This document shows positions 1 to 64,000 of a stretch of DNA of 64,000 bases, in pieces. Under the pieces are notes generated by a model, which saw nothing but the letters and a program-made list of their open reading frames with translations, was not told where the DNA came from and ran no database searches. Where the stretch lies: contig NZ_LT627736.1 in the NCBI RefSeq assembly GCF_900102005.1, forward strand, positions 434,001-498,000, in the 5' to 3' direction. The position numbers and the translations under genes were made by a program. The DNA is from Microbacterium sp. LKL04 (GTDB lineage Bacteria; Actinomycetota; Actinomycetes; Actinomycetales; Microbacteriaceae). The first letter of the stretch is position 1. Every line of letters begins with the position of its first letter.

Positions 1-605
1 ACGATCGTGTACTGGCTCTTGAGCTCCTGGATGAGCTCCTCGATCGCGAAGGTCGAGATGGGGTCGAGGGCCGAGCAGGGCTCGTCCATAAGCAGGACGT
101 CGGGTGAGACGGCGATCGCACGCGCGATGCAGAGGCGCTGCTGCTGACCGCCCGAGAGGCCGGAGCCGGGCTTCTCGAGCCGGTCCTTGACCTCGTTCCA
201 GAGGTTCGCACCGCGCAGCGACTTCTCGACGAGGGCGTCGGCGTCCGACTTCGAGATCCGCGAGTTGTTGAGCTTCACGCCGGCCAGCACGTTGTCGCGG
301 ATCGACATCGTGGGGAACGGGTTCGGGCGCTGGAAGACCATGCCGATCTGGCGGCGCACGAGCACCGGGTCGACGCCCTGACCGTACAGGTCCTCGCCGT
401 CGAGCAGCACCTCACCCTCGACGCGGGCACCGGGGATGACCTCGTGCATGCGGTTGAGCGTGCGCAGGAACGTGGACTTGCCGCAACCGGATGGGCCGAT
501 GAAGGCGGTGACGCTGCGGGGCTCGATGTCGAGGGAGACGCCCTCCACGGCGAGGAAGTCGCTGTAGTAGACGTTGAGGTCGTTGACTTCGATGCTCTTG
601 GACAC
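1..605 (-). CDS. pstB: Phosphate ABC transporter ATP-binding protein PstB (3' end beyond window)
   Basis: This ATPase powers high-affinity phosphate import by the Pst ABC transporter at the inner face of the membrane. The visible 201 residues hold the Walker A motif GPSGCGKST (about 37-45), the ABC signature LSGGQQQR (about 150-157) and Walker B ending in DEP (about 174-176), all typical of PstB. The GTG start at 605 is chosen because the conserved N-terminus follows it at once and an AGAAAG-type ribosome site lies upstream; it is 30 bases after pstA. The gene is last in the visible order pstS-pstC-pstA-pstB. The C-terminus, including the switch histidine, lies outside the window. Identification is secure. 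Confidence 0.95.
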
Positions 606-635
606 TTCGGGGTGCTTTCTGTCGGATGCCGCGGG

Positions 636-1727
636 TCAGCGGCCGAACTTGGGGGCGAACTTCTTCGCGACGAAGCGTGCGATGAGGTTCAGCGCCATGA
701 CGATGATGATGAGCGTGAGCGCTCCGGCCCAGGCGCGCTCGAGCGCGGCGGGGATGTTCGTGCCGGGGTTCTGGAACTGGTCGTAGACGAACACCGGGAG
801 CGTCATCATGGGGCCGTCGAACGCGTTCATGTTGAGCGACTGGGTGAACCCGGCTGTCAGCAGAAGGGGCGCGGTCTCGCCGATGACGCGCGAGATCGAC
901 AGCATGATGCCCGTCGTGATGCCGGCGATCGAGGTGGGGAGGACGACCTTCACGATCGTCAGCCACTTCGGCACACCGAGGGCGTAGCTCGCCTCGCGCA
1001 ACTCGTTCGGAACCAGTCGCAGCATCTCCTCGCTGGAACGCACGACGACCGGGATCATCAGCACCGACAGGGCGAGCGAGCCCATGAAGCCGGTGTTGAG
1101 CCCCGGACCGAACAGCAGCGCGCACACGGCGACGATGAACAGACCCGCGACGATCGACGGGATGCCGGTCATCACGTCCACGAAGAAGGTGATCAGCTTC
1201 GCGACCCGGCCGCGGCCGTACTCGACGAGGTAGATCGAGGTCATGAGACCGATCGGCACCGAGATGACGGTCGCCCAGCCGGTCACGATGAGGGTGCCCC
1301 AGATCGCGTGGACGGCGCCGCCGCCTTCGCCCACGAAGTTGCGCATCGAGTTGGAGAAGAAGGTCGGGTCGAACCTGGCGACGCCGTTGACGATGACCGT
1401 GAACAGCAGCGAGATGAGCGGGAGCAGGGCGATCGTGAAGGCGATCGACACCAGCACGGTCGCGAGCCGGTCGGCGGCGCGGCGCCGCGTCTCGACGACG
1501 CTCGACAGGACGACGAGGACGATCGCGAACAGGACGACGCCCACGAAGGTGGCGCCGGCGATGTTGAAGTCGGCCACATCGCTGCCGCTGTTCATGATGG
1601 CGAACAGGATGCCGGACAGCACGAGCGCGCCGGCGAGCAGCACCCACGGCATCCACTTGGGCAGCTGTCCCGCGGTGAGCGAGTTGCCCACGGGCGTGCG
1701 GGTCTCGGAGCGGGTGAGGGTGGTCAT
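636..1727 (-). CDS. pstA: Phosphate ABC transporter permease PstA
   Basis: PstA is one of the two membrane channel subunits of the Pst phosphate importer. The 363-residue protein has the permease fold and an EAA-type coupling loop (ELREASYALGVPKW) near the C-terminal third, followed by the conserved ISRVIGETAPL segment. It carries an N-terminal extension of about 80 residues with two extra predicted membrane segments, making it longer than the roughly 290-residue enterobacterial protein. The start at 1727 is preferred because its ATG overlaps the pstC stop (TGATG), implying translational coupling. A longer reading starting at 1769 would run into pstC and has no supporting ribosome site. Confidence 0.95.
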   Translation of the reverse strand: MTTLTRSETRTPVGNSLTAGQLPKWMPWVLLAGALVLSGILFAIMNSGSDVADFNIAGATFVGVVLFAIVLVVLSSVVETRRRAADRLATVLVSIAFTIALLPLISLLFTVIVNGVARFDPTFFSNSMRNFVGEGGGAVHAIWGTLIVTGWATVISVPIGLMTSIYLVEYGRGRVAKLITFFVDVMTGIPSIVAGLFIVAVCALLFGPGLNTGFMGSLALSVLMIPVVVRSSEEMLRLVPNELREASYALGVPKWLTIVKVVLPTSIAGITTGIMLSISRVIGETAPLLLTAGFTQSLNMNAFDGPMMTLPVFVYDQFQNPGTNIPAALERAWAGALTLIIIVMALNLIARFVAKKFAPKFGR

Positions 1728-2689
1728 CAGTTCGCTCCAGAGAACTCGGCACGGCGGTTGACGACCCACCGGGCGATCGCGTTGACCGCGAAGGTCACGA
1801 TGAAGAGGATGAGGCCCGTCGCGATGAGGACGTTGACGCCGTCGCCGTACGCCTCACCGAAGTTCAGGGCGATGTTCGCGGGTATCGGCGTGGGGTTGTT
1901 CGAGTTGAGCACCTGGAACGTGACCGCACCCGTCGCCGAGAGGACCATCGTGACGGCCATCGTCTCGCCGAGCGCGCGGCCGAGGCCGAGCATCGCGCCC
2001 GAGACCATTCCGCCGCGGGCGAAGGGGAAGACGGCCATGCGGATCATCTCCCAGCGCGTCGCGCCGAGGGCGAGCGCCGCCTCCTCGTGGAGGACCGGCG
2101 TCTGCAGGAAGACCTCGCGCGTGATGGCGGTCATGATCGGCAGGATCATCACGGCGAGGACGAGGGATGCCGTGAGGATCGTCCGCCCGGTGGGGGAGAC
2201 CGCACCGGCGAAGAAGGGGATCCAGCCGAAGTTCTCGTTCAGCCAGACGTAGAACGGCTGCAGGAGCTGCGAGAAGACCAGCGCGCCCCACAGGCCGTAG
2301 ACGACCGACGGGATAGCGGCGAGCAGATCGATGACGTATCCGAGCACCGAGGCGAGCTTTCGCGGCGCATAGTGCGAGATGAAGAGGGCGATGCCGATCG
2401 CCAGCGGCGTCGCGACGACGAGTGCGATGACGGAGGCCCAGAGGGTGCCGAAGACGAACGGCCAGACGTACTCCCAGAACGGCTCACCGCTCAGGAACTG
2501 GGTCTCGTCGGGGTTCGCGGTGAAGGCCGGCACGCTTTCGACGATGAGGAAGAGCGTGACGGCGGCGAGGACGATCAGGATGATGATGCCCGCGCCCAGC
2601 GCGGTGCTCGAGAAGACGAGATCGCCACGTCGACGCGTCGGTCGCCGGGCGGTGTCCTGGTCGGCGACCAGTTCGGTGGTGGGGGGCAT
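1727..2689 (-). CDS. pstC: Phosphate ABC transporter permease PstC
   Basis: PstC pairs with PstA to form the phosphate channel. The 320-residue protein begins with about 35 cytoplasmic, partly basic residues (RRPTRRRGD), then has six predicted membrane segments and the EAA loop (EEAALALGATRWEM). The ATG at 2689 is chosen because GAGGA lies five bases upstream; an in-frame start 57 bases further upstream has no such site. The gene lies 82 bases downstream of pstS, and that gap holds a strong hairpin. The stop overlaps the pstA start. Confidence 0.95.
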   Translation of the reverse strand: MPPTTELVADQDTARRPTRRRGDLVFSSTALGAGIIILIVLAAVTLFLIVESVPAFTANPDETQFLSGEPFWEYVWPFVFGTLWASVIALVVATPLAIGIALFISHYAPRKLASVLGYVIDLLAAIPSVVYGLWGALVFSQLLQPFYVWLNENFGWIPFFAGAVSPTGRTILTASLVLAVMILPIMTAITREVFLQTPVLHEEAALALGATRWEMIRMAVFPFARGGMVSGAMLGLGRALGETMAVTMVLSATGAVTFQVLNSNNPTPIPANIALNFGEAYGDGVNVLIATGLILFIVTFAVNAIARWVVNRRAEFSGAN

Positions 2690-2725
2690 CGCAGTCCTCG
2701 GGTCGGAAGCGGGGCGGACGTGAGT

Positions 2726-2764
2726 GCTGCTGGTGGCTCCCGACAAGCGGGAGCCACCAGCAGC
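2726..2764 (-). terminator. Perfect 17-bp hairpin between pstS and pstC (partial terminator or mRNA stabiliser)
   Basis: Arms 2726-2742 and 2748-2764 are perfectly complementary over 17 base pairs around a 5-base loop. The hairpin starts eight bases after the pstS stop codon and ends well before the pstC ribosome site. No U-tract follows, so it is more likely an attenuator or a 3' end that protects pstS mRNA than a full terminator. This would give PstS in excess over the permease. Confidence 0.8.
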
Positions 2765-2771
2765 GAGGGTC

Positions 2772-3887
2772 TTACTTCTTGGCGCTGATCATGTCGATCG
2801 CGGTCTGGGCCTTCTCGGCGACCTCGGTCGACAGGGGAGCGGAGCCGGCAGCCTCGTTGGCGACCTTCTGGCCCTCTTCGCTGACGATGTACGAGAAGTA
2901 CGCCTTGACGATGTCGGCGGTGGCCGCATCCTCGTACTGCGCGCAGCCGATGAGGTAGCTCACGAGAGCGATCGGGTACGACCCGGCCGGTGCCTCGGCG
3001 GGGTCGACGTCGAAGACCAGGTCGCCGTCGGCGCGGCCCTCTTCGAGCGGCGACGACGCGACGAGCTCCGCAGCAGCCTCGGAGGAGAACGGCACGAAGT
3101 CGTCGCCGACCTTGACGGCGGCCGAGCCCAGCTCGCCGACGCGGGAGGCGTCGATGTAGCCGATCGTGCCCTGGCCGCCGTTGACGGCAGCCTCGACGCC
3201 CGAGGTCTGCTGTGCTGCCTCGGAGCGCGTGGTCTTGACGGGCCAGGCGTCGTCGTCCTCGTAGGGCCATGCATCCGGGGCGACGGCCGCGAGGTACGCG
3301 GTGAACGTGCCGGTGGTGCCCGACTCGTCGCCGCGGAAGACGGGAGTGATAGCCAGGTCCGGGAGCTCGACGCCCTCGTTGAGATCGGCGATCGCCGGGT
3401 CGTTCCACTTCTCGATCTTCTCGTTGAAGATGTTGCCGATGACCTCAGGAGTCAGGTTCAGCTCCTTGACGCCCTCGAGGTTGAAGACGACGGCGACGGG
3501 CGAGATGTAGGCGGGGACTTCGATGATGTCGGCCGTGGCGCACGCGCCGAACTTGCCGGCCGCGATCTCGTCGGTCTTGTACGCGCGGTCCGAGCCGATG
3601 AAGTTGCTGGAGCCCGCGATGAAGTTGTCGCGGCCGGTGCCCGAACCGGTCGGCTGGTAGTTGACCGTGACGTCCGGGTTCGCCGTCTGGAACGCAGCGG
3701 TCCACGCCTGCTGGGCCGCGCCCTGCGACGAGGCGCCGGTCGCCTTGACGGTGCCCGACAGCGAGGAGCCGCCGTCGGAGGGCTGGCCGCTGCCAGCAGG
3801 AGTGCCCTCGTTGGCCGCGCAGGCCGAGAGCGACAGGACGGCGACGGCTGCGACAGCGCCCACGCGGGCGATGCGGTTGAGCTTCAC
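2772..3887 (-). CDS. pstS: Periplasmic-type phosphate-binding lipoprotein PstS
   Basis: PstS captures phosphate outside the membrane and delivers it to PstC-PstA. The 371-residue protein has a short basic N-terminus, a hydrophobic segment and the lipobox LSAC with the acylated cysteine at residue 23, followed by a Gly/Ser-rich linker. Phosphate-site motifs TGASSQGA, GSGTGRDNFI and RGDESGTTGTF are present in the expected order. The start is GTG at 3887, with AAGGAA seven bases upstream. It is the first gene of the pst operon and lies behind a PHO-box array and a TAGCGT -10 box (3937-3942), so induction by phosphate limitation is expected. Confidence 0.96.
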   Translation of the reverse strand: MKLNRIARVGAVAAVAVLSLSACAANEGTPAGSGQPSDGGSSLSGTVKATGASSQGAAQQAWTAAFQTANPDVTVNYQPTGSGTGRDNFIAGSSNFIGSDRAYKTDEIAAGKFGACATADIIEVPAYISPVAVVFNLEGVKELNLTPEVIGNIFNEKIEKWNDPAIADLNEGVELPDLAITPVFRGDESGTTGTFTAYLAAVAPDAWPYEDDDAWPVKTTRSEAAQQTSGVEAAVNGGQGTIGYIDASRVGELGSAAVKVGDDFVPFSSEAAAELVASSPLEEGRADGDLVFDVDPAEAPAGSYPIALVSYLIGCAQYEDAATADIVKAYFSYIVSEEGQKVANEAAGSAPLSTEVAEKAQTAIDMISAKK

Positions 3888-3936
3888 GTGTGATTTCCTT
3901 CGGGTGATCGGGACACCCCGGTGCGGGGCTGGCTCG

Positions 3937-3991
3937 ACGCTAAGAGCCGCCGGTGACCAGGTTCCGCTCCGGAGGTGAACGACAGGTGAAC
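3937..3991 (-). promoter_or_regulatory. PHO-box repeats and -10 box of the pstS promoter
   Basis: Read on the minus strand there are two exact GTTCACC units (3985-3991 and 3974-3980) exactly 11 bp apart, and a third GGTCACC unit (3952-3958) a further 22 bp on, so it lies on the same 11-bp phase. A TAGCGT -10 box at 3937-3942 follows nine bases later. Streptomyces PhoP and mycobacterial RegX3 bind direct repeats of this GTTCACC kind. The regx3-like gene in this window is the likely partner; binding is inferred. Confidence 0.8.
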
Positions 3992-4022
3992 GGACCCGGT
4001 CCGAACGGGTCCGTCTGTCGGA

Positions 4023-4961
4023 TCACACCTGCGGCGCGTGCGTCTCGATCGCGACGATCCCGGATCCGGGGTTCGTCGCCGAGAGGTGGACGACCGAGAA
4101 GGCGCCCGGTTCGAGGGACGACGCGGCGCCGAGGTACGAGCCCTTCACCGTTCCCGTCGCCAGCGCGATCTCGTGCATCACGTCGGGGAGGACCGGCCGG
4201 TGCGAGCACAGCACCGCTGGCTTTCGCGCCCGCACGCGCGTGCCGACGAGAGTGCGCGCGTCCGCGGTCCCGGCATCCCAGGCATCCTGCGAGATCGCGG
4301 CGGTACGACGGATGTCGCGGCGCAGCGACTTCGCCAGCGGGGTGACAGTGTCGACGCACCGCACCGCGTCGCTCGAGTACACGCGGCGCACCCCGAAGGC
4401 CCGGAGCGGTCCGACGATCGCCTTCGCCTGCTTCTTGCCGCGAGGGGAGAGGGTGCGCGCGGCATCCTCTCCCGACCAGTCATCGCGCGGAGTCGCCTTC
4501 GCGTGACGCAGCACCACCAGGGGGAAGGTCTCGAGCACGCCGTCGTCCACGAGGCGAAGGAAGTTCTCGAGGATCTCGACGTCAACGGGGTAACTCAGCT
4601 TGCCGAGCGCTTTGCGCGCCGGCATCCATTCCAGTGCGGCGATCTCGCGGTTCGGGACGAACGCGGACTCGCGGATGGCCTTCTCGGTCGCCTGCGCGCT
4701 CCAGTAGTGCACGATCTTCGTCCGCTTGCTCGGCAGGCGATAGTTCGAGATCCCGACGGGCACGCCGAGGTGCACACGGATGCCGGTCTCCTCGTGGATC
4801 TCGCGCACGGCCGTCTCGGCGAGCGTCTCCCCGGGATCGACTTTGCCCTTGGGCAGGGTGACGTCGCGGTACTTGGTGCGGTGGATGGCGAGCACGAGGA
4901 GCTTGCCGTCGAGCATCCGCCACACCACGCCGCCGGCGGCGTAGACCGCGGTTTCGGTCAT
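4023..4961 (-). CDS. MutT1-like Nudix hydrolase fused to a histidine-phosphatase domain
   Basis: The 312-residue protein has two domains. The N-terminal Nudix domain holds a complete Nudix box at about 39-61 (G-x5-E-x7-REIHEETGI). The C-terminal half starts with a phosphatase RHAK motif at 152-155. This architecture matches mycobacterial MutT1, which degrades oxidised guanine nucleotides and dinucleoside polyphosphates. Adjacency to ppk is also mycobacterial gene order and hints at a polyphosphate or nucleotide link. The ATG overlaps the ppk stop by four bases (ATGA), so the two are probably translated together. Substrate choice is inferred from the family. Confidence 0.88.
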
Positions 4962-7126
4962 CGCACCGCCCGCTGGCGCCGCCGGCGCAGGACGTCCGAC
5001 ATCGTCTTCTCCTGCAGGTCGACGAGCGGCGTGCCGTCGGCGCCCAGGTGACGACGCGTCCATTCGCCCTCGGCACCGAGGTGCCACGAGCTCGTGCCGT
5101 CGTCCATCGCGAGGTCGAACAGCGCCAGCAGCTCGGTCACGTGGGCCGGCTCCATGACGCGCACGAGCGCCTCGACACGACGGTCGAGGTTCCGATGCAT
5201 CATGTCGGCGCTGCCGATGTAGACCTGCGGCTCCCCGCCGTGCGCGAACGCGAAGATCCGGGAGTGCTCGAGGTAGCGGCCGAGGATCGAGCGGACCGTG
5301 ATGTTGTCGCTCACCCCGGGCAGATCGGAGCGCAGGGAGCAGATGCCGCGCACCCACACGTCGACCTTCACGCCGGCCTGGCTCGCCCGGTACAGCGCGT
5401 CGATGATCTGCTCGTCGACCATCGAGTTCACCTTGATGCGCACGTAGGCGGGCTTGCCGTCCAGCGCGTTGCGGCGTTCGGCGTCGATGAGGCGCAGCAG
5501 TCCCTTGCGCAGGTGCAGGGGAGCGACGAGCAGGCGCTTGAACTTCTTCTCGATCGCGTACCCGCTGAGTTCGTTGAACAGACGGGTGAGGTCGCGACCG
5601 ACCTGCTCGTTCGCCGTGAACAGCCCGTAGTCCTCGTAGATGCGGCTCGTCTTCGGGTTGTAGTTGCCCGTGCCGATGTGGCTGTAGCTGCGAAGGGCGC
5701 CGTCCTCCTCGCGGATCACGTGCAGGAGTTTGCAGTGCGTCTTCAGTCCGACGAGGCCGTAGACGACGTGGACGCCGGCCTTCTCGAGCGTGCGAGCCCA
5801 CCCGATGTTCGCCGCTTCGTCGAAGCGCGCCTTCACCTCGACGAGGGCGAGCACCTGCTTGCCGTTCTCCGCCGCGTTGATGAGGGCCTCGACGATCGGG
5901 CTGTCGCCCGAGGTGCGGTATAGCGTCTGCTTGATCGCGAGCACGTGGGGGTCGCGGGCGGCCTGCTGCAGGAACGAGACGACGCTCGTCGTGAACGACT
6001 CGTACGGGTGGTGGACGAGGATGTCCTCCTTGCGGATGGCGGCGAACAGGTCCGCGCGTCCGTTCTGCTCGGCGGGCTGGAAGGGCGTCGCCGTCTTCGG
6101 TACGTGCGCGGGGTAGCGCAGGTCGGGCCGCTCGATCTGCGACAGCGAGAACAGGCCGCGCAGATCCAATGGCGCGGGCAGTCGGTAGACGTCGTTCTCG
6201 GTGATGTCGAGCTCGTCGAGCAGCAGCGACAGGGTGACGTCGTCCATGTCCTCGGTGATCTCGAGGCGGATCGGCGGACCGAACCGGCGACGCAGCAACT
6301 CCGCTTCGAGCGCCTGGATGAGGTTCTCGGTCTCGTCCTCCTCGATCACGACGTCCTCGTTGCGGGTGAGGCGGAACGTGTGGTGCTCGAGGATCTCCAT
6401 GCCGGGGAAGAGGTCGCCGAGGTTCTCGGAGATCAGCTCTTCGAGCGGGAGGTAGCGGACGGTGTTGCCGTCCTTCCGGACCTCGACGAGGCGCGGCATC
6501 ATCGGGGGCACCTTGAGACGCGCGAACTCCTGGCGTCCGGTCCGCGCGTTGCGGATGCGGATCGCGAGATTGAGTGAGAGCCCCGAGATGTAGGGGAACG
6601 GGTGCGCCGGGTCGACTGCCAGCGGCATGAGCACCGGGAACACCTGCGACGAGAAGTAGTCGTAGAGGATCTCGCGTTCCTCATCCGACAGATCGGCCCA
6701 CGACACGACCTCGATGCCGGACTCGGCGAGGGCGGGCCGCACCTGCTTCGACCAGACCGCGGCGTGGCGCTCCTGCAGCGCGTGCGCGGCGGTGGCGAGG
6801 TCGGCGAGCACGTCGAGGGGAGCGCGCCCCACGTTGGTGGGAACCGCGAGTCCGGTGAGGATGCGGCGCTTCAGACCCGCGACGCGCACCATGAAGAACT
6901 CGTCGAGGTTGCTCGCGAAGATCGCCAGGAAGTTCGCGCGTTCGAGCGTGGGCAGGTTCGGATCCTCGGCCAGCTCCAGTACGCGCTGATTGAAGGCGAG
7001 CCAGCTGAGCTCGCGGTCGAGGTAGCGGTTGTCGGGCAGTTGCGAGTCGTACGCCTCGACGACGTCGTCGAAGTCGTCGTCGTCCGCGTCGCCCAGTCCG
7101 GAGTCGTGAACCTGGGTGTCGATCAT
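4958..7126 (-). CDS. ppk: Polyphosphate kinase Ppk1
   Basis: Ppk1 reversibly moves the gamma-phosphate of ATP onto polyphosphate chains. The 722-residue length fits actinobacterial Ppk1. The catalytic histidine is expected at His464 in the LKTHCKLL motif, with the conserved SHIGTGNYN segment right after (His483). The N-terminus has an acidic stretch (DADDDDFDD) before the conserved RELSWLAFN motif. The ATG at 7126 is used; a GTG two codons upstream is possible and no strong ribosome site decides between them. It lies downstream of the GlnR-like gene and overlaps the MutT1-like gene, making it part of the phosphate block. Confidence 0.95.
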
Positions 7127-7193
7127 CCCCACATCATTGCAGGGCGACGTGTCCCATGCGTGAACACGACGGACGGATGCCGCTGTGTCGGCC

Positions 7194-7880
7194 TCAGGCG
7201 GGCGCGCCGGGCAGCTGGTCGTCCTCGTACACGTTGAAGCGATAGCCCACGTTGCGGACGGTGCCGATGAGCTGCTCGAGGTCGCCGAGCTTGGCGCGCA
7301 GACGTCGGACGTGGACGTCGACGGTGCGGGTGCCGCCGAAGTAGTCGTATCCCCAGACCTCGCTGAGCAACTGCTCGCGGGTGAAGACCCGGGACGGATG
7401 CGTCGCGAAGAAGTGCAGGAGCTGGAACTCCTTGTAGGTGAGGTCGAGCGGCCTCCCGTGCACCTTCGCCGAGTAAGAGGACTCGTCGATGCTGATGCCC
7501 GAGGTCTGGATGCGCGTCGACACCTGCTCCTTCGAGACGCGACCGACGGCGAGGCGGATGCGGGCGTCGACCTCGGCGGGACCGGCGGTGACGAGGATGA
7601 CGTCGTCGATGCCCCAGTCGGGTGAGACGGCGGTGAGGCCGCCCTCGGTGACGACGAGCACGAGCGGAGAGTCGAGCCCCGTCGTCGTGAGGATCTTGCA
7701 GAGGGACTTCGCTCCGACGAGGTCCTTGCGCGCATCCACGAAGACGACGTCCGCGTTCGGGGCGTTCACCAGCTGCGCGGCTTCGGCGGGGATCTGCCGG
7801 ACGCGGTGGCTGAGGAGCTCGAGGGCGGGCAGGACGGAGTCGCCGCCGGCGGCGGAGCTCAGGACGAGCAGCTGTGCCAA
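7194..7880 (-). CDS. glnR: GlnR-like OmpR-family transcriptional regulator
   Basis: The 228-residue protein has an atypical receiver domain (about 1-120) and an OmpR-type winged-helix DNA-binding domain (about 125-220, with [19 protein letters not shown] and TVRNVGYRF). Strings such as [14 protein letters not shown] and TAGPAEV match actinobacterial GlnR, the orphan regulator of nitrogen assimilation. The start is TTG at 7880, with GGAGGG six bases upstream. A TAAGAT -10 box (7917-7922) and a perfect palindrome (7905-7916) lie upstream. GlnR beside phosphate genes also occurs in mycobacteria, suggesting nitrogen-phosphate cross-talk. Family is confident; exact orthology is likely. Confidence 0.85.
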
Positions 7881-7904
7881 GGAGGACCCTCCGGTGCAGA
7901 CTCG

Positions 7905-7922
7905 GAAACGCGTTTCATCTTA
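7905..7922 (-). promoter_or_regulatory. -10 box and 12-bp palindrome upstream of the GlnR-like gene
   Basis: On the minus strand a TAAGAT -10 box (7917-7922) is followed at once by the perfect palindrome GAAACGCGTTTC (7905-7916), which would cover the transcription start. A repressor bound there would block initiation. The CG-centred sequence resembles LacI-family operators and contains a GAAAC half-site as in GlnR boxes, but not the full GlnR spacing. The cognate protein is unknown. Confidence 0.5.
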
Positions 7923-7990
7923 GGGGTACCCCCGGCAGGCGCCGTGTCGCCGCCGGTGCACCCGCCCGCGCTGTGCGCAACAATGGGACC

Positions 7991-8284
7991 ATGACCGCGC
8001 CCGAGATCCTGCCCCGTCGTCGGATCGCCGGCGTCATCGCGGTCTGGGTGGTCGCCGCCCTCGTCGCGCTCGCCGTCGGCGTCTTCGTCGAACCGGACTG
8101 GCGCGGCGCGTGGCTGCTCGTCGGCTTCGGCCTCTGCTTCTTCGTCGCCTTCGCGGTCCAGCTCGCCTCGGGCCGGTCGCAGGGCTTCATCGTCCGCATC
8201 GCGGCGAGCGTCCTCGGTGCCCTGGCCGTCATGGGCCTGCTCGGTGCCGGCTTCGCGCTCGCCGAGCTCCTTGCCGGCTTCTGA
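7991..8284 (+). CDS. Small three-helix membrane protein
   Basis: This 97-residue protein has about three hydrophobic helices (residues about 13-32, 41-60 and 70-92) separated by short charged turns, and no motif I recognise. The ATG at 7991 is chosen because hydrophobic coding begins shortly after; there is no ribosome site, and an AACAAT element six bases upstream would fit a leaderless start. It is divergent from the GlnR-like gene. Function is unknown. Confidence 0.7.
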   Translation: MTAPEILPRRRIAGVIAVWVVAALVALAVGVFVEPDWRGAWLLVGFGLCFFVAFAVQLASGRSQGFIVRIAASVLGALAVMGLLGAGFALAELLAGF

Positions 8285-8337
8285 GCCGGCGGTATCCGTC
8301 GACCGCACCCGCGTCCGCGGCGGCTAAAGTGGACGGC

Positions 8338-8451
8338 ATGGATCTCGTCGCACTCGAACTCTTCTTCGTCGGGCTGCTCGGCCTCGCATCGCTCGCGATC
8401 GCGTTCGTGTCCGGCGTCGTGGTGTGGAACCTCTACCGCGGTCAGCGCTGA
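8338..8451 (+). CDS. 37-residue single-span membrane protein
   Basis: This tiny protein has one hydrophobic helix (about residues 3-31) ending in the polar tail WNLYRGQR, so it is probably a membrane-anchored small protein. The support for its being real is the promoter: TAAAGT at 8325-8330 lies exactly seven bases before the ATG, the leaderless arrangement seen at many other genes here. It ends four bases before the nitrobindin start and is likely co-transcribed with it. Function is unknown. Confidence 0.6.
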   Translation: MDLVALELFFVGLLGLASLAIAFVSGVVVWNLYRGQR

Positions 8452-8455
8452 GACC

Positions 8456-9061
8456 GTGATCGATCTGCCGACCGACCTTCCGGCTGATCTGGTCCCGCTC
8501 TCCTGGCTCATCGGGGTCTGGGAAGGCACCGGCGTCCTCGAATACGACGCGCAGGGTCGGACCATGTCAGGCGAGTTCTCCCACCGCGTGAGCTTCAGCC
8601 ACGACGGCGGGGACGCGCTCAACTACGCGGCGACCGCATGGTTCGAGGATGCCGACGGCACCCGCCACGACCTCGTCGCCGAGACGGGCTTCTGGCGTCT
8701 GTCCCGTCCCTCGACGGAGCAGGACGCAGGACCGGCACTTCTTCCGGCCCTCGCCCCCCGTGACGCGGCCCGGACCGTGGACGACGTCGAGGCGCTGCGC
8801 GCCGACGGCGGCGGGTTCGAGATCGAAGTGGCGCTCGTCCACTCCGACGGGATCAGCGAGCTCTACCTCGGACAGGTCCGCGGCCCGCGCATCGACATCG
8901 CGACCGATGCGATCGTGCGTCCCGCCGGTGCGAAGGACTACTCGTCCGCCACCCGGATGTACGGCCTCGTCGACGGCCACCTGCTCTGGGCCTGGGACAT
9001 CGCGGCCCTCGGCACCGCACTGTCGTCGCACGCCTCCGCGCGGCTGGCGAGGGTCCAGTGA
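8456..9061 (+). CDS. Nitrobindin-like heme-binding beta-barrel (FABP/DUF1794 family)
   Basis: The 201-residue protein starts with the nitrobindin signature GxWxGxG (GVWEGTG, residues 20-26) and continues as an all-beta sequence. A histidine near the C-terminus (His192, in SSHASARL) matches the heme-ligand position of actinobacterial nitrobindins. Members bind ferric heme and act in nitric oxide or peroxynitrite chemistry. The GTG start at 8456 directly precedes the conserved fold. The stop overlaps the next gene by four bases (GTGA), so it is probably coupled to the YgfZ-type gene, which handles iron-sulfur chemistry. Confidence 0.85.
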   Translation: MIDLPTDLPADLVPLSWLIGVWEGTGVLEYDAQGRTMSGEFSHRVSFSHDGGDALNYAATAWFEDADGTRHDLVAETGFWRLSRPSTEQDAGPALLPALAPRDAARTVDDVEALRADGGGFEIEVALVHSDGISELYLGQVRGPRIDIATDAIVRPAGAKDYSSATRMYGLVDGHLLWAWDIAALGTALSSHASARLARVQ

Positions 9062-10140
9062 CCGCCGACGTCTTCGCGGGAGTCCCCGGCGCCGTCGTCG
9101 ACGAGCGCGGTCTCGCGCACCTCGGCAACCCCGTCCGCGAGCAGCGCGACCTCGCCGCGGGCTCTGCGGTCGCGCCCTTGGCCGATCGCACGGTCCTCAC
9201 AGTCGCGGGCGAGGACCGGCTCTCGTGGCTGGACTCGATCACATCGCAGGCGCTCGCCGCGCTCGCTCCCGGCGTCGGCACCGAACTGCTGGTGCTCGAT
9301 CCGCAGGGGCACGTGGAGCACGCGGCATCCGTCGTCGACGACGGGGAGCGCACGTGGCTCATCGTCGACCGGGACCGGGCGGGCGCGCTCCTGACCTGGC
9401 TGACCCGCATGCGCTTCCGCCTGCGCGTCGACCCGCAGGACGCGTCCGAGGGCTTCGCCGTCGTCGCCGGCACGAACGCGGCCGTCGATGCGCTCGGCGC
9501 CGAGGTCGTCTGGCGCGACCCGTGGCCGAATGTCGGCATCGGCGGCTGGGGATACGCCGCCGTCGACCCTCACCCGGGAGCCGATCGCGACTGGGCCGAG
9601 GCTGTCGTGCGCCGTGCCGTCCTCGACGACCTCGCCGCCGCGGCGGGCCGCGGTGAGGCCCGCCTCGCGGGATACCTCGCCGCGGACGCTCTGCGCGTCG
9701 CCGCGTGGCGCCCGCGCGCCGCGAGCGAGGCCGACGGACGCACCCTGCCGCACGAGGTCGACTGGCTCCGCACCGCGGTCCACCTCGACAAGGGGTGCTA
9801 CCGCGGACAGGAGACCGTCGCGAAGGTCCACAACCTCGGCCACCCGCCGCGGCGACTCGTCTCGCTCCAGCTGGACGGATCGGATGCCGAGCTCCCGGCA
9901 CCCGGCGCAGCGGTCCGGCTCGACGGGGCCGATGTCGGCGCCGTCACCTCGGTCGCCCGTCACCACGAGGAGGGTCCCATCGCCCTCGCCATCGTGAAGC
10001 GGTCCGTGCCGGTCGACGCCGCGCTGACGGTCGAGGTGCCTGACGGCGAGATCGCCGCGGCGCAAGAGGTCGTCGTGCCGCCGAATGCGGGTCGCGCGGC
10101 ATCCGTCCCGCGCTTGCCGCGCCTGTCCCAGCGCCGCTGA
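9058..10140 (+). CDS. ygfZ: YgfZ/GcvT-like folate-binding protein
   Basis: The 360-residue protein has the family signature KGCYRGQE at residues 245-252, including Cys247. YgfZ/IBA57 proteins bind folate and support assembly or repair of some iron-sulfur enzymes. The N-terminal part has the GcvT-type fold (VLTVAGEDRLSWL, about 46-58) and the C-terminal part a short beta domain. The GTG start overlaps the nitrobindin stop. Only three bases separate it from the next gene, so 8338-11237 looks like one operon. Confidence 0.88.
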   Translation: MTADVFAGVPGAVVDERGLAHLGNPVREQRDLAAGSAVAPLADRTVLTVAGEDRLSWLDSITSQALAALAPGVGTELLVLDPQGHVEHAASVVDDGERTWLIVDRDRAGALLTWLTRMRFRLRVDPQDASEGFAVVAGTNAAVDALGAEVVWRDPWPNVGIGGWGYAAVDPHPGADRDWAEAVVRRAVLDDLAAAAGRGEARLAGYLAADALRVAAWRPRAASEADGRTLPHEVDWLRTAVHLDKGCYRGQETVAKVHNLGHPPRRLVSLQLDGSDAELPAPGAAVRLDGADVGAVTSVARHHEEGPIALAIVKRSVPVDAALTVEVPDGEIAAAQEVVVPPNAGRAASVPRLPRLSQRR

Positions 10141-10142
10141 CG

Positions 10143-11237
10143 ATGACGGGGGAACCGACGGCGACGGCTCCGGTACCCACCGCCCGCCGGTACCCGCGCG
10201 AGGGGTGGACCCGCCTGAAGGGCTCCGCCGTCGCGATCCTTCAGCTGGTCGTCGCAGCCAGCACGGCGTTCTCGATCGCGCACTACGGCCTCGGGCATCC
10301 CGCCCCGCTGATCGCGGCGACCGTCACGATCTCGAGCCTCGGACTCGTCCGCGACGCGCGACCGTGGCGCGTCCTCGAAACCGTCATCGGAATGACGCTC
10401 GGCGTGTTCGTCGCCGAGCTCGTCGTGTTCCTCGCCGGCAACGGCTGGTGGCAGCTCGCGCTCACTCTCGCGGTCAGTCTGTCGATCGCCCGTTTCGTGT
10501 CCCCGCAGGCGGGGTTCGCGATCGCTGCGGCGATCCAGTCGATCATCGTCGTCGTCGTGCCAGCCCAGGTGCCGTTCCTGCGCCTGCTCGACGCGCTCAT
10601 CGGCGGCGCGATGGCGCTGCTGGTGACGGCCCTCATCCCGCGCAGTCCGCTGCGGACCGCGCTGACGGATGCCGGGCGCCTGTTCTCCGCATTCCAGGGC
10701 GCCGCCGGCACCGTCGCCCAGGGGCTTCGCCGCGGCAGTCGGGTGCGGACCGAACGTGGTCTCGAGAAGGCGCGCGAGCTGCAGGGCCTCGTGGACGACT
10801 GGAAGACCTCGGTCGAATCCGGCGCAGCGATCGCCCGCATCTCGCCGTTCCTGCGGCGGCAACGGTTCGAGCTGGAACGGTACGAACGGATGCGGGTGAG
10901 CATGGACCTCGCGGTGCGCAACCTCCGCGTCGTCGCGCGCCGCGCCGCCTACCTCGTCGACGACGGCCGCGAGCGCGATGTCGCAGCCGACCTCCTGGTC
11001 GAGCTGATCCGCGGCGCCGACCTCGTGCAGCAGTCCCTCACCGACATCACGTACGAACCGGCTGCGCGCGAGGTGCTCACCGCGGTCGCCGCGCGCCTCG
11101 ATCCAATCGCACTCGTGCCCGACGGCTCCCTCGGCGACCAGACGCTCATCACGGCGCTCCGCCCCCTCGCCACCGACCTGCTGTGCGCGACGGGCCTCAG
11201 CCCGGCGGACGCCCGGGCCCGGTTGCCGCGGGTCTGA
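10143..11237 (+). CDS. FUSC-type aromatic-acid exporter family membrane protein
   Basis: The 364-residue protein has about six hydrophobic helices in residues 25-170, including the glycine-rich GLGHPAPLIAATVTISSLGL segment region, and then a soluble, largely helical C-terminal half rich in Arg and Glu. This matches FUSC/aromatic-acid exporter-like proteins, a family proposed to export small organic acids. The ATG is three bases after the previous stop with no clear ribosome site, so coupled translation is likely. Substrate is unknown. Confidence 0.72.
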   Translation: MTGEPTATAPVPTARRYPREGWTRLKGSAVAILQLVVAASTAFSIAHYGLGHPAPLIAATVTISSLGLVRDARPWRVLETVIGMTLGVFVAELVVFLAGNGWWQLALTLAVSLSIARFVSPQAGFAIAAAIQSIIVVVVPAQVPFLRLLDALIGGAMALLVTALIPRSPLRTALTDAGRLFSAFQGAAGTVAQGLRRGSRVRTERGLEKARELQGLVDDWKTSVESGAAIARISPFLRRQRFELERYERMRVSMDLAVRNLRVVARRAAYLVDDGRERDVAADLLVELIRGADLVQQSLTDITYEPAAREVLTAVAARLDPIALVPDGSLGDQTLITALRPLATDLLCATGLSPADARARLPRV

Positions 11238-11271
11238 CCCCGTTCGTCACCACGGCGTAATCGCGGGGTCA
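11235..11271. terminator. Inverted repeat spanning two convergent stop codons
   Basis: Arms TGACCCCG (11235-11242) and CGGGGTCA (11264-11271) are perfect complements and each contains the stop codon of one of two convergent genes. The loop is 21 bases. It may act as a weak bidirectional terminator; there is no U-tract. Confidence 0.35.
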
Positions 11272-12093
11272 CCGCGGCGCGACAGCGTCCCAGGGCAGGG
11301 TCAGCTCGCCGAGCCGCCATCGCGCGCGACCGCCGATCGCCCATCCCGCGGCGTCGAGCGCGTCGAGCGCGGCGCGCCACCGCTGCACGGGCCCGAACGC
11401 TGACGCCGCGACCGCGCGCGTCCACTCCCGGTCGAGCGCCTCGATCACGTCGTGCACCCGTTCCCCTGGCACATTCCGGTGGATGAGCGCCTTCGGCAGG
11501 CGCTCCGCCGCGATCGCGGGGGAGTCGAGCTCCGCGAGCCGCAACGAGATGGTCAGGCTGCGCGGCGCGGCATCCGGCCCCACCTCGATCCAGGTCGAGA
11601 TCCGACCGAGCTCATCGCACGTCCCCTCGACGAGCATGCCGTCGGGGCGCAGGCGCGACGCCATCCGCGCCCATGCGTCGGCGACCTCGTGCTCGTCGTA
11701 CTGCCGCAGCACGTTGAACGCGCGGATGACGGCTGGACGTCGACCGTCCGGCACCGGTACCTCGAACCCGCCGCGCGCGAAGGAGACCCGGGCATCCCGG
11801 GCGAAGCTCGCCTCGCCCGCGCGCACCCGAGCGAGCTGTTCGCGCGCCCGACCGACGCGCGCGGGTTCGATCTCCAGCCCCAGCACCTCGACGTCGGGGC
11901 GAGCGCGACGGAGCCTCGCCTCGAGCTCGAACGCGGTCACGCCGCTCGCCCCGTAGCCGAGGTCGACCACGAGCGGGTCCGCTGTCCGTCGCAGGATCGG
12001 ATGCCGAGCGATCCAACGATCCACCCGGCGCAGCCGGTTGGTGTTCGTCGTCCCCCGGGTCACCTGCCCCACGACCGGATCGGAACGCGTCAT
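11269..12093 (-). CDS. Class I SAM-dependent methyltransferase
   Basis: The 274-residue protein has a recognisable motif I (VVDLGYGASGVTA, about 42-54) and an acidic motif II (LGLEIEPARVGRA), as in Rossmann-fold methyltransferases. The rest gives no substrate clue. It starts with ATG at 12093, divergent from gpmA, and the shared gap is only 41 bases. A weak GATCAT element lies six bases before the start. Its target could be a small molecule, protein or nucleic acid. Confidence 0.7.
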   Translation of the reverse strand: MTRSDPVVGQVTRGTTNTNRLRRVDRWIARHPILRRTADPLVVDLGYGASGVTAFELEARLRRARPDVEVLGLEIEPARVGRAREQLARVRAGEASFARDARVSFARGGFEVPVPDGRRPAVIRAFNVLRQYDEHEVADAWARMASRLRPDGMLVEGTCDELGRISTWIEVGPDAAPRSLTISLRLAELDSPAIAAERLPKALIHRNVPGERVHDVIEALDREWTRAVAASAFGPVQRWRAALDALDAAGWAIGGRARWRLGELTLPWDAVAPR

Positions 12094-12134
12094 GACCCCA
12101 TGATCGCACCCACCGCGCCGGTAGGATTGCGGGC

Positions 12135-12884
12135 ATGACAGCCCCCTACACGTTGATCCTCCTTCGGCACGGTCAGAGCGAGTGGAACAAGTCCAACCAG
12201 TTCACCGGCTGGGTGGATGTCCGCCTCACCGATCAGGGCAAGGCGGAGGCCCAGCGCGGTGGCGAGCTGCTGAAGGAATCGGGTCTGCTCCCCGACATCC
12301 TCCACACGTCGCTGCTGTCGCGTGCGATCCAGACCGCGAACATCGCGCTCGACGCAGCCGACCGCCTCTGGGTGCCCGTCAAGCGTTCGTGGCGTCTGAA
12401 CGAGCGTCACTACGGCGCCCTGCAGGGCAAGGACAAGGCGCAGACCCTCGACGAGTTCGGCGAGGAGCAGTTCATGCTCTGGCGCCGGTCGTTCGACGTT
12501 CCGCCGCCGGACATCTCCGACGACGACCCTTACACGCAGGTCGGCGACGTGCGCTACGCCGACATCGACGGCGACGTGCCCCGCACCGAGTCGCTCAAGA
12601 TCGTCATCGACCGCCTGCTCCCGTACTGGGAGAACGAGATCGTCCCCGACCTCAAGACCGGCAAGACCGTCCTGGTCACGGCCCACGGCAACTCCCTCCG
12701 CGCGCTCGTGAAGCACCTCGACGGCATCAGCGACGACGACATCGCCGAGCTGAACATCCCCACCGGCATCCCGCTCGTGTACCGCCTCGACGAGAACCTC
12801 GAGCCGCTCGAGCCGGGCGAGTACCTCGACCCCGAAGCCGCCGCCGCCGGCGCCGCCGCGGTCGCCTCGCAGGGCAAGAAGTAA
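12135..12884 (+). CDS. gpmA: 2,3-bisphosphoglycerate-dependent phosphoglycerate mutase
   Basis: The enzyme interconverts 3- and 2-phosphoglycerate in glycolysis. The 249-residue protein has the phospho-histidine motif LRHGQSEWN at residues 10-18 (His12), then the family strings [15 protein letters not shown] and RRSFDVPPP, and the second histidine in [10 protein letters not shown]. The ATG at 12135 is preceded by TAGGAT seven bases upstream and no ribosome site, so a leaderless mRNA is likely. gpm next to senX3-regX3 is also mycobacterial gene order. A strong hairpin follows the stop. Confidence 0.96.
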
Positions 12885-12903
12885 CCGGCACGCCACCGGG
12901 AAC

Positions 12904-12939
12904 ACGAAGAGCGGATGCCTCGCGGCATCCGCTCTTCGT
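12904..12939. terminator. Bidirectional terminator between gpmA and phoU
   Basis: Perfect 16-bp arms 12904-12919 and 12924-12939 enclose a TCGC loop between two convergent genes. Stem strength and position support intrinsic termination in both directions, although U-tracts are short. Confidence 0.85.
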
Positions 12940-12963
12940 CGTCCGGGCGCACCCGAGCCGGGA

Positions 12964-13635
12964 TCAGACCTCGGCGTCGACGCCCTCGGGGTCGGCCGAC
13001 CACGTGCCCGTGGCCAGGTACGAGACCTTCTTCGCGACGGAGAGCGCGTGGTCGCCGAAGCGCTCGTGGTAGCGGGAAGCGAGCGTCGCGTCGACGGTCG
13101 CCGACGCTTCGCCCTGCCAGTTGTCGCTGAGCACCTTCTCGAAGACCGCGAGGTGGAGCGCGTCGAGCTCGTCGTCCAGCTCGTGCAGACGGCTCACGAG
13201 CGACAGGTCCTCGGTGCGCAGGAGGTCGGCGAGGGTGCGTGCCACCTCGGTGTCGATCTCGCCCATCTTGGTGAAGGTGTTCTTGAGGCCCTTCGGGACG
13301 GCGCGCTCGGGGAAGCGCATGCGCGTCAGCTGGGCGATGTGCTCGGCGATGTCACCCATCCGCTCGAGCGAGGCGCTCACACGCAGCGCCGCGACGACGA
13401 TGCGCAGGTCGCGGGCAACCGGCTGCTGACGGGCGAGGATCTCGATGGCCAGTTCGTCGAGCTCGATGGCCTTGTCGTCGATGACCTTGTCGTTGTCGAT
13501 GACGTCCTCGGCGAGGGCGACGTCGCTCGTCGCGAACGCGCGGGTCGCCCGCTCGATCGCGACCGTCACGAGGTCGGAGATCTCGACGAGACGGGTCTGC
13601 ACGTCCTCGAGGGACTGGTGGAAAACTTCGCGCAT
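12964..13635 (-). CDS. phoU: Phosphate signalling protein PhoU
   Basis: PhoU links Pst transporter activity to the phosphate sensor kinase and keeps the regulon off when phosphate is plentiful. The 223-residue all-helical protein has two PhoU repeats, each with an E/D-rich motif (VIDNDKVIDDKAIELDE and the later SRLHELDDELDAL). The ATG at 13635 has GAAGG seven bases upstream. It is divergent from senX3 across 177 bases containing a PHO-box array. A longer reading upstream would run antisense through senX3 and is not credible. Confidence 0.95.
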   Translation of the reverse strand: MREVFHQSLEDVQTRLVEISDLVTVAIERATRAFATSDVALAEDVIDNDKVIDDKAIELDELAIEILARQQPVARDLRIVVAALRVSASLERMGDIAEHIAQLTRMRFPERAVPKGLKNTFTKMGEIDTEVARTLADLLRTEDLSLVSRLHELDDELDALHLAVFEKVLSDNWQGEASATVDATLASRYHERFGDHALSVAKKVSYLATGTWSADPEGVDAEV

Positions 13636-13712
13636 GGAGCACCTTCTCTTCGTGCGGGCGGGTGAGGGGCGCGACCTGTCGCGCAGAGACCTCGGCGATC
13701 CTCCCGCGCTCA

Positions 13713-13741
13713 GGTTAACGGTCGGTGCCGACACGGTGAAC
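13713..13741 (-). promoter_or_regulatory. PHO-box repeats between phoU and senX3
   Basis: Three units at exact 11-bp steps read on the minus strand as GTTCACC (13735-13741), CGGCACC (13724-13730) and GTTAACC (13713-13719). They point toward phoU, and a TAACCT -10-like element overlaps the last unit (13712-13717). senX3 has its own -10 box at 13801-13806. Feedback control of phoU, and possibly of senX3-regX3, is inferred. Confidence 0.65.
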
Positions 13742-13812
13742 AGTCGACGGTGCGCGACGCACGGGCCGATTTCCGTCCGATTGCGGAGGTGCGACCACCT
13801 TACGCTGGGGTC

Positions 13813-15006
13813 ATGGATTCGACGCAGCTCGAGCTGCTGGCGCTCGTCGTGGGGCTCTTCGTGGGCGCCGGCGCGGTCGGACTCGTGGTCTACGCGATGC
13901 AGGAGCGCGCGCGCACCCGGCTGGTGACATCGCTGGACATGCCCGAGGGCACCGCTTCCGTCCTCCAGGCGATGGACGACGCCGCCGTCGTGGTCGATCC
14001 GTCCATGCTCGTGCTCGCGGCATCCGCCACGGCAGAGGTGTTCTCGCTCACGGTCAACGAGACCCTCGACGCCGATCGCCTCCGGCACCTCGTGCGCAAC
14101 GCTCGTCAGACGGGGCTCCCCGCGACCGAGAACATGACCCTCAACCGCGGGGTCGAGCCTCGCGTCGTCGCCGCGCGGGCCAGTGTCATCACGCCGCGGC
14201 TCACGCTGATCGTCATCCGCGACATCACCGAGCGCGAGCGCGTCGAGCAGATGCGCCGCGACTTCGTCTCGAACACCTCCCACGAGCTCAAGACGCCCGT
14301 CGGCGCGGTCACGCTGCTCGCCGAGGCGATCGAGTCCGCCGCCGACGACCCCGATCAGGTGCGCCACTTCGTGCGGCGGCTCAGCGGTGAGGCGACCCGC
14401 CTCGGGCAGCTGACCTCCCGCATCATGAACCTCTCGCGCCTGCAGTCGGCGGATGAGATCGCCGAGATGCGCGACGTGGCGGTCGACGAGGTGGTCCGGT
14501 CGGCCATCGAATCCCAGGCCATCGCCGCGGAGTCGGCGGAGATCAGCGTCGCCAGTGGAGGGGAGAAGGGGCTCTTCGTGCGAGGCGACCCGCAGATCCT
14601 CACCGAAGCCGTCAGCAACCTGCTCGCCAACGCGATCGCCTACTCGCCCGCCGGAGCGCAGGTGGGGATCGGCGTGCGCGAAGCCGACGGCGCCGTCGAG
14701 ATCGCCGTCGCCGACCACGGCATCGGCATCCCCGAGGATGACCAGCAGCGCGTCTTCGAACGGTTCTACCGCGCCGATCAAGCGCGCTCTCGCCGCACCG
14801 GCGGAACCGGCCTCGGCCTCGCGATCGTGAAGCACGCGGTCCAGCGGCACGGCGGGTCGGTCGAGCTGTGGTCGCGTCCCGGTCGCGGGTCGACGTTCAC
14901 GATCCGACTTCCCCTCGTCGCCGAGGCGGATCGCGACACCCCCACTCGCAAGAAGAAGCCCAAGAAGATCGGCGCGAAGGCGCCCGCCAAAAGGAAGACA
15001 CCATGA
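13813..15006 (+). CDS. senX3: Phosphate sensor histidine kinase SenX3-like
   Basis: This is the membrane sensor kinase paired with RegX3. The 397-residue protein has one clear N-terminal membrane helix (about 8-28), a PAS-like region (about 50-140), the phospho-acceptor H-box SHELKTPVG with His157, and an ATPase domain with N, G1 and G2 boxes (NLLANAIAYS, DHGIGIPEDD, GTGLGLAIVKH). The C-terminus is strongly basic (KKKPKK). The ATG at 13813 is preceded by TACGCT six bases upstream, a leaderless start. Its stop overlaps the regX3 start (ATGA). Confidence 0.93.
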   Translation: MDSTQLELLALVVGLFVGAGAVGLVVYAMQERARTRLVTSLDMPEGTASVLQAMDDAAVVVDPSMLVLAASATAEVFSLTVNETLDADRLRHLVRNARQTGLPATENMTLNRGVEPRVVAARASVITPRLTLIVIRDITERERVEQMRRDFVSNTSHELKTPVGAVTLLAEAIESAADDPDQVRHFVRRLSGEATRLGQLTSRIMNLSRLQSADEIAEMRDVAVDEVVRSAIESQAIAAESAEISVASGGEKGLFVRGDPQILTEAVSNLLANAIAYSPAGAQVGIGVREADGAVEIAVADHGIGIPEDDQQRVFERFYRADQARSRRTGGTGLGLAIVKHAVQRHGGSVELWSRPGRGSTFTIRLPLVAEADRDTPTRKKKPKKIGAKAPAKRKTP

Positions 15007-15686
15007 CCCGCGTCCTGATCGTCGAAGACGAACCCGATCTCGCCGACCCGCTCGCCTACCTCCTGCGCAGAGAGGGATTCGAGGTCGAGATCGCCGAAGA
15101 CGGCGGCATCGCCCTCGACTCGTTCACCTCGCGTGGCGCCGACATCGTCCTGCTCGACCTCATGCTCCCCGGGATGCCGGGGACCGAGGTGTGCCGCGTC
15201 ATCCGGTCCACCTCGAAGGTGCCCATCATCATGCTGACGGCCAAGGACAGCGAAGTCGACATCGTCGTGGGACTCGAACTCGGCGCGGACGACTACATCA
15301 CCAAGCCGTACTCGTCTCGGGAACTGCTCGCACGCATGCGCGCGGTCCTCCGCCGCAGCGAGAACGACGAGCTCGACGTCGACGACCGCATCATCGAAGG
15401 CGGGCGCGTCACCCTCGACATCGACCGCCACACCGTCTCGGTCGAAGGCACCGAGATCTCGATGCCGCTCAAGGAGTTCGAGCTCCTGGAGCTCCTCATG
15501 CGCAATGCCGGTCGCGTCCTGACCCGCGGTCAGCTCATCGACCGGGTGTGGGGGAGCGACTACTTCGGCGACACGAAGACCCTCGACGTCCACATCAAGC
15601 GCATCCGCTCCCGCATCGAGAAGAGCCCCAGCGACCCGAGCATGCTGCTCACGGTGCGCGGGCTCGGCTATCGCTTCGAAGCCTGA
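15003..15686 (+). CDS. regX3: Response regulator RegX3-like (OmpR/PhoB family)
   Basis: The partner of SenX3 that binds DNA when phosphorylated and activates phosphate-starvation genes. The 227-residue protein has a receiver domain with acidic Glu8-Asp9 and phospho-acceptor Asp52 (VLLDLMLPG), and an OmpR-type winged helix (RGQLIDRVWGSDYFG, VRGLGYRFEA). AAGGAA precedes the ATG, which overlaps the senX3 stop. The PHO boxes at pstS, phoU and pit are its probable sites. A terminator follows. Confidence 0.94.
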   Translation: MTRVLIVEDEPDLADPLAYLLRREGFEVEIAEDGGIALDSFTSRGADIVLLDLMLPGMPGTEVCRVIRSTSKVPIIMLTAKDSEVDIVVGLELGADDYITKPYSSRELLARMRAVLRRSENDELDVDDRIIEGGRVTLDIDRHTVSVEGTEISMPLKEFELLELLMRNAGRVLTRGQLIDRVWGSDYFGDTKTLDVHIKRIRSRIEKSPSDPSMLLTVRGLGYRFEA

Positions 15687-15697
15687 CGACGCGGCCA

Positions 15698-15740
15698 CAC
15701 GACGAAGGCCCCCACCGAGTCGGTGGGGGCCTTCGTCGTG
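15698..15740. terminator. Strong hairpin terminator after regX3
   Basis: Arms 15698-15718 and 15720-15740 form about 19 pairs of stem closed by a minimal loop, placed between convergent regX3 and the lipoprotein gene. Little U-tract is visible, but stem length supports two-way termination. Confidence 0.85.
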
Positions 15741-15750
15741 CAGCGTGAGA

Positions 15751-16236
15751 TCAGCCGGCGGGCGTCGCCGTCGGGGCGGGGGTCGGCACGAACTGCGTGT
15801 AGTAGGGCAGCGTGCCGTCGAGAATGGGGACGAAGACGCGGACGCCTTCGCCTTCGCCGGACTGGAATGAGACCTCGACGTTGGCGCCGGGCTTGCCGAC
15901 GTTGTCGAACGTCATGGGTGCCATGTCGACGCCGAGGGTGACGGAGGAGTTCGCGGCGATCTCGACGCTCTGCGGCTGGCCTTCGATCGAGACGTTCAGG
16001 GCGAGCGCGTCATCGGTGGAGTTCACGATCGAGGCGACGAGGTTGCCCAGCGTGCCCTCCTCGTCGGCGATGATCAGGGCGTTGCGCACCTTGAGAGGCC
16101 CGGAGTCGGGGATGTTGACGCCGTCGGAAGCGGAGTACTGGATGGTCGTCGCCTGCGGGGCCAGCATGTTGCAGCCGGTGGTGCCCAGAACGACTGCGGC
16201 GCCCAGGGCCAGGGACGCGATGAGACGCGATTTCAC
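15751..16236 (-). CDS. Putative secreted lipoprotein
   Basis: The 161-residue product has a signal peptide ending in a lipobox with Cys22 (LGTTGC), then a beta-rich domain of unknown role (QYSASDGVNIPDSG, VRNALIIADEEG) and a Pro/Thr tail. It resembles uncharacterised actinobacterial lipoproteins seen near carD. The GTG at 16236 is chosen because GGAGGA lies just upstream and the signal peptide begins there. A TAGGAT box (16271-16276) may be its promoter. Function is unknown. Confidence 0.8.
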   Translation of the reverse strand: MKSRLIASLALGAAVVLGTTGCNMLAPQATTIQYSASDGVNIPDSGPLKVRNALIIADEEGTLGNLVASIVNSTDDALALNVSIEGQPQSVEIAANSSVTLGVDMAPMTFDNVGKPGANVEVSFQSGEGEGVRVFVPILDGTLPYYTQFVPTPAPTATPAG

Positions 16237-16337
16237 GGATCCTCCAGATGACACGAACGGCGACCCTCTCATCCTATGGGGTCGTGGGAGTGGCATCGGG
16301 CAGGTCGGCGGCGAACCTTAGCGTATGTCGCCTGTGG

Positions 16338-16343
16338 TATTCT
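16338..16343 (+). promoter_or_regulatory. -10 box of carD
   Basis: TATTCT at 16338-16343 is close to the TATAAT consensus and lies 26 bases before the carD start. GAAAGGA is at 16354-16360. No convincing -35 box is seen, which is common in actinobacteria. Confidence 0.6.
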
Positions 16344-16369
16344 GGAGGTTGCCGAAAGGACACAACTGC

Positions 16370-16852
16370 ATGCTTTTTGAGGTTGGCGAAACCGTCGTCT
16401 ATCCGCACCATGGCGCTGCGACCATCATCGAGGTCAAGGATCGCGTCATCAAGGGCGAGACGAAGAAATACCTGAAGCTCAACGTCACCCAGGGCGATCT
16501 CATCATCGAGGTCCCTGCGGACAACGTCGATCTCGTGGGCGTCCGCGACGTGATCGGCAAGGACGGGCTCGAGAAGGTCTTCGATGTCCTGCGCGCACCC
16601 TTCACCGAGGAGCCGACCAACTGGTCGCGTCGCTACAAGGCGAACCTCGAGAAGCTCGCGTCGGGCGATGTCATCAAGGTCAGCGAGGTCGTCCGCGACC
16701 TCTGGCGCCGCGACCAGGACCGTGGCTTGTCCGCGGGGGAGAAGCGGATGCTGGCCAAGGCCCGGCAGATCCTCATCTCCGAGATCGCGCTGGCGCTGAA
16801 GGCCGACGAGGAGAAGGCATCCACCGTCCTCGACGAGGTCCTCGCTTCCTGA
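16370..16852 (+). CDS. carD: CarD-family transcriptional regulator
   Basis: CarD binds RNA polymerase beta and stabilises open complexes, especially at rRNA promoters. The 160-residue protein has the N-terminal RNAP-interaction domain ([15 protein letters not shown] at 3-17) and a helical C-terminal DNA-binding domain rich in Arg and Trp. The ATG at 16370 is preferred because GAAAGGA lies nine bases upstream and matches the usual N-terminus. It heads a block (carD, acyltransferase, ispDF, then cysS, rlmB) similar to the mycobacterial order. Confidence 0.95.
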
Positions 16853-16861
16853 CACATTCTG

Positions 16862-16891
16862 AGAACGGCCGGCTGCTCAGCCGGCCGTTCT
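16862..16891 (+). terminator. Terminator after carD
   Basis: Arms 16862-16875 and 16878-16891 pair over 14 bases directly after the carD stop, followed by a short T-containing run. It separates carD from the next operon. Confidence 0.85.
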
Positions 16892-16945
16892 TCGTTGTCC
16901 GAGCGCATGCCGCACGGCGGTGACGGGGTGCGGCATGATGTGCCC

Positions 16946-18223
16946 GTGACCACCCGTTCCGTGACCGCCACCGTGGACCTCTCGCGTCGTGATCTCACGC
17001 TCGACCTCGCCCGCGTGGTGTGCGTCCTCTTCGTCATCGTCGTCCACCTCGTGCAGGTGGGGATCGGTCCCGGCCCGGACGGCGGGCTCGCGGCATCCCG
17101 TCCCGCCGAAGAGCAGCCCTGGTTCAACGCAGCAACCTGGGTCGGGCAGATCATGCCGCTGTTCTTCGTCGTCGGCGGGTTCGCCTCGGCGACGGGCTGG
17201 CGCTCCTGGACCGCGAAGGGCGGCCACGCCGCCGGGTTCGTGCGGACCCGCACGCTCCGCCTTGCTCAGCCGGCGTTGCCGCTGTTCATCTTCTTCGCCG
17301 TCGTCCTCGGGGTCGCGACCGCGGCGGGGCTGCCCGACCAGCTCGTTGCGGATGCCGCCATCGGCGCCGGATCCCCCCTCTGGTTCCTCGCCGCATACCT
17401 GCTCTGTCAGGCAGCGGTGCCGCTCCTGGCGGCGTGCCATGCCCGCCGCCCGGTCCTCACGCTTCTGACCCTCGCGATGGGGGTCGTCCTCGTCGACGCC
17501 GTGCGCTTCTCGACGGGCATCCCGGAGATCGGGCTGCTCAATCTCCTCTTCGTCTGGCCGCTCATCCAGCAATTCGGGTTCTGGTACGCCGACGGATGGT
17601 TCGACCGACGGCATCCGCTCTCCCTCGTCGCCATCGCGGCGGCGTGCTACCTCCTGCTCTGGCCGCTCACCTCCCTCGGCCCGTACTCCGCGAGCATGCT
17701 CGGCAACCTGAATCCGCCGACGGTTCCGCTCGTCATCCTCGGGATAGCGCAGGCCTGCCTGCTGCGCCTGCTCAAGCCGGTGCTCGCGCGCCTCATGGCG
17801 CTCCGGGCGATGCAGGGCGTGGTCTTCGTCCTCGGGTCGCGCCTCATGACGATCTACCTCTGGCACCTTCCGGTCATGCTCGCCCTCACGGGCGTCAGCC
17901 TGCTGATCCCCGGCGCCGCACCGGCGCCGGCGTCGCCCGCGTGGTGGTGGTCGCGTCCGATCCTGTTCATCGTGGTGCTCGGAGTGCTGCTCGCGCTCTC
18001 GCTGGTCCTCGCGAAATGGGAGGCGCTGGGCACGCTCGGGCGCGCGCCGGCCACGGGGATCGTGGCGGTCGCGTGGGTGTGCGCGTTCGTACCGCCCTTC
18101 GCCGTCATGGAGTGGTTCCTCGACCTCCCGATAGCGGTGGTCGGCGCCCTCCTCCTGGGAGTCGCCGTCCTCCTGCTGCGCCGCAGCCCGGTCGCCGACG
18201 GCTCGGTACGCTCGGAGGCATGA
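16946..18223 (+). CDS. Membrane acyltransferase (acyltransferase 3 family)
   Basis: The 425-residue protein has about ten hydrophobic helices. The first contains the conserved catalytic-type histidine (IVVHLVQ), and a Phe/Pro-rich [10 protein letters not shown] loop follows, typical of acyltransferase-3 enzymes that acylate sugars or lipids at the cell surface. The GTG at 16946 is used; a TTG 51 bases upstream is possible. The stop overlaps the ispDF start by four bases, so co-expression is likely although a functional link is not obvious. Substrate is unknown. Confidence 0.82.
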
Positions 18224-19410
18224 GCCTCATCCCCGTTCCGCGTGTTGCCGTCATCGTCGTCGCCGCAGGTTCGGGCACGCGACTCGGCACGGGGTCGGCG
18301 AAGGCGTTCGTCGGCATCGACTCGCACACGATCCTGCGCCATGCCCTCCGCGGGGTGTTCGCCGCACCCGAGGCACAGGTGATCGTCGTCGCGCCGGGCG
18401 ACCGGGTCGGCGACGCGGAGACCGAGGCGCTCGAGGCTGCCGGGGATCGCCGGGACCTGGTCTCCGTGGTGGCGGGAGGAGCCACCCGGCAGACGTCGGT
18501 CGCCGCCGGACTCGGGGCGGTCTGGCCGGACGTCGAGATCGTCCTCGTCCACGATGCCGCGCGCGCCCTCACCCCTCCCGAGGTCTTTGAACGTGTGATC
18601 GACGCCGTTGAAGGCGGATCGGATGCCGTCATCCCCGTCCGCCCCGTCGTCGACACGCTCAAGCGCGTCGACGGCGACGCGGTGGTCGAGCCGGTCGACC
18701 GCTCGGTCCTCGCCGCGGCCCAGACCCCGCAGGGGTTCCGACGCGCGGTGCTCGACGAGGCGTACCGCGACGCGGCCGCCGACCACACCGATGACGCCGC
18801 GCTCCTCCAGGCAGCCGGAACCGTCGTGCGAACGGTTCCCGGAGACGACTTCGCGTTCAAGATCACGACAGCGGCAGACCTCGAGCGCGCTCGCGCACTC
18901 GTCGCACCCGTCCCGCCGGTCGTCCGGGTCCCCGCCCCGGCGATCCCGCGCGTCGGGATCGGAACAGACGTACACGCCTTCGGCGGGGACGACACCCTGT
19001 GGCTCGCCGGTCTGGAGTGGCCCGGGGAGCCGGGGCTGAATGGGCATTCCGACGGGGATGCCGTCGCCCACGCGATCGTGGACGCGGTCCTCGCGGCCGC
19101 GGGCCTGGGGGACATCGGCACGCACTTCGGGACGGATCAGCCCGAGTACGCGGGGGCGCATGCGGCGGCGTTCCTCGCGCGGACCCGCGCGCTCGCGGCG
19201 GAGGCCGGCTGGGTGATCGGCAATGTCAGCGTTCAGGTGCAGGCCAAGCGCCCGCGCTTCGCCGCGCGGCGCGTCGAAGCCGAGCGCGTGCTGTCGGACG
19301 CCCTCGGCGCGCCGGTGACCGTGTCGGCGACGACGACCGACGGCCTCGGGTTCACCGGAACAGGAGACGGCGTGGCGGCCTTCGCGGTCGCGGTCGTCGT
19401 CCCCGCCTGA
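18220..19410 (+). CDS. ispDF: Bifunctional IspD/IspF of the MEP isoprenoid pathway
   Basis: One 396-residue chain carries two steps of isoprenoid synthesis. The N-terminal IspD domain (about 1-230) has the nucleotide motif [10 protein letters not shown] and a conserved Lys (AKAF); it makes CDP-methylerythritol. The C-terminal IspF domain (about 244-396) starts with GTDVH (metal ligands Asp250 and His252) and has NGHSDGD; it makes the cyclodiphosphate. In mycobacteria ispD and ispF are separate adjacent genes. The ATG at 18220 has GGAGG upstream and also a TACGCT box seven bases before it. It overlaps the preceding gene. Confidence 0.95.
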
Positions 19411-19419
19411 TCGAGCGGG

Positions 19420-19893
19420 TCAGAGGGGACGCGTCATGAACGTCGACGCGGGGTCCGGCCGGTAGGAGCCGAACGGTTCGCACTCGGTGAACCCCTCGCT
19501 GGCGTACAGCGTCCGCGCGGCCAGGAACCCGGCATCCGAGCCCGTCTCGAGCCACACCCGGGTGACGCCCTGCGCCCTGGCGTCGGCGAGGATGTGGCGG
19601 AGGATCGCGCGTCCCACCCCCGTCCCGAGGTGGTCGGCGGTCACGCGCATCGACTTCAGCTCGCCGTCCGTGTCGCTCAGGCGGGAGAGCGCGCCGATCC
19701 CCGCGAGGTCGTTGCGTCGCCACGCGGACCACACCGTCACGGCGGGATCTCGAAGCGCGGACACGTCCAGTGCGTGGACGCTTTCGGCGGGCGAAAGCTC
19801 GTGCATCCCCGCGAGGTGCTGGCGGACGAGCGCGACGGTCGACTCGCCGGTCAGATCGTCGACGCGGATGTCGAGGTCGTCGGATACGGGCAT
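19420..19893 (-). CDS. GNAT-family N-acetyltransferase
   Basis: The 157-residue protein shows the GNAT acetyl-CoA loop (LGTGVGRAIL, about 88-97) and a typical C-terminal GFTECEPFGSY segment, so it likely moves an acetyl group to an amine on a small molecule or protein. GGAGG precedes the ATG at 19893, one base after the EamA gene stop, so the two form an operon. It converges on ispDF with a nine-base gap. Substrate is unknown. Confidence 0.85.
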   Translation of the reverse strand: MPVSDDLDIRVDDLTGESTVALVRQHLAGMHELSPAESVHALDVSALRDPAVTVWSAWRRNDLAGIGALSRLSDTDGELKSMRVTADHLGTGVGRAILRHILADARAQGVTRVWLETGSDAGFLAARTLYASEGFTECEPFGSYRPDPASTFMTRPL

Positions 19894-19894
19894 G

Positions 19895-20821
19895 TCAGGC
19901 CTCCACGGCGAAAGGTCGGGGGTCGCGGGGCCGACGGCTGCCCCACGCGAGGGTGACGAGGCCTGCGGCCAGGACCGCGAGCCCGACGACGGCGAGGGGG
20001 GACAGCGTCTCGCCGAGCGCGGTCACGCCCAGCACCGTCGCGGTCAACGGCTCGGCGAGCGTCAGCGTCGCGGCGGTCGCTGCAGTGAGTCCCTGCAGCC
20101 CCCACGTGAAGAGCGAGTAGGCGACGCCGATCGTCGCGAGGCCGAGCCACAGTGCCATCGCGATGCCGGGCGGCGTGAGGGTCCACGACAGATCCACGAA
20201 CGGGATGACGGCCGCGCACATCAGCGCGGACCCGACTCCCATGGCGCCCACGACGGTGAACGCGTCCCACCCTGCGTCGAGGAGACGGCGCTGCGCATTC
20301 GCGATCACGGCGAAGCACGCGCCCGCGCCGACGGCGGCGGCGAGACCGAGCGCGTCGACGCCGCCCGAGCCGCCTCCGCCGCCGAGCCCCAGCAGGACCA
20401 CGCCGATCGCAGCCAGGGCGGTCGCGCCCATCCACAGCATCGACGGCACGCGGCGCGAGAGGATCCATTCCAGGATGCCGGCGAGCACGGGAGCGGAGCC
20501 CAAGGCGATCACCGTGCTCACCGCGACACCGTTGGTCTGCGTGCCGACGAAGAAGAGCGGCTGGTAGAGGCTGAGCGCGACACCGGTGACGGCCATGAGG
20601 GCGAGCGGACGCCAGGTCGGTTTCGGCCGAGGGCGGTCCGGCACCCGGCGTCGATGCGCCGCGGCCAGTCCGAACGCCAGCACGGCCAGGGCCGTCCCGC
20701 CGACCACCGACCGAGCGACGCCGACCGAGAGCGCCGAGGCCTCGTCCGGTCCGAGTGCTCGTGCCGTTCCGGTGGTCCCGAACAGGAGGGCGGCGGCCAA
20801 GACGGCGAACACGTGCAGCAC
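19895..20821 (-). CDS. EamA/DMT-family transporter
   Basis: The 308-residue protein has about ten membrane helices in two EamA repeats (the first starting LLFGTTGTARAL, the second containing AVIANAQRRLLDAG), as in drug/metabolite exporters. A Gly/Ser-rich string (GLGGGGGSGGVD) separates the halves. The GTG at 20821 follows AAAGGA closely. It is divergent from cysS across 58 bases and co-transcribed with the GNAT gene. Substrate is unknown. Confidence 0.87.
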   Translation of the reverse strand: MLHVFAVLAAALLFGTTGTARALGPDEASALSVGVARSVVGGTALAVLAFGLAAAHRRRVPDRPRPKPTWRPLALMAVTGVALSLYQPLFFVGTQTNGVAVSTVIALGSAPVLAGILEWILSRRVPSMLWMGATALAAIGVVLLGLGGGGGSGGVDALGLAAAVGAGACFAVIANAQRRLLDAGWDAFTVVGAMGVGSALMCAAVIPFVDLSWTLTPPGIAMALWLGLATIGVAYSLFTWGLQGLTAATAATLTLAEPLTATVLGVTALGETLSPLAVVGLAVLAAGLVTLAWGSRRPRDPRPFAVEA

Positions 20822-20879
20822 CCGTCCTTTCTATCGCCTCGGAGCGGGCTCGGATGCCACCCGCCGGTAGCATGGACCG

Positions 20880-22275
<1,396 letters not shown>

Positions 22276-22283
<8 letters not shown>

Positions 22284-23262
22284 GCACGGCAACCCCTCCG
22301 CGGGACGCGGCAAGAAGGGCCCCACGAAGGGGACCGGCGGCAAGAACAAGCGCTCGCTCGAAGGTCGCGGTCCGACCCCCAAGGCCGAGGACCGCGCCTG
22401 GCACCCGGCCGGCAAGCGCAAGGCAGCGAAGGAGCGCTTCGTCGCGGCGGGCGGCAAGCCGCAGATCCGGCAGACGACCGGCGGGCGCGCGCCCAAGGCG
22501 AAGTCCGGTGACGACACCGAGACCGTGACCGGTCGCAACAGCGTGCTCGAAGCCCTCCGCGCCAAGATCCCCGCGACCGCGTTCTACATCGCGCAGCGTG
22601 TCGAGATGGACGACCGCGTCAAGGAGATGCTCTCCATCGCGACGAACCGCGAGATCCCCGTCCTCGAGGTCACCCGTCAGGAGCTCGACCGCATGGCCGG
22701 GTTCGACGGCGTGCACCAGGGCGTCGCGCTCAAGGTGCCGCCCTACGAGTACGCGCACCCGCAGGACCTGCTCGAGCAGGTCATCGACCGCGGCCAGCTG
22801 CCGCTGTTCGTCGCCCTCGACGGGATCACGGACCCCCGCAACCTCGGCGCGATCATCCGCTCCACGGCCGCCTTCGGTGGACAGGCGATCATCCTGCCGC
22901 AGCGCCGCTCGGCGGGCGTCAACTCCGCCGCATGGAAGACGAGCGCGGGCGCGGCCGCCCGCATCCCCGTCTCGATCGCCCCGAACCTGACGACGACGCT
23001 CAAGGAGTTCAAGAAGCAGGGCGTCTTCATCCTCGGTCTCGACGGCGGAGGCGACGTGTCGCTGCCGGCGCTCGAGCTCGCGGACCGCCCCGTGGTCATC
23101 GTCGTGGGTTCAGAAGGCAAGGGCCTGTCGCGCCTCGTGACGGAGACCTGCGACCAGATCGTGTCGATCCCGATCAACGCGGCGACCGAATCGCTCAACG
23201 CCGGCATCGCGGCATCCGTCGCGCTGTACCAGGTGTCGACGCTGCGTTCCGCGAGCGAGTGA
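22276..23262 (+). CDS. rlmB: 23S rRNA (guanosine-2'-O)-methyltransferase RlmB
   Basis: This SPOUT methyltransferase modifies a conserved guanosine of 23S rRNA (G2251 in E. coli). The 328-residue protein has a Gly/Lys-rich disordered N-terminal tail of about 75 residues, a substrate-binding domain, and the SPOUT core with [21 protein letters not shown] and the knot motif [11 protein letters not shown]. The ATG sits inside the last codons of cysS, so translation is coupled. The cysS-rlmB pair is conserved in actinobacteria. Confidence 0.93.
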
Positions 23263-23357
23263 CGCATACGCGTCGCTGCATGGCCGACGGATAGCGCGAC
23301 CATAGGGAGACGGGTCAGACTGGCACTCGACTGTCCATCCGCAGGAGAGGAACCATC

Positions 23358-23996
23358 ATGACCCGCATCGCCGTCATCGGAGGCACCGGCTACGCCGGCA
23401 GCAACATCGTCGCCGAGGGTGTCCGTCGAGGACACACCGTCGTCTCCGTCGCGCGCAAGATCCCCGCCGACCGGATCGAGGGAGCGACCTACGTCGAGGG
23501 CACGATGCTCGACGCCCCGGCACTCGCGGCAGAACTCGACGGAGTCGATGTCGTCGTCTTCGCGACCTCGCCCCGCGGAGACATGGTCGGCAAGATGCGA
23601 GAGGCCGTCGACGGCGTCATCGCGGCGCTGCCGCTCTCGGTGCGCGTCGGCGTCATCGGAGGCGCCGGTGGCAGCCTCGTCGCCCCGGGCGGTCCCCGCG
23701 TGATCGACAGCGGCTTTCCCGAGGAGATCAAGCCCGAGGCGATGGAAGCCATCGGCATCCTCGAAGACCTCCAGGCCGACACCAGCGGTCGCGACTGGTT
23801 CTACATCCACCCGGCCGGCGGATTCGGCGCATGGGCGCCGGGGGAGCGCACCGGCTCGTACCGCACCGGCGGCGACGTCATCGTCACCGACGACACGGGC
23901 GAGTCCTTCATCTCCGGCGCCGATTTCGCGATCGCCGTCCTCGATGAGATCGAGGCGCCCGCGCATGTGCGCGAGCGGTTCACCGTCGGATACTGA
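23358..23996 (+). CDS. NAD(P)-binding atypical SDR-family protein
   Basis: The 212-residue protein opens with the Rossmann motif IGGTGYAGSNI (7-17) and has the general fold of NAD(P)H-binding atypical SDRs, which often act as flavin or quinone reductases or as non-catalytic sensors. No canonical YxxxK pair is apparent. AGGAGAGG lies about seven bases before the ATG. The gene stands alone between rlmB and a convergent gene. Substrate is unknown. Confidence 0.8.
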   Translation: MTRIAVIGGTGYAGSNIVAEGVRRGHTVVSVARKIPADRIEGATYVEGTMLDAPALAAELDGVDVVVFATSPRGDMVGKMREAVDGVIAALPLSVRVGVIGGAGGSLVAPGGPRVIDSGFPEEIKPEAMEAIGILEDLQADTSGRDWFYIHPAGGFGAWAPGERTGSYRTGGDVIVTDDTGESFISGADFAIAVLDEIEAPAHVRERFTVGY

Positions 23997-24005
23997 CGAC
24001 CACGA

Positions 24006-25313
24006 TCAGACGAGGTCGCGCCAGTCGACCTCGTCTTCGTCGTCGTCGCTGACGGGCACGTCGGACGTGATCACCGGAAGCGCCGTCGTCTCGGTCGGCG
24101 GACCCATCACGGTCGCCTCGTCGCGGCGGTGACGCAGCACGCCGTCGATGTAGGAGGACAGGACCTCGGCGATCGGGATCGACCGCCCGCGGGCCTGTGA
24201 CATGTACCACCGGTGCTCGAGCACCTGATGGAACACCTCGGCGGGCTCGAGCTTGCTGCGCAGCTCCCACGGGATCGCCTTGACGACCGGTTCGAAGACG
24301 CGGGTCAGCCACTCGTGGGCGACCATCTCCTCGTCGCTGCCGAGGCGCGAGACGCGGGCAGCGAACTCGTCCATGTCGTTGAGCAGGCGGCGGGCCTGAT
24401 TCTCTTCGACATCCAGGCCCGTCAAGCGCAGCAGACGCCGCTGGTGGTGCCCGGCATCCACCACCTTCGGCTGGATCAGCACCTTGGTGCCGTCGGAGGT
24501 CTCGTCGATCGACATCTCGCCGATGTCGAACCCCAGGCTGTTCAGGCGCTGCACGCGCTCGGTGATGCGCCAGGTCTCGTTGGCCGAGAATGTCTCCGTC
24601 TCGGTGAGCGCGCTCCACAGCGACCGGTACGACGACATGATGCCGTCGGCGATCGCCACGGCATCCACACCGCCCTCGAGTCGTCCGCCGGCTTCGAGGT
24701 CCATGATCTCCCCGGCGATGTTGGTGCGCGCGACGTCCAGGTCGTGCTCGCGCTGGCCGCGCGTCAGACCCCCTTCGTGGAGCTCACCCGTCTCGGCGTC
24801 GACGAGGTACGCGGCGAACGCCCCGGCATCCCTCCGGAACAGCGTGTTCGACAGCGACACGTCGCCCCAGAAGAAGCCGACGTTGTGCAGGCGGACGAGG
24901 AGCGCTGCGAGAGCGTCGACGAGGCGCGTAGCGGTGTCGGGTCGCAGCACCTGCGTGAACAGCGCGCGATAGGGGAGGGAGAAGCGCAGGTGGGCGGTGA
25001 CCAGAGCGGCGGGGAGCGGCTCGCCCTTCGGCGTGCGGCGCCCGTCGATGACGGCGACGCGACTCACGCAGGGCACGTCGAGGCGAGCGAGCGAGCCGAG
25101 CATCTCGTACTCGCGACGGGCCATCTCGGCCGTGGTCTCCTTCACCGCGACGACACGGCCCGACAGGCTCGCGAAGCGCACGAGGTGGCGGGAGAGTCCC
25201 TTGGGGAGGGAGACGATCGCGTCGCTCGGCCACTCGCCGAGAGGCGTGGACCAGGGCAGGGCCAGGAGCCCTGCGTCGACGCTGCTGGCGGTGATGCTCA
25301 GGGAATGGACCAC
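24006..25313 (-). CDS. DUF4032 protein with a kinase-like fold
   Basis: The 435-residue protein has a kinase-like core in its first half: an invariant-type lysine (VVAVKET), a catalytic-type loop (WGDVSLSN, with Asp and Asn) and a metal-type Asp in YLVDAE. The second half matches DUF4032, a domain of unknown role often fused to such kinase folds. The GTG at 25313 has GGAGGT upstream. It lies 80 bases downstream of an orphan ABC ATPase. It may phosphorylate a small molecule or lipid, but no substrate can be named. Confidence 0.75.
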   Translation of the reverse strand: MVHSLSITASSVDAGLLALPWSTPLGEWPSDAIVSLPKGLSRHLVRFASLSGRVVAVKETTAEMARREYEMLGSLARLDVPCVSRVAVIDGRRTPKGEPLPAALVTAHLRFSLPYRALFTQVLRPDTATRLVDALAALLVRLHNVGFFWGDVSLSNTLFRRDAGAFAAYLVDAETGELHEGGLTRGQREHDLDVARTNIAGEIMDLEAGGRLEGGVDAVAIADGIMSSYRSLWSALTETETFSANETWRITERVQRLNSLGFDIGEMSIDETSDGTKVLIQPKVVDAGHHQRRLLRLTGLDVEENQARRLLNDMDEFAARVSRLGSDEEMVAHEWLTRVFEPVVKAIPWELRSKLEPAEVFHQVLEHRWYMSQARGRSIPIAEVLSSYIDGVLRHRRDEATVMGPPTETTALPVITSDVPVSDDDEDEVDWRDLV

Positions 25314-25392
25314 GCGGTGACCTCCGACTCACGCACCGCGGCGCGGGAGGTCCGGAGACCTTCCCGCGCCGCGGTCCTGCTGATGATGACGA

Positions 25393-26496
25393 TCAGGCCG
25401 AGACGACCGGCTTGTCGTTGAGGCGGTCGCCCGACTCCATGTCGAACGCGTGCACGTGGCCCGGCTTGGCGGCCAGGGTGACCGTCTCGCCCGCGTTCGG
25501 GTGGTTGCGACCGTCGACGCGCGCGACGATGTCGGTGCGCTTGCCGTTGATGTCCACGTGGCCGTAGAGGTAGCCGTCCGCGCCGAGCTCCTCGACGAGG
25601 TCGACCTGGACCGCGAGGCCCTTGCCGTCGGCCGGTCCGACCTCGATGTCCTCGGGACGGACGCCGACGGTGACCTGGCTGCCGTTTGCGCGGCCGACCG
25701 TGTCGCGGTCGAGGGGGACGATCTCGGAGCCGAAGCGGATGCCGCCCTCTGCCAGGTCGGCCGGGAACAGGTTCATGGCGGGCGACCCGATGAAGCCGGC
25801 GACGAACACGTTGTTCGGCTTCTCGTACAGGTCGCGAGGGGTGCCGACCTGCTGCAGGAGGCCGTCCTTCAGGACGGCGATGCGGTCGCCCATGGTGAGG
25901 GCCTCGGTCTGGTCGTGGGTGACGTAGACCGTCGTGACGCCGAGGCGGCGCTGCAGCGAGGCGATCTGCGTACGGGTCTGCACGCGGAGCTTGGCGTCGA
26001 GGTTCGACAGCGGCTCGTCCATGAGGAACACCTGGGGCTGACGAACGATCGCGCGGCCCATGGCGACGCGCTGACGCTGACCACCCGAGAGGGCCTTCGG
26101 CTTGCGGGTGAGGTACTCCTCGAGGTCGAGGAGCTTGGCTGCCTCGAGAACGCGGGAGGCGCGCTCCTCCTTGCCGACACCGGCGATCTTGAGCGCGAAG
26201 CCCATGTTCTCGGCGACGGTCATGTGGGGGTAGAGCGCGTAGTTCTGGAACACCATTGCGATGTCGCGGTCCTTCGGCGGCACGTCGGTGACGTCGCGGT
26301 CGCCGATGCGGATCGAGCCGGAGTTGACCTCTTCGAGACCCGCGAGCATGCGGAGCGAGGTGGACTTACCGCAGCCGGAAGGACCGACCAGGACGAGGAA
26401 CTCGCCGTCGGCGACCTCGAGGTTGAGCTTGTCGACCGCCGGGCGGGTGCCACCGGGGTACAGACGGGTTGCGTTGTCGAACGTGACGGACGCCAT
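25393..26496 (-). CDS. MsmK/UgpC-type sugar ABC transporter ATPase (orphan)
   Basis: The 367-residue ATPase has Walker [10 protein letters not shown] (38-46), signature LSGGQRQR, Walker B LMDEP and a C-terminal regulatory beta domain, as in carbohydrate importers of the MalK/MsmK/UgpC group. No permease or binding protein is nearby, so it is probably a shared ATPase energising several sugar importers encoded elsewhere, as known for MsmK/MsiK. AAGGAG precedes the ATG at 26496. Substrates cannot be read from the sequence. Confidence 0.9.
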   Translation of the reverse strand: MASVTFDNATRLYPGGTRPAVDKLNLEVADGEFLVLVGPSGCGKSTSLRMLAGLEEVNSGSIRIGDRDVTDVPPKDRDIAMVFQNYALYPHMTVAENMGFALKIAGVGKEERASRVLEAAKLLDLEEYLTRKPKALSGGQRQRVAMGRAIVRQPQVFLMDEPLSNLDAKLRVQTRTQIASLQRRLGVTTVYVTHDQTEALTMGDRIAVLKDGLLQQVGTPRDLYEKPNNVFVAGFIGSPAMNLFPADLAEGGIRFGSEIVPLDRDTVGRANGSQVTVGVRPEDIEVGPADGKGLAVQVDLVEELGADGYLYGHVDINGKRTDIVARVDGRNHPNAGETVTLAAKPGHVHAFDMESGDRLNDKPVVSA

Positions 26497-26724
26497 CTTT
26501 TCTTCTCCTTCACCGGCAGGTACGTGCCGGACGATCCGTTGTGAAGCGAGCGGGGGACACCCCGCACACCCGCCATCGGGTGCGTGTTCAGTATGCCACG
26601 CCTGCGCGGAGGGAGGGGATGCCTCCTCGTCAGCCTTTTTCCAGCGCGTCTGACTAACATCGGAGCGTGCGCCACACCCGGGCGCCGGGCCCTCCGGCCG
26701 CACCACAGATCTTCCCGAGGTTTC

Positions 26725-27660
26725 ATGTCCACCGATTCCGGCGACACCCCGTCATCCGCGACCGATCGTCGCGAGGCCGTGCGCGAGAAAGCGCAGCGCG
26801 TCCACGTCAAGCAGTCGCGCGTCCGGCTCGCGCGCCGCATCTCGCTCGGTGTCCTTGCGACGGGAGCTGTCGCCGCTGTCGCTGCCGTCGTCGTCTGGTC
26901 GGTGACCTCCACGATGGGTGGACGGGACCTGACCCCGGACACCGCCAGCTCCGACGGCTTCGCCGTCAGCGACGTCGCCGGCGTCGCGGGCAGCCAGGGT
27001 GCGATCGACGACAGCGCGGTCGAGGCCACCCCGGAGTCGGACAAGGCCGCACCCGCACCGACGGCATCCGCGGCTCCCGTCGACATCCGCGTCTACGTGG
27101 ACTACCTCTCCCCGGGCGCACGCGAATGGCAGCTCGCCAACGTGGATCAGTTGAAGACGTGGGTGGACGAGGGCGCGGCGACGCTCAGCTACCACCCCGT
27201 GTCGATGCTTACCGCCAAGTCCAACGGCACCAAGTACTCGCTGCGCGCCGCCGCCGCTGCGGCGTGCGTCGCCACGCACGACGAGAACGTCTTCTTCGCC
27301 TACAACACGGAACTGCTGAGCCGTCAGCCCGCGATGGACACCGATGGGTTCTCCGACACCGAACTCGCCGACCTCGCGCAGGCCGTCGGCGCCCAGGAGC
27401 CCGACAAGGTCCGCGACTGCATCGAGGATGGCGACTACATCGAGTGGACGAAGGACGCCACGGAGCGTGCGATCTCCGGCATCCCCGACGCCGACGGTCT
27501 GCAGCTCGCCGGAACGCCGATGATCCTCGTCAACGGCCAGCCGTACATGGGTGCGCTGAAGGATGCCGCGGAGTTCTCGCAGTTCGTCCTGACGAGCGCG
27601 AGCGACAAGTTCTACACCGAGCAGACCGCGACACCGACGCCCACTGCGCCTGCGGAGTGA
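26725..27660 (+). CDS. DsbA-fold membrane-anchored protein lacking the CxxC active site
   Basis: The 311-residue protein has a charged cytoplasmic N-terminus, one membrane helix (about 38-60), a Thr/Ala/Pro linker and an extracellular thioredoxin-fold domain of the DsbA/oxidoreductase type. The later motifs are normal (HDENVFFAYNTELL, GIPDADG, and GTPMILVNG with the cis-Pro loop). The active-site position, usually C-P-x-C after D-Y, reads DYLSPGA (126-132): both cysteines are gone. Two other cysteines remain (AAACVA, RDCIE). It probably acts as a non-redox chaperone or scaffold. GAGG precedes the ATG. Confidence 0.8.
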   Translation: MSTDSGDTPSSATDRREAVREKAQRVHVKQSRVRLARRISLGVLATGAVAAVAAVVVWSVTSTMGGRDLTPDTASSDGFAVSDVAGVAGSQGAIDDSAVEATPESDKAAPAPTASAAPVDIRVYVDYLSPGAREWQLANVDQLKTWVDEGAATLSYHPVSMLTAKSNGTKYSLRAAAAAACVATHDENVFFAYNTELLSRQPAMDTDGFSDTELADLAQAVGAQEPDKVRDCIEDGDYIEWTKDATERAISGIPDADGLQLAGTPMILVNGQPYMGALKDAAEFSQFVLTSASDKFYTEQTATPTPTAPAE

Positions 27661-27675
27661 GCTGCGCGGCCCGGT

Positions 27676-27681
27676 TAGACT
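27676..27681 (+). promoter_or_regulatory. -10 box for tRNA-Thr
   Basis: TAGACT at 27676-27681 ends nine bases before the mature 5' end of the tRNA, a normal spacing for a stable-RNA promoter. Confidence 0.55.
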
Positions 27682-27690
27682 GGGCCATCT

Positions 27691-27766
27691 GCCGGCTTGG
27701 CGCAATTGGTAGCGCACCGTACTTGTAATACGGGGGTTGCAGGTTCAAGTCCTGTAGCCGGCACCA
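27691..27766 (+). tRNA. tRNA-Thr (anticodon TGT), CCA encoded
   Basis: The 76-base gene folds as a cloverleaf: acceptor stem GCCGGCT with AGCCGGC, D-arm with AATTGGTA, anticodon stem CCGTA/TACGG around loop CTTGTAA (anticodon TGT, reading ACA), and T-loop TTCAAGT. The 3' CCA is encoded at 27764-27766. No repeat of its 3' end that would mark an integrated element is apparent downstream. Confidence 0.97.
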
Positions 27767-27791
27767 CGAACCCCACATCAGAACGCAGAAA

Positions 27792-27822
27792 AGCCCCCGC
27801 TCCTTTCGAGGACGCAGGGGCT
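27792..27822. terminator. Terminator between tRNA-Thr and the CorC/HlyC gene
   Basis: A hairpin with AGCCCC/GGGGCT outer arms, a mismatch, and an inner TCCT-TTCG-AGGA stem spans 27792-27822. On the minus strand it is followed by TTTTCT, so it is a good intrinsic terminator for the minus-strand gene and may also end the tRNA transcript. Confidence 0.8.
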
Positions 27823-27844
27823 CTCTGTTGTGCGACGTCTGAGG

Positions 27845-29131
27845 TCAGCTCTCGTCTGCTTCGACCGCGTCGCGCGCGGTCACGCGGACCTCGGCGATGC
27901 GGCGACGGTCGAGGGCCGTGACCTCGATCGTCGCGCCGTCGACCTCGATCACGTCGCCGACGACCGCGAGACGGCCGAGCCGTTCCGTGACGAAGCCGGC
28001 GACCGTGTCGGACGCTCCACGGGGGAGCACGACGCCCGTCGCCTCCGAGAAGTCCTGCAGGTTCAGGCGACCGTCGATGATCTCGCGGTCCGCGTCCGGG
28101 GCGATGGCGGTGTCGTACTCGTCGAAGATCTCGCCCACGACTTCCTCGACGAGGTCCTCGAGGGTGACGATGCCGTCGGTCCCGCCGTATTCGTCGACGA
28201 CCACCGCGATCTGGTGGCCCTCGGCTCGCATCTTCGTCAGCGTCGGGAGGACGCGCGCCGTCGACGGGAAGTACGGGATCGGACGCACGATGCCCGACAA
28301 CGGGGCATCCCGGCCCTCGACGACCGCCTCGAACAGGTCACGGACGTGGACGAATCCGACGATGTCGTCGATGGAGGTGTCGGCGACGGGATACCGGGAG
28401 AACGGCAGTTCCCGTGCCTCGGCGACGGCCTCCCCGATCGTGGCGGTGTCATCCAGCGCGGTCACCTCGGGACGCGGGCGCATGACCTCGCTGAGCTGGC
28501 GGCCCCGCAGCGAGAGCACGTCCTCGAGGATCCGACGCTCGTCCTCTGGCAGGCCTTCGTGGCTCGCGACGATGTCGCGGACTTCTTCGTCGGTCATTTC
28601 CTCACCGGTCTTGTGAGGATCACCGCCGAGCAGGCGCACGAGCGCGTTCGTCGAGACCGACAGCAGCCAGATGACGGGTCGCATGACCTTCGCGAACCCG
28701 TCGAGGACAGGGGCGACGGCGTAGGCGAACTGCGCATTCCGCTGGATCGCCAGCCGCTTCGGCACGAGCTCTCCGAGCACGAGCGACAGGTAGGCGATCA
28801 GCAGGGTCAGGATCAGCGTCGCGAAGGTCAGCGCCAATCCGGGATCGACGCCCCACGACTCGATGAGCGGGGCGACAGACGGGGCGATCGACGTGGCGCC
28901 GTACGCGGCCGACGCGAACCCGGCCACGGTCACGCCGATCTGGACAGCCGACAGGAACGTGTTGGGGTTCCGTGCCAACCCCGCCACCTTGGCGCCCCGC
29001 TTGCCGCGCGCCGCGATCGCATTGATCTGACTCTCACGGAGCGTGACGAGAGCCATCTCGGTGGCGGCGAACACTCCGCCCACCAGGACGAACACCACGA
29101 CGAGGGCGATGTTCAGGGCGAGGTCGTTCAT
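27845..29131 (-). CDS. CorC/HlyC-type membrane protein (CNNM-CBS-CorC domains)
   Basis: The 428-residue protein has an N-terminal CNNM membrane domain (about 1-200), a CBS pair (about 210-335, with EVMRPRPEVTALD and VVVDEYGGTDGIVTLED) and a C-terminal CorC_HlyC domain. Such proteins are linked to magnesium or divalent-metal efflux and often carry the misleading name hemolysin. The ATG at 29131 opens a hydrophobic helix. It lies 62 bases downstream of terC, so both metal-related genes may share the riboswitch-controlled transcript. Confidence 0.92.
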   Translation of the reverse strand: MNDLALNIALVVVFVLVGGVFAATEMALVTLRESQINAIAARGKRGAKVAGLARNPNTFLSAVQIGVTVAGFASAAYGATSIAPSVAPLIESWGVDPGLALTFATLILTLLIAYLSLVLGELVPKRLAIQRNAQFAYAVAPVLDGFAKVMRPVIWLLSVSTNALVRLLGGDPHKTGEEMTDEEVRDIVASHEGLPEDERRILEDVLSLRGRQLSEVMRPRPEVTALDDTATIGEAVAEARELPFSRYPVADTSIDDIVGFVHVRDLFEAVVEGRDAPLSGIVRPIPYFPSTARVLPTLTKMRAEGHQIAVVVDEYGGTDGIVTLEDLVEEVVGEIFDEYDTAIAPDADREIIDGRLNLQDFSEATGVVLPRGASDTVAGFVTERLGRLAVVGDVIEVDGATIEVTALDRRRIAEVRVTARDAVEADES

Positions 29132-29193
29132 CGGATCTGCTCGATGGTGTCGGCCTCAACGGTGGGCGTCTGCGTATGGTCGCTGATCATCGG

Positions 29194-30225
29194 TCAGCTG
29201 TGCTCCTTCTTCTGCTCGGGAGTGGTCGTGGGCGTCCCGCTCGCGAGCGCCTTGGCGTCGTCGCGCCGCGTCTTGGCGAGGCTCGCGACCGTAGCCACGA
29301 CAATCGTGGCGGCGATGAACAGGAGCGAGAGCCAGATCGGGATCTCGGGAACCCACAGCAGAGGCTCGCCCCCGTTGATGAAGGGCAGCTCGTTGACGTG
29401 CAGGGCGTGGAAGAGGAGCTTGATGCCGATGAAGGCGAGGATGACCGCCAGGCCCTGAGCCAGGTACACGAGACGCTCGAGCAGGCCGCCGATGAGGAAG
29501 TAGAGCTGGCGGAGGCCCATGAGCGCGAAGGCGTTCGCGGTGAAGACGATGTACGCCTCGTTCGTGAGGCCGTAGATGGCCGGGATCGAGTCCACGGCGA
29601 AGATGAGGTCGACGAAGCCGATCGCGACGATGACGAGCAGCATCGGGGTGACGAAGCGCTTGCCGTCCTTCTTGACCGTGAGCTTGTCGCCGTTGTACTC
29701 GTCGCTGACGGGCAGGTGGCGGCGGACGAACTGCATGAACTTGCCGTTGGCCGGGTCGGATTCGCCGTGGGTGAAGGCCTGACGGTACGCGAGGAACAGC
29801 AGCAGCGCGCCGAAGATGTAGAAGATCCACGAGAAGTTCTCGATGAGAGCGGCGCCCACCGCGATGAATCCACCGCGCATGATCAGGGCGATCACGATGC
29901 CGATCATCAGCACCTTCTGCTGGTAGATCTTCGGAACGGCGAAGCCGGCCATGACGATCAGGAAGACGAAGAGGTTGTCGATCGACAGCGCCTTCTCGGT
30001 CAGGTAGCCGGCGAAGTACTCACCCGAGTACACCCATCCCCAGCCCGGGATGAAGCCGATGACGACGCCGAACAGCAGGGCGAGGCCGATGTAGAAGGCC
30101 GACCAGCGTGCCGATTCGGCGATGGACGGCTCGTGCGGCTTGCGCACGTGGGCGAAGAATTCGTAGACGAAGAAGGCGATCGTGACGGCGATCGTGATGC
30201 CCCAGACGAGCGGGGTGATTTCCAC
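29194..30225 (-). CDS. terC: TerC/Alx-family membrane protein, probable manganese exporter
   Basis: The 343-residue protein has about nine membrane helices with the TerC motifs EKALSIDNLFVF and FAVDSIPAI, whose acidic residues are typical of TerC/Alx metal exporters. The GTG at 30225 is chosen because GAGGAG lies six bases upstream; the ATG 48 bases further up (30273) lies inside the predicted riboswitch and would add 16 non-conserved residues. Control by a yybP-ykoY element fits a manganese export role, as known for Alx. The CorC/HlyC gene follows. Confidence 0.9.
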   Translation of the reverse strand: MEITPLVWGITIAVTIAFFVYEFFAHVRKPHEPSIAESARWSAFYIGLALLFGVVIGFIPGWGWVYSGEYFAGYLTEKALSIDNLFVFLIVMAGFAVPKIYQQKVLMIGIVIALIMRGGFIAVGAALIENFSWIFYIFGALLLFLAYRQAFTHGESDPANGKFMQFVRRHLPVSDEYNGDKLTVKKDGKRFVTPMLLVIVAIGFVDLIFAVDSIPAIYGLTNEAYIVFTANAFALMGLRQLYFLIGGLLERLVYLAQGLAVILAFIGIKLLFHALHVNELPFINGGEPLLWVPEIPIWLSLLFIAATIVVATVASLAKTRRDDAKALASGTPTTTPEQKKEHS

Positions 30226-30257
30226 AGGAGTCTCCTCGATGGCGTGAACAGATGACG

Positions 30258-30355
30258 CCAGAGTCTTCTCCATCTCGATTGCTCGAGACCGGTGGTCCGG
30301 GATGCGCCTTCACATCCGTAATGACGAACCGACCGTATCGGAGTACTCCCCCTGG
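30258..30355 (-). ncRNA. Probable yybP-ykoY manganese riboswitch upstream of terC
   Basis: Read on the minus strand, the leader contains the conserved strings GGGGAGTA (about 30343-30351) and TCGTCATTACGG, a hairpin TCTCGA-GCAA-TCGAGA with a GNRA loop, then GGAGAAGACTC. The ends pair as P1: CCAGGG (30350-30355) with CTCTGG (30258-30263). This order matches the yybP-ykoY aptamer, which binds Mn2+ and controls TerC/Alx-type exporters. TAAAAT at 30365-30370 is a plausible -10 box that would start transcription just before the aptamer. The expression platform is not clear. Confidence 0.85.
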
Positions 30356-30420
30356 GGACTTCCGATTTTATGGGATGCCGAAGGCCAAGACTGACAATTG
30401 CCTCGACGGGGTCGGCCGTG

Positions 30421-31323
30421 CTAGCGCCCTGCGGGCTCCTTGAGGTCGTCGCTCGCGTACGGCGCGGGCGCCGGTGCGTGCGCGTACGGGATGAACCAGC
30501 TCGCGAAGTCGAGGGGAGGGGTCGCCGCTGCGGCATCCCGTTTCGACGCCGCGTCCTGCTCGGCGAACAGCGAGTCGACGTCGAGATCCTGGAACAGCAC
30601 GGTGTCGAGGTGCTCCCGCCATCCTTCGGGCAGGTCGCCGCTCAGCCGGTCCGCGTTGCGCTCCGCCTCATCGAGGACGAGTTTGAGCGCCAGCTCGTGC
30701 GCGACGGTCGGCGGGTACACGGGCGACGCGCTCAGGCGTGATGTGACCTCGATCGTCGCGGCGAGGAACTTCTGCGCGAACCCTCGGTCGTAATGGGTCG
30801 CGTACTGCGGCGGCAACTGCGAGATGACGTGGGTATCCCGCCACGCGGAGTGGTCGCCCGAGGCATCCGCCAGGTGGAGGACGTCATCGAACAGGCAGTC
30901 CACGACCATGACGGAGGCGTTCCAGACGAGTCCCTTGATGATGGTGCGCTGCCGCAACTCGGATGCCGTCGCGTCACCGGTCGCCCCGCCGAAGAGCTCG
31001 TTCAGCGCCCAGTCGATGCCAGCCAGTCTCGCGCCCGCGCGCGCCACTCGGGCGGTGTCGGACGAGCCTGCGGGTACGCCGCCCGACGTCCCCTCCCACT
31101 CGGAGTCGACGACCGCCGTGCTGGCGGATTCGATCCGGACGAGGTGATCTGCTCCCGGGGAGACCGCGACGTCGAGGAGCGACAGCAGGGCGTCCTCGGC
31201 ATCCATCGTCGACGCGGACATGCGGGACGAACCGTCGATGCCGGTGAGGAGATCGTCGGGGTGCGCGCAGACCAGATCGAGATCGATGCGGACCGACGCG
31301 CGGTAGCGAGGATCTGAGGCCAT
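30421..31323 (-). CDS. Hypothetical protein, 300 residues
   Basis: I do not recognise this protein. It is soluble, with no signal peptide or membrane helix, mixed alpha/beta in the first third and mostly helical afterwards, ending in a Pro/Ala-rich tail (YAHAPAPAPYAS). Codon use is like its neighbours. The ATG at 31323 lies six bases after a TACGAT box with no ribosome site, a leaderless start. It lies between oligopeptidase B and the terC riboswitch and appears to be its own unit. Confidence 0.65.
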   Translation of the reverse strand: MASDPRYRASVRIDLDLVCAHPDDLLTGIDGSSRMSASTMDAEDALLSLLDVAVSPGADHLVRIESASTAVVDSEWEGTSGGVPAGSSDTARVARAGARLAGIDWALNELFGGATGDATASELRQRTIIKGLVWNASVMVVDCLFDDVLHLADASGDHSAWRDTHVISQLPPQYATHYDRGFAQKFLAATIEVTSRLSASPVYPPTVAHELALKLVLDEAERNADRLSGDLPEGWREHLDTVLFQDLDVDSLFAEQDAASKRDAAAATPPLDFASWFIPYAHAPAPAPYASDDLKEPAGR

Positions 31324-31362
31324 GGCGGAATCGTACCCAGCCGCGCGATGCGATCGCGACGA

Positions 31363-33477
31363 TCAGTCGGTCTCGGCGAGTCCCAGCACGTCCAGCAGCC
31401 ACGCGAGTTCGAACGCGCGCTCGCGCCACGAGTTGTACCGACCGCTGACGCCGCCGTGACCGGCGACCATCTCGCACTTCAGGAGCGCGTCCGCGCCGAC
31501 CTCGCGCAGGCGGGCCACCCACTTCGCCGGTTCCACGTAGAGGACGCGGGTGTCGTTGAGGGAGGTGACGGCGAGGATGCGGGGGTACGAGACACCGTCC
31601 TGGACGTTCTCGTAGGGCGTGTACGACTTCATGTAGGCGTAGACGTCCTCGTTGTGCAGCGGGTCACCCCACTCATCCCACTCGATGACGGTCAGCGGCA
31701 AGGAGGGGTCGAGGATCGTGGTCAGCGCATCGACGAACGGGACACCCGCGAGAACGCCGGCGAACAGATCGGGGGCGAGATTCGCCACGGCGCCCATGAG
31801 GAGCCCGCCGGCGGAGCCGCCCTCGGCGACGAGGCGATCGGGCGAGGTGTACCCCTCGGCGACGAGATGGCGGCCGACGGCCACGAAGTCGGTGAACGTG
31901 TTGCGCTTGTGGAGGAGCTTGCCCTCCTCGTACCACTGACGCCCCATCTCGCCGCCGCCGCGGACGTGGGCGATGGCGAAGACCACGCCGCGGTCCAGCA
32001 GCGAAAGGCGCGCCACCGAGAACCCCGGTTCGATCGAATGCTCGTAGGAGCCGTAGCCGTAGAGATGGACGGGGCGCGGGGACCTGCCCGGCTCGCCGAA
32101 CGAGCGCTTCCACACGAGCGAGACGGGGATCCGCGTGCCGTCGTCGGCGATCGCCCAGACCCTCTCCTGTCCGTAGTCCGAGGCGTCGTAGCCCCCGAGG
32201 ACGGGCTGGCTCTTGCGGTGCAGGAGCTCGCCCGTGGCGACCTCGTAGTCGAAGACCGTGCCCGGGGTCACGAACGAGGCGTACCCGAGCCGGATGACGG
32301 GCGGTGCCCACTCCGACGACCCGCTCGCCCCGACCGCGTACAGCGGCTCCTCGAACGCGATCTCGCGGACGTCGTCGGTCGCGTAGTCGAGGATGCCGAC
32401 CCGGGCGAGACCGTCGCGTCGGTACTCGACGATCGCCCAGTCGCGGTACGCCGAGGCGTCCAGCAATCTACGCCCGGGGAGGTGCGGAAGGACGACGTGG
32501 CGCGACCCGGTCGGATCGGATGCCGCGACCCGGACCAGTTCGAAGTCCAGGGCGCCGTCGTTGTGCAGGATGTAGAGGACGTCCTCGCCGCCGACGACCG
32601 CGTGGGTGAGCGAGTACTCCACGCCTTCGCGGCGCGGCCACACGGAGCGCGGCTCGGCGGTGAGGTCGTCGGCCGGGACCAGGTACTCCTCGGAGGTGAT
32701 GGACGATCCGACCCCGATCACGAGGAACCGGTCGCTGCGGGTGAAACCGGCGCCGACCCAGTAGCGCTCGTCGGGTTCGGTGAAGAGGATCCGATCCGAA
32801 GCGGCATCCGTCCCCACGACGTGGAGCCAGACGGTGTCGGGACGCCACGCGTCGTCGACCGTCGTGTAGACGACGTGCCGGCCGTCGGGGGAGAAGACCG
32901 CGCCCGAGGACGTGTTCTCGATGACATCGGGCAGATCCTCACCCGACGCGAGGTCGCGGATGCGGAGCGTGTAACGCTCGTCGCCGGCGATGTCGACGCC
33001 GTACAGCAGGCGCGTGCCGTCGTTCGAGACGTCGAGGCTCCCGAGCGAGAAGAAGTCGTGGCCGTCGGCTTCGACGTTGCCGTCGAGCAGGACCTGTTCG
33101 CCGGGGACGTCCGTGTCGGGTGACAGCACCGGCGGGGTCCAGTCGTCGACGTCCGCGATGGGGGCGCGGCAGTTGATGCCGTACTGCTTGCCCTCCAGGG
33201 TGCGTCCGTAGTACCACCACTGCCCGCGCCGTGAGGGTACCGAGAGATCCGTCTCGAGCGTGCGGCCCTTGATCTCGTCGAAGATCCGGTTCCGGAGACC
33301 CTCCAGGTGCGCCGTGCGCTGATCGGTGTAGGCGTTCTCGGCCTCGAGGTGACCGACGACCTCGGTGTCCTCCTTCGCGCGCAGCCATTCATACGGATCC
33401 GAGACGGCGTCGCCGTGATGGGTCCGGGTGAAGGGGCGGCGGTCGGCGACGGGCGGTGTCACAGCTTCGGAAGTCAC
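31363..33477 (-). CDS. ptrB: Oligopeptidase B-type S9 peptidase
   Basis: The 704-residue enzyme has an N-terminal seven-bladed propeller and a C-terminal alpha/beta-hydrolase domain. The nucleophile is Ser555 in GGSAGG, with Asp642 (SLNDTRV) and His674 (AGHGGVSG) completing the triad. Length and motifs fit prolyl oligopeptidase-family protease II, a cytoplasmic enzyme that cleaves short peptides after basic residues. The GTG at 33477 follows a TAGCGT box (33484-33489) by six bases, a leaderless start. It is divergent from pit. Confidence 0.92.
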   Translation of the reverse strand: MTSEAVTPPVADRRPFTRTHHGDAVSDPYEWLRAKEDTEVVGHLEAENAYTDQRTAHLEGLRNRIFDEIKGRTLETDLSVPSRRGQWWYYGRTLEGKQYGINCRAPIADVDDWTPPVLSPDTDVPGEQVLLDGNVEADGHDFFSLGSLDVSNDGTRLLYGVDIAGDERYTLRIRDLASGEDLPDVIENTSSGAVFSPDGRHVVYTTVDDAWRPDTVWLHVVGTDAASDRILFTEPDERYWVGAGFTRSDRFLVIGVGSSITSEEYLVPADDLTAEPRSVWPRREGVEYSLTHAVVGGEDVLYILHNDGALDFELVRVAASDPTGSRHVVLPHLPGRRLLDASAYRDWAIVEYRRDGLARVGILDYATDDVREIAFEEPLYAVGASGSSEWAPPVIRLGYASFVTPGTVFDYEVATGELLHRKSQPVLGGYDASDYGQERVWAIADDGTRIPVSLVWKRSFGEPGRSPRPVHLYGYGSYEHSIEPGFSVARLSLLDRGVVFAIAHVRGGGEMGRQWYEEGKLLHKRNTFTDFVAVGRHLVAEGYTSPDRLVAEGGSAGGLLMGAVANLAPDLFAGVLAGVPFVDALTTILDPSLPLTVIEWDEWGDPLHNEDVYAYMKSYTPYENVQDGVSYPRILAVTSLNDTRVLYVEPAKWVARLREVGADALLKCEMVAGHGGVSGRYNSWRERAFELAWLLDVLGLAETD

Positions 33478-33555
33478 CCGACCACGCTAACCGACCCTCG
33501 CGAGCGCGCGCGGGTTATGCCATGGCGCAACGTGTGCGAGGATTTTCCAGGCCCG

Positions 33556-33584
33556 ACTGAACACTCGCTGACGTCTGGGTGAAC
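33556..33584 (+). promoter_or_regulatory. PHO-box-like repeats upstream of pit
   Basis: Three units at 11-bp steps, ACTGAAC (33556), GCTGACG (33567) and GGTGAAC (33578-33584), match the GGTGAAC unit at 5/7, 4/7 and 7/7. They lie 64 bases before the pit start. The units read GTTCACC on the strand opposite to pit, unlike at pstS, so the effect could be repression or control of the divergent gene. The weaker units make this a tentative call. Confidence 0.45.
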
Positions 33585-33647
33585 TTTTCGTTCGCACTGC
33601 CGATCGCCGCGGCGCCCGTTCCCCCGATTCCCGACGGAAAGCGAACT

Positions 33648-34898
33648 GTGGAGACCGCAGCACTCATCGTCGTCCTGGTCATCGCACTGGCACTGTTCTT
33701 CGACTTCACCAACGGCTTCCACGACACCGCCAACGCGATGGCCACGCCCATCGCGACGGGTGCCCTGAAGCCCAAGGTCGCCGTGCTCCTGGCTGCCGTC
33801 CTCAACCTCGTCGGCGCGTTCCTGTCGACCGAGGTCGCCAAGACCATCTCGGGTGGCATGATCCGCGAGGATCAGCTCTCGCAATCGATCTTCCCGGCCA
33901 TCATCTTCGCCGGGCTCATCGGAGCCATCACCTGGAACATGCTGACGTGGCTCCTGGGGCTCCCCTCGAGCTCGTCGCATGCCCTGTTCGGCGGCCTCAT
34001 CGGCGCGACGGTCGTCGGCGCCTCCATCAGCGCCATCGATACGGGAGTCGTGCTCTCGAAGGTCGTCCTCCCGGCGCTCATCGCGCCGCTCACCGCCGGC
34101 ATCATCGCCTTCGTGGCGACCAAGATCGCCTACGTCGTGACCCGTCGCTACGACAACAAGCCCGACGGGCGCGACGGCTTCCGCTGGGGACAGATCTTCA
34201 CGTCATCGCTGGTCGCGCTCGCCCACGGCACGAACGACGCGCAGAAGACGATGGGTGTCATCACCCTCGCGCTCATCACGGTCGGCTGGCAGACCCAGTC
34301 CGACCCGCAGCTCTGGGTGATCTTCGCCTGCGCCTTCACGATCGCCCTCGGCACCTACATGGGCGGCTGGCGCATCATCCGCACCCTCGGCAAGGGCCTC
34401 ACCGACGTGAAGCCGGCGCAGGGCTTCTCGGCAGAGGCATCCACCGCCTCGACGATCCTCGCCTCGAGCGCCCTCGGGTTCGCGCTGTCGACGACCCAGG
34501 TGGCCTCGGGCTCCGTCATCGGATCCGGCCTCGGGCGCCGCGGCGCGGTCGTCCGCTGGGGCACGGTCGGACGCATCACGGTGGGCTGGGTGCTGACGCT
34601 CCCGGCGGCCGGCATCGTCGGAGCGCTCGCCGCGTTCCTCATCGTGGGCTTCGAGAACCTGTTCGGGCAGGGCGTCGGTGAGCTCATCGGCGTCATCATC
34701 GGCGCGGTCATCGCCGTCGCGATCGTCCTCGCCATCTTCCTGCGGTCGCGTCGCAGCGAGGTCACCGCGGCCAACGCGATGAGCGAGGTGGCCGACTCCG
34801 GCGCCGCGGTCGACCTCACCGAGGAGCCGCCGCCCACACGGCGTCAGCAGCGCGTCGCGCAGGCGGCCGCCGCATCCGACGAGGAGGGCGTCCGATGA
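33648..34898 (+). CDS. pit: Inorganic phosphate transporter Pit family
   Basis: Pit is a low-affinity metal-phosphate symporter that complements Pst. The 416-residue protein has about ten membrane helices and the two PHO-4 repeats with the signatures FDFTNGFHDTANAMA and ALAHGTNDAQKTMG. The C-terminal tail is cytoplasmic and rich in Glu/Arg. The GTG at 33648 is preferred because GGAAAG precedes it and the transporter family starts there; an earlier GTG (33579) overlaps the PHO-like repeats. The stop overlaps the next small gene by four bases. Confidence 0.94.
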   Translation: METAALIVVLVIALALFFDFTNGFHDTANAMATPIATGALKPKVAVLLAAVLNLVGAFLSTEVAKTISGGMIREDQLSQSIFPAIIFAGLIGAITWNMLTWLLGLPSSSSHALFGGLIGATVVGASISAIDTGVVLSKVVLPALIAPLTAGIIAFVATKIAYVVTRRYDNKPDGRDGFRWGQIFTSSLVALAHGTNDAQKTMGVITLALITVGWQTQSDPQLWVIFACAFTIALGTYMGGWRIIRTLGKGLTDVKPAQGFSAEASTASTILASSALGFALSTTQVASGSVIGSGLGRRGAVVRWGTVGRITVGWVLTLPAAGIVGALAAFLIVGFENLFGQGVGELIGVIIGAVIAVAIVLAIFLRSRRSEVTAANAMSEVADSGAAVDLTEEPPPTRRQQRVAQAAAASDEEGVR

Positions 34899-35230
34899 GC
34901 GTCAGCATCGACTGGCTCGCCTTCGTCCAGGTCTTCGTCGCCGCGATCCTCGCCGCGTCGGTCGTCGTCTTCTTCTACGCCGTCGGGTTGCGGCTGCTCG
35001 TCCTCGCCGGGCGCGTGCCCGTCGTGATCCCCGCCACCTTCACGGACGCGCTGACGGTCATGACGCCGAAGGAGCAGAAGCGGGCGGCGAAGGCAGCCAA
35101 GAAGGCCGCGAAGAAGAACCCGCTCAGCCCCGCGCAGAAGCGCGTCGCCCTGGTGAGCGCATACGGGTCGTTCGCCGTCTGCGGGCTCGTCGTCCTCGGC
35201 GGGCTCCTGCTGATCCTCTTCAACCACTGA
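34895..35230 (+). CDS. Small two-helix membrane protein coupled to pit
   Basis: The 111-residue protein has two hydrophobic helices (about 9-32 and 88-109) flanking a Lys/Ala-rich cytoplasmic loop (KRAAKAAKKAAKKN). Its ATG overlaps the pit stop (ATGA), so it is co-translated with pit and may be a partner of the transporter. I see no known domain. Confidence 0.75.
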   Translation: MSVSIDWLAFVQVFVAAILAASVVVFFYAVGLRLLVLAGRVPVVIPATFTDALTVMTPKEQKRAAKAAKKAAKKNPLSPAQKRVALVSAYGSFAVCGLVVLGGLLLILFNH

Positions 35231-35266
35231 CCGCGCACCGTCCGGGACCGTCAATAGGCTGACGAT

Positions 35267-36169
35267 ATGCAGTCCGTCTCCTTCGGCCGGCACGCGCCCG
35301 CCCTCCGCTCGATCGTCCACCTCAGCGACACCCACCTGCTCGCGGGCGATCGTCGGCTCGGCGGCGCGTACGACTCGACCGGGGGAGCAGAGGCCGCCCT
35401 TGCGGCGATCGAGCGCACCGGCATCCGTCCCGACGCCCTCATCGTGACGGGCGACCTGACGGACCTCGGCGAGCCCGAGGCGTATCGGCGCCTGCGCGAG
35501 ATCGTCGAGCCGGTCGCGGAACGGCTCGACGCGCCGATCGTCTGGGTCGCAGGCAACCACGATGAACGCCCCGCGATGCGCGAGGGTCTGTTCGACGAAC
35601 CAGCCTCGCTCGAGCCGCTCACGGCCGTGCACGACCTCGGCGGGCTGCGACTGGTCGTGCTCGATTCGACGGTTCCCGGCTGGCATCACGGCGAGGTCGA
35701 CGCGGCCCAGCGCGAATGGCTCCGCGGCGTCCTCGCCGAGCCGGCGCCGCTCGGCACCCTCCTCGCACTCCACCACCCACCTCTGCCGAGCCACATCCCG
35801 TTCTTCGACATCCTCGAGCTCCGGGAGCAGGACGCCCTCGCCGACATCGTCGCCGGAACCGACGTGCGCGGCATCCTCGCCGGCCACCTGCACTACTCGA
35901 CGAGCGGGACCTTCGCCGGCCTCCCCGTGAGTGTGGCGTCGGCCACCTGCTACACGATGAATCTGCAGCGACCCGCAACGGACGTGAACGGGATGGATGC
36001 CGGCCAGTCCTTCCACCTCGTCCACGTGTACGACGACACGATCACCCACACCGTCGTGCCTGTCGTAGATGCCCCCACCGGCGACTACTTCTCGGCCGAA
36101 TGGGTCGAGAGGATGGCAGCCCTCAGCCCGCAGGAGCGCCTCGAGGCGTTCTCGCGCAAACCTTCCTGA
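35267..36169 (+). CDS. CpdA-like calcineurin-type metallophosphoesterase
   Basis: The 300-residue protein has the full set of metal motifs in order: SDTHL, GDLTD, GNHDE, HHPPLP and GHLHYS. This fits class III cyclic-nucleotide phosphodiesterases (CpdA/Icc) or related phosphodiesterases. The ATG at 35267 lies six bases after a TAGGCT box (35255-35260), a leaderless start. Its own promoter separates it from the pit operon. The actual substrate is not certain. Confidence 0.87.
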   Translation: MQSVSFGRHAPALRSIVHLSDTHLLAGDRRLGGAYDSTGGAEAALAAIERTGIRPDALIVTGDLTDLGEPEAYRRLREIVEPVAERLDAPIVWVAGNHDERPAMREGLFDEPASLEPLTAVHDLGGLRLVVLDSTVPGWHHGEVDAAQREWLRGVLAEPAPLGTLLALHHPPLPSHIPFFDILELREQDALADIVAGTDVRGILAGHLHYSTSGTFAGLPVSVASATCYTMNLQRPATDVNGMDAGQSFHLVHVYDDTITHTVVPVVDAPTGDYFSAEWVERMAALSPQERLEAFSRKPS

Positions 36170-36177
36170 GCCACCGC

Positions 36178-36208
36178 TTGACTTCACGCGCGCTCGAAGT
36201 TCTACCGT
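36178..36208 (+). promoter_or_regulatory. MerR-type promoter with 19-bp spacer and dyad operator
   Basis: TTGACT (36178-36183) and TACCGT (36203-36208) are -35 and -10 boxes separated by 19 bp, the over-long spacer typical of MerR-activated promoters. The dyad ACTTC (36181-36185) and GAAGT (36196-36200) lies in the spacer, where MerR proteins bind and untwist DNA. The -10 box ends six bases before the merR ATG. Confidence 0.75.
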
Positions 36209-36214
36209 GAAGGC

Positions 36215-36600
36215 ATGACCCTCCTCTCCGGTCCCTCCGGCGCCTCGATCGCCGAAGCAGCCGACGCCACCGGCGTCAGCGCCCACACGCTGCGCTACTA
36301 CGAGCGGGCCGGGCTGATGCTGCACCCGGTCGACCGGGCATCGTCATCCCACCGTCGCTACTCCGACGCGGACCTCGTCTGGATCCGCTTCCTCGCGCGG
36401 CTGCGCTGGACCGGGATGCCGATCGCCACGATGCGTCGCTACACCGAGCTCGCCCGCGAAGGGGAGGGGACGGTCGCCGAACGCCGCCGGCTGCTCGTCG
36501 AGCACAGGGAGGTCGTCCGACGGCAGCTCGACGAGGTCACCCTGAGCCTCGCCGCCATCGACCACAAGATCGACATCTACGACAAGGAGATCGGCCCATC

Positions 36601-36604
<4 letters not shown>
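36215..36604 (+). CDS. MerR-family transcriptional regulator
   Basis: The 129-residue protein has the MerR winged helix at its N-terminus ([20 protein letters not shown], with [16 protein letters not shown] next) and a C-terminal dimerisation helix. No effector-binding cysteine cluster is visible, so metals are unlikely; it resembles regulators beside aldo-keto reductases that respond to electrophiles. It is leaderless and overlaps the aldo-keto reductase start by four bases. Autoregulation from the upstream operator is expected. Confidence 0.9.
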
Positions 36605-37581
<977 letters not shown>

Positions 37582-37647
37582 GGTCGGGGGGTGCGGGGAT
37601 AGGCTCGATCCATCCCTGCACCCCTGTGACCCACGAGGACACCGCAC

Positions 37648-39105
37648 ATGGCATCTGACGCGACGACGCGCACCGAAACCGACTCCCTGGGATCGATGGA
37701 GATCCCCGCCGACGCCTATTGGGGCATCCACACGGCGAGGGCTCTGGAGAACTTCCCCATCTCGATGCGACCGATCTCGGTCTACCGCGACCTCGTCGTC
37801 GCCCTCGCGATGGTCAAGCAGGCCTCCGCGCGCGCCAACAAGGAGATCGGGGTGCTCGAGGCATCCCGCGCCGACCTCATCGATCAGGCAGCTCAGCGCG
37901 TCATCGACGGCGAGTTCCACGACCAGTTCGTCGTGGGCGTCATCCAGGGCGGCGCCGGCACCTCGACCAACATGAACGCGAACGAGGTCATCACCAACGT
38001 CGCGCTCGAGATGGCCGGACGCGAGAAGGGCGACTACGCCTTCCTGTCTCCGATCGATCACACGAACCGCAGCCAGTCCACCAACGACGTCTACCCGACG
38101 GCGATCAAGGTGGGACTCGGCCTCGACCTGCAGTCCCTCCTCGAAGAGCTGGATCTGCTGCGGCAGTCCTTCCTGAAGAAGGCCGACGAGTTCCACGACG
38201 TGCTCAAGGTGGGGCGCACCCAGTTGCAGGATGCCGTCCCCATGACGCTCGGGCAGGAGTTCCACGGGTTCGCCACAACGCTCGGGGAGGACTACCACCG
38301 CCTCCGCGAGAACGCGCACCTCCTCTACGAGATCAACATGGGTGCGACGGCCATCGGCACCGGCATCACGACGCATCCGGACTACTCCGGTGCCGTCCTG
38401 CGGCACCTGCGTGAGATCAGCGAGCTGGACCTCGAGACCGCGGAAGACCTCGTCGAGTCCACGAGCGACACCGGCGCATTCATGTCGTTCTCGTCGTCGC
38501 TCAAGCGCAACGCGATCAAGCTGTCCAAGATCAGCAACGACCTGCGCCTGCTCTCCAGCGGTCCCCAGGCGGGCTTCGGCGAGATCAACCTGCCGCCGCG
38601 CCAGGCGGGCTCGAGCATCATGCCCGGCAAGGTGAACCCGGTCATCCCCGAGGTCGTGAATCAGGTCGCCTTCGCCGTCGCAGGCGCCGACCTCACGGTG
38701 ACGATGGCGGTCGAAGGCGGTCAGCTGCAGCTGAACGCCTTCGAGCCGGTCATCGCGCACTCGATCTTCCAGTCGATCACCTGGATGCGGCGCGGCATGC
38801 GCACGCTCCGCGTCAACTGCGTCGACGGCATCACCGCCAATCGCGAACGACTCGGCACGATGGTCGGCTCGTCCGTCGGCGTCATCACGGCGCTGACGCC
38901 GTTCATCGGGTACACGGCGGCGGCGGCCCTCGCGAAGACGGCTCTGCTGACCAAGCGCAACGTGGGAGACCTCGTCGTCGAGGCCGGCCTGATGTCACGC
39001 GACGAGGTCGACAAGCAGCTGTCCCCGGCGCGGCTGTCGGGTCTGCAGGCGGTCACGCGCGCGATCCCGATTATCACGAAACCGACCGCTGCGGACCAGA
39101 ATTGA
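37648..39105 (+). CDS. aspA: Aspartate ammonia-lyase
   Basis: The enzyme splits aspartate into fumarate and ammonia. The 485-residue protein has the fumarase/aspartase superfamily signature GSSIMPGKVNP (321-331) with the catalytic serine loop. The string GGAGTSTNMNANEV, rather than the SGTQSNMN form of class II fumarase, supports aspartase. GAGGA lies about nine bases before the ATG. It stands alone between the AKR operon and a small membrane gene. Confidence 0.93.
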   Translation: MASDATTRTETDSLGSMEIPADAYWGIHTARALENFPISMRPISVYRDLVVALAMVKQASARANKEIGVLEASRADLIDQAAQRVIDGEFHDQFVVGVIQGGAGTSTNMNANEVITNVALEMAGREKGDYAFLSPIDHTNRSQSTNDVYPTAIKVGLGLDLQSLLEELDLLRQSFLKKADEFHDVLKVGRTQLQDAVPMTLGQEFHGFATTLGEDYHRLRENAHLLYEINMGATAIGTGITTHPDYSGAVLRHLREISELDLETAEDLVESTSDTGAFMSFSSSLKRNAIKLSKISNDLRLLSSGPQAGFGEINLPPRQAGSSIMPGKVNPVIPEVVNQVAFAVAGADLTVTMAVEGGQLQLNAFEPVIAHSIFQSITWMRRGMRTLRVNCVDGITANRERLGTMVGSSVGVITALTPFIGYTAAAALAKTALLTKRNVGDLVVEAGLMSRDEVDKQLSPARLSGLQAVTRAIPIITKPTAADQN

Positions 39106-39183
39106 TTCCAGGTTGTCTGAGAGAACCATGAACGCTAGCGTCGGGGTCGTATCTCGGCCGATCTGCGATGTGAAGGACACCCC

Positions 39184-39618
39184 ATGACCGACCCCAACCA
39201 GCCGAACTCCCAGAACATCCCGCCCGCGCCGCCGGCGTACGAGGCTCCGGCCTACGGGAACGCGCCGCAGTACAACGCGGGTGGACCCACGCCCGGTGCG
39301 AAGCCGGGGCGCACGATGGGAATCGTCGCGCTCATCCTCGCGATCATCCCCTTCACGCAGCTCATCGGCCTCATCCTGGGTATCGTCGCCCTTGTTCAGA
39401 GCCGTAAGGCCGGCGTCAAGAACGGACTGGCCCTCGCGGCTATCATCGTGAGCGTCGTCCTCATGATCGTCGGGATCATCATCTTCTTCGCGCTCGTCTG
39501 GCCGCCCATCGCGGCGGGGATGACCTGCGCGGCAGACCCGACGGCCATCGTCAACGTGTACGGCGTCGACCTGCCGTGCTCCGACGTCCTCAACGGGTCG
39601 ACCCAGCTGGATTACTGA
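39184..39618 (+). CDS. DUF4190-domain membrane protein
   Basis: The 144-residue protein starts with a Pro/Ala/Tyr/Asn-rich disordered region (about 1-40), followed by two membrane helices forming a DUF4190-like unit (MGIVALILAIIPF, and LALAAIIVSVVLMIVG) and a short outside tail with two cysteines. Such proteins are common in actinobacteria and their role is unknown. The ATG follows a GAAGGACAC region. A terminator follows. Confidence 0.82.
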   Translation: MTDPNQPNSQNIPPAPPAYEAPAYGNAPQYNAGGPTPGAKPGRTMGIVALILAIIPFTQLIGLILGIVALVQSRKAGVKNGLALAAIIVSVVLMIVGIIIFFALVWPPIAAGMTCAADPTAIVNVYGVDLPCSDVLNGSTQLDY

Positions 39619-39630
39619 CATCCGCAAAGC

Positions 39631-39664
39631 GAAGCGGCGATCACCCTCGGGTGGTCGCCGCTTC
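39631..39664. terminator. Terminator between DUF4190 and FAH genes
   Basis: Arms 39631-39646 and 39649-39664 pair over about 15-16 positions with one G-U between two convergent genes, so it likely serves both. Confidence 0.85.
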
Positions 39665-39681
39665 GTCGTTCGTTCGCCGCG

Positions 39682-40545
39682 TCAGTCGAGGATGCGGCAG
39701 AAGGTCGTGAGTTCGCCGATCCCGTCGACGCCGACCGTGACGGTCGATCGGTCGCGCAGGAAGATCTGCGGGTCACGGGAGTAGCCGGCCCCGCCCGGCG
39801 ACCCGGTCGAGATGAGTGTTCCCGGCAGCAGCGTCGCCGACTGCGACAGGAACGAGACGAGTTTCGCGACGGGGTGGATCATCTGATCGGTCGAGGCGTC
39901 CTGCACCATCTTCCCGTCGACGATCGCCCAGATGTGGAGATCCTGCGGGTCGGGGACCTCGTCCGCGGTGACCACGAACGGCCCGGTCGGGGTGAACCCG
40001 TCGAACGACTTGCAGCGCGACCACTGAGCCTCGGAGAACTGGATGTCGCGTGCCGTGATGTCGTTCACCACCGTGTAGCCCCACACGTGGTCGAGGGCGT
40101 TCTCGATCGCCACGTCGCGCGCGGGTCGTCCGATGATCACGCCGAGCTCAGCCTCGTAGTCGACGGACGTGCTGAGCGAGCGAGGCCAGGTCGTGGTCTG
40201 GCGGTGGCCGGTGAGGGAGCCGGGCCACAGGATGAAGACCGTGGGTGCGGCGTCCGCTTTGAGGCCGAGCTCGCTGGAGTGGGCGGAGTAGTTGAGGCCG
40301 ATCGCGATGGTGATCGGTGTGTCGAGGATCGCCGACGCGAACACAGGGGTGCCGAGCGGCATCCATTCGGCTGCGGGTGCGCTTTCACGCACCCGGTCGA
40401 GAAGAGTGTCGCCGCCCTCGATCAGCTGCTGCAGACGAGAGGGGGCCCCGTCGAACAGGCGCGACACGACGGTGACGCGATCCTCTTCGACGAGAACCAG
40501 CTGCGGCTCGTCGACTCCGTCGGGGACAACGTGGGCGAAGCGCAT
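39682..40545 (-). CDS. Fumarylacetoacetate hydrolase-family enzyme
   Basis: The 287-residue protein has the FAH C-terminal fold with metal ligands in YEAELGVIIG and the conserved KSFDGFTPTGP and GTGSPGG-like (STGSPGGAGY) strings. Members split C-C bonds of diketo acids or isomerise and decarboxylate them in aromatic breakdown. No pathway genes are adjacent. The ATG at 40545 follows a TACCCT box (40552-40557) by six bases, a leaderless start, back to back with prsW. Confidence 0.9.
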   Translation of the reverse strand: MRFAHVVPDGVDEPQLVLVEEDRVTVVSRLFDGAPSRLQQLIEGGDTLLDRVRESAPAAEWMPLGTPVFASAILDTPITIAIGLNYSAHSSELGLKADAAPTVFILWPGSLTGHRQTTTWPRSLSTSVDYEAELGVIIGRPARDVAIENALDHVWGYTVVNDITARDIQFSEAQWSRCKSFDGFTPTGPFVVTADEVPDPQDLHIWAIVDGKMVQDASTDQMIHPVAKLVSFLSQSATLLPGTLISTGSPGGAGYSRDPQIFLRDRSTVTVGVDGIGELTTFCRILD

Positions 40546-40551
40546 TGCTCC

Positions 40552-40597
40552 AGGGTATCGTCCCCCGCTCCGGCGCTCGATCGGGCCGCCCTAGGCT
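40552..40597. promoter_or_regulatory. Back-to-back leaderless promoters of FAH and prsW
   Basis: A minus-strand TACCCT (40552-40557) lies six bases before the FAH ATG and a plus-strand TAGGCT (40592-40597) lies six bases before the PrsW ATG. The 58-base gap thus carries two outward leaderless promoters. Confidence 0.65.
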
Positions 40598-40603
40598 GAG
40601 CGC

Positions 40604-41761
40604 ATGTCGTTCCCGTCGCCCCTTGCGCAGCCGGTCCACGCGACGGCGATGACGCCACCGCCAGCTCCGCCGCACCGCGAGCTCCCGGTGCCGGCGGCCT
40701 CGGGTGGGCGCGTGGTTCTGTGGGTCGTCGCGATCGTGCTCGGGGTCGTCGCCCTGGGTCTCGCGGTCTACTTCCTCGCGTTCCTCGGGCCGATCGCCTC
40801 GGTCGTCTCGGCCGTCCTCGCCCTGGTCCCGCTCGCGGTCGTGGTGGCGGCCATCCGGATCATCGACCGATGGGAGCCGGAGCCGCGCGGGCTCGTCGTC
40901 TTCGCGCTCCTGTGGGGAGCCGTCGCATCGGTAGCGGTGGCGCTCGGCGTCGGGCTGGTCGTCTCGGTCGTGGCGCCCTGGCTGCCCGAGACGGTGTCGT
41001 CGGTGGTGCAGGCTCCGATCGTGGAGGAGATCGCGAAGGGGGCCGGAGTCCTCCTCCTCTTCGTCGCTGCCCGTCGCGCGTTCGACGGTCCCGTCGACGG
41101 CGTCGTCTACGGCGCACTGGTCGGAGCGGGGTTCGCCTTCACGGAGAACATCCTGTACTTCGGCGACAGTCTCCTCACCGGCGGTGCGGAGGGCGCCGCG
41201 TTCACGTTCTTCCTGCGCGGCATCCTCTCTCCGTTCGCGCACGTCATGTTCACGGCCGCCACGGGATACGCCCTCGGGCTCGCCGCACGGACGGGCGCGA
41301 GGGGAGGTGCCGCTCTCGGCAGGTGGACCGTCGGGGTCCTGTGTGCCATCGGGCTGCACGCGCTGTGGAACGGTTCAGCGGCCATGGCGGACTTCTTCGT
41401 CCTGTATGTGACGCTCCAGGTCCCGCTGTTCGCCGCGTTCATCGTGGGGATCGTGCTCCTCCGCCGGGAGGAGGCGCGTCTCACACGCGCCCGGCTCGCC
41501 GACTATGCGGCGGTGGGCTGGTTCTCTCCCGCCGAGGTCGACATGCTGGCGACGCGCGGCGGGCGCTCCCGCGCCCTCGCTTGGGCTCGGTCGCTGCCGG
41601 GCGACCGGGTCTCGGCGATGCGACGCTTCATCGCGGAGGCGACGTCCCTCGCGGCGGCTCGGCAACGAGTCGTCAGCGGACGGGATCCTCGAGCCGCTGC
41701 GGACGAACGCGTCTACCTCGAACGAGCCACCCGCGCACGTCAGGCCGTCCTCGCGCCCTGA
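40604..41761 (+). CDS. PrsW-family intramembrane metalloprotease
   Basis: The 385-residue protein has a Pro-rich N-terminus and about eight membrane helices. The CPBP/PrsW motifs are present: EEIAK (Glu141-Glu142-Lys145), GFAFTENILYF, and two histidines in FAHVMFT and GLHALWN. In Bacillus PrsW cleaves an anti-sigma factor; in actinobacteria the target is usually unknown, and no anti-sigma gene is adjacent here. The start is leaderless. Confidence 0.9.
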   Translation: MSFPSPLAQPVHATAMTPPPAPPHRELPVPAASGGRVVLWVVAIVLGVVALGLAVYFLAFLGPIASVVSAVLALVPLAVVVAAIRIIDRWEPEPRGLVVFALLWGAVASVAVALGVGLVVSVVAPWLPETVSSVVQAPIVEEIAKGAGVLLLFVAARRAFDGPVDGVVYGALVGAGFAFTENILYFGDSLLTGGAEGAAFTFFLRGILSPFAHVMFTAATGYALGLAARTGARGGAALGRWTVGVLCAIGLHALWNGSAAMADFFVLYVTLQVPLFAAFIVGIVLLRREEARLTRARLADYAAVGWFSPAEVDMLATRGGRSRALAWARSLPGDRVSAMRRFIAEATSLAAARQRVVSGRDPRAAADERVYLERATRARQAVLAP

Positions 41762-41788
41762 GGTGAGCGGCGGTGGAGCGCCGGGGGA

Positions 41789-41842
41789 AAGACTCAGCGC
41801 CCGGTGCCGCGGCGATGCCTGCGAGTCTTCCGGGCGCTGAGT
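41789..41842. repeat. Inverted repeats with two mutually exclusive pairings
   Basis: ACTCAGCGCCCGG (41792-41804) pairs perfectly with CCGGGCGCTGAGT (41830-41842). AAGACTC (41789-41795) pairs perfectly with GAGTCTT (41823-41829). The two foldings share 41792-41795 and cannot form fully at once. The element lies 27 bases after prsW. It may be a terminator or a small structured RNA. The remainder of the gap to yceI holds a TAGGCT box (41921-41926). Confidence 0.5.
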
Positions 41843-41993
41843 TGGCGTACTGAAATGATCCCGCCGCCCCCGTGCGGTGTCAAGAGGGGTCGCTTACCGG
41901 TGGATCTGCATTCATGGGAATAGGCTTGGACCCGGCGACGTTTCGCCCTCTTGACCGCCGGCGCGTGCCGGAACCCCTCCACGAAGGACGATC

Positions 41994-42557
41994 ATGACCG
42001 ACTCCACCGCCACCCTCGACATCCCCGGCTACAAGGCGGGGACCTGGATCCTCGACGCGTCCCACAGCGAGGTGGGCTTCAGCGTCCGCCACATGATGAT
42101 CTCCAAGGTCCGCGGCCACTTCAACGTCAAGGAGGCGACCCTCGTCGCCCCCGAGAACCCGCTCGAGGCCACGCTCGAGGCCAAGGTCGACGCCGCGTCG
42201 CTGGACACCAAGGACGAGGGCCGCGACGGTCACCTTCGCAGCGCCGACTTCTTCGACGTCGAGACCTACCCCGAGATCACCTTCGCGTCGACCGGCGTGC
42301 GCATCGAGAAGGGCGACTTCCTCGTCGACGGAAACCTGACCATCAAGGACGTCACCAAGCCCGTCACCTTCGAGGTCGACTTCGGCGGCTTCGGCACCGA
42401 CCCCTGGGGCAACTACAAGGCCGGCGCCACGGCGAAGACGGTCATCAACCGCGAGGACTTCGGCCTCACCTGGAATGCCGCGCTCGAGACCGGTGGCGTG
42501 CTCGTCGGCAAGGACGTCACGATCGAGCTCGACCTCCAGGGCTCGATCCAGGCCTGA
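41994..42557 (+). CDS. YceI-family protein
   Basis: The 187-residue protein has the lipocalin-like YceI fold (WILDASHSEVGFSVRHMM at the start, LTIKDVTKPVTFEVDF later), a barrel that binds long isoprenoids. It has no signal peptide, unlike E. coli YceI, so it should be cytoplasmic. GAAGGA lies about six bases before the ATG, and a TAGGCT -10 box is at 41921-41926. Physiological role is not known. Confidence 0.9.
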   Translation: MTDSTATLDIPGYKAGTWILDASHSEVGFSVRHMMISKVRGHFNVKEATLVAPENPLEATLEAKVDAASLDTKDEGRDGHLRSADFFDVETYPEITFASTGVRIEKGDFLVDGNLTIKDVTKPVTFEVDFGGFGTDPWGNYKAGATAKTVINREDFGLTWNAALETGGVLVGKDVTIELDLQGSIQA

Positions 42558-42564
42558 GTCGCGT

Positions 42565-42593
42565 TTGACCACCGGATGCCGCTCGGTTTGGAT
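42565..42593 (+). promoter_or_regulatory. Promoter of the FKBP gene
   Basis: TTGACC (42565-42570) and TTGGAT (42588-42593) are separated by an optimal 17 bp, and the -10 box ends six bases before the ATG at 42600. This is a complete leaderless promoter. Confidence 0.65.
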
Positions 42594-42599
42594 GGACTC

Positions 42600-42968
42600 A
42601 TGACTGCAGACCGCACCAAGCCCGAGATCGACGCTCCCCAGGGAGCCGCTCCCTCCGACCTCGTCGTCCGCGACCTGATCGAGGGCGACGGCGCCGAGGC
42701 GAAGCCCGGCGACACCGTCACCGTCCACTACGTCGGCGTCGAGTACGTCTCCGGCGAGGAGTTCGACTCGTCGTGGAACCGCGGCGAGAGCATCCAGTTC
42801 CCCCTCCGCGGCCTCATCCAGGGCTGGCAGGACGGCATCCCCGGGATGAAGGTCGGCGGACGGCGTGAGCTCGTCATCCCGCCGCACCTGGCCTACGGCC
42901 CGGCCGGCGGCCACTTCCTCGGCGGCAAGACGCTGATCTTCATCATCGATCTGCTCGCCGTCGGCTGA
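42600..42968 (+). CDS. FKBP-type peptidyl-prolyl cis-trans isomerase
   Basis: The 122-residue protein is a single FKBP domain: VHYVGVEYVSGEEFDSS, GLIQGWQDGIPGMKVGG and the conserved LAYGPAG loop, ending in FIIDLLAV. It assists protein folding by isomerising X-Pro bonds. It lacks a signal peptide and so acts in the cytoplasm. The ATG at 42600 is chosen because of the promoter spacing; an ATG 24 bases upstream lies inside the promoter. Confidence 0.93.
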   Translation: MTADRTKPEIDAPQGAAPSDLVVRDLIEGDGAEAKPGDTVTVHYVGVEYVSGEEFDSSWNRGESIQFPLRGLIQGWQDGIPGMKVGGRRELVIPPHLAYGPAGGHFLGGKTLIFIIDLLAVG

Positions 42969-42982
42969 GACGCATCGCACAC

Positions 42983-43014
42983 GAGGGCCTGGTCGCTTCG
43001 GCGGCCAGGCCCTC
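42983..43014 (+). terminator. Terminator after the FKBP gene
   Basis: Arms 42983-42996 and 43001-43014 pair over 14 positions (one G-U) around a TTCG tetraloop, directly after the FKBP stop and before the rpsO promoter. Confidence 0.88.
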
Positions 43015-43039
43015 GGTCGTCCGCGGCCGCGTCGTCCTG

Positions 43040-43045
43040 TAGACT
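43040..43045 (+). promoter_or_regulatory. -10 box of rpsO
   Basis: TAGACT at 43040-43045 suggests transcription starts near 43052, giving a leader of about 83 bases before rpsO. Ribosomal protein S15 commonly binds its own leader; I could not assign a specific fold here. Confidence 0.5.
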
Positions 43046-43134
43046 CCTGTGGTTGCCGTTCGATCGGCCGCGGATAAAGAGAGCCCACGCATCAGGCGTC
43101 GGGCGCCGCGCAACGAAGAGGAAGGGGATCACCT

Positions 43135-43404
43135 ATGGCACTGGAAGCAGACGTCAAGAAGGCGATCATCGAAGAGTACGCGACGCACCCCGGTGACACC
43201 GGATCCCCCGAGGTGCAGGTCGCGATGCTGACGCAGCGCATCAAGGACCTCACCGAGCACCTCAAGGAGCACAAGCACGACCACCACTCGCGTCGTGGTC
43301 TGTTCCTGCTCGTCGGTCAGCGCCGCCGTCTCCTGGGCTACCTCCAGGACGTCGACATCAACCGCTACCGCTCGCTCATCGAGCGACTCGGCCTCCGTCG
43401 ATAA
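43135..43404 (+). CDS. rpsO: 30S ribosomal protein S15
   Basis: S15 is a primary binding protein of 16S rRNA in the small subunit. The 89-residue protein has the normal length and motifs ([33 protein letters not shown]). AGGAAGGGG lies about eight bases before the ATG. In many bacteria rpsO is followed by pnp; here pnp is 12.7 kb away. A terminator follows. Confidence 0.97.
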
Positions 43405-43444
43405 GGCATCGCTGCCAGCGTTCAATCGCGCAGAACATTCTTGA

Positions 43445-43475
43445 GAAGGCCGCCCCACGGTGTGGGGCGGCCTTC
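43445..43475. terminator. Terminator after rpsO
   Basis: Perfect 14-bp arms 43445-43458 and 43462-43475 with a GGT loop lie between convergent rpsO and the 2OG-oxygenase gene. Confidence 0.9.
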
Positions 43476-43499
43476 ATCGTTCCCGGCGGGGTGCGCGAC

Positions 43500-44510
43500 T
43501 CAGACGCGCGCCGTGACGAGGTGGGGGTGCCAGATCTCGGCGACGTCCGGGTGGGCCCGCAGTCGGGACTTCAGCGCGTTCTCGCCATGGAGGCCGTGGA
43601 TCGGGTTGCGGGGGTCCTGGGAGATCCCGCGGGCCTGCGCCGCGAGCTCGGCGGGCAGCTCGATAGCGGGGAGTTCCGCATCGAGCGACGGGTTGAAGAA
43701 GAACGGCACCGAGATGCGGTCCCCGGGGGCGCGCGGCGACACGACCCGGTGGTTCGTCGCCGTGAGGTAGCCGCCGGTCGCGTGTTCGAGGAGTTCGCCG
43801 ATGTTGACGACGAACGTACCGGGCACGGCGGGGGCGTCGACCCATTCGCCGTCCTTCTCGACCTGCAGGCCGCCCTTGCCCGGCTCGACCCACAGCAGCG
43901 TGAGGACGCCGGCGTCCTTGTGCGCTCCGACGCCCTGCTGGGGCTCGGGGGCGCTGGACCCCGGGTAGCGGACGATCTTCAGCAGAGTCTGCGCCTCGCC
44001 GAAGTGGTCGTCGAAGTACGTCGCCGGTGCGCCGAGAGCCTCCGCCCAGGCGCGGAGGAGCTTTCGTCCCACGGCGGAGAGGATCGCGGTCCACTCGTCG
44101 GTGATCTCGCGGAGCTCGGGCTGGGCGCTCGGCCACAGGTTGGGTCCGACGAGGGCGGCATAGGGGGGAGCGTCGGGATCGTCGATCGCCGGACGCTCGG
44201 GGCCGATGTCGATCTGCTCGCGCCAGTCCACGAGACCCTGTGTGCGTTCGCCGCCGATGCGTGTGTAGCCGCGGAAGTGGGGGCTCTTGATGTTCTCGAT
44301 CTCGAGCTTGGCTTCATCGGGCAGCTCGAAGAAGGTGCGCGCGGCGCGGTGGAGGCGGTCTTCCAGCTCGGGGGAGACGCCGGTGCCGGTGAGGTAGAAG
44401 AAGCCGACCTCGTGGGTCGCGCGGCGCAGCTCGGTGCGGAACGCCTCTGCGGCATCCGCTCCCTGATCGAGGAGGGAGAGGTCGAGGACGGGGAGACTCT
44501 GCGCGGACAT
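43500..44510 (-). CDS. 2-oxoglutarate/Fe(II) oxygenase, isopenicillin N synthase-like family
   Basis: The 336-residue enzyme has the iron triad His197 and Asp199 (GAHKDAG) and His254 (TNHRVV), with the co-substrate pair Arg265-x-Ser267. The N-terminal part is a DIOX_N domain (VGFFYLTGTG). Family members hydroxylate or cyclise small molecules; substrate is not evident. The ATG at 44510 follows a TATCCT box by six bases, a leaderless start. The lrp-type gene lies just upstream on the same strand. Confidence 0.9.
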   Translation of the reverse strand: MSAQSLPVLDLSLLDQGADAAEAFRTELRRATHEVGFFYLTGTGVSPELEDRLHRAARTFFELPDEAKLEIENIKSPHFRGYTRIGGERTQGLVDWREQIDIGPERPAIDDPDAPPYAALVGPNLWPSAQPELREITDEWTAILSAVGRKLLRAWAEALGAPATYFDDHFGEAQTLLKIVRYPGSSAPEPQQGVGAHKDAGVLTLLWVEPGKGGLQVEKDGEWVDAPAVPGTFVVNIGELLEHATGGYLTATNHRVVSPRAPGDRISVPFFFNPSLDAELPAIELPAELAAQARGISQDPRNPIHGLHGENALKSRLRAHPDVAEIWHPHLVTARV

Positions 44511-44569
44511 GGTCCGAGGATAAGCAGAGGTTTCTGGTGGTCGGCGCTTTGTTTCAAGCGGTTACCGAC

Positions 44570-45079
44570 TCAGTGGAACGGGGCGGCGACGCGGTTGCGG
44601 TGGTAGTCGAAGATGATGCTCGTGCGCGTGTTCGCGACGCTGCGCTGCGCCGAGAGGTGCTCGACGACGAAGGCACGGACATCGCTGGAATCCGCGACGG
44701 CGATATGGATGAGGAAGTCGTCGGACCCGCCGAGGAAGAACATCTGGATCACCTGCGGCAGGCCGCGCACCTCGTGCGCGAACTCGGTGATGCTCTCATG
44801 CCGGGAGCCGGGGCGCAGGGTCACATGGACGATGGCCTGCAGGCCCGCGCCGGCGATCCGCTGGTCCACGCTCGCGTGGAAGCCGGTGATCACGCCGCGG
44901 TCCACGAGCGCGCGGGTGCGCGCGTGGGCGGTGGATGCCGCGACGCCGACCCGGGCGGCGACCTCGGCGTTCGTGAGCCGCGCCTCCGCGGCCAGGGCCT
45001 CGACGATGGCCCGATCGACCTCGTCGAGGTCAGCCGCCGGCCGATGATTCTTCGTCGCATCGAGCGGAGTTGCGGTCAT
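44570..45079 (-). CDS. Lrp/AsnC-family regulator, probable AldR
   Basis: The 169-residue protein has an N-terminal helix-turn-helix (LTNAEVAARVGVAASTAHARTRAL) and a C-terminal RAM domain that senses amino acids (QMFFLGGSDDFLIHI). It is divergent from alanine dehydrogenase across 120 bases rich in dyads. In mycobacteria AldR in this position controls ald in response to alanine, so the same role is inferred. GAGGAAG precedes the ATG. Confidence 0.87.
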   Translation of the reverse strand: MTATPLDATKNHRPAADLDEVDRAIVEALAAEARLTNAEVAARVGVAASTAHARTRALVDRGVITGFHASVDQRIAGAGLQAIVHVTLRPGSRHESITEFAHEVRGLPQVIQMFFLGGSDDFLIHIAVADSSDVRAFVVEHLSAQRSVANTRTSIIFDYHRNRVAAPFH

Positions 45080-45098
45080 TCTTCCTCGATTCGGGAGT

Positions 45099-45168
45099 GT
45101 GAATCCATTTTCACCGAATGATCTTCGACTGTCACCCGGCTGTAACGAATCTTCTGAAGGATGATTCG
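45099..45168. promoter_or_regulatory. Candidate Lrp-type operators between lrp and ald
   Basis: Three dyads are visible: GTGAA-N6-TTCAC (45099-45114), CGAA-N5-TTCG (45115-45127) and CGAATC-N11-GATTCG (45146-45168). Several dyads in one intergenic region fit the multi-site wrapping of Lrp/AsnC proteins. Binding is inferred. Confidence 0.45.
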
Positions 45169-45199
45169 CACATCACTCGCTGACGAGGAGCGTGACGCC

Positions 45200-46309
45200 A
45201 TGCGCATCGGCATCCCTACGGAAATCAAGAACAACGAGAACCGCGTGGCCATCACCCCCGCGGGGGTCGACGCACTCGTGGCGCGCGGTCACGAGGTGCT
45301 CGTGCAGTCCGGCGCCGGCGCAGGCTCGCGCATCGGAGATGACGCGTTCGCCGCGGCCGGTGCCGTCATCACCCCCGATGCGGAATCGACGTGGGGGAGG
45401 GCCGAGCTCGTCGTGAAGGTGAAGGAGCCGATCGCAGCGGAGTACCCCCACCTCCGTGACGATCTCACGCTGTTCGCGTACCTCCACCTGGCTGCGGATC
45501 GGCCGCTGACCGACGCCCTCATCTCCGCGGGGACCACGGCCGTGGCCTACGAGACCGTGCAGACCGCCGACCGCGCCCTTCCGCTCCTGTCGCCGATGAG
45601 CGAGGTGGCGGGGCGCATCTCCATCACGGTCGGCGCTCACACGCTCATGAGCGCGGCCGGTGGCCGCGGTACGCTGCTCGGTGGCGTCGCAGGCACGCCG
45701 AAGGCGAAGGTCGTCGTGATCGGCGGCGGCGTCGCCGGGGAGCACGCTGCGGCCAACGCGCTCGGCATGGGCGCGGACGTCACCGTCCTGGATGTGTCGC
45801 TGCCGCGGCTGCGTGAACTGGAGAAGCGCTACACGGGCCTTCACACCCGGGCGTCCACCCGCTTCGAGATCGCCGAGCAGGTGGCATCCGCCGATCTCGT
45901 GATCGGATCGGTCCTCATCCCGGGAGCGGCGGCGCCCAAGCTCGTGACGCTCGACATGGTTGCGGGGATGAAGGCGGGGGCGGTACTCGTCGACATCGCC
46001 ATCGATCAGGGCGGGTGCTTCGAGGGATCGAGGCCCACGACCCATGACGACCCGACGTTCGCCGTCCACGATGCGGTCTACTACTGCGTCGCGAACATGC
46101 CCGGGGCGGTTCCCGAAACGTCGACGCGTGCTCTGACGAATGCGACCCTCCCTTACGTGACGGCACTCGCCGACCGCGGCTGGGATGCCGCGGCGGCCGC
46201 CGATCCTGCGCTCGCGAAAGGGCTCAACGTGCGTGGCGGGCGTGTGACCAACGAGGGCGTCGCGGCGGCCTTCGGGCTGGCTTACGACCCTGCCGGCGTC
46301 GGCGTCTGA
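45200..46309 (+). CDS. ald: Alanine dehydrogenase
   Basis: The NAD-dependent enzyme interconverts alanine and pyruvate plus ammonia. The 369-residue protein has the N-terminal signature IGIPTEIKNNENRVA, the catalytic-type lysine in VVKVKEP and histidine in AYLHLAAD, and the NAD motif IGGGVAGEHAA. GAGGAG is nine bases before the ATG at 45200. It is divergent from the Lrp-type gene. Its 3' end overlaps the convergent acyltransferase by 28 bases. Confidence 0.95.
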   Translation: MRIGIPTEIKNNENRVAITPAGVDALVARGHEVLVQSGAGAGSRIGDDAFAAAGAVITPDAESTWGRAELVVKVKEPIAAEYPHLRDDLTLFAYLHLAADRPLTDALISAGTTAVAYETVQTADRALPLLSPMSEVAGRISITVGAHTLMSAAGGRGTLLGGVAGTPKAKVVVIGGGVAGEHAAANALGMGADVTVLDVSLPRLRELEKRYTGLHTRASTRFEIAEQVASADLVIGSVLIPGAAAPKLVTLDMVAGMKAGAVLVDIAIDQGGCFEGSRPTTHDDPTFAVHDAVYYCVANMPGAVPETSTRALTNATLPYVTALADRGWDAAAAADPALAKGLNVRGGRVTNEGVAAAFGLAYDPAGVGV

Positions 46310-47394
46310 GGACGCCGCGACCCGGTCGGGTCGGTGCGCGTCGCGCCGGGGCGGACCAGGTCGGGATCGGCGAAGAGCCACCCCGGACGCGGTTCGACGA
46401 GCGGTCGGAAGACGCGCCGAACCGGTTTCGACGCGAGCCCGACCGTGATCGCCGCGGACAGGAGTGCGACGAGGGGAAGCCACAGCCAGGTCGGGTCGAG
46501 GCCCCGGAGGATCCCCGATTCGCGCAGCGGGTAGAGCACGAACGAGTGCAGCAGGTACACGTACATCGTGTAACGCCCGATCGCCGTCCAGCGGTACTCC
46601 CGTCGGGGGACGAGGACGAAGAACGATGCGCTGAGCACGAGCGCGATGGCCATGAGCAGCAGACGGATGCCGCCGGCCCACCACTGCGTCCCGCCGAGAT
46701 CGGCGTAGTCCTGTTCGTAGAAGAGCCACTGTCCGAGGTGCATGGTCGTGAGCTCGTCGACGAAGAGCCATGCGCAGACGCCCGCCGCGGCCAGGACGGC
46801 GGCGGCGGCGATCCGGAGCGAGACGCGTCGGCGGTGAAGGAATCCGTGCCGCTCCAGGAAGCCGTGCTGATGCAGCCACCAGCCGAGGGTGAAGAAGGGC
46901 AGCAAGCCGAGGGTCCGCGACAGGGAGAGTGTGGAGTCGACGTTCGGGAGGTAGCCGACCGAGATTGACACGACGAGCGCCCAGAGCAGCGGCATCCTGA
47001 GCAGTGCGAGGTAGGGGAGCACGAGTCGGAAGATCGCGAGGGCGAGCAGGAACCACAGCGTCCACGAGGGCTGCGTGAGGTTGGGGTTGGTGCGTCCTTC
47101 GACGAGCAGCTTCGTGAGGGTCCAGAGCCCGTCGAAGATGACGTAGGGGAGCACGATGTCGGTGAGGATGCGGACCATCCGGCGCCGGTTCGGCGGATCG
47201 GACCTCGAGAAGTACCCGGAGATCAGCGCGAACGCCGGCATGTGGAACGCGTAGATCAGGTAGTAGAGGCTCTGCGCGATGTCGGAGTCGTAGGTCAGGC
47301 GCTGGATCGCGTGCCCGAGGACGACGAGAAGGATGCAGGCGGCCCGGGCGTTGTCCCAGATGGGCACGCGGCGGGTGCGGCCGGGGGTGCTCAT
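46282..47394 (-). CDS. Membrane acyltransferase (acyltransferase 3 family)
   Basis: The 370-residue protein has about ten membrane helices, the catalytic-type histidine in VVLGHAIQ and an FHMPAFALISGYF loop typical of fucose 4-O-acetyltransferase-like acyltransferases. The C-terminal tail is soluble and Arg/Pro-rich and overlaps the ald 3' end on the other strand. The ATG lies seven bases after a TACGCT box (47402-47407), a leaderless start. Substrate is unknown. Confidence 0.85.
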   Translation of the reverse strand: MSTPGRTRRVPIWDNARAACILLVVLGHAIQRLTYDSDIAQSLYYLIYAFHMPAFALISGYFSRSDPPNRRRMVRILTDIVLPYVIFDGLWTLTKLLVEGRTNPNLTQPSWTLWFLLALAIFRLVLPYLALLRMPLLWALVVSISVGYLPNVDSTLSLSRTLGLLPFFTLGWWLHQHGFLERHGFLHRRRVSLRIAAAAVLAAAGVCAWLFVDELTTMHLGQWLFYEQDYADLGGTQWWAGGIRLLLMAIALVLSASFFVLVPRREYRWTAIGRYTMYVYLLHSFVLYPLRESGILRGLDPTWLWLPLVALLSAAITVGLASKPVRRVFRPLVEPRPGWLFADPDLVRPGATRTDPTGSRRPQTPTPAGS

Positions 47395-47446
47395 TCGGGC
47401 CAGCGTACCTGCGGGAATAACGTGGACGCTGAGACGTTGACTCCGG

Positions 47447-47465
47447 TATATTCACTTGCATGAAT
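47447..47465 (+). promoter_or_regulatory. -10 box and overlapping dyad upstream of the LLM operon
   Basis: TATATT (47447-47452) is a good -10 box. It overlaps the dyad ATTCA-N6-TGAAT (47450-47465), a natural repressor position. A TTGACT string lies too close (4 bp) to be the -35 box. The regulator is not encoded nearby. Confidence 0.5.
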
Positions 47466-47500
47466 CGGACGCGATCCGTCCGGGAATCGAGAGAGACATC

Positions 47501-48733
47501 GTGAGCGACACCAACAGCACCGCCAGCTGGCCCGGGGTGCAGTTCGGCATCTTCACCGTCACCGACATCACGCAGGACCCGACCACGGGTCACACGCCCA
47601 GCGAGCGTGAGCGCATCTCGGCGACCGTCGAGATCGCCAAGCACGCTGAAGAGGTCGGCCTCGACGTGTTCGCGATCGGGGAGCACCACAACCCGCCGTT
47701 CTGGTCGTCCTCGCCGACGACGACGCTCGCGTACATCGCCGCGCAGACCGAGCGCCTCATCCTCTCGACCTCGACGACGCTCATCACGACCAACGACCCG
47801 GTGAAGATCGCCGAGGACTATGCGATGCTGCAGCACCTGTCGGGCGGGCGCATGGACCTCATGCTCGGCCGCGGCAACACCGGACCCGTCTACCCCTGGT
47901 TCGGCAAGGACATCCGTCAGGGCGTGCCTCTCGCGATCGAGAACTACGCGCTGCTGCACAAGCTGTGGCGCGAGGACGTCGTCGACTTCGAGGGCAAGTT
48001 CCGCACCCCGCTGCAGGGTTTCACCTCGACGCCGCGTCCGCTCGACGGAGTCGCCCCGTTCGTCTGGCACGGCTCGATCCGCACGCCCGAGATCGCCGAA
48101 CAGGCGGCCTACTACGGTGACGGCTTCTTCGCGAACAACATCTTCTGGCCCGCCGAGCACTACCAGCGCCTCATCGGGCTGTACCGCCAGCGCTGGGAGC
48201 ACTACGGCCACGGCGCCCCCGAGACGGCGATCGTCGGGATCGGCGGGCAGGCGTTCATGGCGAAGAACTCGCAGGATGCCGTCGCGCAGTTCCGCCCGTA
48301 CTTCGACAACGCCCCCGTCTACGGTCACGGTCCGTCGATGGAGGACTTCTCCGCGATGACGCCGCTGACCGTCGGCTCGCCGCAGCAGGTCATCGACCGC
48401 TACGCCGGGATGCGCGACCTGTTCGGCGACTTCCAGCGGCAGCTGTTCCTCGTCGACCACGCCGGGCTTCCGCTCAAAATGGTCCTCGAGCAGCTCGACT
48501 TCCTGGGCGGCGAGGTCGTCCCCGTCCTCCGCAAGGAGCTCGCGGAGGACCGGCCGGCGATCGTCCCCGACGCGCCCACGCACGCGGCGCGGGTCGCGGC
48601 GACGTACGGCGACGGACCGGTGCGCGAGGCGCGTCCCCGCGCCAACCGCGGCGACAACCTGTCGGGTCCGAGTCCCTACCAGGACACCCCGACGCCCGTC
48701 GGCGCCGCGTTCGGTCTGGGTGGTGCACGATGA
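47501..48733 (+). CDS. LLM-class flavin-dependent oxidoreductase
   Basis: The 410-residue protein is a luciferase-like monooxygenase (GVQFGIFTVTDIT, DVFAIGEHHNPPFWSSSP, and GRMDLMLGRGNTGPVYPWFG). These enzymes use reduced FMN and oxygen on small molecules. The next gene encodes an FMN reductase that would supply the reduced flavin, with a four-base overlap. The GTG at 47501 has GAGAGAG upstream. Substrate is not known. Confidence 0.9.
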   Translation: MSDTNSTASWPGVQFGIFTVTDITQDPTTGHTPSERERISATVEIAKHAEEVGLDVFAIGEHHNPPFWSSSPTTTLAYIAAQTERLILSTSTTLITTNDPVKIAEDYAMLQHLSGGRMDLMLGRGNTGPVYPWFGKDIRQGVPLAIENYALLHKLWREDVVDFEGKFRTPLQGFTSTPRPLDGVAPFVWHGSIRTPEIAEQAAYYGDGFFANNIFWPAEHYQRLIGLYRQRWEHYGHGAPETAIVGIGGQAFMAKNSQDAVAQFRPYFDNAPVYGHGPSMEDFSAMTPLTVGSPQQVIDRYAGMRDLFGDFQRQLFLVDHAGLPLKMVLEQLDFLGGEVVPVLRKELAEDRPAIVPDAPTHAARVAATYGDGPVREARPRANRGDNLSGPSPYQDTPTPVGAAFGLGGAR

Positions 48734-49374
48734 GCGCCCGCCGCATCGCGGTCGTGTCGGCGGGGCTGTCGAACCCCTCGTCGACGCGAATGCTGGCCGA
48801 CAAGCTCTCGGCCGCCGTGCTGGCGGACCTGCGCGAGCGGGGGGTGGAGGCATCCGTCGACACCTTCGAACTGCGCGAGTACGCGCACGACATCACGAAC
48901 AACCTGCTGACCGGCTTCGCGCCGCCCGCGCTCGAGACCATGATCAACACGGTGGTCTCGGCGGATGCGCTGATCGTCGTGACGCCGATCTTCTCGACGA
49001 GCTACTCGGGGCTGTTCAAGTCGTTCATCGACGTGCTCGACCCCGACGCCCTGCAGGGCAAGCCCGTGCTGATCGGAGCGAACGCGGGCACGGCCCGTCA
49101 TTCGCTCGCCATCGACTACGCGATCCGACCGCTGTTCGCCTACCTGCACGCCGAGGCCGTCTCGACGGGCGTGTTCGCCGCGTCGTCGGACTGGGGCGCC
49201 CGTGCCGACGACGTGTCGCCCCTGTCGGCACGGATCGAGCGCGGTGCACGGGAACTGGCGGATGCCGTCACCCGACGCCCGGCGGAGGAGGCGCTCGACC
49301 CCTTCGACCCCGAGTCCTACCTCGGCAAGGGCGGATCCTTCGGCCACCTGCTGGGCGGCCTCTCGGGCGAATAG
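48730..49374 (+). CDS. NAD(P)H-dependent FMN reductase (flavodoxin-like)
   Basis: The 214-residue protein has the flavodoxin-like phosphate loop SAGLSNPSSTRML and a VVTPIFSTSYSGLFKSFID flavin region, as in the CE1759/SsuE-type FMN reductases. It overlaps the LLM gene and very likely reduces FMN for it as a two-component system. The C-terminal tail is Gly-rich. Confidence 0.9.
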   Translation: MSARRIAVVSAGLSNPSSTRMLADKLSAAVLADLRERGVEASVDTFELREYAHDITNNLLTGFAPPALETMINTVVSADALIVVTPIFSTSYSGLFKSFIDVLDPDALQGKPVLIGANAGTARHSLAIDYAIRPLFAYLHAEAVSTGVFAASSDWGARADDVSPLSARIERGARELADAVTRRPAEEALDPFDPESYLGKGGSFGHLLGGLSGE

Positions 49375-49378
49375 CCGT

Positions 49379-49975
49379 TCATCGCGTGCGGCGGCCCGCG
49401 AGCCGGGCCGCCGCCACGTCGATCACGAGTCCGAGCGCGATCGCGACGACGATCGAGGCGATGACGGCGACGATCGGGTTGTCCGGCAGCAGCGTGCCGA
49501 TCGCGGCGCCGATGACGGCCTGGTAGACGGCCCACGCCGTCGCCGCGACGGCGACCGCCACGACGTAGCGACCGGGCGGGACCCGGGTGGCGCCCGCCGT
49601 GAGGTTGACCGCGAGTCGGGCGAACGGGATGAAACGGGCCGTGAAGACGACCGTCGCCGTGCCTTGGGCGAGTCGGGTGCCGGCCCACGCGAAGGCTGAG
49701 CGGACGCGGGGATGCCGCATCCACCGCCATCTGTCCACGCCTGCGACCCTGCCGATGCCGTAGCAGAGTGCGTCCCCGCAGAAGGCGGCGACGGCGGCGA
49801 CGATGACGACGGCGACGAGCGGGGGACTGCCCGTGGCGGCGGCGAGCGCCCCCGTCGCTGTCACCGCCACCTCGCCGGGGACGATGACGAGCACTGCGTC
49901 GGCGAAGACGAGGGCGAACAGCGCGGGGAGCGCCCAAGGACTCGAGGCCACGCTCGTGAGGAGATCGCCGATCAC
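49379..49975 (-). CDS. DedA-family membrane protein
   Basis: The 198-residue protein has four to five membrane helices, the first motif IVPGEVAVTATGAL and the DedA signature FTARFIPFARLAVNLTAG with Arg and Pro. DedA proteins are flippases/transporters that maintain membrane lipid and proton homeostasis. The GTG at 49975 is preferred because DedA homology starts there; the reading frame stays open a further 450 bases upstream, antisense to the next gene, which is unlikely to be coding. Confidence 0.85.
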   Translation of the reverse strand: MIGDLLTSVASSPWALPALFALVFADAVLVIVPGEVAVTATGALAAATGSPPLVAVVIVAAVAAFCGDALCYGIGRVAGVDRWRWMRHPRVRSAFAWAGTRLAQGTATVVFTARFIPFARLAVNLTAGATRVPPGRYVVAVAVAATAWAVYQAVIGAAIGTLLPDNPIVAVIASIVVAIALGLVIDVAAARLAGRRTR

Positions 49976-50126
49976 GGCCCCTGCGTACCAGTGCGATGTG
50001 AACGCCGCGCGAACGCGAAGCCGGCGGGGAACGCTCCGGTGACGGCGAGACGAGAGGTGGATGAACAGTCCGCGATCCGGCGGTCTGAGCCCTGGCCCGC
50101 CCCGTGCACGCGGGCACCCTGGTCGT

Positions 50127-52082
50127 GTGAGAGTCGCGGTCGTCACCGAGTCATTCCTCCCGCACATGAACGGGGTCACCGGGTCCGTCCTCCAGATCCG
50201 GGAGCATCTCCAGCGCCGCGGGCACGACGTGTTCGTCGTCGCCCCGGGGGTCAGGCGGTACGACCTCGGGATGCCGGGCCGCGCCGTCGCGTCGATCCCG
50301 CTCCCGAAATACCCCGCTGTGCGGCTCGCGGTCCCGCCCGCGGCTTCGATCGCGCGCGACCTCGCACGCTTCGGTGCCGACGTCGTCCATCTCGCCTCGC
50401 CCTTCCTGCTGGGGTGGCAGGGCGTCATCGCGGCCGACTCGCAGCGTCTGCCGAGCGTCGCCGTGTATCAGACCGACGTCATCGCCTACGCGGGGCGGTA
50501 CGGCGTCCCGCAGGCCACCGCGCTCGCCGAGGCGCAGGTGCGCCGGCTGCACCGGAGGGCCACTCTCACCCTCGCCCCCTCCGAGGCCGCGCGCGTCCAG
50601 CTCGCGGCGCTCGGCGTCGACCGCGTCGGCCTGTGGGGGCGCGGCGTCGACGGGCAGCGGTTCACCCCCGAGCGACGCGACGAGGCCTGGCGTGCCCGCA
50701 TCGCCCCCGGCGAGGTGATCGTCGGGTACGTCGGTCGGCTCGCCCCCGAGAAGCAGGTGGAGGATCTGATCGCGCTCCGGGGGACCCCCGGCATCCGTCT
50801 CGTCATCGTCGGCGACGGCCCTGTGCGGTCATCGCTGGAGCGGCTCCTCCCGGAAGCCGTCTTCCTCGGACACCTCGACGGGGACGCGCTCGCGACGGCC
50901 CTGGCGTCGTTCGACGTCTTCGTCCACCCCGGTGAGAGCGAGACGTTCGGGCAGACCATCCAGGAGGCGCAGGCCAGCGGGGTCCCCGTGGTCGCGACGG
51001 GGACCGGCGGCCCGGTCGACCTCGTCCGCAGCAGCGTCGACGGATGGCTGTACCGTCCCGGGGACGCCGACGACCTGCGCGCTCGTGTCGTGGACCTCGC
51101 GGGCGACGATGCGAAGCGCCACGCCTTCGCCCACGCCGCGCGGACCGCGGTCGCCGGACGCACGTGGGACGCGCTCGCCGAGCGCCTGCTCGAGCACTAC
51201 GACCGGGCCGCAATCCTCCATCGCCGGGATGCCGGGCGTCGCGTCGTCGCATGGCCCCGTCCGGACACGGTCACCCGACCCGCACCTGCGCGTCGATGGT
51301 CCCGCTACGTCGCGCTGGGGGACTCGATCACCGAGGGTCTGTGCGACACCTCCCGGATGCCGGCGGGGTCGTTCCGCGGCTGGGCGGACCGGCTGGCGCA
51401 CCTGCTCGCACTGAGCGGCGGGGCTACCCGGCCGTTCCGCTACGCGAATCTGGCGGTCCGCAGCCAACGGGTCTCCCACCTGGTCGACGAGCAGCTGCCG
51501 CGATGCCTGGAGTTGCGTCCGGACCTCGTCTCGATCCTCATCGGAGCCAACGACCTCGTGCAGCCGGTGTGCGACCCCCTCTCCCTCGCGGCTGAGGTGG
51601 AGGATGCCGTCACGCGGCTCCGGAGCGCCGGGTGCGACGTGCTGCTGGCCACGATCTTCCTGCCCGACCGCCTGGCCGCACGCGTGTTCACGCGGCGGTT
51701 CGCGGTCTACAACGCCCGACTGCGTGCGGTCGCCGCCCGCACCGGGGCAACCCTTCTCGATCTCGCTGCGGACGTCGATCTCGCGAGGGTCGACGTGTGG
51801 GCGGACGACAAGGTGCACCTTCGTTCCCGCGGGCACCGCTCCGTCGCCTACCGCGCTGCCGAGGCGCTCGGCGTGCCCCACGCCGACGCTCTCGCCGACC
51901 TCGACGAGGCGTTCCACGTCGATGAGGACCCGCCGTCCTCCGGCACCTGGTTGCGCCGCGATGCCCTCCCGTGGATGTGGCGTCGGCTGCGGGGACGGAC
52001 GGCAGGCGACGGCCGCTCCGCGAAGCTGCCCGACTACGTCGTCGTCGGGCGCCCCACGGGACACGCGGACGTCCGCAGGTAG
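50127..52082 (+). CDS. GT4 glycosyltransferase fused to an SGNH/GDSL hydrolase
   Basis: One uninterrupted 651-residue chain carries two enzymes. The N-terminal GT4 domain (about 1-390) starts MRVAVVTESFLPHMNGV and has the E-x7-E type donor motif (ESETFGQTIQEA), similar to mycobacterial MgtA-type mannosyltransferases. The C-terminal SGNH domain (about 390-590) has GDSITEG with Ser400, GAND with Asn475, and D-x-x-H with Asp561 and His564. About 60 more residues follow. The GTG at 50127 begins the GT fold; a CACCCT element lies six bases upstream. Together they could add and then trim or deacylate a cell-envelope glycan. Confidence 0.88.
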   Translation: MRVAVVTESFLPHMNGVTGSVLQIREHLQRRGHDVFVVAPGVRRYDLGMPGRAVASIPLPKYPAVRLAVPPAASIARDLARFGADVVHLASPFLLGWQGVIAADSQRLPSVAVYQTDVIAYAGRYGVPQATALAEAQVRRLHRRATLTLAPSEAARVQLAALGVDRVGLWGRGVDGQRFTPERRDEAWRARIAPGEVIVGYVGRLAPEKQVEDLIALRGTPGIRLVIVGDGPVRSSLERLLPEAVFLGHLDGDALATALASFDVFVHPGESETFGQTIQEAQASGVPVVATGTGGPVDLVRSSVDGWLYRPGDADDLRARVVDLAGDDAKRHAFAHAARTAVAGRTWDALAERLLEHYDRAAILHRRDAGRRVVAWPRPDTVTRPAPARRWSRYVALGDSITEGLCDTSRMPAGSFRGWADRLAHLLALSGGATRPFRYANLAVRSQRVSHLVDEQLPRCLELRPDLVSILIGANDLVQPVCDPLSLAAEVEDAVTRLRSAGCDVLLATIFLPDRLAARVFTRRFAVYNARLRAVAARTGATLLDLAADVDLARVDVWADDKVHLRSRGHRSVAYRAAEALGVPHADALADLDEAFHVDEDPPSSGTWLRRDALPWMWRRLRGRTAGDGRSAKLPDYVVVGRPTGHADVRR

Positions 52083-52089
52083 CGGGCGG

Positions 52090-52770
52090 TCAGCGCACCC
52101 AGCGGTACTCCGCCTCAGGGCGGCCGGGAGTCCCGTAGCGCTGCGCACGCTCGGCGCGCCCCGCCTCGGCGAGGTGTTCGAGGTAGCGTCGCGCGGCGAC
52201 CCGCGACATCCCGAGGCTGTCGGCGGCCTCTCTCGCGGATGCGGGTCCGGACCGCAGGAGCGCGCTCACCCTGTCCAGCGTCTCTGCGGACAGCCCCTTC
52301 GGAAGGGTGGGGGTCGGTGAGGTGCGGAGGGCGCCCACCATCGCATCGATCTCGGCCTGGGTCGCTGTCCCCGCGGCGAGCGAGAGTCGCTCGCGGAACC
52401 GCAGGTACTGCATCATCCGGTCGCGGAAGTCGCTGAAGGTGAACGGTTTCACGAGGTACTGCGCGGCGCCGAGGGCGATCACCTGACGGACGACCTCGGA
52501 ATCCCTGACCGAGGTGATGGCGATCACGTCGACGGTGCCGGTGCGCGCCCGCAGGTGGCGGAGGACGTCGAGACCGGAGCCGTCGGGCATCGTCATGTCG
52601 AGGAGGACCAGATCGATCTCGCCCGCCCCGGGGCTGCCCAGGAGCGCGGAGACGGCGGCGCGCGCGCCCGTGCACTCCGCGACGACCTCGAAGCCGTCGA
52701 GCCGCTCGACGTAGCCGCGGTGCAGTTCGAGGGTCAGAGCGTCGTCGTCGACGAGCATGACGCCGATCAT
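52090..52770 (-). CDS. CitB/DcuR-type response regulator
   Basis: The 226-residue protein has a receiver domain with Asp8-Asp9-Asp10 and phospho-acceptor Asp58 (VLLDMTMPDG), and a C-terminal helix-turn-helix (GPASAREAADSLGMSRVAARRYLEHL) like the CitB/DcuR group. Its start overlaps the kinase stop by four bases. It probably controls the divergent dctA in response to C4-dicarboxylates or citrate. Confidence 0.9.
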   Translation of the reverse strand: MIGVMLVDDDALTLELHRGYVERLDGFEVVAECTGARAAVSALLGSPGAGEIDLVLLDMTMPDGSGLDVLRHLRARTGTVDVIAITSVRDSEVVRQVIALGAAQYLVKPFTFSDFRDRMMQYLRFRERLSLAAGTATQAEIDAMVGALRTSPTPTLPKGLSAETLDRVSALLRSGPASAREAADSLGMSRVAARRYLEHLAEAGRAERAQRYGTPGRPEAEYRWVR

Positions 52771-54032
52771 GCGTCACCCCGTGGGAGGATCACGCGGAAG
52801 GTCGTCGGGTCGGAATGCAGGGAGATCGTGCCCTCGGCCTCGTCGACGATCGCGCGGACGAGGGCGAGCCCGACGCCTCTTCCGGCCTTGCCTGCGGGCT
52901 TCGTCGAGAACCCGTGCTCGAAGATGCGGTCCGCGATGTCAGCGGGGATCCCGGCTCCGCTGTCGGCGACCTCGAGGGCGAGCTCGTCCTCGGTCGTGCG
53001 CGTCATCTGCACGTCGACCCACCGCGGCGGGGGAGCGGATGCCGCGGCATCCAGCGCGTTGTCGATGAGGTTGCCGACGACCGAGACCGCGTCGACGGGG
53101 GAGAGGACCGAGCGCGGAGCGTCGGCGTCGATGCGGGCGCGCCACTCGACGCCACGCTCGGCCGCCTGCGACGCCTTGCCGAGCAGGAGCGCACCGACGG
53201 TCGGATCGCCCTCACGGCGCGCCGCGACCTGGTCGACGAGGAGCTGACTCTGCCGCGCGTCCTCGGAGAGGATGTCGATCGCTTCGCGCGTGCGTCCGAG
53301 TTCGAGCAGGGCGATGGCCGTGTGCAGGCGGTTCCCGTGCTCGTGGGTCTGCGCCCGGAACGCGTCGCCGAGCGTTCGCATCGACTCGTAGGACGAGACG
53401 GCGTCGCGGACGGCCCCGGCGGGCAGGTCGCCCGCGACCCGACGGGTCACCCGGCGGGCGTAGACCGCGCCGGCGAGTCCCGCCGCCGCGAGGAGGACGG
53501 CGATGGCGACGGCGACGAGGATGCGCGGGCCGAGCGCCTCGGTGATCGAGCCGATCGTGACGCCGACCGAGACCCGTCCGACCACGACGCCGTCGGACTG
53601 GACGGGCACGATCGTGCGGACCGACGGTCCGAGCGTGCCGGTGAACTCCTCCGTGAGCGTGGCCGTCCCGGTCGGGATCGTCCCGATGTACGTCTTGCCG
53701 ATGCGAGCCGGGTCCGGATGGGTGATGCGGATGCCGGCCGGGTCCATGATCGTGACGAAATCGACGCCGGCGTCCTTCGTGACCGCCTCGACCTCCGGCT
53801 GCAGGAGACGCGTCGCCGCGGCGCGGTCTCCGCGCGCGAGGGTATCGGCGACCCCGGTGCTGTCGGCGATCGTCTCGGCGACGGCGCGGGTGACACGCTC
53901 CGCCTCGGCGCGGGCGGCGCGCTGCCCCTCCCACAGAAGGATCCCCGCGATCGCCAGCGACAGGATCACGACGGCCGCGGCGACGGCGAGGAACACGCGG
54001 GATGCCGCGCTCGCTGCGCCTGATCGGGCCAC
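52767..54032 (-). CDS. CitA/DcuS-like sensor histidine kinase
   Basis: The 421-residue kinase has two membrane helices flanking an extracellular sensor domain of the CitA/DcuS type (about 40-165, with FVTIMDPAGIRITHPDP), the family H-box QTHEHGNRLH with His230, and an ATPase domain (NLIDNALDAA, DSGAGIP, GRGVGLALV). This group senses citrate, malate, fumarate or succinate. The GTG at 54032 has AGGAGG five bases upstream. It is divergent from dctA. Confidence 0.92.
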   Translation of the reverse strand: MARSGAASAASRVFLAVAAAVVILSLAIAGILLWEGQRAARAEAERVTRAVAETIADSTGVADTLARGDRAAATRLLQPEVEAVTKDAGVDFVTIMDPAGIRITHPDPARIGKTYIGTIPTGTATLTEEFTGTLGPSVRTIVPVQSDGVVVGRVSVGVTIGSITEALGPRILVAVAIAVLLAAAGLAGAVYARRVTRRVAGDLPAGAVRDAVSSYESMRTLGDAFRAQTHEHGNRLHTAIALLELGRTREAIDILSEDARQSQLLVDQVAARREGDPTVGALLLGKASQAAERGVEWRARIDADAPRSVLSPVDAVSVVGNLIDNALDAAASAPPPRWVDVQMTRTTEDELALEVADSGAGIPADIADRIFEHGFSTKPAGKAGRGVGLALVRAIVDEAEGTISLHSDPTTFRVILPRGDA

Positions 54033-54082
54033 ATCGCCTCCTCTCGTCGATCTGCGACCAATACGACCACAACTGCTCGGGC

Positions 54083-54127
54083 GCGTGCACACGCGGCACG
54101 CTGATCCTCGTCGACACCGCCGTCGAC
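54083..54127. promoter_or_regulatory. Candidate operators between the kinase and dctA
   Basis: The 125-base gap holds a palindrome GCGTG-CA-CACGC (54083-54094) and two GTCGAC sites spaced 12 bp start to start (54110-54115 and 54122-54127). These are candidate sites for the adjacent response regulator. No clear -10 box was identified. Confidence 0.4.
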
Positions 54128-54157
54128 TCCGACAACGACTGTCACCCAGGAGAGATC

Positions 54158-55597
54158 ATGGCCCTCACATCCTCGTTCCGGCTCCCCGGATACAACCCGC
54201 GCCGGGGCAAGCAGGCGTGGGACAAGCACACATGGCTCTACGTCTCCGTCATCATCGCCGTCGTCCTCGGCTGCGTCGTCGGTCTGATCTGGCCCGCCTT
54301 CGGAGAGTCCCTCGAACCGGTCGGCAAGGCGTTCGTCAACCTCATCAAGATGATGATCGCGCCGATCATCTTCTGCACGATCGTCGTCGGTGTCGGGTCG
54401 ATCGCGAAGGCAGCCACGGTCGGTCGCATCGGCGGCCTCGCCCTGCTGTACTTCATGGCCATGTCGACCTTCGCCCTCGCGATCGGTCTCGTCGTCGGCA
54501 ACATCATCCACCCGGGTGAGGGCCTGAACATGCAGAACGCCCAGTACGACGCGGGCGACACGAGCGAGGCGAAGACGACGACCGAGTTCATCCTCGGCAT
54601 CATCCCGACCACGTTCTTCTCCGCCTTCACCGGCGAGAGCGTGCTGCAGGTCCTCTTCATCGCGCTGCTGGTCGGCTTCGCTCTGCAGAAGATGGGCGCG
54701 AAGGCCGAGCCCATCATGAATGCGGTCAAGAACCTCCAGGCCCTCGTCTTCCGCATCCTGGGCATGATCCTCTGGCTCGCCCCGATCGGTGCGTTCGGCG
54801 CCATCGCCGCCGTCGTCGGCAAGACCGGGTTCGCGGCGATCGTGAGCCTCGGCATCCTGATGATCGCCTTCTACATCACGTGCATCGTCTTCATCGTGGG
54901 TGTGCTCGGCACGATGCTCTACGCCGTCGCCCGGGTCAACATCTTCCAGGTCATGAAGTACCTCGGGCGCGAGTACCTCCTCATCGTCGGCACGTCCTCG
55001 AGCGAGTCGGCCCTGCCGCGCCTCATCGCCAAGATGGAGCACCTCGGCGTCTCCAAGCCGGTCGTCGGCATCACGGTGCCCACCGGCTACTCGTTCAACC
55101 TCGACGGCACCGCGATCTACCTGACGATGGCCTCGCTGTTCATCGCGACCGGGCTCGGCGCCCCGATGTCCATCCCCGAGCAGATCGGACTCCTCGTCTT
55201 CATGATCATCGCCTCCAAGGGCGCCGCGGGCGTCACGGGCGCGGGTCTCGCGACCCTCGCCGGCGGCCTGCAGGCCTACCGTCCCGACCTGGTCGACGGC
55301 GTCGGCGTCATCGTCGGGATCGACCGGTTCATGTCCGAGGGGCGTGCGCTGACGAACTTCACCGGCAACGCCGTCGCCACCCTCCTCATCGGGACGTGGA
55401 CCAAGCAGATCGACCGCGAGCAGGTGGCGGCCGTCCTCGCCGGCCGCCGCCCGTTCGACGAGGCGACGTTGACCGCCCACGGCGTCTCGGATGACACCGG
55501 TGCCGTCGACACCTCCGGACTCAACGACGCCGCGCTCGCCGAGGCGGAGGCCAAGGAGGAGCGGGCCCGCGCGCGCCGCGCCGATCTCGGCAGCTGA
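54158..55597 (+). CDS. dctA: C4-dicarboxylate:cation symporter DctA
   Basis: The 479-residue transporter imports succinate, fumarate and malate. It has the DAACS family motifs: SSSESALPRL, GYSFNLDGTAIYLTMA and FTGNAVATLLIGTW. CAGGAGAG precedes the ATG at 54158. The divergent CitA/DcuS-like two-component system is its likely regulator. A strong terminator follows. Confidence 0.95.
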   Translation: MALTSSFRLPGYNPRRGKQAWDKHTWLYVSVIIAVVLGCVVGLIWPAFGESLEPVGKAFVNLIKMMIAPIIFCTIVVGVGSIAKAATVGRIGGLALLYFMAMSTFALAIGLVVGNIIHPGEGLNMQNAQYDAGDTSEAKTTTEFILGIIPTTFFSAFTGESVLQVLFIALLVGFALQKMGAKAEPIMNAVKNLQALVFRILGMILWLAPIGAFGAIAAVVGKTGFAAIVSLGILMIAFYITCIVFIVGVLGTMLYAVARVNIFQVMKYLGREYLLIVGTSSSESALPRLIAKMEHLGVSKPVVGITVPTGYSFNLDGTAIYLTMASLFIATGLGAPMSIPEQIGLLVFMIIASKGAAGVTGAGLATLAGGLQAYRPDLVDGVGVIVGIDRFMSEGRALTNFTGNAVATLLIGTWTKQIDREQVAAVLAGRRPFDEATLTAHGVSDDTGAVDTSGLNDAALAEAEAKEERARARRADLGS

Positions 55598-55608
55598 CAC
55601 GCGACTGT

Positions 55609-55654
55609 CACGACGAAGGCCCGGACGCCACTCGGCATCCGGGCCTTCGTCGTG
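55609..55654. terminator. Terminator after dctA
   Basis: Arms 55609-55629 and 55634-55654 pair over 21 positions with one mismatch around an ACTC loop, between convergent dctA and the DUF5302 gene. Confidence 0.88.
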
Positions 55655-55660
55655 TCGTGC

Positions 55661-55843
55661 TCAGCCGCTCTTGCGTCGGAACTCGCGCTTGGTGACCGCA
55701 CCGTGCGTGCCGTGCACGGCCGAATCGCCGTCCAGGTGGGCCTCGCCCTGCCGGGTGCGCGAGTTCTTCTTCTCGAGCGCCTCGCGGAATTTCCGCTTCA
55801 TGTCATCGGATGCCGCGTCCGCGGTCTTCTCGTCGTCGCTCAT
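55661..55843 (-). CDS. DUF5302 small protein
   Basis: The 60-residue, charged protein matches the small actinobacterial DUF5302 family (SDDMKRKFREALEKKN and SAVHGTHG-x-x-TKREFRRKSG). The ATG at 55843 lies six bases after a TATCGT box (55850-55855), a leaderless start. Function is unknown; it is likely cytoplasmic and disordered. Confidence 0.87.
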   Translation of the reverse strand: MSDDEKTADAASDDMKRKFREALEKKNSRTRQGEAHLDGDSAVHGTHGAVTKREFRRKSG

Positions 55844-55941
55844 CCCGCCACGATACGCACCGAAGGGGGTGCGCTGATAGGCTGGCTCGGGTTGTCCGCG
55901 GTTCTGTTCGCGGCATCCGCTCAACTTCACAGTGAGCTCAT

Positions 55942-56079
55942 GGAGCAGGCCCGGCAGGAAGCTGGTCCCCTGTGGTGGATTCCCATCCCGTTCCGGCGGA
56001 TGGTGGTCTTCGACTGGTGGCCAGCGCAGGCGGACTTCGCGGACGTCTCCGCGCGCCCATAACTGCCTGTTCCTGCTCC
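55942..56079 (+). ncRNA. Probable Actino-pnp RNA in the pnp leader
   Basis: The leader of pnp is about 250 bases, from a TAGGCT box near 55877 to the TTG start. It closes on itself by GGAGCAGG (55942-55949) with CCTGCTCC (56072-56079) and GGCAG (55953-55957) with CTGCC (56063-56067), enclosing a further structured core. Actino-pnp RNA is a known motif in exactly this position upstream of actinobacterial pnp, thought to take part in PNPase self-control. Position and closing stems support the call; I could not score the consensus. Confidence 0.7.
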
Positions 56080-56138
56080 TTCGCACGATCTCGTGCGCGA
56101 AACGCGCGTGCGAGTCTAAACAAAGAAGGAGAGACCTC

Positions 56139-58403
56139 TTGGAAGGTCCAGAAATCACCGCCGCCGAAGCCGTTCTCGACAACGGCCGTTTCGGCACCCG
56201 CACCGTCCGGTTCGAGACCGGACGACTGGCACAGCAGGCGCAGGGCGCCGTTGCCGCTTACCTCGACGAAGAAACCATGCTCCTGTCGGCCACCAGCGCC
56301 GGCAAGCACCCCCGTGAGGGCTTCGACTTCTTCCCGCTGACCGTCGACGTCGAAGAGCGTTCGTACGCCGCGGGCAAGATCCCCGGTTCGTTCTTCCGTC
56401 GCGAGGGCCGCCCCTCCACCGAGGCGATCCTCGTCTGCCGCCTCATCGACCGGCCGCTGCGTCCGTCGTTCGTCGACGGCCTGCGCAACGAGGTCCAGAT
56501 CGTCGTCACGGTCCTCTCGATCGCACCCGGCGAGTACTACGACGCCCTTGCGATCAACGCGGCCTCCGCGTCGACGCAGATCTCCGGTCTGCCCTTCTCG
56601 GGTCCGATCGCCGGTGTGCGCCTCGCGCTCATCCCCGGCCACGGCGAGCACGCCGACCAGTGGGTCGCGTTCCCGAACCAGGCTCAGGTCGAAGAGGCCG
56701 TCTTCGATCTGATGGTCGCCGGTCGCGTCCTGCCCGACGGCGACGTCGCGATCATGATGGTCGAGGCCGAAGCCACCGAGAACAGCTGGAACCTCATCAA
56801 GGGCGGCGCCGTCAAGCCGAGCGAAGAGATCGTCGCCGGCGGCCTCGAGGCCGCGAAGCCGTTCCTCAAGCAGCTCGTCGAGGCGCAGGCTCAGATGGCT
56901 GCCTCCTCGTCGCGCGAGCCCGGCGTCTACCCGGTCTTCGCCCCGTACAGCTCCGAGGTCTACGACTTCGTCGCCGGCCGCGCGTACGACGACCTGGTGA
57001 ACGTCTACCAGATCGCCGACAAGCAGGAGCGTCAGGCAGCCGATGACAAGGTCAAGGACCGCGTCAAGGCCGAGCTGATCGCCGCCGTCGAGGCCGAACA
57101 GCTCCCCGCCGGTGCGCCGATCGAGTTCGCTGCGGCGTACAAGTCGGTCACAAAGATCGTCGTTCGCGGCCGCATCCTCTCCGAGGGCGTCCGTATGGAC
57201 GGTCGTGGGCTCGCCGACATCCGCCCGCTCGACGCCGAGGTGCAGGTCATCCCGCGCGTTCACGGCTCGGCGGTCTTCCAGCGCGGCGAGACCCAGATCA
57301 TGGGCGTCACCACGCTGAACATGCTCAAGATGGAGCAGCAGATCGACTCGCTGTCGCCCACGACGAGCAAGCGCTACATGCACCACTACAACTTCCCGCC
57401 CTACTCGACCGGTGAGACCGGCCGTGTCGGCAGCCCGAAGCGTCGCGAGATCGGGCACGGCTTCCTCGCCGAGCGCGCCCTCGTGCCGGTGCTGCCCAGC
57501 CGCGAGGAGTTCCCGTACGCGATCCGTCAGGTCTCCGAGGCGCTGAGCTCCAACGGCTCGACGTCGATGGGCTCGGTCTGCGCCTCGACCCTGTCGCTGC
57601 TGAACGCGGGTGTGCCGCTGCGCGCCCCCGTCGCCGGTATCGCCATGGGTCTCGTCTCCGACGAGGTCGACGGCCAGACGCGCTACGCCGCGCTGACCGA
57701 CATCCTCGGCGCCGAAGACGCTCTCGGCGACATGGACTTCAAGGTCGCCGGAACGAGCGAGTTCATCACGGCCATCCAGCTCGACACGAAGCTCGACGGC
57801 ATCCCGTCGTCGGTGCTCGCGGCCGCGCTGACCCAGGCCAAGGAGGCTCGCCTCACGATCCTGAACGTCCTGAACTCGGCGATCGACGCTCCCGACGAGA
57901 TGGCGCCCACCGCGCCCCGCGTCATCAGCGTTCAGATCCCCGTCGACAAGATCGGCGAGCTGATCGGCCCCAAGGGCAAGACGATCAACGCGATCCAGGA
58001 CGAGACCGGTGCGCAGATCTCGATCGAGGACGACGGCACCGTGTACATCGGCGCTGTCGACGGACCCTCGGCAGAGGCCGCCCGTGCGCAGGTCAACGCG
58101 ATCGCCAACCCGACCAACCCCGAGGTCGGCGAGCAGTTCCTGGGCACGGTCGTCAAGATCGCGACCTTCGGTGCGTTCGTCTCGCTCCTGCCGGGCAAGG
58201 ACGGCCTGCTGCACGTCAGCGAGGTCCGCAAGCTCGCCGGCGGAAAGCGCGTCGAGAACGTCGAGGACGTGCTCGGTGTCGGACAGAAGATCCTCGTGCG
58301 CATCACGAAGATCGATGACCGCGGCAAGCTCTCGCTCGAGCCCGTCGTCGAGGAGTCGGCTCCGGCCGGCGACGCGGCGGCCGAGGCGCCCGCCGAGGCC
58401 TGA
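56139..58403 (+). CDS. pnp: Polynucleotide phosphorylase (PNPase)
   Basis: PNPase degrades RNA 3' to 5' using phosphate and can add tails. The 754-residue protein has two RNase PH domains, an all-helical linker (about 240-310), then a KH domain ([15 protein letters not shown]) and an S1 domain ([20 protein letters not shown]) at the C-terminus. The start is TTG at 56139, with AAGGAGAG eight bases upstream and the conserved [10 protein letters not shown] following. The long structured leader suggests autoregulation. Confidence 0.96.
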
Positions 58404-58415
58404 GCCACGCTCTGG

Positions 58416-58449
58416 CGAACGCCCGTCCTCTTCGGAGGGCGGGCGTTCG
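58416..58449 (+). terminator. Terminator after pnp
   Basis: Arms 58416-58430 and 58435-58449 pair over 15 positions (one G-U) around a TTCG tetraloop shortly after the pnp stop. Confidence 0.9.
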
Positions 58450-58468
58450 TCGTGTCGGGACGCTCAGT

Positions 58469-58484
58469 CGATCCGGTGGGATCG
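58469..58484. repeat. Small palindrome in the pnp-AKR gap
   Basis: CGATCC-GGTG-GGATCG is a perfect 6-bp inverted repeat about 135 bases before the next gene. It could be an operator, but nothing else supports this. Confidence 0.25.
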
Positions 58485-58617
58485 AACCGTTATGGAAACG
58501 TCACCCGTTGTCTCGCGCGCGTCCGCGTCGGGTCTGAGGGCTGTTCTACCCTCGGAGAGAGCGCATCGGAGGATGCGTGGGCACGCGAACCCCCGAGCGC
58601 TCCGCAAGGAGACGGGT

Positions 58618-59637
58618 ATGGCAGCGTTCGAGACGGCGGATCAGGCGTCGCCGACGGTCGTGCCCGGCATCCACCCCTCCGGTCCGCTCCCCGTGCACGG
58701 TGCGCCGGTCGGCCGCAACATCCGCGTTCCGCTCGGCGAGACCGGGTTCTCGGTGTTTCCGCTCGTCCTCGGCGGTGCGGAGTTCGGCTGGCACGTGGAC
58801 CTCGCCGCGGCGCACGCGATCCTCGACCGATACGTCGAACGGGGCGGCAACGCCGTCCACACCTCCGACAGCTACGCCGCCGGCCGCAGCGAGCATGCGA
58901 TCGGTCGCTGGATGGCCGCGCGCCGCAACCGCGACGATCTCGTCCTCACGGTCAAGGTCGGCCGCGGTGCCGACAACCCCGGACTCGGGTCCGTCAACCT
59001 CGTGCGCGCGGTCGAGGCATCCCTCACCCGTCTCGGCACCGACCGGATCGACGTCCTCTCGCTCGACGGCACCGCCGACCGCACGACGCTCCTCGAAGAC
59101 ACCCTCGCCACGGCGGAATGGCTCGTGGACACCGGCAAGGTGCGCGCGATCGGCGCTGCGGGCTACCGCGCCGCCCAGCTCGTCGAGGCCCGCATCCTCT
59201 CGGCCGCGGGGTATCCCCGGTTCACGGTGCTCGACGTCCCGTACAACGTGCTCCGTCGCGACGAGTTCGACGGCGACCTCCGTCTCGTCGCCGGCGCCCA
59301 GGGCATCGCTGTGACGCCCTCGCAGGCGTTGGAGCACGGCTACCTCTCCGGCGTGCACCGGGCTCGCGACCGCGTCGGCGGCTCGGTCCGGGGGCGGCAG
59401 CTGGCCGCCAGCATGAACCGTCGCGGCGCCCGCACGCTGCGCGCCCTCGACCGCATCGCGGCGGAGCTCGCCGTTCCGCCCGCGGCGGTCGCGATCGCCT
59501 GGCTGCTCGCGCAGCGTGTCGTCGCCGCACCGATCGTCAACGCCTATGCGGTCGCTCACGTCGAGGAGCTCGTCCAGGGCGTCGGCGTGCATCTCAGCCG
59601 CGCGCACCTCGCCGAGATCGCCAAGGCCACCGACTGA
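58618..59637 (+). CDS. Aldo/keto reductase-like protein with an altered catalytic tetrad
   Basis: The 339-residue protein has the AKR barrel: LGGAEFGWHV, the Tyr86 motif (HTSDSYAAG), Lys113 (LTVKVG) and a C-terminal cofactor region. The catalytic Asp, normally five residues before Tyr, is His81, and the catalytic His, normally in a YxxH-type string, is Asp150 (DVLSLDG). AAGGAG precedes the ATG. A 35-residue N-terminal tail precedes the barrel. It may have changed chemistry or no reductase activity. Confidence 0.85.
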   Translation: MAAFETADQASPTVVPGIHPSGPLPVHGAPVGRNIRVPLGETGFSVFPLVLGGAEFGWHVDLAAAHAILDRYVERGGNAVHTSDSYAAGRSEHAIGRWMAARRNRDDLVLTVKVGRGADNPGLGSVNLVRAVEASLTRLGTDRIDVLSLDGTADRTTLLEDTLATAEWLVDTGKVRAIGAAGYRAAQLVEARILSAAGYPRFTVLDVPYNVLRRDEFDGDLRLVAGAQGIAVTPSQALEHGYLSGVHRARDRVGGSVRGRQLAASMNRRGARTLRALDRIAAELAVPPAAVAIAWLLAQRVVAAPIVNAYAVAHVEELVQGVGVHLSRAHLAEIAKATD

Positions 59638-59693
59638 GCCTCGGTTAGGCTTGGAGCTACCCCGGGAACGTCCGGGGACCCGGGGGAACCACG

Positions 59694-59714
59694 ATGAAGC
59701 GAGCGACCACGTGA
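59694..59714 (+). other. Possible six-codon upstream reading frame
   Basis: An ATG with GGGGGA upstream opens a six-codon frame (MKRATT) whose TGA overlaps the GTG of the phosphatase gene. It lies on the leader starting from the TAGGCT box at 59646-59651. It could couple translation into the main gene, or simply be chance. Confidence 0.3.
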
Positions 59715-60310
59715 CGCACTATCTGTACCTGGTGCGGCACGGCGAGCACCTCGACGCGGAGCACGGACTCGCCGACGGACCGCTCTCGCCCCGCGGTCGG
59801 CGACAGGCGGACCTCCTCGCGGACCGCCTGTCGGGCGTTCCGCTGACCGCCGTCTGGCATTCGCCGCTGTTGCGCGCCGCCGAGACGGCACGGGCCGTCT
59901 CGGAGCGGCTCCCCGCCGTCGACCCCGAGCCGACCGCCCTGCTGTTCGACTGCGTGCCGAGCGGGATGACGCCCGACACCCCGAACGTCTACGAGCCGTT
60001 CTTCGGGGGAGTGACCGAGGCCGAGGCCGACGCGGGCGCGGCGCAGATGGCGGATGCCGGGGCGGAGTTCCTCGCTCACCGCCCCAACGCGCACGAGCTG
60101 CTCATCACCCACAACTTCGTCATCGCCTGGTTCGTCCGAGAGGTGCTGCAGGCTCCGGAATGGCGCTGGCTGACGATCAACCAGGCGCACTGCGGTCTCA
60201 CCGTGCTCGCTCAGCGTCCCGGGCGGCCGTGGTCCCTCGTGGCCCACAACGACCTCGCACACCTCCCGGTGGAGCTCCGGACGGGCCTTCCCGACATCCT
60301 CTCGGTGTGA
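59711..60310 (+). CDS. Histidine phosphatase family protein
   Basis: The 199-residue protein has the branch motif LVRHGEH (His10) and the second catalytic histidine in LLITHNFVIAW, typical of phosphoglycerate-mutase-like phosphatases. Its substrate may be a sugar or nucleotide phosphate. The GTG at 59711 is the first codon fitting the conserved N-terminus; a short upstream frame overlaps it. The TSUP gene follows within two bases. Confidence 0.9.
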   Translation: MTHYLYLVRHGEHLDAEHGLADGPLSPRGRRQADLLADRLSGVPLTAVWHSPLLRAAETARAVSERLPAVDPEPTALLFDCVPSGMTPDTPNVYEPFFGGVTEAEADAGAAQMADAGAEFLAHRPNAHELLITHNFVIAWFVREVLQAPEWRWLTINQAHCGLTVLAQRPGRPWSLVAHNDLAHLPVELRTGLPDILSV

Positions 60311-60311
60311 G

Positions 60312-61133
60312 GTGCTGACCGGTCCTCTCCTCGCCGACTGGCTCCCCGTCTCCGCGAGCGCGCTGCTGTTCCTCGTGGTCGCGGCAGGGGTGGCCGGGTG
60401 GGTCGACGCCGTCGTGGGCGGGGGCGGCCTCATCCAGCTGCCGGCCCTCGTCATCGGCGTGCCCGAGGACGTCGCCACCCCGTTCATCCTCGGCACCAAC
60501 AAGCTGAGCTCGTTCTTCGGGACGCTGTCGGCGAGCTGGGTGTACCTCCGACGGGTGAAGGTCCATCTCGTCCTCCTGATCCCGCTCGTCCTCGGGGCCT
60601 TCGGCGGCTCGGCGGTGGGCGCTGCGCTCTCGAGGTACGTCCCCCGCGAGGTGCTCACGCCGGTCGTCCTGGTGGCGGTCGTCGCGGTGGGCGTCTACAC
60701 GCTCCTCCGCCCGAAGATGGGCCTGCACCACGAGCCGCGGCACGCCGAGCGCGTCGCGGTCGTGTGGCGCTCGGGGGTCATCGGGCTCGGCGTGGGGTTC
60801 TACGACGGCATCCTCGGTCCCGGCACCGGGTCGTTCTTCGTCATCCTCCTCGTCGGGGTCCTCGGGTTCGGCTTCCTGCAGGCGAGCGTCAATGCCAAGA
60901 TCGCCAACCTCACCACCAACCTCGCCGCGCTGATCGTCTACGGCGTCCACGGCGAGATCATCCTGGCGCTCGGTCTCGTCATGGCCTGCGCGAACATCAC
61001 CGGCGGCTTCATCGGCGCCCGGATGGCCACCCGCGGGGGCAACGGCTTCGTCCGCGTGGTGTTCCTCGTCGTCCTCGGACTCCTGGTCGTGAAGCTCGCG
61101 TGGGACACGGTCGCCGGGTTGCTGCCCGCTTAG
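60312..61133 (+). CDS. TSUP-family (TauE/SafE) membrane permease
   Basis: The 273-residue protein has about eight membrane helices and two TSUP repeats (WVDAVVGGGGLIQLPAL and FYDGILGPGTGSFFVILLV), as in permeases for sulfite, sulfonates or organic acids. The GTG is one base after the phosphatase stop, so they are co-transcribed. Substrate is not evident. Confidence 0.9.
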   Translation: MLTGPLLADWLPVSASALLFLVVAAGVAGWVDAVVGGGGLIQLPALVIGVPEDVATPFILGTNKLSSFFGTLSASWVYLRRVKVHLVLLIPLVLGAFGGSAVGAALSRYVPREVLTPVVLVAVVAVGVYTLLRPKMGLHHEPRHAERVAVVWRSGVIGLGVGFYDGILGPGTGSFFVILLVGVLGFGFLQASVNAKIANLTTNLAALIVYGVHGEIILALGLVMACANITGGFIGARMATRGGNGFVRVVFLVVLGLLVVKLAWDTVAGLLPA

Positions 61134-61142
61134 GCTGGGGAC

Positions 61143-61955
61143 ATGACGACGCGTGTGGCCCTCGTGGGCGGGACCGGCAAGCTCGGCAGCATCATCGCTG
61201 AGGTCATCGCGGCGACCGACGGCTTCGAGACCGTCGCTGTCCTCGGCTCCTCGAGCGATCTCGCCGAGATCGACGCCGCCGACCTCGTCGTCGACGCCTC
61301 GACGCCGGCCGTGTCGATCGATGTCGTCCGCGCGGCGATCGAACGCGGCAAGAACATCCTCGTCGGTACCTCCGGCTGGTCCGCCGAGCGCATCGCCCTC
61401 GTCCGTCCCCTCGTGGATGCCGCGGGCACCGGCGCGGTCTTCATCCCGAACTTCTCGCTCGGCTCCGTCATCGGGTCCGCTCTCGCGGCGGCATCCGCCC
61501 CGTTCTTCCCGTCGATCGAGATCGTCGAGACGCACCGTGAGACCAAGGTCGATTCGCCCAGCGGCACCGCAGTCCGCACCGCGGAGCTGATCGCCGCCGC
61601 ACGCTCCGAGGCCGGCCCGGTCGAGGCTCCGCACGTCGATCAGCGCGCCCGCGGGCAGCAGATCGCGAGCGTCCCCGTGCACTCCCTGCGCCGGCCGGGT
61701 GTCGTGGCACGGCAGGAGACGATCCTGTCGGGGCCGGGGGAGTCCCTCACGATCGTCCACGACACGATCGACCCGGCCGCGGCGTACGCCCCCGGCATCC
61801 GGGTCGCCCTCGCAGCCGCTCGCGACGCGTCGGGCGTCGTCCTCGGGCTCGATTCGATGATCGACATCGGGATCCGGATGCCTCACCCCGCCCGTACGGC
61901 GCCCGTCGCCGACGGGGACGCCTCGGATCAGGCCGCGGCGGCGACCACCCGATGA
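61143..61955 (+). CDS. dapB: 4-hydroxy-tetrahydrodipicolinate reductase
   Basis: DapB makes tetrahydrodipicolinate in lysine and diaminopimelate synthesis. The 270-residue protein has the NAD(P) motif LVGGTGKLGSI (8-18) and the substrate motif ETHRETKVDSPSGTA. The ATG lies six bases after a TAGGCT box (61131-61136), a leaderless start. A Ser/Ala-rich tail makes it slightly longer than most DapB proteins. The stop overlaps the next gene. Confidence 0.94.
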   Translation: MTTRVALVGGTGKLGSIIAEVIAATDGFETVAVLGSSSDLAEIDAADLVVDASTPAVSIDVVRAAIERGKNILVGTSGWSAERIALVRPLVDAAGTGAVFIPNFSLGSVIGSALAAASAPFFPSIEIVETHRETKVDSPSGTAVRTAELIAAARSEAGPVEAPHVDQRARGQQIASVPVHSLRRPGVVARQETILSGPGESLTIVHDTIDPAAAYAPGIRVALAAARDASGVVLGLDSMIDIGIRMPHPARTAPVADGDASDQAAAATTR

Positions 61956-62401
61956 GGACGCGTATCGGCGTCGGGATCGTCGCCGTCGTCCTCGTCCTGT
62001 ACATCGCTCTCGTCGCACAGCGAGCCGTGCTGCTGTTCACGAGCGGCGACGCCGTGGGCATAGCGATGGGCGTCGCGCTCGTGCTGCTTCCCGTCGTCGC
62101 CGTCTGGGCGCTGTGGCGCGAGCTGAGCTTCGGCGCGGGCGCGGAGCGGCTGGGGCGACGGCTCGAGGCGGAGGGCGCCCTGCCCGCCGAAGAGCTCACG
62201 CTCCGGCCCAGCGGCAGACCCGTCCAGGCCGAGGCGGACGCCCTCTTCCCCGCGTACCGCGACGCCGTCGAGGCGAACCCGACGGATTGGCGCGCCTGGT
62301 ACCGGCTCGGGCTCCTCTACGACGGAGCAGGCGACCGCCGGCGCGCCCGCGGCGCGATCCGCACCGCGATCTCGCACGAGCGCGCCGAACGGCGCCGCTG
62401 A
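61952..62401 (+). CDS. Membrane protein with a TPR-like C-terminus
   Basis: The 149-residue protein has two N-terminal membrane helices (about 4-28 and 36-56), then a soluble part ending in a TPR-like unit (AVEANPTDWRAWYRLGLLYDGAGDRRRA). It overlaps dapB by four bases (ATGA). Role unknown; the TPR unit suggests protein contacts at the membrane face. Confidence 0.8.
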   Translation: MRTRIGVGIVAVVLVLYIALVAQRAVLLFTSGDAVGIAMGVALVLLPVVAVWALWRELSFGAGAERLGRRLEAEGALPAEELTLRPSGRPVQAEADALFPAYRDAVEANPTDWRAWYRLGLLYDGAGDRRRARGAIRTAISHERAERRR

Positions 62402-62405
62402 GTCC

Positions 62406-63296
62406 TCAGACCGCCGCGGCCACCGCGTCCTCGACGGTCGGGTGGTGGAACTGGAACCCGGACTCGAGGAGCACCGCGGGCACGACGTGCGAGTCGGTGG
62501 CGAGGAGCGCGTCGACGGCATCCTTCCCCAGGACCAGTCGGATGGCCCAGAGGGGCGCCCGGAGCAGGTACGGCCGGTTCAAGCGACGCGCGAGCGCGAA
62601 GCCGAGGTCGTTCGCCGTAGCCCGCTCCGGCCCGGTCAGGTTGACGGGTCCCGTGATGCTGTGGTCCATGACGTGACGGATGCCGCGGATCTCGTCATCG
62701 AGCGAGATCCACGGCCAGACCTGGGTTCCGCGTCCGAGCGGTCCCGACAGTCCGAGCTTCGTGAGCAGCAGCAGCGGCTTGAGGACGCCGTCGCGGTGCA
62801 CGACCGGGGCGGTGCGCAGGAGCGCCGTACGAGCGCCCGACGCGACGGCGGCAGCCTCCCACTCGCCGCAGAGCTCGGAAAGGAATGCGTCGCCGCGCGG
62901 ACCGGTCTCGTCGAACGTGCGCCCGTGTCCGTCGGGCGGGTAGTACCCCGACGCCGACGAGCTGACGAACAGAGGCGCATCCTCGCCGAGCTCCCGGAGT
63001 GCGCGGGCGAGCGTCTGCGTCGGGCGCAGGCGCGACCAGACGAGCTGCTTCTTGTACGAGGCCGTCCACGGGAAACGTCCGATGGTCGCGCCGTTGAAGT
63101 TGACGACAGCTTCTGCGCCTGCGAGCACCTGAGGATCGAGCGGCTTCTCACCGGGCGACCAGGTGACCTCGTCGGGGCCCTGGGCCGGGTGGCGGACGAG
63201 CCGCGTGACGGCGTAGCCGTCGGCGACGAGGGAGTCAATGAGGGCGCGTCCGATCAAGCCCGACGCGCCCGAGACGACGACGCGGCGCTCAGGCAA
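62406..63296 (-). CDS. TIGR01777-family NAD(P)-binding epimerase-like protein
   Basis: The 296-residue protein has the extended-SDR motif VSGASGLIGRAL (8-19), the YfcH/TIGR01777 strings SSSASGYY and a conserved C-terminal DUF1731-like segment (LLRAPLWAIRLVLG). Members resemble nucleotide-sugar epimerases, but their reaction is not settled. The start is TTG at 63296, inside the last codons of the osmC gene, so translation is coupled. Confidence 0.87.
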   Translation of the reverse strand: MPERRVVVSGASGLIGRALIDSLVADGYAVTRLVRHPAQGPDEVTWSPGEKPLDPQVLAGAEAVVNFNGATIGRFPWTASYKKQLVWSRLRPTQTLARALRELGEDAPLFVSSSASGYYPPDGHGRTFDETGPRGDAFLSELCGEWEAAAVASGARTALLRTAPVVHRDGVLKPLLLLTKLGLSGPLGRGTQVWPWISLDDEIRGIRHVMDHSITGPVNLTGPERATANDLGFALARRLNRPYLLRAPLWAIRLVLGKDAVDALLATDSHVVPAVLLESGFQFHHPTVEDAVAAAV

Positions 63297-63714
63297 GCGT
63301 CGCCTCGAGCGTGATCTCGATGCCCGACAGGGCTGCCGAGACGGGGCATCCGGTCTTCGCCTCGTTCGCGATGCGGTCGAAGTCCTCGGCCGAGAGGCCG
63401 GGGACGGATGCGCTGACGTTCAGGTGCGAGCCCGTGATGCCGGTCCCCGGGATGAAGGTGACGGATGCCGTCGTCTCGACGCTCTCAGGCGGAGTGCCGT
63501 TTTCGGCCAGGGCGTTGGAGAGAGCCATGCTGAAGCACGACGAGTGGGCTGCTGCGATGAGCTCCTCGGGCGTCGTCACCGACGTCGATCCCTCGCTGCG
63601 GGCCTTCCAGTTCACGGGAAGCGGGCCCTGGTTGGAGCTCTCGAGGGCGACCTCGCCCGACCCTTCGAACAGGGTGCCCTTCCAGCTGGTGGTGGCTTCG
63701 CTCGTGACGCTCAT
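63289..63714 (-). CDS. osmC: OsmC-family peroxiredoxin
   Basis: The 141-residue protein has the two active-site cysteines of OsmC/Ohr proteins, in AAHSSCFSMAL and KTGCPVSAAL, and reduces organic hydroperoxides with a thiol pair. GGAG lies about eight bases before the ATG at 63714. The stop overlaps the TIGR01777 gene start by eight bases. It could equally be classed with the wider OsmC group rather than Ohr. Confidence 0.92.
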   Translation of the reverse strand: MSVTSEATTSWKGTLFEGSGEVALESSNQGPLPVNWKARSEGSTSVTTPEELIAAAHSSCFSMALSNALAENGTPPESVETTASVTFIPGTGITGSHLNVSASVPGLSAEDFDRIANEAKTGCPVSAALSGIEITLEATLA

Positions 63715-63808
63715 GGTGTCTCCTCTGTCGTGGTCGTGACGAATCGCTGCCGAGCATATGCCTCGCGGATCAGCGGGCGATACGTCTTGACGAGGAGGGG
63801 GAGGGGAC

Positions 63809-64000
63809 TCAGGCGGTGCGGCCGACGAGACCGACGCGCTGCAGGAGGAGCCACAACTGGCATCCGAGGCACAGGCCGAACACTGCGTTGAGGAATGCCG
63901 CCATGAACGCCAACGCCGCCGCGATCGGCAGGGCGAGCGGAACGCCGAGCACGTGGAGCACGAGACCGATGGTCGTGACGAACAGGCCGACGCCCTGCGC
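63809..64000 (-). CDS. DUF4395 membrane protein (N-terminus beyond window)
   Basis: The visible 63 C-terminal residues hold two hydrophobic helices and the string FLNAVFGLCLGCQLW, whose CxxC pair and context are typical of DUF4395 proteins, which often sit beside sulfurtransferases or thiol enzymes. The gene continues past the right edge. Function is not established. Confidence 0.8.
   Translation of the reverse strand, partial: AQGVGLFVTTIGLVLHVLGVPLALPIAAALAFMAAFLNAVFGLCLGCQLWLLLQRVGLVGRTA

Follow-up and report, generated by a model that had tools for sequence, protein, structure and literature searches.

Among the described members of the yybP-ykoY class, alx and mntP are Mn-responsive (PMC9603457), and the class has been crystallised from X. 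oryzae (PMC6754395). According to the accessible parts of these reports and of those cited below, the X. oryzae RNA has a four-way junction, with L1 docked on L3 and with P1.1 as the switch helix, and the residues named for its loop are A45, A46, A48, U49, A50, C51, and U52. The targets of the class in Vibrio (mneA, terC, and yrbG) are of the same kinds as those found here (PMC13274385), and more than 75% of the taxonomic groups covered by RegPrecise have the motif (PMC3766115). In Actinobacteria, yybP-ykoY leaders have been reported in Corynebacterium (PMC3890552) and Streptomyces. The leader of C. glutamicum cg2157 (terC) was described from RNA-seq as an actinobacterial yybP-ykoY leader before terC, with 49.1 bits under an older Rfam model, and its likeness to the present leader is drawn from that description (PMC3890552). 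The literature accessible on yybP-ykoY or manganese riboswitches in Actinobacteria, a coverage that leaves most subscription papers outside, contained no account of an alx-type form in Microbacteriaceae or of a gap in the database.

The window analyzed here is a stretch of 64,000 nucleotides from Microbacterium sp. LKL04 (NZ_LT627736.1, 434,001–498,000, forward strand; GCF_900102005.1), and all positions are numbered within it. A structured RNA of 100 nt was found on the minus strand (30357–30258), directly upstream of the terC gene, which belongs to the TerC/Alx family (29194–30225, minus strand, GTG start, 343 aa; TIGR03718, 354 bits with the longer frame). It is likely an alx-type Mn2+ riboswitch of the yybP-ykoY class that would act as a translational ON switch for terC. 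Computation supplied the structure with its homology and competing folds, the position of the start codon, and the association with particular genes, and we infer Mn2+ as the ligand, the ON direction, and translation as the step of control. The closest described system is E. coli alx, which shares the L1 string GGGGAGUA, the L3 letters UCAUUAC within CGUCAUUACG, the P1.1/P1/P3/P4 layout without a P2 insertion, and a downstream gene of the TerC family; its P4 and its linker to the start codon are longer. The Rfam consensus RF00080 has the L1 string, a P3 with a one-sided L3 of 7 nt, and P4 in common with the window element. However, it also contains a P2 hairpin and the L3 sequence AACAUAC, and it left the window unscored.

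The names of the helices were taken from the crystal-structure papers, and P1, P3, and P4 were placed in the present analysis; all parts lie on the minus strand. The outer helix P1.1 is formed by CCAGGG (30350–30355) and the switching strand CTCTGG (30258–30263). It is followed inward by the two sides of L1, GGAGTA (30344–30349) and, according to the structure in model R1 (see below), AAGA (30264–30267), and by P1, formed by CTCC (30340–30343) and GGAG (30268–30271). P1.1, L1, and P1 lead into a junction with P3 and P4, and since P2 is absent, the junction is three-way. The fold and the model placed the 5′ side of P3 at 30325–30335 (lower part CGG, upper part GGTTCG), its 3′ side at 30290–30299, and the P3.1 hairpin at 30300–30317. 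The L3 loop TCATTAC occupies 30318–30324, and the P4 hairpin (30272–30289) carries a GCAA loop (30282–30279). The strings typical of the family were located at 30351–30344 (GGGGAGTA), 30327–30316 (TCGTCATTACGG), and 30271–30261 (GGAGAAGACTC), and both the conserved L1 GGGGAGUA and the GAC on the 3′ side were present. The earlier note had named such strings, a GNRA-capped hairpin, and the closing CCAGGG/CTCTGG pair, all of which were recovered on the minus strand. It had also given the element as 30223–30370, and this extent proved too long, as it includes the -10-like TAAAAT (30365–30370) and the linker.

The structure of the element is under selection. Only one of 200 shuffles of 30223–30370 folded as well as the native sequence (z -2.79). 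For the covariation analysis, 39 sequences thinned at 80% identity were aligned by MAFFT without structural guidance, and RNAalifold predicted 19 pairs, 17 of which showed changes on both sides. These pairs fell into four helices: P1.1 (helix 1), P1 (helix 2), lower P3 (helix 3), and P4 (helix 4). Upper P3 and P3.1 were left out of the count, as the alignment is loose there. The paired cells amounted to 91.0% vs. 71.9% after shuffling and the double-change cells to 152 vs. 53.6, and none of 500 shuffles reached the observed values. Sliding the partners by one base lowered the paired share to 48–53%, and in lower P3 78.1% of the cells were paired. The invariant columns included GGGGAGUA, GUCA, ACG, and GAC, the last of which was found in all 39 sequences.

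BLASTN with the leader detected matches in only 7 of 150 family genomes, including the genome of strain LKL04, and was abandoned as a survey tool for its low sensitivity. Homology model R1 was built from the alignment of these seven leaders. The window leader is thus among the training sequences of R1, and for this reason another model, R2, was trained on other bacterial families only. Alignment A6, from which alx had been left out, holds 20 sequences from outside the family, and R2 used 16 of them. R1 gave 103.7 bits at the terC leader, with the window in its training set. R2 gave 56.3 bits (E 5.3e-12) at the same site, and its next match in the window reached 9.9 bits. The E. coli alx leader was found by R1 at 42.1 bits (E 2.7e-9), with the segment CGUCAUUACG identical in both leaders, and by R2 at 39.5 bits. 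In five of eight loci tried (L138, L172, L011, L012, and L013), R2 landed on the places reported by RF00080; it missed L153 and L178, both reported by RF00080, and E. coli mntP was found by neither R1 nor R2. By these sequence models, the window is joined to the verified class both via alx and via the RF00080 sites. The assignment to yybP-ykoY made in the earlier note was supported by these models together with the covariation and the downstream genes. Very probably, the element is an Mn2+ riboswitch whose class is known and whose occurrence at this terC locus is new, with Mn2+ binding assigned by homology.

The scan with RF00080 that had been suggested for the terC leader gave no match, either at the gathering threshold across the whole window or at E 10 over 30150–30480. 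Across the genome of strain LKL04, there was likewise none at the terC leader, and the only match, of 8.1 bits, was an unrelated one elsewhere. The site therefore stays below the 45-bit threshold of RF00080 and falls outside that model. This result was at first counted against membership of the class, a reading that was rejected because alx is also unmatched: in E. coli K-12, used as a positive control, the alx leader had no RF00080 match at E 0.1. E. coli mntP scored 41.6 bits, below the 45-bit threshold. This control was run with RF00080 of Rfam 15 on loci L009 and L010. Since both alx and mntP fail it, the cutoff does not define the class.

RF00080 also reported few of the actinobacterial loci with such leaders, namely 1 of 20 (E 0.012), and together with alx and mntP this marks it as an insensitive test here. 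It did report 4 of the 8 named loci from other phyla that have a loop of this type, with one above the threshold. In the same sample of 197 class genomes, with strict filters in both searches, RF00080 had matches in 7, none over the threshold, and R1 in 112. R1 further matched 32 of 39 genus genomes and 120 of 199 family genomes. The single site would be an ordinary Mn2+ riboswitch, and the gap lies around it: the alx-type leaders of this bacterial class are largely missed by the reference model, which is the useful result of the analysis.

The genes behind the element are those expected of a manganese system. Among 85 genomes taken one per genus, four of which had supplied R1 training sequences, there were 60 R1 matches, and 57 of them were closely followed on their strand by a TerC gene, the aligned part of which lay 28–116 bases away. 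Conversely, 57 of 116 TerC genes carried the element, among them 20 of the 22 that most resemble the window's gene. The second TerC gene in the genome of strain LKL04 (G000:C1:1085288-1086247, minus strand; 54% identical) has no riboswitch.

A fetched set of 126 matches was chosen from the best family and class loci, second copies, and others, plus five sites first found by RF00080 (L011–L014 and L016); E. coli alx is also counted, and the set includes sites fetched twice (L063/L125 and L073/L130) and weak second matches (L054, L109, and L091). In this set, GGGGAGTA (30351–30344 in the window) was exact in 124 matches, and 102 matches preceded TerC. The other 24 preceded GDT1 (11), Na_Ca_ex (2), an unstudied gene (3), VIT1, PGPGW, and Ion_trans (1 each), and unassigned genes (5). 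By Pfam, GDT1 (divalent-cation antiporters), Na_Ca_ex, and VIT1 are divalent-cation carriers, so that the element precedes genes of Mn homeostasis beyond TerC as well. A pattern scan gave at least 118 matches, of which 62 were next to TerC/Alx genes, 5 next to the unstudied gene, and 51 next to genes without a match to the eight queries. The weak second matches (L054:1255-1365, minus strand; L091:1674-1793 and L109:1710-1854, plus strand) scored 23–28 bits and lie on the opposite strand, within ~150 bases of a strong one; these may be divergent riboswitch pairs.

The unstudied gene encodes a protein family of ~290 aa in Microbacterium and Leucobacter (L170), with members at L028:1661-2524, L049:583-1458, and L097:551-1423 and one in the genome of strain LKL04 (G000:C1:1565684-1566571). 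The family carries the NCBI name "cation-transporting ATPase," and the two members scanned had no Pfam domain. In a comparison by eye of the 39 genus genomes, a riboswitch was directly upstream of 16 of 17 close orthologs; the lone exception was the ortholog of strain LKL04, whose leader is without the motifs, and 10 weaker matches had no riboswitch upstream. The AlphaFold model of the protein was poor (pLDDT 64.7, pTM 0.37). This family is probably a new manganese-regulated gene.

The lack of P2, a helix that the crystallised members have, had been considered as the mark of a new class with a three-way junction. This candidate was dropped, because alx has no room for P2 either and because the space at this place, just 14–21 bases, leaves out a P2 by its length in 90 of the 118 pattern matches listed. 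Among the 80 titles listed for these matches, Actinomycetota, Bacillota, Chloroflexota, Proteobacteria, and Thermus were represented.

The L3 loop of the window has the form UCANNAC. Its relation to the crystallised type was assessed in a gapless count against the X. oryzae loop, for which the residues given in the accessible part of PMC6754395 were combined with the RF00080 consensus AACAUAC, C47 being supplied from the consensus. Among the 107 of 126 fetched matches with a GTCAN(T/C/A)AC loop, the place of A48, the Mn-contacting adenosine described as invariable, was variable (T39, G37, A24, and C7), which counts against the main reading, and the invariant A was one place to the 5′ side. E. 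coli alx has the same L3 loop as the window. Of these 107 loops, 100 stood before TerC, and none of the 12 sites with a GTC(A/G)ACA loop did; the latter preceded 10 GDT1 and 2 Na_Ca_ex genes. The pairing of loop type with target is a lead and not a test, because the set is a selection of related sequences. On this basis, we tentatively propose, with rather low confidence, that Actinobacteria have two target-matched forms of Mn2+ riboswitch, in which the alx-type UCANNAC would guard TerC and GUC(A/G)ACA would guard GDT1 and exporters of the Na/Ca type. The metal-contacting A of the alx-type form would sit one place earlier, and the regulon would include the "cation-transporting ATPase" family. 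If so, metal-loading proteins and exporters would respond at different metal or pH thresholds, which the loop would determine.

The same loop register, different from the crystallised one, and the same division of targets (100 of 107 vs. 12 of 12 in the fetched set) could be taken to mean that the leader, though a homologue of the class, answers mainly to a different signal, either alkaline pH or a divalent ion other than Mn2+, to which Mn2+ would be secondary. The response of alx to alkaline pH besides Mn2+, as described in the accessible text of PMC9603457, points the same way. However, according to that text, Mn2+ activates alx, whose L3 is identical to that of the window, and most of the non-TerC targets are carriers of the Mn/Ca type, so that a different main signal appears distinctly improbable and Mn2+ is preferred as the ligand.

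The position of the aptamer also bears on the start of terC. The frame is open from an ATG at 30273–30271, which lies inside the aptamer, and a start there would make part of the structure coding. The GTG at 30225–30223, which had been proposed in the earlier note as the real start, sits 6 nt after the Shine-Dalgarno sequence GAGGAG (30232–30237), assigned by sequence and by comparison with relatives. A survey of 78 loci, one of which had no candidate start, left 77 relatives, and their start codons were GTG (34), ATG (31), TTG (8), and CTG (4). In 17 of the 77, a stop codon interrupts the frame somewhere between the final 32 bases of the aptamer and the start, and in only 17 of the 77 do the final 28 bases of the aptamer contain a start codon that is in frame and reachable. 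A Shine-Dalgarno match of 4 bases preceded the start in 73 of 77, a count favoured by choosing the candidate start with the best such match. In addition, the N-terminus read from 30225, MEITPLVW, falls in the alignment on the residues around Met1 of E. coli Alx. These results support the GTG and make a start at the ATG, open frame or not, highly improbable. More generally, an in-frame start codon within the aptamer can lead to a wrongly placed terC start.

Upstream of the aptamer, the TAAAAT at 30365–30370 was recognised by comparing TANNNT across TerC leaders: a TANNNT starting 9–18 bases before the aptamer was found in 83 of 101 TerC leaders, and a control stretch had one in 7 of 101. No -35/-10 pair was detected by a generic scan for promoters. 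Given this placement of TANNNT, the transcripts probably begin with the aptamer. Transcription would thus start a few bases upstream, and the aptamer would form at the 5′ end of the transcript. In the presence of Mn2+, L1 (GGAGUA) would dock on L3 (UCAUUAC) and the outer helix P1.1 would be stabilised, so that the ribosome-binding site is freed and TerC is made. When Mn2+ is absent, L1 and the 5′ strand of P1 would pair with GGAGACUCCU and the bases around the GTG, and translation of terC would be low. Mn2+ binding at L1/L3 and the pairing of the Shine-Dalgarno sequence would compete for the same bases.

The competing folds of 68 leaders are consistent with part of this scheme. In the isolated aptamer, the predicted pairing of P1.1 had a median of 0.74 and exceeded 0.5 in 44 of 68 leaders (0.88 in the window). 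In the full leader, it exceeded 0.5 in none of the 68 (about 2e-7 in the window). With shuffled downstream sequence, it exceeded 0.5 in 1 of 68, with a median of 0.02 (0.25 in the window). The loss of P1.1 is in good part unspecific, as the shuffled downstream sequence also lowers it; still, all 68 real leaders had less P1.1 than their shuffled controls (signed-rank statistic 0, p 4e-13). The pairing of the 3′ strand of P1.1 with downstream sequence had a median of 0.80 vs. 0.30 with shuffled linkers, and 57 of 68 leaders were above their own shuffle mean. This pairing was weak in the window (0.372 vs. 0.299 with shuffled linkers), where a linker hairpin TGGCGT/ACGCCA (30240–30260, minus strand), recognised by sequence and fold, adjoins this strand.

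In the lowest-energy fold of the window leader, GGGAGU and CUCC of the aptamer paired with GGAGACUCCU, covering the Shine-Dalgarno sequence and the start, and the pairing of the Shine-Dalgarno sequence with the 5′ strand of the aptamer was 0.85. Their partner in this ligand-free fold, GGAGACTCCT, is located at 30226–30235 (minus strand). The ligand-free fold was 10 kcal/mol below the aptamer fold in an energy model that ignores Mn2+ and tertiary contacts. When P1.1 was imposed, the Shine-Dalgarno sequence was more open in 51 of 68 leaders and less open in 17, and in either state it was closed for the most part (medians 0.010 and 0.0003). Its pairing with the 5′ strand of the aptamer exceeded 0.5 in 24 of 68 leaders, compared with 13 of 68 when the flanks were shuffled. 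With just these 24 above 0.5, sequestration by L1/P1 was given up as a mechanism common to all leaders. The modelled folds suggest a translational ON switch in which the 5′ strand of the aptamer covers the ribosome-binding site, and this is the weaker step of the proposal.

Depending on the bacterium, members of the class act through termination or through translation, according to the accessible part of PMC6754395, and the element might thus control transcription by attenuation or Rho-dependent termination instead of translation. However, a scan of the leader found no T-tailed terminator, and the ligand-free fold covers the Shine-Dalgarno sequence. The sole terminator-like site in 28900–30600 was inside terC (30194–30177), with 0.6 expected by chance. 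Control of transcription is therefore unlikely, and the competing folds over the Shine-Dalgarno sequence together with the lack of a T-tailed terminator in the leader favour the translational ON switch.

A CorC-like gene (27845–29131) follows terC on the same strand after a gap of 62 bases, and it had been suggested to belong to the same manganese-responsive unit. No terminator-like site was found between the two genes, which, with the shared strand and the short gap, speaks for a single Mn-responsive operon in this lineage. However, CorC followed terC within roughly 1.5 kb at only 3 of 102 TerC sites (the window, L019, and L048) and within up to 3.5 kb at none of 56 named TerC sites. The adjacency stands for close relatives only, a conserved manganese unit is unsupported, and a joint operon in this lineage is quite possible, with somewhat less than an even chance. 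A tRNA gene (27691–27763, plus strand) lies on the opposite strand past the 3′ end of the CorC-like gene. Further along, an msiK RNA (RF01747, 60.7 bits) was located at 26499–26556 (minus strand), just ahead of a gene for an ABC ATPase of the UgpC/MsiK type.
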